From Tubiluchus corallicola (lineage: Eukaryota; Priapulida; Priapulimorpha; Priapulimorphida; Tubiluchidae), in NCBI GenBank assembly GCA_030141605.1, contig JAQGDQ010000034.1, forward strand, positions 918,001 through 982,000: a stretch of 64,000 nt of DNA, given 5' to 3'. Every line of letters starts with the position of its first letter. Position 1 is the first letter of the stretch. This document shows, piece after piece, positions 1 to 64,000 of the stretch. The notes below the pieces were generated by a model. It did not search any database, was not told where the DNA came from, and saw only the letters and a list, made by a program, of their open reading frames with translations. Made by a program: the position numbers and the translations under genes.

Positions 1-600
1 GTATGCATTGGAATATTTTACAGTTAGCAAAATAGTTAAATTCATCTTTTCCGAATAATAACAACTTAAACAGATCATTAGTTCTTAAGGCAGATATTAT
101 TAAGGTTTTCGGGCAGAAGCATTTCATTTAATTTATCAAACATAACAACCCTAGTTTGTTGATACAATGGGCAGTGCAACTCTCCTTGTTTCACTGACAC
201 TAGTTCTGTCAATGAAAGCACAGCTGTTTTTTTTTTATTTTTCGTTGAATGCCAGAGAAAGTAAACCGAGTACATTTTTGCTACAGTGCATATGATTGCA
301 ATGTTTCTGATTTTTGCACATTTCAACTAACAATTTTTGATTCAGTTAAATTTAGTGCAGATTTTCGAGTACCTGGCAGCTGGTATTTTATTTTCGTTGC
401 ACACTAATGTAGCGCTCAAGTCGAAGGAGATCTTTAACATACGAATATCGAGTTACTGTAAATTCAAACAAAGACAATTCGATTTTGTTTCAACTTTCAG
501 AAATTTCGTGTCAACGTGTGAAGGTCTGACGATTGTGATTTGCAAGAATAGAGTTAACAGATTCTAGTTTCAATGTTAAAGTACATTTTAAAGTACTTAC

Positions 601-13065
<12,465 letters not shown>

Positions 13066-13162
13066 CTATTTCTAACTAACGCTGAAAAAATGATGTTCAG
13101 CATGATATAATGTTCACTTGTTTTTCTTCAAAAACTAGTTCAAACACTACATTCCCTTTCAC

Positions 13163-13653
13163 CAGTGGCGGTTTGTGTATAGGTGCTGTGGAACTGCAGC
13201 ACCCCCCCCCCATTTTTACTCAATATTATCGATGATATTCAATAATTTAAGTCTTTTTTCTTTAGTCCTTTATTTATACTGGTATAAACCAAAGCACGCG
13301 CAGGTAGTACTGTTTGCTCCACAGCCCAGCACAGTGGTGTGTTTGGCTGTATGTTGCACTGATAGCATCTGCTGCCAGGTAGAGAAAGTACTGCCGCTCG
13401 CACAGTTCTGTTGGCAGCTGCTTAAAATCGTGTACTGGCATATTCTTGAACTGCGGCAATTTAGGCTATTCGTAAGAAAAAATGTTTTTGTTTAGGATTT
13501 TATCAAGTTTATGTATAAATGTTTGTTTGTTTAAAATTACAATTACAAATTACAACGTTAAAATTATACATGTTTGTTTCACTTCACACAGTATTAAAAT
13601 AATGGCTAAAAATGTTCTGAAGCATTACTAATTTTAAGTATAGGCCGCCATTG
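13163..13653. mobile_element. hAT-like MITE (CAGTGGCGG ends)
   Basis: It starts CAGTGGCGGTTTGTGTATAG and ends with CTATA..GGCCGCCATTG, an inverted CA(G/A)TGGCGG end. The flanking octamers CCTTTCAC and CCTTTTGC match at 6 of 8 sites with transition differences, as in a decayed target duplication. A run of ten C at about 13202 follows the left end. It lies about 80 bp upstream of the first R3HDM coding exon, in the upstream intron. Confidence 0.6.
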
Positions 13654-13756
13654 CCTTTTGCCAGCTCTACCTTCTCTTTAATAAGTGCTAATGTTTTTTA
13701 TTAATTAAATTAGTGATTATTTTAGTTGAATTACCAAAATTTTCACTAATGTGTGC

Positions 13757-14045
13757 TAAGGGCTGTACCACACTCTTGGCTACTAAGGGCTGTACCACAC
13801 TCTTGGCTACTAAGGGCTGTACCACACTCTTGGCTACTAAGGGCTGTACCACTCTTGGCTACTAAGGGCTGTACCACACTCTTGGCTACTAAGGGCTGTA
13901 CCACTCTTGGCTACTAAGGGCTGTACCACTCTTGGCTACTAAGGGCTGTACCACACTCTTGGCTACTAAGGGCTGTACCACACTCTTGGCTACTAAGGGC
14001 TGTACCACTCTTGGCTACTAAGGGCTGTACCACACTCTTGGCAGG
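13757..14045. repeat. 25/27-bp minisatellite, 11 copies
   Basis: Eleven near-identical tandem units of AAGGGCTGTACCACACTCTT plus GGCTACT. Seven units are 27 bp; four lack one CA dinucleotide and are 25 bp. Otherwise almost no substitutions are seen, so the array is young or homogenised. It lies upstream of the first R3HDM coding exon. Confidence 0.95.
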
Positions 14046-14897
14046 CACAGTGCAGAATATTTTTGCAAAAAAAACCTTCTTTAATTCATTTTCTCATTTG
14101 ATTTCATACAGCTTGTCAGATAAACATATAAAACATTGTAGAAGCACCCGAATTTATGAAACTACAAAGTAAGAATGTGTGATCTGGTGGGTCAAAGGCG
14201 AAGAGCTCAGGGAAAATCGGCCATTTTGTGCATTGTGAGAACTGCCATCAAATGGCAGCGTAAGTTGAACTTTTTTTCTACAGAAACTAGCAAAAACTGT
14301 ATGAAATAAAAAAAGGGAGCTGTTGGTAGGAAATTTGGAACTTGTTGCTAGGGGCGAAAGATGAGTCATCCCCAAAACATGCGATTTTCTACTTTCGGTA
14401 CAAATGTAGAAGCTTCTAAGCATTTCTTCTAAATACATCAAGAAAATATCACCGTTGTGCAAAAATTTACAGGAAATTTTGACTATGCCCAATTTTGGGT
14501 CATTAGGAATTAACAAAATGTAATAAACAAGAATAAACACGTAATAACTTAGTAATAACATCAAATAGCATTTTAAATTAAAGTTAGTCTGCCATCAACG
14601 AAAGGCTTACATGAAGCTTAGTCCAATCAACAATGTAAAGCATAAGAAGAAAATATATACATTTTGGTATATTTTTCTAGTACACGTCTCTTACATTTAC
14701 TCACTTATTATAATAGATGGTAATACAAGAAAACAATTAGGCAGTGACATAGCATTGACCCATGGTAATGGTAGAATAGCCAAGCTCCTTTAATTATACA
14801 ATGTGCTCAATTGTACCCACCACCAGTGAAAGTGTGCACTCAAAATCCATGGGCAAGCAAGGGTTAAGGTAAGACTGTCCCTTTTTCATGCTTCGGT

Positions 14898-15215
14898 GCC
14901 ACACTATAAAATATTCAATATGCCGTACGTTCCTTTCACCCCTTTGCAAGAATGGAACTGTCCCCAACGTGTTCTACTTTCACAAAGCCAACCTGCCACT
15001 ACCGCCACTATAAAATATTCAACATGCCATACGTTCCTTTCACCCCCTTGCAAGAATGGAACTGTCCCCAACGTGTTCTACTTTTACAAAGCCAACCTGC
15101 CACTACCCACACTATAAAATATTCAACATGCCATACGTTCCTTTCACCCCCTTGCAAGAATGGAACTGTCCCCAACGTGTTCTACTTTTACAAAGCCAAC
15201 CTGCCACTACCCACA
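14898..15215. repeat. 104-bp tandem repeat, three copies
   Basis: Three head-to-tail copies of a 104-bp unit beginning near CACTATAAAATATTCAA and containing GTACGTTCCTTTCACCCC, GAACTGTCCCCAACGTGTTC and CAAAGCCAACCTGCCACTAC. Copies 2 and 3 are almost identical and copy 1 differs at a few bases. The overlapping open frames here are translations of the repeat in shifted frames (104 is not a multiple of 3), so I do not call a gene. Confidence 0.93.
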
Positions 15216-16242
15216 CTCCCATCTCTCACGAGCTGCTGAAACCATCCAATTAGCAACATTGATCTTTTACAAAGCTAGAACAGGCTGCCCTGCATTAAAA
15301 ATTCAGGTTAGACTTTGACTGTTCAACCTACATATAGGCAGCCATGCAACAGATTGTTTAGTTTGAGCAGGGATATATTGCCATCATGTGGGGTAAAGCA
15401 AACAGAGTGCAAATAAAAGCGCAAACATTCGTAAAACTCGCGGGAAACTAGTTAACGTTAATGTTTGAGAGAAGAAAGGGTAATGCCGGACTAATGGATG
15501 GATGTAACCTTCAACTACGTGAAGGTGAAAGAAAATGAAATAACTTTCCTCACAAACAAAAAAAGACGTGTCAATAATTATACAGTTCACACAACATGGC
15601 AATCTGCTGGGGAACTTTTAGCACTCATAATGTTATGAAAGATATCACAATGTAATTAATTTTACTAGCAATTTTCTTGCTGTTTCATAAGCTAAGAAAC
15701 TAAGGATCATATAACAAAATCTATTCGAAGTCACGCATGTTTAATTAAGAGAGCGAAAATTAAATTTTATCAGTGTTTGAAAATGACCAAAGAAAACAGC
15801 AATGACGCACCACAACCACTATTACATTTTGATTAGAAATTTAAAACCAAAATGATTTTTGCTTTTAAAACGAGTTACACCTACAATGTGTACATATAAT
15901 AAACTTACTGACATAGATTTGTACTATACGCTTAATTAAGGAATTAGCAGCTGTAATTTATGCACCTCATCTATAAGAAAATAGTATGCACACAGTATGC
16001 ATTACTGTACATATTTAAACAAGTTTATTCATACAAACAGGAATAGAAATACCAGCAGCTTTTTTGTTCTAAATAAGGTAATAAGGATGAAGGAAGGAGT
16101 CGTAGAATAATTTTAGCATATTAGAATTAGGGCTCGGGTGACTACTTCGGAGAATCCGATATCTTGATTGTTCGTGCAAGTATGAATAATCATTTGCAAA
16201 ATTAGAACATCTTCGTTTTATAATGCTTCACCAACTTACGTA

Positions 16243-16674
16243 CAGTTAACTGTCGAATCAGTGGACAAAACAGAAACCAAATGACTACTGGTTCGAGGAT
16301 GTTTTCCTGTGGGAGTGCAAATATTTATGCGGTAGCCATAAACAATAGATCTACCCACTTAATAACTCTGACTTTCATCCGATGCTTAGATTAATAGGCT
16401 TTCTTTTAAGACTTGGTTTCTTTTTCAACACCACGATGAATTTACTGTACTAAACAATTCAAATTAAGCAGAACGGGCAGAAACATGGGGAAACAGATCT
16501 TCTGATACTTTTTAAGAATTGGCATGCACACTCAACAACAAATACTTGTTACGCCACCAGTGAAGTTTCGCTTCACCCCGAATTTCAAACTAGTTATTGG
16601 ACCTGACATTCAGGTTACCGGACACTGCTTCTGACAATTATTGTTTTGGTTTCTGCCGATACGACAGTTAATTG
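16243..16674. mobile_element. Tigger/pogo-like MITE (CAGTTAACTGTCGAATCAG ends)
   Basis: The left end CAGTTAACTGTCGAATCAGT and right end ATACGACAGTTAATTG are inverted copies. Both are flanked by TA (16241-42 and 16675-76). Subterminal CAGAAACCAAA is mirrored by TTTGGTTTCTG. No coding capacity. It lies in the presumed 5' intron of the R3HDM-type gene. Confidence 0.8.
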
Positions 16675-17924
16675 TAATTCCATTTGTCTTGTTTTCAGGA
16701 AAATATTCCACATGGTAGCCCTGGGTAGCGAAAATGATCTCTCTGAAGAAACTGTCAAATTGCTAGATTAGCGTATCTATTGAAACAGCGCTGTGCAGCT
16801 CAAAACAGTCAAAGTCGACCAAGTTTTTCATTATTGCACAATATCACACTTCTTACCTCAATGTAACCTCATATACTAAAACAGACATTTACATAATGCG
16901 TATGTACATTGTGTTCGGTGTTGCACTCTGCTGTTCATTCATGAAGACAGAGAAAAATGGCAGAGTTCGTCATCGCAATAAAGCCCATAACTGCAAAAGC
17001 AAAAATTATTTTATCACATAACAGCCATGCTAGGTCTGTCGCAGATGCGAGCATTTAATTTACAGTTTATTATTAATTTTGATTTGTAGTTTTAAACTTC
17101 AGTTTTTCATTACCACTAAGTCAGTGCTGACATCTGTTTGTATACTTGGAAGTTTCCAATATATGTATGTACTTGCTACTGCTATATGTTTGTATGGAAC
17201 TGGGTTACTGGGTTTCTCTGTGAATGTAGTAGTTTTTCACACTTGGTAGCAAGATTAGAGGACAAGCAATAGGCTTAAACAGTGGTTTGGTTATAATAAC
17301 GTAGTGCCATGAAATATTGGCTGATGGATTTACTTTAACTTTTGTTTACTACTGTTGATTATGTTTACCATTTACGTGTATATGTGGACTGACTATGATT
17401 TTGAGTAATACTGATCGCAAAGTTAAACCATGTTTTCATCCAGTGATTTCATCTGTTTAACACAAACATCGCAACTACAAAACCAGTCTGCCAATGTCGG
17501 TTGTTAGCTCTCCCTAAAACACCCCAGCGACAACTTTAGCGTCACAACAAGGTCTGCCTGTTTTATTTTTTTCCTACAGTGCAGTCAGTGCTGCTCTAAC
17601 TACAACTACAGCAATGATAACGGTACAGGCAGTTCATTTATTACCTGTGAAGTGAGGAATTACCTATGGCCTCACTTCACTAGCAAAATCTCGATATCAA
17701 TATTAGTTCCCAATAAAAACAGTATTAAATTGTTTGTAACCTGTTAATATGTAACATGAACATGTTAATGATAACTTACACATGTGAACAGAAATTATTA
17801 ATTTGGTTGCAGATGTAATTTGTTTTTGAAACACTCTGAAAGATGACCTTAAATAACATGTCAAATTGATACGCAGACATTCTTATCAAATTTAAGATAG
17901 ATCTACCAGTTTACCAGTTTGAGA

Positions 17925-18400
17925 TTTGATTTGATTTTTTAATTTAACGCTTTATTTCTAATTAAAATTCATATTTACACGCACAAATAAAAAACAAACA
18001 TAAAAAATACATGCACCACAATTACACGATATCTACAACACTATATGTATACTACATACACAAAAGATAAAGATAAATTATCCAGTGATGCTTAGCACCA
18101 AAAAGTGCCTAACTATAATTACTATATAACAAGATTCTCCACTGTCTTCTAATGTAATCACGTTCAGTTAAAGCTTTAATTAATGAATTTGTACTACACA
18201 ATACTCTCATGTACAAACTGTAAGCCATTTTCCTATGTATAACATCAATGTACGTAACATTATGATTTACTGAAATTATTCTAGCACTCTCATCGCATGA
18301 ATTAGTGAACAGTTTCTGTTTAGAGATGTTATGAGCTACTTTAAGTTTAGTTAAACTGTAGTTATAAAAATTCTGCCACGTGCTATTTGAGTTCGAAAAC
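17925..18400 (-). mobile_element. Non-LTR retrotransposon (LINE) 3' end with simple-repeat tail
   Basis: Read on the minus strand, codons from about 18385 to 18095 give KLKVAHNISKQKLF, then IDVIHRKMAYSLYMRVLCST, NSLIKALTERDYIRRQWRIL and a stop. This matches the last part of many LINE polyproteins (the region with RVAYN..RLL and N.LI.AL). A non-coding stretch follows and ends in an (AAATC)n-like tail near 17925-17945, as expected for a LINE 3' end. It is 5'-truncated and too short to assign to a clade. Confidence 0.7.
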
Positions 18401-18768
18401 TATGATTTGAGCTGATGAAATCACTGTTTGAAAAAGCTTGAATCTAACAGAGCTCAGTGAACCAAGCAGTATACAGTTCCAGTGCGTGCCAGTATTTTGG
18501 GTGTACACTGTCTGGGAAAGCTTCCCTTTCCATGTTTATTTCTAACAATTTGCAGCCTATCTTTTACTTTAAAAATGACAAGCTGATAGCGCCACAACTT
18601 CTGAAGCTAAATACTTGAAATAGCTGAAATACATTTCCTCTACAATTCCTGAAATATTTCACTAAAACGAGTTCATCCTGCACATAATTCACATGATTTT
18701 ATTGATTTTTGTCTAACACAAAAAGTCCTGATACTGTTTGGGCACTACAGAAGCGCACAAGCAAAACT

Positions 18769-19003
18769 TCAGCAGATTGTTTACGTCACTAAAGGAAGAC
18801 GTATATGAATACATGGCAAACACGCCTCTTGATTTAGCGTTTAATCTCATCTACATGATTATCCTTGCCACTGAATGAAGTTACCTCAGCAGATTGTTTA
18901 TGTCATTAAAGGAAGAAATATACAAATACATGGTAAACACGCCTTGTTGATTTAGCGTTTAATCTCATCTACCTGATTATCCTTGCCACTGAGTAAAGTT
19001 CTA
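18769..19003. repeat. Tandem duplication of a 117-bp segment
   Basis: Two adjacent copies start at 18769 and 18886 with TCAGCAGATTGTTTA(C/T)GTCA and continue through AAACACGCCT, GATTTAGCGTTTAATCTCAT and TTATCCTTGCCACTGA. They differ at scattered bases. Non-coding; function unknown. Confidence 0.88.
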
Positions 19004-19609
19004 GTCTGATGCTACATAAAATATAATGCTAAGCTACAGTTACAGGAGTATCGTTCTCTATAACGTTGCACAGGATCGGATCAAACAGATTTAATTTCAC
19101 TGTGCTTCATTTGCCGTCATGCATGCAGTGTGTTATTGTTGGAACTGAATTAACAGCTACCTAGCAAACATCAAAATTTCAGTCCGTCTATGTGACCAGG
19201 TGACCATGAAATGACCTTAAATCCTGTTCTACTTCAGATAATGTGGGAAATGAGTTCTGAGTGCTACTATACATGAATAACTTAGGCTAGTACTTTTACA
19301 TCATTTCACGAGTATCTATTCACTAATGACCTTAATTGTATGTTCTCATAACTATTTTTCCTAGAATTTCTTTGAAAAAGCACGATATCTGTATATTTTT
19401 TAGGATAAATCCAACAAACTGGGCTAGACTCAAGTATTGTCAGCCTTAATAACACAGCAGTCAATACAGCCCAAAACAAAACGCGGCAAAAGCAAAAGTG
19501 TGATACCTTTATGCGGCCATGTCATGCATAAATTCGAGAGAAAATACAAACTAAAGAAGCTGTCTAAATATAGGTAAAGAAAACAGTAAAAGGAGATGAA
19601 CTAACCGCA

Positions 19610-19860
19610 AATCGTAAGTTCATTCTTGTGTACAATTAATCTACAATATCACACATTATACCTAGAGCTACAAAACATCACATTTTACTAACAAGAAAAC
19701 ACACAATAGAATATAAAATCTTTGTCGAAATTTGAGAAATCAGCAACAAGAAACGGGCCCTTACGATGACGTCATGTACACCTACGCTAGATCGTGCCAT
19801 CTATTGGGGTGAAATAAAAATGATTGGTTTCCGCCTTTTTCTGCTAGTAGAACAACACTG
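19610..19860 (-). promoter_or_regulatory. Candidate R3HDM promoter and first non-coding exon
   Basis: On the minus strand, two CCAAT words (near 19832 and 19805) precede a perfect palindromic CRE, TGACGTCA, at 19767-19774, within a locally GC-richer patch. A possible donor (GCG|GTTAGT) lies near 19606, and the first coding exon has an upstream acceptor at 13081, so a 6-kb 5' intron would fit. The assignment is inference; there is no transcript evidence. Confidence 0.35.
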
Positions 19861-21280
19861 AGAAAATTTAAAAATAATAAAATTAATGCTGTTTTAATCT
19901 TTATTTACTTCGAATATAAGAAATAAATGCCAAATTTGTTTCCTTGATAATGACTTCAATTAAGAATGTGCAAATAGACCTGGTTTTAATAAAAATTGTT
20001 AAAGTAACCCTAACAATTTTTTTATATTTGCTTCAAATTGCTTGATGGTAAATGGTTACAATACGTAATTATACTATTTTATAAAATATTGTGCTTAAGT
20101 TAATGTAATTGCTAAAACCCTCAAGTGTAAAAAAGAAATACACATACAGAAAAAATATAACTATGTTTAAATAATTAATGAAAGTTTATTAAAATATTTT
20201 TACAAAAACATACAATTTACAGCGCAAAACAAATCTTTCTGAGGTAGTTCTGCAGTTTCAATGAGCTCACAGATTTTCTCATCTTATACTTTTATGTGCA
20301 TCAAAAAGTAAACTATTCATATTATGTATTATCTTAAGAGCCTTTAATAGAAAATCAGTGATCCTGATAAAAAATAATGTGCAAAATACCTATTATAATT
20401 TTAAGTGTGGCATTTGCCTAGCATTTAGAATGTGCATGTATCATGCAGATACGAAATAGATAAAAATCGGTTTGTATTGTTTTCAATGAACCCATTTATC
20501 AGACCTGCATTTTTTCTTTGGCTATTTCCTCTTGATTTTTTTATACGCAGCTATCATACGCAGGTGGATAACACACAACATTTTGGATGCTAGGTAAACC
20601 CCACTTAGGAAGGCAGAAATTCGTAATTTGGTGAATATATTTCAGCAAAGTGCCTAATACCTCAGGTTAATAGTGATCAAATATGTGCGTTATGCCTACA
20701 AATACAGATACCACAATTTACTTAAGAAATAAAATGGTTCTGTAACTTCACACAATGTTACTAATTATTTACAATGAACAAAAACACCAATTTCAGCGCC
20801 TTATTTATAAATAATCACCCGATTCTGCATCTCATAAAAAATACGAGTTGGAACAGTACAAAAAATGGCAGCAGAAATTTAGATTTTCCAGAGACTTCAT
20901 ATGTTTCATGGATGAACTAGTAATGTACAATTTTTCATTGCCTTTGTGTCTCAACCTTAATTACTTGGCCACTCGTAAAATAAATGTGAAATACTTTAGT
21001 CTTTTATCTTTCCCCATAAGACTGTAGGTTGCGGAAGATGTACAATGCTTCTACACTAAATATTAAAAGCATGACAGATTCTGAATTCACCAAGCAGTCC
21101 CATAGTGAAATAAATTATTCTGTGCTTTTCCTCATTGTATTTATTATTCTCTAGTAAAGGGCTATGTTACATTACGATGCTTCATATTTGATTTAGAATA
21201 CCTGTTACAGGCCAAAGATCTTATTTAACAATAAACACAACAAAACTAATGTACCACAATTGATGACCTTTAATTCCATC
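19861..21280. other. Intergenic spacer between R3HDM promoter and MANBA 3' end
   Basis: AT-rich, no open frame of note and no repeat structure that I can define. It separates the tail of the beta-mannosidase gene from the putative R3HDM promoter; both genes are on the minus strand. Confidence 0.5.
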
Positions 21281-21286
21281 TTTATT
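21281..21286 (-). terminator. Candidate MANBA polyadenylation signal
   Basis: AATAAA on the minus strand, about 155 bp past the beta-mannosidase stop codon at 21442. Spacing is reasonable for a short 3' UTR. The cleavage site is not determined. Confidence 0.5.
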
Positions 21287-21441
21287 CTCTGTTGTGAAAA
21301 ATCATGTCTACTTATATCACTTCTGCACTTCTGACAGTTATTGTCCTTGGTCTTGCTGTCAAGCTTTTATTTAACAAAGAAGCATTAGTAACTATACTTA
21401 AAACTGCAGAAAGCTGAAGGCATGCAGACAGCACACACCAT

Positions 21442-24400
21442 CTACACCAGATCATAAATGTCCATCAGACATCGCACGGTCAGTGACTTTTCGAGATTTT
21501 CCAAAATGACATGTTCCCAGGCGAAAAATGTCAAATTCATAGGGGTACTGTACATGAGAAACCCGTTATCACTGAAGCGACCTTTTATACCGTACGCCTC
21601 CAGCCACACAAATGCTGCAATATGATCAGATGAAAGTTGTACGCTGAAGACGTAACTTGAATCTTGAGCAATGTCACTTATCTGCAACAATAACATGTCA
21701 CTTATGTGCATACAGTAAAATATTTGTACTTATTGAAAACTGTCTTCTAATAAACCTACAATTTATAATCAGTGAGCACCCCAACTCTTCTAAATTGTTT
21801 TTTGGAAGACAACTTCGATGTTCAAATGGTACAATGGAGACCTCACCTTACCTTGTACGGTATGTTAAACCCAATCCATCAATCCAGTTGAAATAGAAGA
21901 CTGGAAACTATTACAGTAGCAGAGTGGTATTACAGTAGTATCAGTATACACTTGTATAGTGAATTAGTTCAGAACAGTCACACCTCGTTAAATTGCCAAC
22001 TTTGTTTAATGCTATAGTTTTGGAAAAACAAAATGTCTATACAGCCAACCTCGGATATAAGGGACACCTCCGGAATGGAAAAAATCGTCCCTTATATCCA
22101 ATGTCCCTTATAGCAGAAGTTAAGTCAGACCGAAGGTGTATCTAGACTTGCAACCTCTATATACCTCATCTATTATGCGGTTTTTATTACGTGGGACCTG
22201 AAGACATCGTCCCTTATATCCGAGTAACTTATATACAAAGAATTTTACAAGGAAAAACGTTATGAAAAATCGGGACTGGTGTTGGTGGTCCCTTATAAAC
22301 AAGTACCTTATACCCGGTTGACTATATTTGCAAACACATGTATGTATTAATGTACCTCGTCACAATGGCAAACTTGCTACAACGTCAACCATTACTGAAG
22401 TCCTAGAATCGGCAGAATAAAGAGGCTGGACTGTATTCAGACAATACTTGAAAGCCAATCCTTTAGAATTGAAATGTTACATTGGAAACAAATCTTTTGG
22501 AATTCAGGCAATACAGGTGGAGACCAATTCTTTAGAGTTTAGACAGCGAAAACCAATCTTCCACAGGATTACAGACGGAAAAAACTTTGGTGTTGTGAGC
22601 TTTTGTTCAAGACAATAATCCTTTTCCTAGGATTTAAGCTATGTCAAAATAAGGCACAGTCAGCACCACACAGTGGTCAGAAAAGGAGAAGAGCAAGAAT
22701 TGATGGATCTTTAACAAACGAGGCATCTGTGTCAGTACTGCGTTCAAAACTGCATCGCAGAATTTAGTTAGACAATTTAGCACATGCAAGTCATTTAGTT
22801 GTTGTACAAACAGGTTCTTGGATTAGTAATAGACAGAAACAGATTATTATAATTATATACAGTTGTCCTCGCCGGTGGTTAGAAAATTGAGAAATTTTTA
22901 ACGGTATTTAGCTCTGTAAGAACATTTACTTAGCTTTTACATGCACAATACTTGCAAGACATCAGATAAGACATCCTAGCAGTTACACCACATTCTCTAA
23001 TTACAGTAAAATTAATTCAGCTTCATTGACTCCAGATATTTGGCTGAATTCCCTAGTTTGTCACCGAATTAACATTAATGAAATAAATCATAGAAAACAA
23101 ATAAGTCGAATATATAAAGATCTATAAACCATTTAAGATAAAAAACGACATCGTAGGTCAAATAACCTGTACCCAGCAGGTATTCTTACAGGTGACATCG
23201 ATAAAAAATATTTTGGAATCAACAACCAAAAATTCCTCATTCAACCTTACAATTGAACAGCCGAAATCACAAAAATTGATTTTGTGTTTACCTCAGCTCA
23301 CGTAATACAGTAAATAGAAAACAATTTTCTTTTCAGTACATATTTACCTTCACGGTGCCACGTTGAAGATTTGCACTCTTGAAGGTTGTCAGGAAAAGTT
23401 GATTAGACGGTCCTAGAAGACTGCCATCTGGTGTTAGAAGTTGAACATTGACGAAACATTCGCTTCTGCTACATTTGCCAGCTAAGAGCTCTTCCGTGTA
23501 AGCTGTGTATACCTCCACCACAGACAAGGCTGGCTGAAACCGTAACAGAGTTCAAACGTTACTGTGAATTTCTCGAATGCTCTTTAATTATTAAGAACAC
23601 GTAATTTCTAATAACATGGCAGTATTTCGCTACTTAAAATGTTTTAATTGAATAGCATGACTTAATCCACAAAGCCAGATGCCTGATGAAGAATGACATT
23701 AAAATAAACCTAAGTTGCTGTTATTCAAATAATGGTTTTTTTCCATTAGCTCAAGTTTTCATATGAAAATTTCAGTCACAGTTTTAGGCTGAAATTGCTC
23801 TAATGTGTGTAGATAGACACCAGTAAGAATATTCTTTGCGTCTTCACAAGTGTAAATATCATAGGGCAACTAAGACCACAGAGCTAATTTAAGAAAATAC
23901 AGCTTTAGCATAAAAACCTATCATTAAGAGCTCTCACTGCTTTTGCAGTGCATAGTAAGCTGAGAAGTGATGACGCATAGTTTTATACCAGTAATACTAT
24001 ATCCATCGGTTAATGGGTCCAGTCAGTTTTAGAGATTCAAGAACAGTTTTATCTCACATGGTTTGTTTAATTTCCAAAGTTAAGTTTTGACCCATTTAAT
24101 TTTAATGTATTTCGTTCATGTATCTTGTTCAGTGTTTGTCGCTGTGTGTTCTACCTTGCTTATGCTTTTAAATTTTTTTATATTTTGTAATTTTATACTG
24201 TACTGTAATTCAACCTTTTGGTTGTAACGATGATAAGTAAACTTATTACAGTCGGTTAATTGGGTGTCAAAGCATTTCCATCCCAAAGTGAGTCCAATAA
24301 ACGGTGCCCACTGTAATAGAAAATGGCCAAAAGAATTTTTTAAGTAAAAATAAAAATGGAGTGATACGTGCCACATTAACATTAATTTTCTTCTGAACAA

Positions 24401-27400
24401 CTGGCTGCATGCTGTCCCACCGATAAACTTGTACACGCAGCACTGTTGAAACATCATTAAGCTCATCCGATACAGACATTACATGAATTGTACTTTGTGA
24501 ATCCGCGTTATCCCCATCTTCGTAAGGAGACAAAAATATCGGAGAGAAAAATTTTCCGGCATAATAATGCAGCATCTTCCATTTCCCTCCATATTCTGCA
24601 AAGCAAGTTTTATAATAATATGAAACCATAATGTTAGTTAAAGGAATTATTACGAATTGTAATTTCTATTGTTGTGCATGTATATAGTATGAAGGCAAAC
24701 AAGTAATTAACGCATGATCATGTGTCATTATTAGTTTTTAAAAGGATTAAATTCAAGAACCTAATTTATGAAATATGCTGCACAAAAATTATCTAAGCAT
24801 AGTCATGATTACGTAAAACCGTTGGTCTAAATAGTATTTGCCTAGATGTTGCTTGTCAACATGTTTAGTACATACAGTGAAGAAAGGACTAGATAAAATG
24901 ATTTGCAATGCCACTGACTAAGTAACAAAGAAACCATTTAAAGTCTGCTCTTTCAAAAACTGTATTACATTATTGCTACGTACCGAGTGATGACCAAGAT
25001 GCTCCCTGCCAAATGTCATTTAGTTGCCAGTAGAGGGCACCAGCAGTCTGACTAGTAGCATTTCTACCGCGGCGATAGAATTCCGTTTCTGTCTTTATCG
25101 CAACAGCTTGATCAATCTAAAAAAGAAGAAAAATAGTTTTTTGAAATCTAAAGTGCAAATATTTTAAATAGCGAATTGACAATGTGTGAGAGCTTTGGAG
25201 CTTGTAATTCATAAGCGTTACCTGAAATGCACCCTATTTACTTAAACAAGGTGTTAGCAAGACTAAAACTCACTCCTAGTTACTCAAGTAAAGTGCTACA
25301 GTGATCCAGGGATGACAATGACAAATTGCAAAAAACTCTGAAACAGACCGGGGGTTTGGGGGCCGCGTAGGTCCCCATGTGGGTTCAAGGAACACCTTAG
25401 AGCCAGCAACAAATTGCAATTTTGCGACCATAGAGAGCCTGTAAGTGGACCTAAAATATCAGTTACCTTGTTTCATGCATGATTTAAAATACCCAACTAT
25501 CAAGGACACGATACCTAATTGTCTCAAAAACGCCTAAGTACTGGCCGCTCCTATGCAAAAGTATATAAAAACTGTCTGCAATTGACTCAAATAACTCCGC
25601 ACAATTGATTGAATATTTTTATACATAGAGATATACACGTGGTTACACTGATGTACGTGATGTAAACAAAGTGACGGCCTGCCAATTAGCGGTCAGCTTG
25701 TGAAATAATGTACTGGGTCCGTAAAAATTTTCTCAACGAATTTACGCGATTTACAAAAATGACACTACTGGTCTTCCAAAAACTCGGAATTCCACATATC
25801 TGCAGAAAATTCTCATCCTTGCAGTGATCTGAACTGACTTATACATACCTAAATATGATGAATAGCATTTTTAATTCAATTCTAAAAGTGACAATATAAC
25901 ACAGTATGAATCACAACATGGCAAAATGCGTCGCAATATATCATAATACTGGAATCGCATTCAACACTCAATGCTATAAACTAGCAAAGAATTTACAAAT
26001 TGCAAATTAAGAATATGGCTAAAGTTTACAAATCCCCAAAGTGGATTAGGATTAAGGTTAGGATTAGGAATATGTTTAGGAGTAGCTGCGTATTTAAACT
26101 GTGTGATTCCCCACACACAAGAAATTAGTTCCTGAAGCGGATTAGGATTAGGGATAGGGTTGGGAATAGAGTTAGGGTATTTAAACTGCGTGGGGAATTG
26201 TTAACTCCTTCCACGAATTAGTCTTGCTAAGTTAAGCAATCTCAAGAGCCTAATTTGTGAATATACTACACAATGATTATCTAAGTACAGTCACATTAAG
26301 GTAAAATTTCTAGTGTGTACAGCAGTTATCTAGATGTCAAATGTCAATATGTTTAGTACATATAGTAAATATTGGATTAAACAAAATGATCTACAATGCC
26401 ACTCCACTAAATACCAGGAAAGTTCACTCTTTCAAAAATTCTGTTACGTCATGGCTAGGAATTTTCCAGGTTACCTGTGTGAGATAGAGCGTATCCTTGA
26501 ACACCTGAAGAGGTTCAGGTCGGCTTGCCGAATATGGTATGTCAAGATGACGAATTATCTGAAACAGCATTTCCAAGTTGCCTAGAGAAGTAAAAAAAAA
26601 CAGCTGAACACATCACAATAAATCTTCTAGAAAAGAAAAACACTCCCAGGACCTCAAATAGTGCTAACTGTTCTTCTTATTCAGCTAGTAGGATTTTTTA
26701 AACAGTTCCAGCAAATTGCAAGCCGAAATCCCGTATTAAACGAAATGACATACTTAAGACGATATTTGTGGATGACAGGCTCATTTTCCCTCGAGGACGA
26801 GCCACTGAACTAGCTGATGTGTCACAGCCATGTTCATACCTATATATATTTTCTTGCTTTCCAAGGTAAACAGCCAAAATCAGCACGGCACATGAAACCA
26901 TCCCGAGCGAGTAATGAAGGCGGTCACCCATCCATTCACTGAACCAGACTTGACATCGCTTAACTTCTGTCGGAGATTAGAAGTCATTATGAGTTTTGAA
27001 ACAGTGAATCAGCTAACGAATTTCATCATACCTTCATTTAACCTTACGTCAAGCAAAAAATAAATGAGAGCGCAAAAATTGCACACTTTGCAAAGACAAT
27101 GTCTTATTGGAATATATTAAAAATGAAGCACCTAAAATTACAACAAATTTTTATTAATGTAGTGCAAGATATGAGTATGGTAAAAAAATTAGGTAGCTAC
27201 AGTTACATTTACAAAAATGCTGAGAAAAGTTTTACTAGTAAATTAGTAAGTACTTAAAAGTACGAAAGAATTCTTTACTTACCTAAAGCTAAAAAATTCG
27301 TCTTGAAATTATCACGTACATACTGCCTTATTGTAAACATAGGCTGTATTAGTAGTAACGTTGTATAAAAGTTGTATATTTAAACTCCCGTGACGACCGT

Positions 27401-30400
27401 TAGGTGCAGTCATTTTCATGGTTCATCATTTGAAGCAGCTTTAGATAACACTGAGCAAAATTTGAAAAAATAATCACAGCATTTGTACTGCACACTTTAC
27501 TAACTTTGCAAAAGTGTAAATTACGGTATGTTGTCAAAAAGATTGAAAAATATATTTTTCGATGAATCAGTGGTGCACACTGGAATGGCGAACCAGTGAC
27601 GTTTTACCAGGTAATGCAAACGTTTCAAATTACTAAGCATTTTGTTCTCTAAATACATGAGTCTTTCAACAAGGTAAGCAGCATGCCAAGTAGTATATAA
27701 ATGACCTTGTATGGAAAGTTTTTTGAGACGTAATTTTTTCTAATTGCCTTTTTTCCTCTTTAATGCAAAACACATACAGCTTACCTAGCAGATGATGCTG
27801 TCGATGTTGCATGAATGAACTATAGTAAGACCAATCTTCTGCAATGGACACCTTTTCAAGCGTCTCAAACGATGGCCACGACTGAAAACCGTACTCGGAA
27901 ATAAATCTGGCGTTCGGATATATGTTCCAGTCCCAACCGTCTTGCAAATACTTGTAGATATGAACTAGAAACAGTTAATGAAAAAATTTAGCGAGTTGCT
28001 TAAAGGAAAGCACAAGTCATTTAGCATGCTGGGTTTGTTTTAATGTTATTACTTAAACAGAGAAAAACAATAACAAAGAAATATGTAAAAGTTGTCTATA
28101 AAGTATAATTTATATTACTGCTGAGTAAAAATTTTCAGGGGCAGTGGTAGCGGCCAGTTGCTTGAAAATTATGACGCAACTTGTGGACTTTTTACGACTT
28201 TTCGTACGTGCTTCGTGACTTTCCAGGGCTGTTTAAACTGATTTCAACTTTTGCAGCTCACTTAATCTTTATCCACAAATATCATAAAATTTTGTACCTA
28301 ATTATTTGTAAGAACTCATTGTACTTTTATTGGAAATTCATAGTGCCCCGCTCTTTCTTCAGCCAATAAACAACATCATTGGTGGAAGAATGAGGCATTC
28401 AAAATGCCAGCGCTCAACTCCGAGTGAAACGATTGGGACTATAGTGATTTTACTAATTACACGAGGCACTTATCACACTTTTATTACCAAATCCTTCTAA
28501 CATTTTTTTTCAATATATTGAACCAAGCCTAACTTCCCAGAAGGCAGGGTCTTCCTTTTAACGATGTACAGCAATTCAATAAATATAAATTTAGCCTTAT
28601 AAAATTAGTGTTTGATTTAAATATCTTAAATAGTGGTATAATGCGAAAGGGTTGTTGGAAGATTATTGTACGCACATATAGATGTAGATTGTAGAGACAA
28701 AAATGCTCAAACAGTTTAGGTTGTCTATTCAAGCAAATCGGCAAGTTTATTCTGTCTAATTTATGATTAAAAGCAGTGTTTCAACATGCGATCAACCATA
28801 AGATAACAGGAAGAATTACGTTGCTGACAATGGCAAAAAATGCCAAAAAGTTTAAATGAAAGCAAATTTATTTTATGGACGTAGGTCAACATACACATTC
28901 AACGTACTACAGAAATTTTATTAAAGTCTGTTAAACAGAAGGTGTGCAAAATAAAAAGAAGAATTGACCTTAGTTGATTTCTGTATTTCTAAGCCGTGTT
29001 AGTCCCAGTTTTTGTTTTATTTTCATATTCTGTACTAGAACATTATTTTATTCAAACATGAAATTGCAATTCAGCTTGTAGCTGCAACAGTTTAAACTAG
29101 AATGGAAGCACAAAGCCCGCCTCACTTGCTTATTTCTTGCAAAGTTAGTGGGTTCCATAAGAGAATGATGGGCAGTCACCACTGTATCTTTTTATATATG
29201 GCTTATTGTTATAAAGGTATCTTTTTTTTGTAAAAATTAAAAACAACGTATTGTTGGGGCAGATCCATTTATACATTACAATGAAAAAAGCCGCAACAAT
29301 GTATGGGGCAGATCCATTTCATAGGCATACAGCAAAAGTAAAAAATTAGGTTTTGTTATGGTACACACAATGGTTAGTAATATCTTCATGCAAAATTTCT
29401 TATGATGAAATGTCTCCTATGATGAAAGCAGTGAGTTGTGATATCTTTCAGAAATAACGTGACAACAACAATAACAGCAGCGTGATGAAGCTTTAGGGAC
29501 CATTCACTTCATGCCTGATCCAAAAACGTACCATCACCATAGTTGGGATCCCCGGGATTGGTGGCAACCCATCCTTCCTCCTCCGACTGTTTGCCATTCG
29601 ATGGACTAGATACGATAAAAGGACGACTATTGTCTTCATGAAGGACAGTTTCTCTGATAGTTCTTATGTACAGCGTGATGTAGTCGGATTTATACAAGTC
29701 AAACATGTGTTGTGTTCCATACCTACAGCAATAAACATGAGTAACTGCAGGCAATTTCAATCCTCCAAACAAGTTTCGTTCTTAGATTTTTTATTGGGGA
29801 ACTGCAAGTAAAACGTTCACAGGCACAATAAGAAAATTGTACAGTAGCAGTTTCATTTTTTTGCAAACACATTTATTAGGAATAAAAATTCGTTTATGCT
29901 GAACAAACATTATCCTTTTCAAAGACAAAAGTGAAAATATGGCTATTTTTTCAAAAGAATTGACTCTAATGTTTATTAACAGCTGGTAATTTATAAAAAA
30001 AAACTAAAGTACCAAAGTAACAAATCAAATCAAGCAGGCTCTAAGATTACTATGTGGTAGCTTTACCAATTTGTTGCCAATGCTAATTCATTCTCATTGT
30101 TTCCTGCCCATAGAAGAATAGACGGATGATGTTTCAATCTTCTGACCTTGAAAAGCAATGCAATTTAATGTAGTCAGCACAACATTTAATGTGACATAAG
30201 CTATTGCTGTGGTTAACCAAGTAAGCCAGCAACAAGGCCGCATAGTCACAGCCTATGAGAGGGGGTCCAGCAGGTATTCAGGAGCCGACATATTCCCCAA
30301 TCCGAAATATACTTATCACATACTTACCACACCACACTTACTTCGTTTTAATAGTAATTATTATTATTTATCGTAGGCCTAGTCGTATTGATATATGATA

Positions 30401-33400
30401 ACACAAAGAGCATCTACCTACAGCCTGGTAGATGTATAGATGCGTAAATTAGCGTAATTCATGTCATCAAACCATTTCGCTATGAAAAAACCTGAAGGTG
30501 ACAGGTGAATGTAACTATAAATACTGGTTTATGTTGCTACATTAATTGAACACTAGCAAACGCCTCCGCAAAAAATTTTGCGTATAAGTACACTTATAAT
30601 CAATAACACACGAACATCCTACATAGTGTTAGTTTGTTTATCTAATGTATTGCCAGCAGCAGCTTTTACTGAATTAAAGTTATAACGTTATAAACAGAGT
30701 ACAATGGATGACGTCAGAACAATGGCTTTGCGCCAGCAGTTTTCCAAGTGAAAATTGCCAAAAATGGAACATCTAATTGTCAGTCCTCTTGGTGGACCTG
30801 CCCTAAAATATAGCCCACACCATCGTGCAGCCCTGTTTTTCCTCTTTCTAAAGAGCTATATATCTCCTTCCAAGAATCACACTAAGCGCCGCTAGAACGT
30901 TTTTTCTACAGGCCATTTGGCCAAAATTTTGAAAAAATTGGGAGTTGGGTCCGGGAAAATGCCCGTAGCATGCATTAGTGGCGTTCCCGCGAAATCTAAA
31001 TATGGCCATTACCCCCACCGTTGAATGAGCTATTCAATCATTATCAGCACCACCAGCGGCCCATTCTAGATCTCTAGAAATAAGAGGTATAAGTTTTGCA
31101 AAAAATTTCTGCAAAATGGCCATTTTTAGAGGATTTTTGCCCCGTTCCTCCCGGTGGAGCTGATTCGAAAAATAAAACCCCAGGAGCGAACCCTTGGGTG
31201 GAGGCCCTTCGTTTGATGTATAGATCGTCGAAAATGGTGCCATCGTCGCAGCTGTAGCCTCATCGGTTATATATCTATACATATCTATACCACCAAAATT
31301 AATATATAGGATGTTTGTTACATTTTGTTATATCTGGTCATGGAAATAAAGCTTTTATGAGAGTTTACATGTAAATTTACTGGAGATCGAACCCTGAAAT
31401 TTGAAAAAAATATCTGTCTGCCTCGGAGCCCTAAACAGGTATTATAGTATAATTTCTGTTGGAGGTTCTGTGCACACTCATGACTGCAAGATTACACCTG
31501 TTTTTTTGCTGAAATGTAATTCCTCATTCCCACAATGGAATCGCATGGTTCAACTATGGAATCATCTTTCATCATCAGCCATCAGTGCTTCATCAGTTGA
31601 CAGTTTGAACAGGCATAGGAGAGAGGACTGTTTCAATGTCATTAAATTATCAATCATCAATCGTCGATAAGCTAATGAAAGAATCATTGTCAATTTCATG
31701 AGATAATCGTGAGTTTGTGATTACCTAGAATTCTCTTTCTGAAAGAATCAGGATGGTTAACTTTGCCTACAATCAATATCATTGCTAATTTTGCTTTTAG
31801 ACTATTGTGTAGTTTATTTTTGCATTATTTTAGTTTCAGCACTACATGATGCAGGTACGTATATGTTGAAATATTGTGTGAAGAAACAAGAAATTGTTTG
31901 TTGTTGCATTCACGATTTGTCGGAAAAACAAATAGTGTCAATATACAATATACTTGGGCACCATACGCTACACAGAATTCGGTTTGAGTATCGAAACTTT
32001 CAGAATTTACCCAAAATTGGATGACTCAAATATTTAGGCTAGAGAAAAAGTAGTAATATAGAGAAAACTTTAAAGCGTATGGCTGGGGTCATGGTTAAGT
32101 ACATATTCAAGCTCACTTTCAGTAACGACCTCGATTCTATACTTGATTTGTGTGGTTTCATTCATTATGTCAGGTTATTACCTCGTAACAGGATGTTTAT
32201 AGATTCAATTGTGGTTAAAATACATTGGCTGGTTCAGTGACTCATTACAGGGAAATCTTTGGTAATGAGCCAAGCTCCGGGCTCTCCACTAACATCTCAT
32301 TAAAGAAGTCCTGCCATTAAATGTCGGATTTCAGCTTGCAGTGTGTTGAGTTGTAGAAAAAAGTAACATAGTGAACAGCTTTAAAGTTTAAACCATATCA
32401 TGTGATTGCAAAGTAATTACAAGTTTATTGTTGCGCTTCACTAACTTGCAGGCTATTGAGAAATTTCACTTTAACACAAATTTGTTAATTTTGTTACAAT
32501 GAGTGCTTGTAGGCAAAATAGCCAAGGGATCTATTTGAGAGGGGTTCTTCCGCTTTGTAATGGTACATGTTTGTGCAGAGATCTTTTGTGGGCTTTGCGC
32601 ATTTTGAGTAAATTTATCAAGTGTTTCATGTTTCATGCTGCTTTGTAAATAAAGCATTTTCCATGGGGTGCTGGTAGATTTTTCTCACATAGTGAAATTA
32701 TCTGAATTAGCGAATATTACTGAAATAGTGAAATTGGTGAAAAACAGCCAACATCTTCAAATAGCTAAAAATAAAGCCACCCGAATATGTTACTTATTTA
32801 AATATTGAACACGGGTTTGTTGTGCACAAATAATGTTTGTAAAAAAGATCGTGCAATTTCACTAAGCAATAAGCCGCAGCTTAGCTGAAACAATAGATTG
32901 CTATCGTGTATGTAAAACAGAGTCTGTGTGTGCACTTGCCCGCTGTAATCTAACACAGTGGAGACTGGGTTCTGGTAAAGCTGAGCTTTGCTATGGCTAC
33001 CGGGTGACTTTTTTGTCTGCCATCTAGGGTCAAGTCAAAAAAGCATTGTAAATGTGTAAGTGCACTATTTGCAATCCAATAAAATTACTTCTTATCAGTT
33101 AGCTACTACCACTGCTATGTTTTTGTTCAAATATTCAGATAATTTAACTATTTGAGAAAAAACTGTCAGTACCCTTTGAAACATGAATCATTTACTGAAC
33201 CAAGCAGAAAAATCCGTGAGTACCCCATGAAACACGAATCATTTACTGCACCAAGCAGAAAAATCCGACAGTACCTCCATGAAACACAAATCATTTACTG
33301 CACCAAGTAGAAAATCTGTCAGTACCCCATGAAACACGAATCATTTACTGCACCAAGCAGAAAAATCTGTCAGTACCTCCATGAAACACGAATCATTTAC

Positions 33401-36400
33401 TGCACTAAGCAGAAAAATCCGTCAGTACCTCCATGAAACACGAATCATTTTTTGCACCAAGCAGAAAAATCCGTCAGCACCCCAACGAAACACGAATCAT
33501 TTACTGCATCAAGTAGAAAAATCCGTCAGTATCCTCATGAAACACGAATCATTTACTGCACCAAGCAGAAAAATCCGTCAGTACCCCATGAAACACGAAT
33601 CATTTACTGCACCAAGCAGAAAAATCCGTCAGTACCCACACAAAACATGAATCATTTACTACTAAACCAATTTATGTTTCATGGGGTACTGACAGATTTT
33701 TCTCAAACTGAAACAGCATAAAATACTTGATATCAGTTTATTCAAAAAGCACAAAGCCTAAAAAAGATCACTGCATAAATATGTGACTATTACAAAGCTG
33801 CCACAATCATTGATTACCTGCTGAGTAACTTCAGTCTTCACAGACTGCAAGAACTCTGGATTTGACGGATACATGGAGCACGCGAAGATAAAATCGTGCC
33901 ACAGGAAGATCCCCATTTCATCCGTCAAGTCATAGAAATCATCTTGTTCATAAACACCTAAATAAATTAATGAAAATTGAAAACCAAAAGTCGTAACAGT
34001 AATCATATCTAAGCTTGGGGGACAAAAACACTTTTCAGAAAACTTTATAGTTCAAGTTTTGATACACAGGAAATCATATCAAGATATTTATGAATTAAAA
34101 TTTAAGAGGTTATACTGCAACAATTACGCAAATATATAATTACCAATGTGAAGATAATTGCAGAACGTGCGGAGCTGGAGTCCTTTGCTGTTTTAATGTT
34201 CAAGTTTGAAAAGCATTTTAAATCATTTTACTTTGTCTACTCTTAGTCTGGGAAATTTTGGCAGTACGTCACAAAAAATTCAGCCCTGTTAGTTCTTTAG
34301 GGGATCCGATCCCATCAAATGAAGGAATTAGCAACTTCTTTAGAGCATAAAAGCCAAAAGCCATGAAGCAAATAACAGCAGACAATCTCACAATAAAAGA
34401 CCTCAAGCTCTTGAGAAGAATCACAGTCAAACTCAATGTTTTTGGCATTGTGTAAAAGATTTCAGTTGAGAAATGGTCTAAATGAAATGGAATGCATCCT
34501 GACCCCGACAAATTTAGCACTAGACTAATGGCTAGAAAACACACCTCCACCCCAGACACGTAGAATGTTCATGTGAGCGTCTTTGGCTGACTGTAGCAAG
34601 TTTTGCAAAACCGGTCGAGTGACCTTCTCTTGAAAACTGTCGGCAGGAATCCAATTTGAACCCTTCATGAAGACAGCTGCGCCGTTAATCCTGAACCAGA
34701 AATCCAGACCTGAAATAAAATGTTTGAACCAACGAGACGTTTGAATCAGAGAAAACCAAGTTGTAATAGAAAAGCCTGAATCAGCTTTTTCAACTACAGG
34801 CACCAACTCCAAGGATGAGAATGACAAATTGCAAAAAACTTTGAAACAAGCCGGGGGTTTGGGGGCTGCGTAGGCCCCAATGGGGGTTCAAGGGGCCAGC
34901 AACAAATTGCAATTCTGTGACCATAGACAGCCTCTAAGTGGACTTAAAATATCAGTTACCTTGTTTCATGCATAATTTAAAATACCCAACTATCAAGGAT
35001 ACATGATACCTAATTGTCTCAAAAATGCCTAAGTACTGGCCGCTCCTATGCAAAAGTATATAAAAACTGTCTGCAATTGATTCAAGTAACTCCACATAAT
35101 TGATTCTATATTTTTATACATAGAGATATACACGTGGTTACACTGATGTACGTGATGTAAACAAAGTGACGGCCTGCCAATTAGCGGTCAGCTTGTGAAA
35201 TAATGTACTAGGTCCGTAAAAATTTTCACAACAAATTTACGCGATTTACAAAAATGGCACGACTGGTCTTCCAAAAACTCGTAATTCCGCGTATCCGCGG
35301 AAAATTCTCATCCCTGCAACTCACAATATCGAGGTTGGCATGAAAGAGGGGCTTTCCTGCAGAATTCTTCTTGATTAGTTATCACTGTGTCAAGTGCCTC
35401 ACAACCACTGCCAACTTTAGCAAACACAAAGTCCTCGTTTCAAATCAGAGTTAAGAGCTTTTTTGTTGTGTTCCATTCAAACAATATTTTAAACAACACA
35501 AAGAATAGCAGTTTTCTTCAATGTTGTTTGCCCTCAGCTATCATGCCTGCAATTAACCATGTTAATGATTTAGTCTATGTGGTAATTATTTAATTAAAAT
35601 GCCAAACTACAAACATCCTATTTCAGTTCAATATCATAACATAACAATGTAAACTTCTTTATTAATATAGAGAAATTCTCTTTATTTGTAAGTTTAGTTT
35701 TCACGCCATCTTACCTTGCTGGCCTGGTATCTGGTCCTGTATCAGTTCGACTGTACGAAATCCAACTCGAATGATTCGCGAAGAAGCCTCCAATCCAGAA
35801 TCAGGTGAATAAAAAATCTGGACTTTGTACAGCGCCTGCTCTCCTAAACCATTTGGCCACCATAGTTTGACATCCACAGACTACACAAATATCTAATAAT
35901 ATTGTTAAATGTACTTGTAAAGCTGTTCTCAAAAATACAAAACAGAATCTCAAAAACTTTACAGCTATTTTCAAAAGGTCTAAAGATTTACGACTGTTAG
36001 CACTTTTTTTATCTTACAGTGTAGCGTGTATGTTTTAATTGGCATGTTTTAATTAGCAATTCTAAAACGGATCTCCACATAATATATATATATATATATA
36101 TATCCACATAACAAAGTATACAGCTCATCAAAAACACTTTAACCTCTTTTAAATAATTAATTAATTAATTAATTTTAATTAAATAATAAACCCTGCTGCA
36201 ATACTACTGCAAAAAATCATATCGTGTCCATAAATAAAAAACACAAAGCAGCTAACTTTTACATAGGTGCCTAAACAAATTTTAAGAGAATAATTTCCCA
36301 GAAAATCTCAGGGTTATCCGAGGCTTGTAAGCAACTACACCAATATTTAAAAATTTAATTCCGCGAGTGAATTTTGCTGGAATCATCTAACGCGTAAAAC

Positions 36401-39400
36401 ACGCTAAATCAGTTTCAGATTTTTTTCAGAAATGACACATTCAACCCAATTTCCTCTTACATAAACCACCAAGAAAAAGTTAAATTTTCTTTTAGTTTTT
36501 CTGTAAAACTGAAACTTCACCAAGCGCGCCATATTTGACGTTTAAGGACAGAAAAATCAATACACCCATATCTTAGTTTGCCGGACAAAAGGGGGGAGAT
36601 GTCGGTTAAAATTTGTCTGTATTTACCGATACTAAGCTAATACAGCCGGTGTTGTGTACGAGACTCACAGTAATATAGAATCAATCGCCTAATTGTCTCA
36701 AAAGCAGAAACTATCACATTAAGTACAGTTTGTTTGTAAGCAAGGTTTATCAAAGTGACTAACTAGTAATGAGCTCATTGATCAGTAGAGACTGTTTTTC
36801 CATAGTATGCGGTGTTAAAAAATTAATTCCGCTCTACACCATTTAAATAAGGAATTTAAAGGTCAAATTTAACGTAAAAACAAGTTTTTTTCTTAAACTA
36901 AAAAAGTTAATAATAACTTAAAATCTGACATTAATTTTATTAAATTTTACAGCTCCGTTCCTAACGAAATCAGGTCTCGAAGTTTTACCCTCAAAACATT
37001 TTTGTACGGTTTTGCCAGTGAACATTCGGAAAGTCGCAGACTAAACAAATATGCTAGCAATGGCTTCCTTTGATACCATGTCGTTTCTGTGACGCCGAAT
37101 TTGTAAACAATGCTACATAACGAAATGTGACACGCGATAACCAAACGTAAATGTTGCCGCAACTAGAGTGAATTTTGCTGGAATCATCTAACGAGTAAAA
37201 CACGCAAAATCAAGTTTCAGATTTTTTTCAGAAATGACACATTCAACCCAATTTCCTCTTACATAAACCACCAAGAAAAAGTTAAATTTTCTTTTAGTTT
37301 TTCTGTAAAACTGAAATTTCACCAAGCGCGCCATATTTGACCATTAAGGAAAGAAAAACGAATACACCCATATCTCAGTCTGCGGACAAAAGCGGGGAGA
37401 TGTCGGTTAAAATTTGTCTGTATTTACCGATACTAAGCTAATACAGCCGGTGTTGTGTACGAGACTCACAGTAATATAGAATCAATCGCCTAATTGTCTC
37501 AAAAGCAGAAACTATCACATTAAGTACAGTTTGTTTGTAAGCAAGGTTTATCAAAGTGACTAACTAGTAATGAGCTCATTGATCAGTAGAGACTGTTTTT
37601 CCATAGTATGCGGGACTTTTTAACGGTCCAGATTTTATCCGATTCTTCCGATATCTGCAAAAGCACAGTCCGGCAAGCCGAGATACGAGTGTACACCAGG
37701 ATACTCATTAAAACTTACATTTGGTATAGCAACCGTTATATTGCACACATTTTCCCCTGGTGTCAATTTAATCTTCACTGTCTCTATTAACCGAAGACTC
37801 GGCACTTGAACAACTACGGTACCACTTTGCGAGCTTAAATCAGCAGCATCAAGCCATACTGCTGCATCAACGTACCACGATATGTCTCCTGTTCCTGTAC
37901 AAACAGCAAAAATAATAGAAATTCACAAATTCATATGCAGGACAATCCATGCTAGGTGATTATGTTTGCAAAATGAGCTAGTAAACTGTAAGCCTTTTTA
38001 GAAAATTGACATGGCAAGTGTGGAAATCTTTTTTACAAATCTTAATCAGATTTGTAATTTCATACCTTTACGAACAGTAGCAGAAGCATCTCTAATTACT
38101 GCTGTATCAAATGCTTCTATACCAATGGTTTTCCTGCAATCGAGCATATGTCATACATATTTTAAATATGTAATCATATAATTATATCTACATTGCTTGT
38201 ATAATAAATTATAGATAACATCTTACAATAGATTTGGCTAAACTTTAAGACTATAGTGCTTTTGTAGATCGTAAATTTTTAACTTACTACCAGCTTCAAG
38301 GTAAACATATAAAGCTCAATGAATGTGTGTGTTTTTTAGTGTTTAAATACTCTGTAATTAAAACTGAGAAGAATTTCATCTGCACTTACTGCATAAACAG
38401 TGGGCTGACAATTATATCATCTCGAGCTTATGCAAAATTAACACCAATAAGCCTTTTCGCAGTTCTAGCAACTGATGATGATCGTTAAAAGTTCAAAAGT
38501 TAAGTGTACCAGACAATACATTCGTGTACACTTGACAACACCTCGCAGCCCACAATGTTGTAATAATAACAGCTTTAACAGCTGGCTAGAGTCTTATAGC
38601 AAGATCTTGCTAGTAAATCATTCTACACACAGACTAATGCATAACTAAGTAAAGTCCACTAAAACAACTGAAGCACTGAACTAATTATTTGTGTTACAAA
38701 CTACACGTAACGATTGTAGTTAAGATGCGTTGCTGTGGTACACTTAACCTATGACCTACAGCAACTGCATGTGCGCACAAAGAAGCTATGAAAAGGCTTA
38801 TTAACAATCAAATCAAATGTAATTTTCCTCCCTACATGATGTTACTCCATTTTCATTGCTTTATACACACTTATAGCACAAACTTTTAGATGTATAACCA
38901 TTCCATCTCATAAAAGTCTACTGACAATCACAGTATAACATAGATTGCAAAAATCATATTTTTCAACTACTGTACGTTACACAGTTGTCAGAAATGTAGC
39001 TGCTATTTAAACACTAAGAACTTGGCAACAATGTTATCTTTTACCATATTCCCTGGGGTGCAAAAGCAGGTCCCCAGTCCCAGCTGAAAGAACAGGGTTC
39101 TTTGCGAATGAAGTTCACATGGCATTCGCCGTGTTGAGGTGCGGCCGTGCATTCCGGTGGAACAACGTACTCGTATTCCGCTGCTTTTCTGGCAGCATAG
39201 GTGATAGCCGATTCAAACTGTATGGAAATTTTGTTCATGCCGACCTGTAGGCGAGCAATAAAAACAATTATTTGTTATAGTAATTAAAGAAGACACCCAA
39301 CACTGAGTGGCTTAACTCAATGGTAGTGTGCTTGCTTATGACACGAGGTCGTAGGTTCAACTCCTGTCAGAGTCATACCAAAGACTTGAAAAATGGCACC

Positions 39401-42400
39401 ACTTGTTCTTCCACCAAGCACACGGGTTTATCAAAATGACGTGCGGGTAATAATAATCCGGACCATATTGGAAATAAGTATAGTGTTACTTAATGTGTTA
39501 TCCATGGATTAGGTTCTAAACGAAAATATTATTATTAGAACATGGCATAGCAAACTCATCTTGCAACTGCCATATAAGGGTATATCTGATACCTTTTTTG
39601 AGAAAACGATGCTAGTACTTTAGTGGGAAAATGATAAGGGCCCAACTGCTCACAAAACCAGTTACAATTCCTATTGCATCAATTTGTAAAGTTTAAACAC
39701 TTGAGAAAAACAAGTTCATGCTTACCAACAGTGTAAATTTTTTCCCTTTCCTTCCTCAAGGAAAAAGGATGAAATAAAGAGACGAATAGCAAAGAACAAC
39801 AGTAAGAACAAACATGTACTAATTAAATGTTTTAATGCCACTTATGGGCAATAACGTTTATGATAGCATAACTTCATATAAGAACAAAAGTAACCTCATC
39901 AAATTATCTTGAAGTGAATATTATGACATTGTAAAAAGCACAACAAAATGATGATTTATGAACAAAAAAAAAAAAAAAAACGATCACTAAATCTTTAAAA
40001 GGAAAAGAATTTAATAGATTAACCCAGCATCAGCATCATTGACCTTACAGTGCCCCATAGATGTTCTAGTTTTCTTCTTGAATGTCAGTCTTTAACACTT
40101 TTCTATAATTGAAAATTTATGACTACAGACAAGAATCAAGCAAAGAGGGTTCCATGTAGATAATATAGTACATTGCACTTGCCTGCAGAGTCGGTTTGAT
40201 ATCGAAGATATAGCGCACAAACATATTTTCGGTATTCCCAACATGTTTACCATTTATAGAAACAGAAGCTACTGTATCCAATCCTTCACAAACAAGCTGT
40301 ACTTTATCTTTCTTCAAGGTGTCACTGTCAACTAAACCAAAAAAAGAAATCGTATGAAGACCTCTAGCGAAATATCCCCTTGGCAGTAACATATATACAA
40401 CTGTAGCTAGATACAAATCATGTCATGTTTTTCTTGGAACAGTTAATGCAGCTTTTGGTAACATTTCAATGCATTTAGATTCTTTTGTGTAATTCTAATT
40501 TTAACAATAGCAATAATAACAGTAGCAGCAGCAGCAGCAACAACAACAACAGCAACAACAACAACAATAACAACAACAACTGCCTAAGTTATGAGCATGG
40601 AACATTAAAATAAGTGAACAAGAATCTATCATAGAGAGTTTGCACCCATCCCTCATCTGATACTTTATTGTGCTCATAACTGCAATGAATGATAAGATTG
40701 ACCACTTGGAGCTATTGTTGGAATGGGTCCAATAGTTACTTAACAGAGAACTTATTATAACTAATTGCAAGTTTGGCAGCTAAACTTTAGATCAAACGTG
40801 TTGTGGAGATCGATAGCATTCATTAGAATTGAATAGAAAATTGTAGAATGTTCCATAGTATAGTAGAACAATCTTCTTACCCTGTAGAAGTTTCGAGAAC
40901 TTTCTATTTCTAGACTGTTCCTTTGCACTGATATATAAGGCGGAGCTCGCCGCTGGAGTTTATTCCCTTGTATCCTTGTAGTCTCAGATTCTCAGATACG
41001 CTTTCTCGCTTTCACGTTTCCAGATTATCACATTTACTTTAAACATTTCGCGTTCCGTCATACTTTTGTGTTGTAGAATTCTCCCAGAATAAACTAGTTT
41101 AATTTGATGACGTGTTTTTTGGTTTTCTCTATGAGCCGTCCGAGAGAAACAAAACACAACAAAACGGGGCATCTCAATCATCTTCATTAACAATGCAAAG
41201 AGGTCTACAACTAAAATTTTTGCCGAAAAGGCATGCATAGTAAAGTAGCTGGATATCATGGTTTCTGCTTAATCACTGAAATCTGAAAATGAAGTGAAAT
41301 TAACTAAAATCTCACCTTCAAATGTTCTTATATAAGTCCAATTATCTTTAGCAATCCAGCGATAGTCAACATCATTAAATCGGTAGTATGGATCGTTAAT
41401 AACACCAGCATCTCTCAATGCTGTATGTATAGAACCAGGCACCGTACCATTTACTGTAATACCTAATAGAAAAATTGAAATATTTGGAGTGAACTTTTTC
41501 ATGAACTTGTTACTTAATACAAATTTTAATTAAAACTGTAGCATGCTTAGAATGAAGATTACTGCGAAAAAATATATGTGTGCTTGCAAACCAAAACCGT
41601 CCATAAGTCGACATGTTAAAACCACGTCATGATGCTTCAAAGTAGAATGCAGCAAAAATTTAGTCAATTGTCAATTTTTCTTTTATAAAAAATGCTAAAT
41701 ATGTTGAATTTTTATATCCTAGCATCAAATTATCTAAAAAATGTTCAAAAAATACTAAACGTCCAATTTTTTAATCCCATACCCAGTTTTCTGGCCTTTC
41801 CTTTGGATTATCTCAGCTTAGAAAAATAACATAGAGTGATGAACTTGGTGTCAAAATGATCCTCATGAAATGGAGATTCAGAATATGTGAATAACTAGAA
41901 AAACTAAATTGTCGACTTGTTGACGATTTTGCTATGCAAGCACGCATTATCAGCAGAATTAATTTATAGGTGCAGTGTCTTGTAGGCCAAGACGGCATTT
42001 AGACAATAACACACTAGATGCTTTTGTTTCTTCACATTTTGTAATAATTACACTATCATTACTATTTAGTGATAAGCAAAAAATTGTCTATTTTATATTA
42101 CTGTAGAAATAATCATAGTCAACGGTCAACTGAGATACCTTACTAAGCATTGCAGTATAATGCAGGCCTAGTATGTGTGGTAGTCTAGTGGTTGTCAATT
42201 CACCAGCATAGTAAGTTAACACTATCATCTGAATCTGAACGTAGATAGCAGGGCATTTCTTTAGGAATATTAGGGTAGTACGCATGCGTGGCAGTGAGAT
42301 AACATCATCTACCACAGATTAATACACTTCCGTTCAATGTCAGATAAATTTTTTGTATCGCTGCTCTAAACTTCACTATGTCTGAAATTTGCACATGTGA

Positions 42401-43075
42401 AGATGAATTATTCCAATGGATGACTCAACACGGTATAAATGAATAGTTAAGACACTGGTAGCATTGAAGATGCGAATTACGGCCTTCAGTGGTAGCTCTG
42501 GTAATTAATATGTCACTATTAATATCTACATAATAAATATCAGCCGTGAATAATGGTATACCATAATATACAGCATTGCCGCTTTGCTAGAGTTAAAATT
42601 TTTAGGCCAGAAATGATTATGTTAATACTATAGTTCTGCTGCATAGTTTTATAGTCTGCTACACATCATACATGAGAAAAGATACAAGACAATGTTAACG
42701 ATAAGAACTCCCATTACTGGACCGCACATTTTGTATTCTGTAACTACGTTTAATAACCAAAGTCCAGTGTAATGATGTAACTGTGGGTTCCAGATTTCAA
42801 TCTTTCATTTCTGACTAGGGACTGTCGGGCTAGTATTAGATGCTAGAAAACTGCAACATTAATAATAATGATGATGACAGTGTTAGACTACTGTAAAATG
42901 TTAAGATGACATAACAAGGTTGTAGTAAAACCATTGGTCTTAACTTACTAGAGTTAGCATTTCTGACTAACCATGTGCCATCTAAAGTAGTCAAGCCACA
43001 AGAAATGCACCCAAAAAAAGCGAAGCAAACAAATAGGTGTAAATAATGTCCACTGAGCTGGCGAAATGTTTTCAT
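21442..43075 (-). CDS. MANBA: Beta-mannosidase, lysosomal, glycoside hydrolase family 2, 17 exons, 892 aa
   Basis: It removes terminal beta-1,4-linked mannose from N-glycan fragments in the lysosome. Exons in gene order: 43075-42949, 41462-41316, 40331-40183, 39244-39045, 38133-38066, 37894-37719, 35880-35715, 34709-34545, 33957-33818, 30146-30067, 29722-29532, 27964-27785, 26581-26475, 25116-24984, 24595-24368, 23529-23348, 21681-21442. They sum to 2679 nt without a break, close to the 879 aa of the human enzyme. Residues 1-27 form a signal peptide ([13 protein letters not shown]). Recognised blocks are [68 protein letters not shown] (acid/base Glu about 464), [13 protein letters not shown] (nucleophile Glu about 560), [30 protein letters not shown] and GRFSDNGF. 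All introns are GT-AG except the one after exon 3, which is GC-AG. The order of blocks is full and nothing looks broken, so the gene is probably functional. Confidence 0.97.
22042..22324. mobile_element. Tigger/pogo-like MITE in MANBA intron 16
   Basis: The left end CAGCCAACCTCGGATATAAG and right end CCTTATACCCGGTTGACTA are inverted, with TA outside (22040-41, 22325-26). Internal CCCTTATA(T/A) words repeat on both strands. Non-coding. Confidence 0.75.
22440..22575. repeat. Degenerate 30-35-bp tandem repeat, about four copies
   Basis: Units resembling TTCAGACAATACTTGAAAGC plus CAATCCTTTAGAA recur four to five times with many substitutions and small indels. Located in MANBA intron 16; weak. 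Confidence 0.45.
24745..24983. repeat. Copy A of a duplicated MANBA intronic segment
   Basis: About 240 bp abutting the donor of MANBA exon 14. It matches 26234-26470 along its length (GAACCTAATTTATGAAATAT against GAGCCTAATTTGTGAATATA; CATGTTTAGTACATACAGT against TATGTTTAGTACATATAGT; CTCTTTCAAAAACTGTATTA against CTCTTTCAAAAATTCTGTTA). Divergent, so old. Confidence 0.75.
25307..25821. mobile_element. hAT-like MITE, copy 1, perfect 8-bp target duplication
   Basis: A 515-bp element starting CAGGGATGACAATGACAAAT and ending ATTCTCATCCTTG, with exact 8-bp duplications CAGTGATC at 25299-25306 and 25822-25829. A second copy lies at 34810-35316. The central block is homologous to the interior of the TA-flanked MITE at 3019-3414. 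In MANBA intron 13. Non-coding. Confidence 0.9.
26036..26212. repeat. Interstitial TTAGGG-like repeat, two units
   Basis: Two adjacent units carry degenerate telomere-like runs (GGATTAGGATTAAGGTTAGG and GGATTAGGATTAGGGATAGG). Each is followed by TATTTAAACTG(T/C)GTG and a GGGAAT or ATTCCCC word. The same module recurs at 48236-48343, so this is a dispersed repeat with a telomere-like core and not a telomere. Confidence 0.7.
26234..26470. repeat. Copy B of a duplicated MANBA intronic segment
   Basis: Partner of 24745-24983, about 1.49 kb away in the same orientation. It ends a few bases before the donor of MANBA exon 13, so both copies occupy the first bases of consecutive introns. The intervening DNA holds exon 14, the hAT-like element at 25307 and the TTAGGG-like repeat. 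Confidence 0.75.
27785..27964 (-). CDS. MANBA: MANBA exon 12, catalytic nucleophile motif
   Basis: A 180-nt exon encoding [20 protein letters not shown], then [12 protein letters not shown] and HRQHHLLG. The Glu of SEYG (about residue 560) aligns with the nucleophile of beta-mannosidases. Acceptor TTTCTAG at 27965-66, donor GTAAGC at 27784-79. Confidence 0.95.
30067..30146 (-). CDS. MANBA: MANBA exon 10, acid/base catalytic motif
   Basis: An 80-nt exon encoding [20 protein letters not shown] and ending in a split Trp codon. The NNE within GNNENE is the family 2 signature; its Glu (about residue 464) is the expected general acid/base. Too short to show up in ORF scans, it was placed from the acceptor TTTTCAAG, donor GTAAAGC, and phase with exons 9 and 11. 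Confidence 0.93.
31440..31640 (+). mobile_element. LINE 3' coding fragment in MANBA intron 9
   Basis: The plus-strand frame reads [20 protein letters not shown] and [11 protein letters not shown], which resembles the last part of many LINE proteins (RVV.LWNSLP...SV.SFK). No upstream reverse transcriptase is visible. Short and decayed. Confidence 0.55.
32660..33180. repeat. Inverted-repeat element next to a 51-bp array
   Basis: The segment 32660-32708, read in reverse, gives TTCAGATAATTTCACTATG and GAGAAAAATCTACCAGCACC. The segment 33133-33180 reads TTCAGATAATTTAACTATT and GAGAAAAAACTGTCAGTACC. These are inverted copies about 480 bp apart, like a MITE or foldback unit in MANBA intron 9. Confidence 0.65.
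33177..33690. repeat. 51-bp minisatellite, about nine copies
   Basis: Units of 50-52 bp, GAAACACGAATCATTTACTG plus CACCAAGCAGAAAAATCCGT plus CAGTACCCCAT, repeated about nine times with scattered changes. An inverted partial unit (CATGGGGTACTGACAGATTT) closes the array at 33679. The repeat word matches the inverted repeat at 32660, so the array probably grew from that element's end. Open frames here are repeat translations. Confidence 0.92.
34810..35316. mobile_element. hAT-like MITE, copy 2, in MANBA intron 7
   Basis: A 507-bp relative of 25307-25821 in the same orientation, starting CAAGGATGAGAATGACAAAT and ending AATTCTCATCCCTG. The flanks (ACCAACTC and CAACTCAC) share CAACTC but are not a clean 8-bp duplication. 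Internally it is highly similar to copy 1 with small indels. Confidence 0.87.
36365..36812. repeat. Direct duplication, copy 1 (includes a truncated MITE)
   Basis: 448 bp nearly identical to 37166-37613 at a constant offset of 801. The first part is ordinary intron DNA (from GAGTGAATTTTGCTGGAATC); the second is the left part of the MITE that is complete at 37365-37691. Located in MANBA intron 6. Confidence 0.93.
37166..37613. repeat. Direct duplication, copy 2
   Basis: Partner of 36365-36812. Here the MITE continues to its right end at 37691, so this copy looks like the parent and copy 1 the derivative. The 353 bp between the copies are unique. Confidence 0.93.
37365..37691. mobile_element. 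Tigger/pogo-like MITE beside MANBA exon 6
   Basis: A 327-bp element with inverted ends (CACCCATATCTCAGTCTGCG; right GGCAAGCCGAGATACGAGTG) and TA at both borders (37363-64, 37692-93). Related to 3019-3414. Its right end is 27 bp from the end of exon 6 (37719), close to the donor site. Confidence 0.8.
38446..38802. mobile_element. MITE-like inverted-repeat element in MANBA intron 4
   Basis: The ends AATAAGCCTTTTCGCAGTTC and GAAGCTATGAAAAGGCTTATT are inverted copies about 360 bp apart. TTAA words lie at or near both borders, but the target duplication is not clean, so I do not assign a superfamily. No coding capacity. Confidence 0.55.
39295..39510 (+). mobile_element. tRNA-derived SINE candidate in MANBA intron 3
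   Basis: A tRNA-like head has an A-box-like TGGCTTAACTCAATGGTAGT and a perfect B box GGTTCAACTCC at 39355-39365. The body has no tRNA fold and continues for about 140 bp (GACTTGAAAAATGGCACCAC and CTTCCACCAAGCACACGGG). This is the architecture of a SINE read by RNA polymerase III. The 3' end and tail are not defined. Confidence 0.6.
39964..39980. repeat. Poly(A) tract in MANBA intron 3
   Basis: A run of about 17 A interrupts ordinary AT-rich intron DNA. It could be the tail of a degraded retroelement, but no body is recognisable beside it. Confidence 0.6.
40183..40331 (-). CDS. MANBA: MANBA exon 3 with a GC donor
   Basis: A 149-nt exon encoding [31 protein letters not shown] and [13 protein letters not shown]. 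The downstream junction reads CTGCAG|GCAAGTGC. Using GC as donor gives phase 0 and joins to GTCGGCATGAAC of exon 4, restoring the [12 protein letters not shown] alignment with known beta-mannosidases. The nearby GT four bases on would shift the frame. Confidence 0.88.
40505..40580. repeat. CAG/CAA trinucleotide microsatellite
   Basis: An interrupted (CAG)n(CAA)n run (AGCAGCAGCAGCAACAACAA and so on) in MANBA intron 2. The poly-Cys frame on the opposite strand is an artefact of the repeat. Confidence 0.9.
40842..41161 (+). mobile_element. Solo-LTR-like sequence with heat-shock element and TATA box
   Basis: It begins TGTAGAATGTTCCATAG and ends near AAAACACAACA. It contains a perfect four-unit heat-shock element at 40887-40904 (GAAgtTTCgaGAActTTC), a second GAAtgTTC at 40846, a TATATAAGG box at 40932-40940 and AATAAA at 41088-41093, in the U3-R-U5 order of an LTR. 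I see no internal retrotransposon part and no clean target duplication, so the borders are approximate. It lies in MANBA intron 2 on the opposite strand to the gene. Confidence 0.55.
40887..40904. promoter_or_regulatory. Perfect four-unit heat-shock element
   Basis: Alternating GAA and TTC at exact 5-bp steps (starts 40887, 40892, 40897, 40902) match the HSF binding site. It lies about 28 bp upstream of the TATATAAGG box on the plus strand. Whether HSF binds here is not known. Confidence 0.6.
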
Positions 43076-44071
43076 TTTTTCACCCAGTATCTAAAACGGC
43101 GTTTCCAAAACGTTCCGCAATTTATTTAAGTCATTCATCTCTTAGTAATCACATGTTAAAAATGCAAACAAAACGCCTCCAACATTCTGCTGCCATCTGT
43201 TGGCGGACCTAGTAATAGTTAGACGTACTAGACTATGGGCAACCCTTGATATACGTTTAAGTTTTCTTTGTTGTGGCAAGGTTGGATGAGATCCTTGACA
43301 TCTCATCAAATATAACCCAGCTAAGGCTTTTATCCCTGCAAAAACACATGCTTTAATGACTAAAAACGCAGTCATGAATGACGTAACTTTCAATGTGCAT
43401 TCTATTGCCACCTCTGGCAGAAATAGGTAATAATTGTGTGCATCATGACCTACATATTATGAATCAGTGTGATGTTGGATTGACTGGTTTGATCAGTGAA
43501 CCTAATCTATTTTTATTACAAGTTTAATCAAGTTGCTGAAAGAATTCACACTCAGATCTGTATGGAAGAAATTTCCAGGCTAAAGAGCAGAGAAGCCTCT
43601 TAGAGATTTATCATTTTTATCTATTTTACGTTTATCACTTTTATTAGCTCTTTATGCAATAACTATTAAGAAATTATACTTTTGAACCCTTGGAAATGAT
43701 TGTAACAGCCTGGTTGATTCATTATTATGCAATGCTGTTCGTACATTTCTATGCGGCAGCATCAAAAATAAAACAGAAACACTATATAGTATAAACACTT
43801 TAGTTTTCAAAACAGAGACAGGATATTATTAAACATTTACATACATTAGTCTAGAATAGTTATAATAAGCATGCTGTTGTCGTGGCGTGCAGTTATCTAT
43901 TAAAGGAGCACTTGCTTATAATGAATCCATTTTTTTGTCAACAGATGTCTATATACATTCAGAAATTGTTATCAAAGTAAGAGAAACTAATGCACATTTA
44001 ACAATTAATTAAGATCTGGTAAATTAATAAATTGTCTAGCACTGCACAAAACTGTCTAATAGCAAAATTGT
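43076..44071. other. Spacer between MANBA start and AATF end
   Basis: About 1 kb between two genes that run in the same direction (minus). It must hold the MANBA promoter and the AATF 3' UTR, but I see no clear TATA, CCAAT or CRE motif. An 89-codon frame at 43142-43411 has no recognisable motif. Confidence 0.45.
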
Positions 44072-47000
44072 TTAAGTAGTTGTTATTGTCTGTTCTGGTT
44101 GTTGGCCAAACAAAGAACTAAACAGATCATTTTTACTATCTTCTGTGAAAGAGCAGTTGTCTACAGGTGCCATGAAGTTAACAAGTTTTTTGTGCACGTC
44201 GAATCTGACCCGTCTGCCCTTGCTAGCTTTAGTATCGACCTTCCTCTTCACTTTACTACGCAATTTCTGAATTTCCAGCCACTGTCGGCTTAGTTCAATG
44301 GGGTCGGTTATATCCGCAGTTTTGCGTTCTATGAGTTCTCGTAGTTGCTGATGATAAAAGTCCTCATCGTTAAAAATCTCAGGATCATATGATTTTAAAT
44401 TCTCTTCCTCATCTTTTGTTTGAATTCCATCAATGGAACCATTGCCCAAGGCATCAGAGTTGCTAGACGGTTGTTCCGTTTCGCGTTTTCCAACGACCGA
44501 AAGCGACGTTCTCTGCAGCTGGGTTCTCTTTAGCAATCGATTCTTATCTGCTAGAATCTGTTCTATTTGTTTTAAGATCGACTGGCCAAAGATGCCGGAC
44601 TGCTTGTCTTTTATCCTGGATGAAACCAGTCGAGTTTTGTCGTTCCATTTTTGTATTGCACTGTTCCTGTACGATTGAAAACTCTGATGTCTCTTGGCAA
44701 GAAAATCGGGATATTCGCTCATCGGCAACTTCCGTTTCACAGCACGTCTCTCGACTGCTTTATCTTCAACTTCGTCTTCTTCGCTCGTGATTTCATCATC
44801 ACGAGCAGATTTCTTCGCTACATTTTTGCTATCTTTGCGGCCGGTTACCACATAGTTGGTATCCGCATTTTGGAGCAGCAATTTTGTCTGCAAATGTATC
44901 ATATTGTCCAGCAAGTTTTTCAGTTTTTGCTGTATATTTTGCAGAGACACTGATTGGTCAGATGATAGATGAGATACGTACTTCACCCAGGAATTATATT
45001 GCGGAAACTGATTGATTAACTGTACAAGCTTTTGTAATTTTATGCGTGCTTCTAACAGGCTGTCCCACAAGGAAAGCTGTTTTACGGTAGCTTTTCCCCT
45101 TACTAAGTCGTCATTAATGCTGACACTAGAAAAACTTTTGATAACGCTATCAGAAGAACCGTGTTTTGCAACTGCAGTTCCTGGAGATAATCTATCATCA
45201 TTTTCAACATCACTATCAGAATTGCTGTTGAAATCATCATCACCGTCATCATCACTACCACCGTTATCATCATCGTTGTCATTATCGGTATCAGTTTTAT
45301 CAGCGTCATCATCACTGTCTCTCTCGCTACTAGACAGGTATGCTGTTGCACTATCGACAACATTTCCATGAAGCGAATGCCTGTCTTGATTGCTTACAAT
45401 TTGCAGCATATCTTCACCGATGTCATCATTATCATTTTCGTCATCACTGCTGTCATCAGAATGCTGAAACAACAAAGGAATTAGAATATCGGTGAGAACG
45501 ACATTAAAGTAACGGTATACAATAATGCAAATTTACATTTTATAGATACTGTTTTTGCAACTTCTGTTTTAGTAAACACAAATTAGCATCAAATTAGAAT
45601 GCTGTTTGGATGTTTTCATTTCTCACTGCATAAAAAAACACCAGGCCGGCCACAAAAAAATTTGTTTCCATCTTACCTCATGAGCTCAAAAGATGTCACT
45701 GGGGAGGGAGGACAGAATTTTTTCAAAGCTGAATTGTGGAACATTTAAAATCAGTTGACATCAAAGTTTGTTTATTTCCCACTAGTTAGCAGTAATGTTT
45801 TAATTTTTTTCAATGCGCATTTGTCACACTTTGTTTTTTAGTTTTTTGTTTCACATTACTAAATTATCATATAATTATCAATTATCGTACAGTCTCTTTT
45901 TTGTACAGCATGAATGTATGCTCAGATAAATCTGGTATAAGCTGCAACACTACTAATTATAAAATCTAATATACTAATACTGCAACAATACTAATTACAC
46001 ATTACTCATGCTGATTTGGTGGAAAGAACGCATGCGATTATCAACATCATACAAAGTGGCAACACTGGTCGAGAGTTAGACATGGTGATTGTTGGTCTGC
46101 ATGCTAGACCAATGCTAGAAGAAATTCTAATTTAATCATGAAAAGGCAGCATGCATACTGTCTCAGAGTGCAGAGGAAACTGCAGTTAACAATGAATTTT
46201 TTTGAGCAGTCAGTAAGATGCAACACAAACGTAAGAAAACACAAACCTTAAGATGTTTACGTAAGACTGTTTTCCCTGCATAGCGGCGACTGTGTTCGGA
46301 TAATAGCGGCACATTACGCCTACGGAGAGAGCTTGTACTGGTACCGGCAAGTGTCTGATCATCGCCTTCACTGTCTACATAAATCAACATGTTATGCACA
46401 TTATTATAGTCATTTAAAGGTATAATATAACCTAGCCACATCATAAAACAGATTTGCTTTCAGTACTTGTTTACCTAAACCCAATTTGAAATTGACATGG
46501 CTAATTATGTAATCACAAATTATTTGACTCACAATGATTCATTAGTCACAGGAGATTCGAATTGACTACAATAAAAATAGTTAATATATTGAATTTGTAC
46601 ACATAGTAAAAGTAGTTAACAATGTCCTACAGTGGTAACGTCATTCCAGAGATTGGGACCACTAGACGTACAAGGCTGATTTGAACAATGCAAAGTTTTT
46701 ACACAGGTTAGTACAGTAAAAATCCTTCATTAGATATTAGCCTATAAGATGAATGGCATAAAAAAAGTTCACAGATGGCCTGTGAACATCATTATGTAAT
46801 GCTCGGAACACAAGAGTTAAAATTTTAAAAATAATATGACATCTAACAAGCAACCAGTGCAGACGATACAAGATAGGCGAGATGTGACAAGACAAGTTGC
46901 CATTCACAAGACATACAGCATTATTTCGTATTCGGCATAAACCATGAGATTTGTCTAAGGCAAAGTAGCTTTTTAGCTTTTGTAACTGAAAAATGCATCA

Positions 47001-47491
47001 GGCAAACATAGAATATTATGGTAGTAACCCAAAACTGAAGGAAAACTGCCAAATATTATCAGAGCAATTATAAAATGAAAAAACAAACTACATACAAAAG
47101 CACACATATACAGGAGTGTAAATTGTTTTTGATAAATTTTAAAATGCATGTCAGATATGAATCAGTGTACATGTGGATGTCTTGAAAAAATGTGTCAAGT
47201 TATTGAACCGAAACCTTTAGTTATTTTACAACTAAGCAGTTTAGACATGTTGTAAGATAATCATGCAATAAGCATCAAATGATTTAATGAGTAGATGTAT
47301 CTTTGAATTTCTAAGAAAGTCATCTGACTACTTAGGTGTTAAGAAGCTCCTGTTTTTACAACAAAGTTGCAATTGCTTATACCCTTTTCTACAAGTTTGG
47401 CTGAAGATTCATGATTCATATCATCTTCTGGATCATGCAGGGATGATACTGGTTTGGTAAGTTCTGCAAGCCTGTCTGCTAGTGAAGCCAT
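44072..47491 (-). CDS. AATF: AATF/Che-1 (yeast Bfr2) homologue, 3 exons, 542 aa
   Basis: A nucleolar and nuclear factor for small-subunit ribosome processing that also acts as an RNA polymerase II-binding co-regulator in vertebrates. Exons in order: 47491-47383, 46374-46247, 45463-44072. The phases join into 542 codons; human AATF has 560. The N-terminus (MASLADRLAELTKP, then RRYAGKTVLRKHLK) matches the conserved KRYCGKT..R region. Residues about 82-170 are very acidic (Asp/Ser/Asn), as in the family. The AATF domain starts near 205 with LWDSLLEARIKLQKLV and holds KRKLPMSEYPDFLAKRHQSF and RNSAIQKWNDKTRLVSS. The C-terminal TRAUB domain (from about 444) has NDEDFYHQQLRELIERKT, SRQWLEIQKLRSKV, KASKGRRVRFDVH and FMAPVDN, and the protein ends SLFGQQPEQTITTT. 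All expected blocks are present, so I take it as functional. Confidence 0.96.
46620..46890 (-). mobile_element. LINE fragment in AATF intron 1
   Basis: Minus-strand codons read CHISPILYRLHWLLVRCHII, then FKILTLVFRALHNDVH, and further on SGPNLWNDV. This is the LINE motif order ITP.L..LHWLPV..RI.FKIL.L.YKAL followed by the LWN block. Frameshifts and stops are present, so it is a dead remnant. Confidence 0.7.
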
Positions 47492-47560
47492 GACACACAA
47501 TGTTCTCTGCTAGTGGCTTCAACACAAATCTTGGGAAGCACCTATAAATAATGCTAATAT
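47492..47560 (-). other. AATF 5' leader with possible splice acceptor
   Basis: A TTATTTATAG acceptor-like site near 47546 precedes the AATF ATG by about 55 nt, so a non-coding first exon further upstream is possible. No matching donor can be picked with confidence. Confidence 0.3.
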
Positions 47561-47987
47561 AAATGAAGTAATTTATTTTCACGATCAGGTACCAATTTCA
47601 AAAATGTACAGGTTTTCAATCAAAAATTTCACTCCAGCAATACATATACAATACATCAACATACAATATTACTGAAACAAAAAGAAACAATATAGGTAAA
47701 AAAACGTCGATGAAGTCAAATTAACCAAATAAAAGAGTTGCCGTATGACACCTTGAAAGCTTGGCTTGTTAAGGTGGCACAAATGAGTGAATGAAAGAAT
47801 GGTTAGGGTAAGTAGACATGATGGAATGGAAAAAAAATAGTAAGATTAGGGATAGGAAGAAGGAAAAGAGGAGAAGAAACGACCACAGTGTATGTTTAAT
47901 TTACATAGAGGTATATTAAAATAGCATTATAATTGATTGGAGGCCATATATTGCGACTGAATGAGACATGGAACCATTAAAATTGTA

Positions 47988-48215
47988 TTATAAGTATGAA
48001 TCAATAATGGTCCTTTTCAAGTACTTTTTGAAACTATAAATAGTTTTGTGTATTTTTACTTGGGAACTTATTTTATTCCAGTTATCGGCGACTGTGAATT
48101 TAATAAAGTGCCTGGCACTATTAGTACGACAGTAAGGGACACGATATTCGGTGAACCTTGTAAAGTAATGTTTAGGATTTGTTGTAATGGGATTTGCAAA
48201 GGAAGTGGGAAACAA
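47988..48215 (-). mobile_element. LINE C-terminal fragment upstream of AATF
   Basis: Open on the minus strand for 75 codons: HYFTRFTEYRVPYCRTNSAR, then FIKFTVADNWNKISSQVK and SFKKYLKRTIIDSY. This matches the end of Jockey/CR1-like LINE proteins (IPFCRTN..S.K..GP..WN.LP...SFKK.LK). No reverse transcriptase part remains. Confidence 0.75.
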
Positions 48216-48235
48216 GTTGTAGTATGTCTTGTATG

Positions 48236-48343
48236 CAAGAAATTAGTTTGTGAAGCAGAGTAGGATTAGGGTTGGAGTTGGGGTTAGGGTCGTGTTGGGG
48301 TTAATAAGGTTTTTATATTGTGTGGGAAATTGTAAACTCCATC
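48236..48343. repeat. Interstitial TTAGGG-like repeat, third copy
   Basis: GCAAGAAATTAGTTTGTGAA leads into GTAGGATTAGGGTTGGAGTT and GGGGTTAGGGTCGTG, then TTATATTGTGTGGGAAATTG and TAAACTCC. The same order of flanking words is found at 26036-26212, so both are copies of one dispersed module. Confidence 0.7.
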
Positions 48344-51119
48344 TAGTAGGTGTAGAATAGCAATGACAATAATAGTTTTTATATTAAAAGCTTCTGGCCA
48401 GTGTGCTTCTTGAGCTGCTGTTTCAGTTAGAATAGAAGTGTAACGGAAATGTGAAATCATTATTGTTACGATATTAACTCCTGCAGATCAAAGGCTGCTA
48501 CAACTAGTCCTAAGTTACTTCAAGAACCATACTTGCAAATTACAATCTTTTGTTAAGTTACAGTGGATCCGCTCCACATCAAAGTTTGTCGGCAAAATGG
48601 TTACGCAGATGCTTCAATCAACACAAATGAGCGGTTAATCACGAAGGAAATTTTTTTTCACAAATTTACTGAATCAACTAGTCAAGTGGCTAAATCCCCT
48701 AGTAAAATGTAAGTGGTTAATTTAAATTAGTTTTTAACTAGGTAATTTAGATCGACTTACCAAGAATCCTATGATGACTGAAATATAGTTTATTTCACTT
48801 TTTTGAAGAAGTTTAGATTTTTGCTAACTGTGTGGTTTAACATGCCTACATTGACAATAAGGAAAATCTTACCTGTTGGCTCATCGACGGGTTAATGTGA
48901 TTTCTTTTTTATCAAGGACTGCGATGTTATTAATGGAGAAATGGGAAATTAAAAATTTCAGTCCTCACAAACTGAGTATCGAAAATTTGAGTGTCTACGG
49001 GGCTTCTATAAGTGTACTCGCTTAACCCTTATTACAACAGTATAACAGTAAAAGTTTATTTTAGTTTTGATGATTGTACAACTGTGTAATCTTATAAAAT
49101 GAGGGGGAAGGGGTCAATCCAAAGGCACATCTTGTAGATCTGGACCTTGTCGTCTGAACTATGGATTTTTTTCGTCTGGTCAAGGAATTTTGTCTGCTCT
49201 GCAGTAGGCATACACTGTGATTTCTATAGCCCCCTTGAGTCCATCTCAACAGAGACAACAACTGCTGTACGAAGTGCAACTGTTACATCATAGTGGGACT
49301 CATAAGAAGCAAAGGTGAAAATTCATAATTTAGTGTTTGTAGTGCTTAGATTGCAATTTTATTGCGTTTGTATCTGTAACATGAAAAATGTTTTGTCATA
49401 ATTATTTTAATTTACTATGGACTTAAGGAATATGTCAGACAGTACTTTCTAACCTGTCACACTGTATTTAGAAGCCAAAATTTCAAACTGATATTGAAGG
49501 AAAATTAACGAATTACAGCTTTTTAACATTTTGCTGCCTTAATTAATTGGAAAGCAAATGTATCAGTGTTTTGAAGCCAAGCAAAGAATTGGCAAACACC
49601 ATTGGATGAATGCGCAATACTGAAAAACATTATTAATAAGGGCAATTAGAGCTTTGGAAATAAATGGTAATCCTTTGTTTAGATGGAAGCTGGATGAACA
49701 AGACAGAATTTGTGGATGTGGCTTAGAGCCTGAAACTTTGAAACATAATGTATAATCCTGCATTTTTTATGAAAATGAGACAGGTACGGTTGTTTGGGAT
49801 ATTTCAGATGAGGAGTGTGTGACTTGGTTATTGTTTCAAAATGTTAAGGCAGCAAGTTTCTTAACGATGTAATGAAGAGACGTCAGGAGATTAGAATTAA
49901 GAGACTGGTTTGAAATTATTTTTTTTCAGTCGAATAGCAGTTTTTTACTGCTCACCTTGATACAAAAAGGCCTATAGGCACTGGACTGAATTGAACATAG
50001 GAGTGTCTAGTTTTTTGCTAGATTACTGCTGTGTTTTCCGCTCTTGAGGGTAGATTTCTTTTATTTTGGAATTTTGCCCATAAAGATAATTATGACTCTG
50101 CTTGACCAATGTCTATAACAGACGTGATGACTGATTGAAAGAATCGACCAAAGATTATCTATAGAAATGCCTGTCCGATGTTGGGATATCAGAAGCCAAT
50201 TTTACACTGTAAATTTCACACATAAATTTTAAAATCCTCCTTCTCCACTTTCGTTTTTGCTTGCATATTACGTTTTTCTGGCTACACAAATAATTATATT
50301 CATTTTATTATATTATTTTGTTCATTGTTTTACAGTTATAATTAAGTTTTCTATTTTTCATTGAGTCATAATTATCTATTTAGTTGCACACTCATATTCT
50401 ATTGTATATATTTTGTTTCATTTCCGCTTCAATATTTGAAGAATTTCTGCTTCTCTATAATAGTTCTTTTGTTTCAAAGTCCTCCTGGCATTATGCTTAA
50501 TAGGCATAATTTCATTGAATAAAATTGCGTATTTCCGTTTCAGTTTTTAGTTTCATTTTATCATGCACATTTTGTTTCCTTTACTGATTTTTTATTTGCC
50601 CTTTATTTTCTTCTTTCGGTTTGGCTTAATCTTATAGTTTGTTTATGCTTTAGTCGGTTAGTTATATGCTTTACATATTTCATTGATCATCATTGCATAA
50701 TATAATTATTTCATTTTATCATGATGGTTCCTTGTTGCACAGTCTATTTAGTTACTTCGTTTTCATGTTTTATTTCTTCCCCTATAGATTAATGTTAATA
50801 GTTGATGTTCTTATCCTGCTTCATAATTTTATTATAGGGTATAATTAGTAGCGCTACAATTTTTTTAACAACTTACACTAACATGAGAAGGGTAGCTGAG
50901 TTGACGAGCAATTGGCTTCCCGTTACCCTTTCTGCTGCACCTACCCAACTTTTTCCTTTATGCATAATTTATTCTGATTAATCAACATTTATAGCAATTA
51001 TAGTCTATTTTGTATTTTGGTGTGAATGAGGAGAAAACTAAAAAATGTGGATTTCTATGTCTATGTCTAGAAGATTTCCCACGTTGATAGTAAAATTTTA
51101 GCCGAAAAGGCGAAAAGCA
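48344..51119. other. AATF/B4GALT intergenic region, no gene seen
   Basis: AT- and T-rich DNA (especially 50230-50900) with one LINE relic at 49630. No ORF has family motifs. It separates two head-to-head genes and must contain at least part of both promoters. Confidence 0.5.
49630..49800 (+). mobile_element. LINE C-terminal zinc-knuckle fragment
   Basis: The plus-strand frame IRALEINGNPLFRWKLDEQD then RICGCGLEPETLKHNV, stop, SCIFYENE matches the Cys-x-Cys..Glu-Thr..His..Cys block at the end of some LINE proteins. A single in-frame stop and missing flanks mark it as a relic. Confidence 0.6.
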
Positions 51120-51245
51120 AAATCCGCAAAATTGTAGTCGTGGTTCACTGGTTGTCGTTTGTCTAGAATTTGAATGTGCATTTCACTTGTCGCAGAACCA
51201 TGTAAGACTAGTGATTGTTCCTGGCCGTACCGGTGTTAGAGTAGG
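51120..51245 (+). other. Candidate 5' UTR exon of the galactosyltransferase gene
   Basis: A strong donor GG|GTAAGTT lies at 51245/46, and acceptors TTTGTAG|AG (exon from 52240) and ATGCAG|TA (exon from 52259) lie shortly before the coding region. A 1-kb 5' UTR intron would fit. The 5' end of this exon is a guess. Confidence 0.35.
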
Positions 51246-51639
51246 GTAAGTTATATTATTTCAATATTTTTGTGTAATTTTGAGTAGGCTGTACCCAAAA
51301 CATTTTAAGATATTGTCTCTCGATTTGTTTTCGTCACTATGAATCTGTCATAAAACAACTTGAACTAAATTAGCAGCATTAGTAATTATATTTACAATTA
51401 CAAATCGTTTGAATATGCTTTAGACAAAGCTTTCCAAATGCAGCCTGTTGTTAAATACTGTACTTCTGTAGGCCCACTAAAAGTTGGTTTTTAAAAATTT
51501 ATTTTTGAGCTCCCTGTTATGATTATGATTCATATTTCTGTATTAGTCTTCATTACATTGTGTTATGCAAGTGCAGTGATTTTGTGTTAGAATGTGTTGA
51601 GTCAAAACCAGTTTGTTTTTGTAAATGTACAGCCAGTTT

Positions 51640-51720
51640 GTATAGTAAAATGTGCCAGCTTCTTGCATGGTTTGAGGTTCAAGTCCCAATTGATTCGTAC
51701 TTTTTCTGCATCTCCTTGTA
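51640..51720 (+). mobile_element. Possible tRNA-related SINE fragment
   Basis: A perfect B box GGTTCAAGTCC at about 51671-51681 follows CTTGCATGGTTTGA, the usual anticodon-arm to T-arm spacing. The A box is not convincing. It could be chance. Confidence 0.3.
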
Positions 51721-52329
51721 TCAGTAAGATAATTGTTAAGTTAGTTGCTATTTAATATAAATTGTTACCAGTTTTCCATTTGGCATATCTTACCTTCTTT
51801 TATTAAAACGGAGAAATTTGTTTTTTTCTCGTAATGCGTAAATGAGTATATTATGTGCGAAACTGACAAGGCTGTGCAGTTTTTTTAATATGAAAAAACT
51901 AAATTTATAAGAACTTCAAACATAAATTTTTAATTCCATTCTGACTATAATTTATTTACGTGAACCACATTGTAGGATAATGCATCCGTGGTTATACAAA
52001 TATCTATACAATATAAATGCCGCAAGTAAACATTCCATTAAGGGATTTATACAAACATCTAACCAACATTAATTTGTAAATAAATATTCCTTTACAGCGA
52101 TTTAAAATTAAATTTGTTTGTAATTTGCTTGTTTTTAAGCTGCGGTAAACTGGTTTAACAGTTCCAAGAGCAAGCTACTTGCATTCACTAAGGGCATATA
52201 ATGGGTTTAAATGACAATGCTGAGTTGATGGATTTGTAGAGCCGCCTACTCAATGCAGTAGTGTGGTGAGATGTGAATTTTATTGCATATTGCACTCGAT
52301 TTGTTCTCATAGAAGAGCTACGGTACATC

Positions 52330-53505
52330 ATGACTTGTGACAACCGTGACACGTCTTCGCAACGCAAGGCTTTCTGCTACGGAAGAGAACACTTTATGGC
52401 AATTATGTTATGTGTTCTCCTGAGTTTAGTTATCATCCAGTACACAGTCAGTGTTTTACTCAGCAAGACTATTCCGTTTACTCCAGTGCTCTTGGCTTAT
52501 TTTAACGCTTCATTTATTTCTTTTTCGGAACATTCAACCAAAGTTTACCATTACACAAGGGAAAGTTTTAAGGGTTTTGATGTAGTGACACCACCTATGC
52601 CCGTAAAGAGCTCAAACAACTCGGTATTGGTAAATTCAACAGTCGGTTTACCGTTGTGTCCATTGCTTCCACCGAAACTTGTGGGGCCGATTAAAGTCTG
52701 GATGGACGTGCCATCTTGGGAAGAAATTTCCAATCGATATAAAAATCTAATGCCTGGTGGTCGATACCGACCGCCAAACTGCACGTCTCGCCATCGCGTT
52801 GCTATTATTGTGCCGTACAGAGACAGAGAGGCACACCTCAAGGTGTTTTTGAACAACATTCATTCACTTCTACAAAAACAGCAATTAGACTATGGCATAT
52901 TTGTGATCGAGGAGATCGCTGGAGTGCAGTTCAACAGAGCAAAGTTACTCAACATTGGATTCACCGAAGCGGTGAAGGATTATGATTATCAGTGTATGAT
53001 ATTTCATGACATTGACTTGGTACCCGAGGACGACCGAAACATCTACTCTTGTCCTGATTTGCCGAGGCATATGAGTGTCGCGATCGATCGTCTCAACTAC
53101 AAACTGCCATACGCTAATATCTTTGGCGGCGTTGGAGCCTTGAGGAGGGAACAATTCGAGCTTGTTAACGGATTCTCTAATCAATTTTGGGGGTGGGGAG
53201 GTGAAGACGATGATATGTTTAACAGACTGCACAAGCACGGGTTGAAGATAACACGCTATCCGGTAAGCATAGCCAGATACAAGATGCTGAAGCATTCTAA
53301 AGCTAAAGCAAATCCAGACAGGTATAAGATATTATATTCTGGTCACAAGCGATTTCAGAGCGACGGTTTGTCAAACCTTGAGTATAAAATTGTGAAGAGA
53401 GACACAAAAAGGCTGTTTACTTGGGTCTTAGTTGATATAGGTAAAGGTGCCAATACTACACTATTAGCAAGTTTAAGAACTCTCAAAAAACCTTCTACTA
53501 GCTGA
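52330..53505 (+). CDS. Beta-1,4-galactosyltransferase (GT7 family), intronless coding region, 391 aa
   Basis: A Golgi type II membrane enzyme that transfers galactose (or GalNAc in some invertebrate relatives) from UDP-sugar to GlcNAc on glycans. The open frame extends upstream to 52273, but that codon is GTG; the first in-frame ATG is 52330. Residues 21-44 form the membrane anchor (FMAIMLCVLLSLVIIQYTVS). The stem is followed by GGRYRPPNC, VAIIVPYRDREAHL, FNRAKLLNIGF (201-), the metal-binding DID (227-229, DVD in most homologues), FGGVGALRREQF, WGWGGEDDDMFNR (287-) and MLKH (319-322), whose Met and His complete the Mn site. Length and motif order are complete. Vertebrate genes have several coding introns; here there are none. 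I cannot say which numbered B4GALT, or whether it prefers UDP-GalNAc. Confidence 0.95.
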   Translation: MTCDNRDTSSQRKAFCYGREHFMAIMLCVLLSLVIIQYTVSVLLSKTIPFTPVLLAYFNASFISFSEHSTKVYHYTRESFKGFDVVTPPMPVKSSNNSVLVNSTVGLPLCPLLPPKLVGPIKVWMDVPSWEEISNRYKNLMPGGRYRPPNCTSRHRVAIIVPYRDREAHLKVFLNNIHSLLQKQQLDYGIFVIEEIAGVQFNRAKLLNIGFTEAVKDYDYQCMIFHDIDLVPEDDRNIYSCPDLPRHMSVAIDRLNYKLPYANIFGGVGALRREQFELVNGFSNQFWGWGGEDDDMFNRLHKHGLKITRYPVSIARYKMLKHSKAKANPDRYKILYSGHKRFQSDGLSNLEYKIVKRDTKRLFTWVLVDIGKGANTTLLASLRTLKKPSTS

Positions 53506-55103
53506 TCACATCTTTAATATGTACGAGTACTCAAGTTAATGGAAGCCAATTGTTTGCCAATTCTGTACTTGTGCATTATAACTCATAACTTTGTTTATAG
53601 TATATTCAGTCCAGCCAGATTTAAGTACATATGTTTTTCAGATTGTTTTATAGCTTTTGCTGCATAAAGATATTACCATTAACACACTGTCAACTATGGC
53701 CACCCAACTATGTGTGTCCAGTCATCTAAAATCTAACTTGCCAACAACACTTTTGCCAATTCCATTTTGCCAAATGGCATAGTTTTTAATTGTTTAACAT
53801 TCGTAGCGTATTTTTTATGTAGCTCATCATTTTGAGAGATGCAAGTGACATAAATGCATCGTCATAAAATTTGGTAAAATTTGACATCGATTTAATTTGT
53901 CAATCAACGGATGGATTACATTTGATCGTGTGTCAACCAACTAGGCCAACTGAAAAAAATTCACTTTTTCAGATAATCTATGACGGTATAAAAGCCCCGT
54001 GAAACCATAGTCCATAACACCCCTAGCTGTCTTTTATTTGTGGGCTTCTAAATTACAAGGTTTTTCATATATTTCACTCCTAGTAGTACTTTTCTAAGTT
54101 GTTTAGGACAGCAGTGTGTTAGATCTATCTAGTTACTCTTAGAGTTTGTTTAGGGTACTTTTCTTCAATGTTATTTTAGTTTAGGAATAACTTTGCAAAG
54201 GAAACTATGCCGTTTGCGCATAGTTATAGACTAGTCAGTGTTCAGTAGTCACCTACCTGTAACAAAGGTAGAATGAATCGATTCTTACGAAATAGGATAA
54301 GGAACTCTAATTAAGGGCAGCAATTGAAGATACCTGCCTGTCCTTCATTTTGAAGCTTATGGATAAAAATTTGCTTTGTCTGAATGTGAAGTTTCGAATG
54401 CAGTGACGCAGGCGTTGTGCAGGGCTAGACTAGTCGACAATTTATTTAAATTTTAGCCATGGCACTGCAACCATGACAATCATGTAGAACTGGAATTGTA
54501 TTGTACCAGCATCTTTCATAGCTTTATACTTTTTTGCACGCCAAAGTTTTTAGTAAAATTCCGTAGTTAATCTCACTATAAATAGGCCAAAGATTGTGTT
54601 GTTGTATTATCATACTGATTCACTTTCATGCCGCCAACTATGTTATAATCACTGTCCTCATGTATTGATAGTGTATTTTTGCATCTATATACTTTTATAA
54701 TGATTATTTGGGGTCGTACATGCAATCAGCAAATGTCTCAGAATTACTGGATGTATATATGATATGCATTCAATTTCACACTTTATATTAGGCAGAAAGT
54801 GGGCCTACTTTATCAAATGCTCACTCCTCGAAAAGTAGTTTAGTCAATTGTTTTGGCCAGTTTTTTCAACTTTTATTAATTATATTCTCCCTGGAGTGAA
54901 TTAGTGTTATATGACATATAAGTTTTAAATCTTACTTTTGAATCTCATAATTTACATATTGTAAGGCTGTTGTTCCGCAGTAACCGCTGAAGTGTTCAGT
55001 GACAATGCTCTCGCCATCTGTGAAGCTGTTATTAAGTTAACAGCAGCCAGTGTATCTTTAATGTGCTACATTTTGTTCTCTGAGCCAATGAAAGTGAAAT
55101 AAA
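53506..55103 (+). other. B4GALT 3' flank with distant poly(A) signal
   Basis: No gene is visible. The first clear AATAAA on the plus strand that I see is at 55098-55103, 1.6 kb after the stop, so the 3' UTR may be long. A nearer non-canonical signal is equally possible. Confidence 0.3.
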
Positions 55104-56340
55104 GTACAGCATGGCCTGTTGAATAAGCTCAGCTGTTCACGTTCAACGTTTATTGCTGATGTTGCGTGCCTACGCCACTGTAATAAGATAAATCTAGCAG
55201 ATTATTATTGGAGATTAAATTGATTTTTTTGTAATAAAGAGCGGAGTTGAAAATATTTCGCTTGCGGAGTAATATAAAGACAGGTCTGTTTCGCCGTGAT
55301 TTCTCGACATGCCGGAGCCCATTATCAGAGTGGGTGGTGGTTTATCTTTCATTGCTATTTAGCATTGATAATCTCGAGCGTGCAATAATAATCTGAGTAT
55401 ATTTTATACCACCTTGGATCTCTGACAACTCATTATTTTGCCAGAGAGATTATTTCATTTTGTAAATAGATTATATCCTGTTCGTTGTAGTCGCATAACA
55501 GACCTAAACTTGTTTTTGAGATGAATTATAACGCGTCGACATTGCATTCCTATTGGAATTCGTAGAATCTCATTTTCATCATTTCGAACTTTTGTGATGC
55601 GGTAACGTTGCGTATCTTTCCTTCCACATTAGCTCACATGATGTAATTTTATCCTGTCGTTTCCTAAATTTCAGTAGTGTGATAATGATGATATATTCTC
55701 TGACGGAAACGCTAACCCACTTTTCTCACCAAATTGCCTTACTGTATGCGGGTTTTTTCCCAAGGCTGTGCGTGAAATTTTCGCGGATTTGAGTGACGCT
55801 GGCCCACATTATGCGAGCTTATTACAGTATTATCACTCAGAAACTGAAGCTTGCCTTGCGCTGCTACTGTATACACCGGGCTGATTTATTCTTATTTTAT
55901 CAGCGAGTGTTCGTTGGTTTGTCTGGTCAGATCAATGTCAGGCTGTGGCAAATTTAGCGCCTGAGCTATGAGACTAGTAGATAAACGTTATTGTTTCAAA
56001 ATCAATTTACCTTTATTACCATAGTTTTACGTTTCTAGCTGCAGTTTCCCCGTGACATTAAACCACGTATTGCACGCTGTATAATAGATTATGTTGTCAT
56101 AAATATGACCGAATAGAAAATAGACCCTTCTTCTGGTTACTAACCAAGCACTTTCCTTTTCTTTTAATATTTACCTTGTTTTGTTTCTTTATTATGTTTG
56201 TCTACTATTTGTAAAAGAAAAATGTGATAAATGCATCAACCATCTTGGGTATTTCCATTATGCAGCATGGCACCAGAATGTATTAACTAGCAAGAAATTA
56301 AATCTTAACGTAAGACTTCATTATTTAATGCTTACGTTGC
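55104..56340. other. Intergenic DNA, nothing defined
   Basis: AT-rich sequence without a recognisable gene or a repeat that I can delimit. Confidence 0.45.
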
Positions 56341-56344
56341 CAAA

Positions 56345-56640
56345 TATTTATGTACAACAGTGAAACTTGGGGTTTAACGCTTACTCAAGAAATGCAGATT
56401 GACACATTTCATAGAAGTCTTCTTAGGAAAGCTTTAAAGATAAGATGGCCATAATCAATAATGAAGATTTATACACCAGAACAAAAGAAATTTGTTGGAG
56501 TTCAGAAGTCAAGATCCGAATATTAAGATGGCTAGGACACCTTCAAAGATTACCAAGTGAACCACCAGTAAGAATCGCCTTAAAGGAAGCCATAAAACCT
56601 TGTAAAAAAACCACCTGGTAAACCTAAGTTGGATAGCTAA
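56345..56640 (+). mobile_element. LINE 3' coding relic (SETWGLT..RWLGH)
   Basis: The plus strand encodes MYNSETWGLTLTQEMQIDTF, HRSLLRKALKIRW, and after a frameshift NNEDLYTRTKEICWSS, ILRWLGHLQRLPSEPPVRIA. This is the C-terminal block common in LINE reverse transcriptases (GSETW..RRL.RI..IRW..NE.LY..T...LRWLGHV.RLP). Stops and at least one frameshift show that it is dead. Confidence 0.85.
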
Positions 56641-56974
56641 GATAAATAAAGATGTTCAACAACTTCAACCAAATCTATCTTTAGGAGTAGAAGAATTTAC
56701 GCTGTTAGCTGCAGATAGAAGTGGGTGGAATGCTCTGATAAATGTTGATACCTTAATGCCTACAACAGGTGGAATGAGATTTTGAAGAAGAACATAGCAC
56801 CTCTGATAATTTGATGCCATGTCGATCTGCTGCTAGGTGATAGGTAATGAACTCACAGGAGACAGGTCAGTTTTAGCTAGGAAAAAAGTCGCAGGAAGAA
56901 AGTCACAATTTTGTCTAGGGTTAGGGTTAGTTTTTTTTACTTTTGTGCCCTTTTTTCTAGTTTCATAAATTTAT

Positions 56975-57285
56975 TATAAATTGAGTCTTAAAGCATTAGA
57001 AGAAAGACGCATAATTTGTGATTTGTGCATGTGTTACAAAATTATGCATAAGTATGTTGATATAAACAGCGAGACATTTTTTACCAAAGCTAAGAGTAAT
57101 TGCTCATTAAAATTCTTTGTAAGGCGTACAGGTATGACACCTGTCTCAAACCGTGTTGTTCCGATATAAAACTCATTGCGTGCGTTTTTAAATCATTCGC
57201 CATTAGTAACTGCTGGAAATGTTAAGTTATTTCGTAAAAGACTCGAACATGTTGATTTGACAAGGTTTCTTAAATTCTAGAGACA
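56975..57285 (+). mobile_element. LINE C-terminal relic (second family)
   Basis: The frame LSLKALEERRIICDLCMCYK, IMHKYVDIN..FF, SLKFFVRRTG, SNRVVPI, stop, NSLRAF and KLFRKRLEHVDLTRFLKF matches the end of L2/CR1-like LINE proteins (the WNSLP Trp codon is now a stop). It lies downstream of the previous relic but is of a different type. Confidence 0.75.
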
Positions 57286-57519
57286 CATGTAAGTAGCTTT
57301 GCTTTGTGTGTCCTGCTGTACATCTTAATAAGTGCTAATTATTTAGTACGCTAGTAGTTGTACTGTATTTTTATTTTTCAGATAAATGTCGTGTTATGTA
57401 CTAATCGATGTGAATAAACTAAACTTTTTTCTGTGACTTTTTTACCTAGATTCTGTGCCACATGCCCAAGCATCCACGTTGTTTAAGCCAAGTATACTAA
57501 GTCAAGTCATTCTTCAGTT

Positions 57520-58093
57520 TGTCCTCCTCGTGGCTTCCCAGGTGTTATGTACCTGGGAAGCCATAATTGTTGATGTAATACTGTAGTAAGTGGATAATTC
57601 TGTGATAATCTTATGACATGTCCAAATCCATTGGCACTTCTGTGTAACTTCACTCCATTTTTTGTCGTTAAATTTCATGTACATATGGATCCTGATTTGA
57701 AATTTTGTTTGGACATTTTACATCCAAAATCTTTCTGTACAGACGTCTTTAGAAGGCATTGATTTCAATCTTTTGGACAACTTTGATTGCCCACTATTGA
57801 GTCATACTAGAATACAGGTTCTAGTATGTATAGATCCTGATTTGAAATTTTCTTTGGGCATTTTGCACCCAACATCTTTCTGTACAGACGTCTTTAGAAC
57901 GCATTCATTTCCTTCTTCTGGGCAACTTTGATTGCCCTGTAGCGGATAGCCCTATAGGCTGAATAGGCTGAAGCCCAAGGCCCGGGATCACAAGGTGCCC
58001 GGCAAAATAAACGAAAAAAAATAAATTGACAAAAGAGCAAGGGGTCTGCCAAAATAAAATAGATTGCCCACTATTGAGTCATACTAGAATACG
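57520..58093 (-). mobile_element. Tandemly duplicated LINE relic with a nested 124-bp insertion
   Basis: Minus-strand frames give RRLYRKILDVKCPNKISNQD, KWSEV and GFGHVIRLSQN, the same LINE region as 56345-56640 in the other orientation. The part 57684-57828 is repeated at 57829-57937. The second copy is interrupted at GATTGCCC and resumes after 58061 with another GATTGCCC (57930-57937 and 58062-58069), so a 124-bp sequence (57938-58061, starting TGTAGCGGATAGCC) was inserted with an 8-bp target duplication, as hAT elements do. Confidence 0.7.
57531..57563. other. Perfect 13-bp stem hairpin
   Basis: TGGCTTCCCAGGT and ACCTGGGAAGCCA are exact inverse complements separated by GTTATGT. It is embedded in the LINE relic at 57520-57960. 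No poly(T) follows. Meaning unknown. Confidence 0.75.
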
Positions 58094-59323
58094 GTAAGTC
58101 TGGTAAGCTTAGCGTATGCAGTCAAGGCAAATGCGTGGACATCAGCCTCAGTCCCTAGTAAACTACCCAGACGTTTACATTTCTTCCAAGAAGTACTACC
58201 ACCCTATTCGCAACCAGTCATCTGATTTAATATAGATTTAATTATCTAACACGACTAATCTATTCTAATCTAATCTGCCATGCCTTCTCTCAAAACAATG
58301 TTTCAGATATTTGTGCATCTTTGAGAACAAAATGTAGCACTTTCTTCAACTGGTACTATTTTTTTATTAATATGACTCATGTTTTTATTTTAAGTACCTT
58401 TTGTCGTAGTTAAAAGCTGTTAAAAATGACGTGACGTCACTGAGTCATGTTGCCAAATTGTTTTAAGCTCATTAGAAGCATAAACTAAGTGGATATTAAC
58501 CATCATAATTAGTGCTGTAGTTAAAGTATAAACTTATTAATTAATTTTAAAATTATCATGTCTTTTATTGCGTATGTTATTGAAATGGATCATGTATAAT
58601 CCTTTTTGTTTTTTATTTTACTTTGCATTATGTTGGCCAAATTGTGATTGCATCGTGCGTACCAGGATGTGTAAACTTTGTCAAGAACTGAGATCATTTT
58701 AAGTTATTCATACGTGTTATTTTATTGCAATTTTGTTGCATCAGTGCTATGCCACATATCACTAGCTGTCTATATTTGTGGGGTATTTTCTGTATATTCG
58801 TGCCATTCAAATTTAGATTAGATTATATCACTGAATACTCGTGCTCGATGCATGGTGTTCTCAAGCTTGCACTTTTTGCCAACTTCCAGTGATGATGTTT
58901 AACAATTTTTATGTCTCACTTATTAACTTTTTATAGCTGCTAGAAAACGTAGAACTAATTTGATTATTTTTTATGCAGGGAAAGGCTTAATTTATGTGTT
59001 GAGCACTTGCCAAAGAATATTATAATTAATGTAATGTTTTAGCTGCCAATCATGCCAAAGATAATTATTTCATGTATATTACTGTGCACTTATTATAAAT
59101 TTTCTTGTTTCAGAAAAGTAAAAATTTTGCATATTTGTTTTGTGCAATAAAATCATGCCATCTCCTTCTAAAGTCATTTTATAAATGTGTAGTACCATTG
59201 CTTAATAAATGTTACATTTATATATTGGGTTTATAAACTACATAATGTTTTTGTTTCATTTTATTATATCTTTGTATACATATACATTATTGCCTGTTGA
59301 GATTTGCTTCACACTAAATGATA

Positions 59324-59829
59324 CAGTCATACTTCCGTTGTCAAACGTCTCCGTACTTGTACAAATAGGTTTTCGGCCAGAAAATTCGAGCTGAAATTGC
59401 CTCCGCTCTCGACCAGAATTTCGGTACTCAACCAACCGCCAAATACGTGATGAACACATGCGCGGCGAGCCGAGTAGAGCCGAGCATAACCGACCGCGCC
59501 CGAGAGTAATCACGCACAAAATTTGAATATCGCAAAGTGCTTTCTAGGCTTATTTTTCTCCGCTTTTTCATGCAGGAACAATTATGTTGTTCTTTCAAAG
59601 TAATTCTGTTATGTTTTTCTTATCAATTATATCATATCTACTGTTTGAATAAACAATTTTGCATTATTACATTTCGTTTTAGTAACACTTTACAGTTCAT
59701 TTGGTGCTTGAGAACGGATTATTTGCTTTTACATTATTTCTTATGAGAATACATGATTCGGTACTCAACTAAATCGGTTTTCAAACACTTTTTAGCAACG
59801 AATTATGGTCGAAAACAGAGGTGCTACTG
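59324..59829. mobile_element. Tigger/pogo-like MITE (CAGTCATACTTCCGTTGTC ends)
   Basis: The left end CAGTCATACTTCCGTTGTCA and the reverse complement of the right end CAGTAGCACCTCTGTTTTCG share the CAGT..AC.TC.GTT.TC pattern. TA precedes the left end; the right border reads AA. A CGGTACTCAAC(C/T)AA word occurs twice inside. No intact transposase. Confidence 0.65.
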
Positions 59830-61035
59830 AATTACTAATGAAATTTCAGGTATGGGATTTCATGTAGCGACGTATGAGTAATGAAAAGCATTAATTCAGG
59901 TTTAGTCATTTGCTAAAATAAACAGTTCTGCAGTTTTGAAGAAGCTGGAGTGTTTACTGGTAGCACCGCTGGATCAGTTACGCTTCAAGCTGAAACTATT
60001 GGAAAATTTAACATTCTGTTGACATAATAGTGTTTGGGGCACATCAGCTAACACTAGCATTTATATGACTTCAGACTACTGTTAAGGGTTGTGGAGGGAC
60101 AGGGACTTAACTCATTGTCAAGGATAATCGGCTGAGATGAAACATTGAATTGGCAGAGGCACATTGGCTACGTTTGGCTAACGAGCCGCCCAGAAGTATG
60201 TTTAGTAGGTTTGCCAGAGTCACCCAACTATCTCCTAACCAGGCTTTATCACTGCAGCTGAGTACACACCATGACCGCTTGGCTTTTCCTCTTAATTAAC
60301 ACAACTTCTAATATGTATGTACTATTGTCTTTGTAACATTCATGATATAAATTGTTTAGTGCAGTACCTCGTAATACGATATTTACAAATTTAAACCTGT
60401 TAATAATAGCACGTATGGAGCTTTCATTAGACTCTCCCGAGAAAGAAAATAAACATTTTCTACAAAATAAATGCAGAGTCACGTTTACAATATTTCCACT
60501 AGAGAATGTGTGCAGCCATTTATTATATCAATATGCTTGGCTTTATTGTGTGTACGAGATTTTCTCTAATTGCGTCTCTACATGCAGGTTCTATTGATTG
60601 CATACTCATTACCCACTGCCCTTCAGGCCAGAACTGGTGGAATGGATATTGATCCAAGATCCCCGAATTATATATTGTTCACGAGAAAGATTGCATGCCG
60701 TAATTATAATTTATGTTTGACGAAGTAATTATGAAATTGGTAATCGGTTGAAATTAACAGATGTAGTCACTACCGTGAATGAGTAATAATCAGTGTGCAT
60801 ACGGAACAGAACCAGTTCTTTATAATACAGTTAGGAAATACCGTTGTAAAAACATCTATAAAACGCAACATCATTGTGTACTGTAAAGCATTATTCAGTC
60901 CGAAAAACAGAAAATTCTTTATTTGAATCGATTTGTACTGGTTATTATCAGAATCACTGCATTCTTTTTAAGAAACCTTTTTGAGTTTGGCAACAGAAAT
61001 CAGCAACCATCTCTTGCCGGCGTCAAAAGCGTCTA
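59830..61035. other. Intergenic DNA, nothing defined
   Basis: Overlapping small frames on both strands (around 60249-60597) have no recognisable motif. No repeat structure seen. Confidence 0.4.
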
Positions 61036-61170
61036 AAAACCCGTTTATGGATACTTGGCCCTAGATATTTGGGCCCAGGCATTTCCTGCCAAACAATTTG
61101 GGTCTCAGTGTCTAGGGACTGAGTTGCCTTGGGTCCAAGTGCCCTAGAATCGGTTAACTCATAATCCTTG

Positions 61171-61223
<53 letters not shown>

Positions 61224-61246
61224 TGCGTGTGTGTGTCTGTGTGTGG
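61171..61246. repeat. TG/TGCG microsatellite
   Basis: (TG)n followed by (TGCG)n and again (TG)n. The 125-codon frame on the minus strand here (poly His/Thr/Arg) is a translation of this tract. Confidence 0.95.
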
Positions 61247-62340
61247 TGAGTTTTATATAGTGAGTATATATATTAAGAATACATATGTATACCCTGCATG
61301 ACCATATCCAAATCTTGGAGCCCAAATGCTTGGACCTAAATATCTGTTTCCCAAATATTTGGAGCTCAATTGTATGGGGCCGAAATTGTCTGAGACTCAA
61401 ATGCTGGAGCGCAAGAATCCTGTAGCATCCTAAAAACCTCCAAGTGTTGCTAGCATAGGTGTTCAGAACAGGTGTAAGAAAGTGAACACTGTCAGTGTTC
61501 CTTTGTCCAATGTTAGATAAATTTACATCAGAAGTCTTGTAATTTCTGTGCCCGGTGGACTTGTGGTGTCTTAGTATATATGAGTGTTACCATGTGTTGA
61601 ATGAATAGGAATTAATTTGGCATATAATACAAAATAATTTATTTAATCACCATGCTGCAAGCATATTTTCTGCCTGCTGTTGACTTTCATTTATTATTAA
61701 GTTTGATTTGCCATCATAAAGTAATTAATTACTCTCTCAACATGGTGTACTTGATAACTGATTATTCTGTATTATTAAAAGCTTATCTATTGGGTGTCTG
61801 CTGTCTGCTGCTGATTCTTCATCGTTCCTTGTGTATTATTAATTTTATTAAAATTTAATAAATTATTTTGATGTGATTGAAATTGAGGGACAGGGCCAGG
61901 AGCTTGTATTTTATGTAATGCCTCTTGTTTTTTCTGTAGATCGAGGAATTAATTTTGTAAAAAGTGACATGGCGAGATACTGTAGTGTTGGCAGAACTTA
62001 ATTTACGTTTATATCGACATGCAATATGAGTTTGTTTTGATAATTCATGATAAACAGGCAGCAGAAAAATTAGTTTCCTTAGCTTTCCTGGTAATCGTGT
62101 TACCACATGTCCTAGAGTAGTTCAATAAAGTTCTAGGAGTCCAGTATTGATGAAAAAGACGAAAAGCACAATGTTTCGATGATTAGGGTTATGTGAACAG
62201 ATTATAATAAAAAATTCATAGAAAATACATGTATTAATCAGTCGTATATACTATTTTTGTGGGAAAATAAATTTGAGGAGTTTCTTTAAATAAAATTCTT
62301 TCATTTGTGTTTGTTAAATCATTTATTGAGAAATTTTCAG

Positions 62341-62378
62341 GACTGTGTAACACTGATTGGTGGAATTGAAGGATTTTG
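62341..62378 (+). other. PSTK: Candidate 38-nt 5' UTR exon of PSTK
   Basis: Bounded by an acceptor GAAATTTTCAG at 62340 and a donor TTTTG|GTAAGT at 62378/79. Joined to the acceptor at 62674, it would place stops in frame before the ATG at 62677, which agrees with that ATG being the start. No transcript evidence. Confidence 0.4.
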
Positions 62379-62676
62379 GTAAGTAATCAGTTTATTTTGT
62401 TAGTTACTTATTTACATTGTTTGTCAATTATAAGGTAATTATACCTTTGATTAGTTTTCTTTTCTCATTGATAGGTCTGAAAAGCAAATTGCTTATTTGC
62501 TATTCTTGTTCTATGTAGGTTGCATGTAAGAATATGTAGCATCTTTAGTGCCACAACATTTGCATGAACAACTCCTGACATTTTTTCAACAGAAGTTTTA
62601 TTGTACTGTGAAATGCCACATGCCACTGTGTTTTTCTTAGTTTACAGACATTTTTGTGTGTTTGTTTCATTCAGCC

Positions 62677-63771
62677 ATGTGTTGTGATGGGGCAGCAGCT
62701 ACCATTGTCATATTGTGTGGAATTCCTGCTAGTGGTAAATCTTCTCTGTTAGAGAAGCTTGTTAAAGATTTCTCTGATGGCAAGCACACCATTATTGCGG
62801 TGCCATATGATAGTATTTTGCCACGAGAGCTGGAAGCAGCCATGGCAGACGTGCAGAAATTAGTGACTTCAGAACCTGTACAGAAAAGTGATAAAGACGA
62901 TGCTTTGATGACAAAAGAACATGCTTCGGTTGCAGCACGCATTGCAGGCAGTGAAAATATCACAGAAGCTTTTCCTGGAAACGAAGTCCCAACTTGGAAG
63001 GAATACAGAAGGACTATTCTCTATTGTGTTGACAACTTATTCTGCGATTTACTGAACCATGAAAGAAAACCTATAGAAACAAAAGCAGAAGTACTTGCAA
63101 AGTTTTCAGAGTTTGTCAAGATCCCGAGTGCAGATACTGCGGAAAAAGTGATAGTTGTGATAGACGATAACATGTATTTGCCCAGTATGCGTTACGAGTA
63201 TTATCAGTTAGCAAGAAGGCATTGTATCGGCTTTTGTGTGATTGGGGTTTCATGTTCTGCACAAGAAGCTTTTGCTAGGAATAGAAAGAGACAAGACTCC
63301 GTACCAGAAGATGTCATACTTAAAATGGCAGGGAAGATTTTGTTACCCGACCCATCAGTTCGCTCCTGGGAGAAGTTTAGTATGGTTGTGGATTCGAGTT
63401 GTTTTTCATTGTCTGCAATTTATGATCTGATTGAAAAAAGTTTTGAAAATCCTGTACCAGATCTTCCTGAAATTGACAAGGAAGCGGCTGATGTTGATAG
63501 GAATATTAACTTGACCAATTTACTGCACAATGCAGACAGAATACTGAGAAAATTTGTTTCAGAGCAACTTCGTAAAGCCAAAGCAGATGGCATGGAGAAA
63601 ACAGAACTGAAACTTCTGGCTCAGAAATCAAATGTCCGACGTCAGAAAGTTCTAGAACTAATGAGGCATAATGAAGTTGACATTCCAGCCTCGGTTAAAA
63701 GTGAACTGCTTGTTTTTGATAGTGATTTTGAGGAACTAACCTCATTTTTGAGGACTATTTTTCGTAGATAA
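62677..63771 (+). CDS. PSTK: L-seryl-tRNA(Sec) kinase (PSTK), 364 aa
   Basis: It phosphorylates Ser-tRNA(Sec) to O-phosphoseryl-tRNA(Sec), which SepSecS then converts to selenocysteinyl-tRNA; cytosolic. The open frame begins at 62656 only with a GTG; a typical acceptor (TTTGTTTCATTCAG at 62661-62674) sits two bases before ATG 62677, so that ATG is taken as start. The P-loop GIPASGKSS is at residues 15-23, followed by VPYDSILPRELE. Central VVIDDNMYLPSMRYEYYQLA (DDN at 163-165) and RRHCIGFCVI match the family, as do WEKFSM and the C-terminal NLLHNADRILRKFVSEQLRK-AKADG region that contacts tRNA in archaeal homologues. Human PSTK has 348 aa. The whole protein is in one exon. No key residue appears lost. 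Confidence 0.93.
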   Translation: MCCDGAAATIVILCGIPASGKSSLLEKLVKDFSDGKHTIIAVPYDSILPRELEAAMADVQKLVTSEPVQKSDKDDALMTKEHASVAARIAGSENITEAFPGNEVPTWKEYRRTILYCVDNLFCDLLNHERKPIETKAEVLAKFSEFVKIPSADTAEKVIVVIDDNMYLPSMRYEYYQLARRHCIGFCVIGVSCSAQEAFARNRKRQDSVPEDVILKMAGKILLPDPSVRSWEKFSMVVDSSCFSLSAIYDLIEKSFENPVPDLPEIDKEAADVDRNINLTNLLHNADRILRKFVSEQLRKAKADGMEKTELKLLAQKSNVRRQKVLELMRHNEVDIPASVKSELLVFDSDFEELTSFLRTIFRR

Positions 63772-64000
63772 AGAGTTACTTTTCTAACGTTTTTTTGTAT
63801 CATACGTTATTTTTAAAGTTTGTGATTAGAAGTCATATTTCATCAACAAAATTTTATAGTTTCTCAGATATCATAGATAGTGCTGAGTTTTCCACTGGTT
63901 TAGTAGAGTGATTTTATTTAATTGGTAATCATAAAATACTGACAAATGTTACTAATTTTTACTTTTGTCCATTTGCAAATTTATGGAAATGGTGGAAAGA

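What the first reader, a model, noticed from the sequence alone, without database searches (positions are those of the whole stretch)
40842..41161. Heat-shock-element LTR-like promoter in a beta-mannosidase intron
A perfect four-unit heat-shock element (40887-40904), a second GAAnnTTC near the left end, a TATATAAGG box about 28 bp downstream and an AATAAA are arranged like an LTR, antisense to MANBA. Twelve fixed bases at 5-bp steps are unlikely by chance in 64 kb. It suggests a stress-inducible retroelement promoter that could drive an antisense transcript into MANBA exons.
Basis: partly seen in the sequence, partly recalled or inferred. Interest (0 to 1): 0.6.

Follow-up and report, generated by a model that had tools for sequence, protein, structure and literature searches.

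The report
Solo retrotransposon LTR with heat-shock promoter
The stretch is a leftover end (solo LTR) of a Ty3/Gypsy retrotransposon whose promoter is built from heat-shock-factor binding sites; more than half of this animal genome's perfect four-part sites of this kind lie in copies of this LTR, so heat stress probably wakes the element, although nobody has yet measured it.

Summary
The element is a solo LTR at 40799-41161 (363 bp, TGTTGTGG...CACAACA) with a perfect 5-bp target-site duplication AAACG on both sides, in a 984-bp intron of a beta-mannosidase gene on the minus strand. It belongs to a dispersed Ty3/Gypsy lineage: related loci show a primer-binding site, a polypurine tract and RT-RNase H-integrase. 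The heat-shock element (HSE) is a family feature, not an accident. Of 29 copies picked by their 3' end only, 22 have an HSE of at least 3 perfect units in U3; dinucleotide shuffles average 0.07, and all 31 other triplet pairs give 0. Genome-wide, GAAnnTTCnnGAAnnTTC occurs 306 times against 41 for the reversed control; 175 of these have TATAAGG 5-60 nt downstream (control 0), and the listed ones are nearly all variants of this LTR. Subfamilies keep a perfect HSE in either a distal or a proximal block, which suggests turnover under selection for HSF binding. The host encodes HSF. Best reading: an ONSEN-like heat-shock-driven LTR promoter in an animal Ty3/Gypsy element. Antisense control of MANBA is untested, and the LTR's own poly(A) signal weakens it. 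New member of a known kind.

The parts
40794..40798 (+). left target-site duplication AAACG
   Evidence: identical to 41162-41166
40799..41161 (+). solo LTR (363 bp), TGTTGTGG...ACACAACA, 7-bp terminal inverted repeat
   Evidence: about 40 copies; borders coincide with the ends of other copies
40846..40853 (+). upstream two-unit HSE GAATGTTC
   Evidence: sequence; also present in other copies
40887..40904 (+). distal four-unit perfect HSE GAAGTTTCGAGAACTTTC
40908..40920 (+). proximal three-unit HSE block with a degenerate middle unit (TTCTAGACTGTTC); the same position holds a perfect HSE in other subfamilies
   Evidence: sequence
40932..40940 (+). TATA box TATATAAGG; transcription start inferred about 40960-40965 (U3/R border)
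   Evidence: sequence; conserved in copies
41088..41093 (+). AATAAA poly(A) signal, followed by a GT-rich tract about 41107-41128 (R/U5 border inferred)
   Evidence: sequence; AATAAA present in most copies
41162..41166 (+). right target-site duplication AAACG
41316..41463 (-). beta-mannosidase exon upstream (in gene direction) of the intron that holds the LTR; low-coordinate border from the GT donor, high-coordinate border approximate
40165..40331 (-). beta-mannosidase exon downstream (in gene direction) of the intron; high-coordinate border from the AG acceptor, low-coordinate border approximate

Best explanation
A solo LTR of a Ty3/Gypsy retrotransposon whose U3 is a heat-shock promoter. In the parent element, host HSF trimers would bind the HSE blocks upstream of the TATA box during proteotoxic stress and start transcription at the U3/R border; the RNA would end at the AATAAA in R, be primed at the PBS by a tRNA-Ser-like tRNA, and be reverse transcribed and integrated with 5-bp duplications. 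At this site a full element inserted into a beta-mannosidase intron and LTR-LTR recombination later removed the internal part, leaving the promoter. Shown here: the LTR identity, the duplication, the family, the Ty3/Gypsy gene order, the HSE enrichment, and HSF genes in the host. Inferred: HSF binding, heat induction, the transcription start, and formation by recombination.
For: Borders and TSD. Copies: about 40 at 88-92% (lower bound); exact 3' end GAAACAAAACACAACA counted 289 forward and 289 reverse against 3 and 2 in the reversed control. TSDs: 19 of 47 copies perfect, permutation mean 0.67. PBS TGGCGCAGTCGACAGGAT 5 nt after the LTR in 10 of 30 loci; polypurine tract TTCGGGGGGAGG before a 3' LTR. 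RT, RNase H, integrase zinc-binding and rve domains in that order. HSE: 22/29 copies with at least 3 units, shuffles 0.07, other triplets 0/29. Genome count 306 against 41 control for the GAA-first tetramer, only 91 against 47 for the TTC-first phase. 138 + 37 tetramers have TATAAGG at 5-34 and 35-60 nt, control 0. Subfamilies carry the perfect HSE in the distal block, the proximal block or both. HSF DNA-binding domain in three host loci.
Against: No expression, HSF-binding or transcription-start data. Within the window's own subfamily the HSE core bases are not clearly more conserved than spacer bases or the rest (2.8% against 4.0% and 4.3% departures), as expected for dead copies, so conservation among these copies alone proves nothing. 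This copy is old (13 private changes, terminal branch about 5%) and may be silenced. No pair of complete LTRs flanking an intact element was found.
Confidence: 0.83

Rival explanations
1. The LTR identity is right but the HSEs are inherited baggage: ancestral elements were heat-responsive, present copies are inert and silenced, and nothing happens at this locus. (This is compatible with the best explanation for the family and differs only about the present state of this copy.)
For: 13 private changes and about 5% terminal branch; many related loci are truncated or rearranged; about 5 of 20 close copies have lost the four-unit HSE.
Against: HSE, TATA and AATAAA are all intact in this copy; the two C2279/C1292 loci are 99.5% alike over the compared 1.5 kb, so some copies may be recent (or duplicated).
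Confidence: 0.5
2. The LTR has been taken over as a heat-responsive regulator of the beta-mannosidase gene, by antisense transcription or as an intronic enhancer.
For: Intronic, antisense, intact HSE and TATA; Helitron HSEs confer heat response on nearby genes in C. elegans (PMC6927752).
Against: Own poly(A) signal about 130 nt after the start; many copies are scattered with no sign that this one is special; no sign of selection on this copy.
Confidence: 0.06
3. Chance arrangement of HSE-like, TATA-like and AATAAA-like words in intronic DNA.
For: Such words are short; expected tetramers per window about 0.015, not impossible.
Against: About 40 close copies with the same borders, TSD, shared HSE across subfamilies.
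Confidence: 0.005

Closest known systems
ONSEN / ATCOPIA78 of Arabidopsis (PMC3907296, PMC5059998)
   Same: LTR promoter with clustered nGAAn heat-responsive elements used by host heat-shock factors; HSEs recur in related families
   Different: ONSEN is Ty1/Copia and plant, with measured heat activation; this is Ty3/Gypsy in an animal, sequence evidence only
Helitrons with HSEs in Caenorhabditis (PMC6927752)
   Same: A transposon family holds a large share of the genome's HSEs (46% in C. elegans there, at least 57% of one class of perfect tetramers here; different HSE definitions)
   Different: Helitrons are rolling-circle DNA transposons; HSF-1 binding and gene induction were measured there, not here
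TCN3 / TCN12 LTR retrotransposons of Cryptococcus (PMC12810828)
   Same: TCN3 is Ty3/Gypsy with 5-bp TSDs, putative HSEs in the LTR and insertions recovered at 37 C but not at 30 C
   Different: Fungal; two putative HSEs, against perfect 3-4-unit HSEs in many subfamilies here
Drosophila copia (Strand and McDonald 1985, as cited in PMC3907296) and gypsy (PMC10745035)
   Same: Animal LTR elements with heat-shock consensus words
   Different: PMC3907296 states copia lacks the further nGAAn units needed for high-affinity HSF binding; here 3-4 perfect units are present

Membership tests
LTR retrotransposon (solo LTR) | TG...CA ends with terminal inverted repeat and target-site duplication | tested here: met
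   TGTTGTGG...ACACAACA, AAACG on both sides; 19/47 copies perfect TSD, permutation mean 0.67
LTR retrotransposon (solo LTR) | related elements with PBS after the 5' LTR and PPT before the 3' LTR | tested here: met
Ty3/Gypsy (Metaviridae) | pol order RT-RNase H-integrase | tested here: met
   L078: RVT_1, RT_RNaseH, Integrase_H2C2, rve in this order; L055 RVT_1 then RT_RNaseH. The window copy itself has no internal part.
Ty3/Gypsy (Metaviridae) | aspartic protease and complete gag-pol in one copy | tested here: inconclusive
   no protease family match in the ORFs scanned; the loci examined are damaged and were not mended
Endogenous retrovirus with env | env gene between integrase and PPT | tested here: inconclusive
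   only about 170 nt lie between the last ORF that was scanned (5445-5765, no Pfam match) and the 3' LTR at 5937 in L078; no env seen, one locus only
Heat-shock-responsive retrotransposon (ONSEN-like) | HSE of at least 3 nGAAn units upstream of the start in the LTR, shared by copies | tested here: met
   22/29 copies; 175 HSE-TATA pairs, control 0
Heat-shock-responsive retrotransposon (ONSEN-like) | transcript rises after heat shock through HSF | not testable with these tools
   needs RNA and ChIP

The most novel reading that the evidence does not exclude
In this animal genome a single Ty3/Gypsy LTR lineage has become the main carrier of strong HSEs. Its U3 keeps re-forming perfect HSEs in two blocks as subfamilies diverge, so each heat wave could both mobilise the element and scatter ready-made heat-shock promoters, some driving host genes or antisense RNAs.
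Probability: 0.25. Interest if true: 0.72.

Novelty: new member of a known kind. Interest (0 to 1): 0.52.

Why it matters
To my knowledge the best-measured HSF-driven LTR retrotransposons are in plants, and the known large animal case is a DNA transposon (Helitrons in Caenorhabditis). Here one animal Ty3/Gypsy lineage holds at least 57% of the genome's perfect GAA-first tetrameric HSEs, mostly next to a TATA box. If heat-inducible, it would give a direct test of whether warming mobilises retrotransposons and rewires the heat-shock response in an animal.

Tried and rejected
Chance origin: rejected by copies, TSD and controls. LTR copies at C1862/C2163/C2091 were first taken for the 5' LTR of an intact element; they are three identical stretches over 9.2 kb with no second LTR found and no long pol-like open frame, so duplicated assembly or duplication. 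Stronger conservation of HSE core bases within the close subfamily: small difference only, not a case for selection. Structured RNA near the site: no Rfam match; the presumed R region is less structured than shuffles. Primer tRNA gene: the exact 24-nt 3' part CAGGTTCGAATCCTGTCGACTGCG is found only in the three fused loci, not as a separate tRNA gene in the assembly, so tRNA-Ser is my reading from general knowledge of tRNAs, unconfirmed. Host species: not identified. Papers on HSE-bearing LTRs in marine invertebrates or corals: none found in the library.

Full report
What is there. The four-unit HSE lies at 40887-40904, TATATAAGG at 40932-40940 and AATAAA at 41088-41093. The HSE is the only perfect tetramer of either phase in the window, where base composition predicts about 0.015. 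Alignment with other copies moves the left border from 40842 to 40799: the repeat is TGTTGTGG...ACACAACA, 363 bp, with AAACG at 40794-40798 and 41162-41166. A terminal TG...CA pair with a 5-bp direct repeat immediately outside it, and no internal region, is a solo LTR.

Where it sits. Exons on either side, on the minus strand, match beta-mannosidases and GH2 domains. From the splice signals the intron is 40332-41315. The LTR is on the plus strand, hence antisense to the gene.

Family. The same genome (343.5 Mb, 2344 contigs, species not named to me) holds about 40 copies at 88-92% identity, a lower bound because only the best 40 candidates were scored. The exact 16-base 3' end is counted 289 times forward and 289 reverse, with 3 and 2 in the reversed control. 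Over 47 copies with both borders, 19 have perfect 5-bp duplications against 0.67 expected by permutation. Ten of 30 loci picked by the pattern 3'end-N-TGG continue into nearly the same sequence, AATWTTGGCGCAGTCGACAGGATCC, a primer-binding site. Two loci show TTCGGGGGGAGG before a 3' LTR, a polypurine tract. Related loci encode reverse transcriptase, RNase H, an integrase zinc-binding domain and integrase core in the Ty3/Gypsy order.

The HSE is a family trait. To avoid bias I took 29 unique copies chosen only by their 3' end. 22 carry an HSE of three or more perfect units between LTR start and TATA, 7 of them four units. Dinucleotide shuffles give on average 0.07 copies with three units (maximum 1 in 200 rounds). 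Each of the 31 other triplet/reverse-complement pairs in the same 5-bp phase gives none. The copies are related, so these are not 29 independent events; the contrast with the control triplets is what carries the argument. The U3 sequences fall into several subfamilies, some only about 70-75% alike or not alignable in the middle of U3 by blastn. Relative to TATA there are two HSE blocks, distal (mostly starting near -44 to -47, farther out in some subfamilies) and proximal (about -25 to -30). In the window's subfamily the distal block is a perfect tetramer and the proximal one is degenerate; in the L030/L036 type the distal block has three units and the proximal four; in L039 and L058 only the proximal one is perfect (of 41 copies with TATAAGG, 20 have at least three units in the distal block only, 2 in the proximal only, 8 in both, 11 in neither). 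That pattern, change of sequence with retention of a strong HSE before the TATA box, is what selection on the element for HSF binding would produce. This last step is inference.

Weight in the genome. GAAnnTTCnnGAAnnTTC occurs 306 times; the reversed, uncomplemented control 41 times. The other phase, TTC first, has 91 against 47. So the excess is almost wholly in the phase the LTR uses. 138 tetramers have TATAAGG 5-34 nt downstream and 37 have it 35-60 nt downstream, with no control hit: about 175 of 306, 57%. Nearly all matched strings listed are visibly this LTR (...GCACTGATATATAAGG or ...GGCACGCTATATAAGG). Of the 50 tetramers I transcribed from the list, 34 have the TATA box or an exact LTR 3' end within 400 nt. 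The host has three loci with an HSF DNA-binding domain.

Likely working. HSF trimers bind the HSE blocks; TATA about 28 nt after the tetramer sets a start near 40960-40965; AATAAA with a GT-rich tract ends the RNA about 130-150 nt later, as needed for an R region. In a complete element the 3' LTR does the latter. In this solo copy it means that any RNA started here would often end inside the LTR, and the LTR ends 154 nt short of the MANBA exon. The antisense idea is therefore possible by read-through only and is not supported by anything measured.

Age and state. The window copy has 13 private changes among the 21 copies compared and a terminal branch of about 5%. None falls in the HSE, TATA or AATAAA, but with 27 such bases in 363 this is unsurprising. 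Within this subfamily HSE core bases depart from the commonest base in 2.8% of cells, spacers 4.0%, the rest of U3 4.3%: no case for selection on individual dead copies.

Compared with what is known. ONSEN in Arabidopsis is the closest in mechanism (PMC3907296), and heat-responsive elements evolved repeatedly in Brassicaceae COPIA (PMC5059998, title and abstract). Cryptococcus TCN3 is Ty3/Gypsy with putative HSEs in its LTR; insertions were recovered at 37 C and not at 30 C (PMC12810828). In C. elegans 46% of HSEs lie in Helitrons (PMC6927752). Drosophila copia responds to heat but, per PMC3907296, lacks enough nGAAn units; HSF sites were also predicted in copia and gypsy LTRs (PMC10745035). 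The present element works like ONSEN by sequence but belongs to Ty3/Gypsy; I found no paper on this lineage, though the library lacks most subscription journals. Hence a new member of a known kind, with an unusually large share of the genome's strong HSEs.

Noticed in passing
L020 1808-1870 (= C1862:8797 onward; identical in C2163 and C2091): An LTR copy runs directly into AATTTTGGCGCAGTCGACAGGATTCGAACCTGTGCGGGAAAATCCC..., the complement of a tRNA-Ser-like 3' half including CCA, well past the usual 18-nt primer-binding site, as if strong-stop DNA had copied the primer tRNA beyond position 58. No separate tRNA gene with this exact 3' part was found.
   Followed up: partly
G000 C259:41590-42256 (+) and 48306-48972 (-): The LTR 3' end motif recurs every 93 bp in two oppositely oriented arrays: a satellite apparently born from the LTR end.
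   Followed up: no
G000 C159:72578-72718: Three extra copies of the first 44-48 bp of the queried LTR stretch stand in tandem just upstream of an LTR: duplicated U3 segment that includes the upstream two-unit HSE.
   Followed up: no
L078 1571-1640, L079: In a pair of near-identical copies the 5' LTR keeps only about its first 60-90 bases, then jumps into the region after the primer-binding site: most of the 5' LTR and the PBS are deleted.
   Followed up: partly
window 36365-36812 and 37166-37613: Tandem duplication with 801-bp spacing, 231 bp of it 100% identical, probably recent.
   Followed up: no
window 41576-41618 and 41905-41947: 43-nt inverted repeat, 81% complementary, 286 nt apart: possibly a small TIR element in the next intron.
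   Followed up: no
window 44072-45532 (-): 486-aa open frame with AATF-Che1 and TRAUB domains, next to the beta-mannosidase gene.
   Followed up: partly
G000 C628:390876-391992: TTC-first tetrameric HSE TTCTGGAATATTCAGGAA repeated eight times, spaced mostly about 170 or 85 bp: a satellite with HSEs.
   Followed up: no
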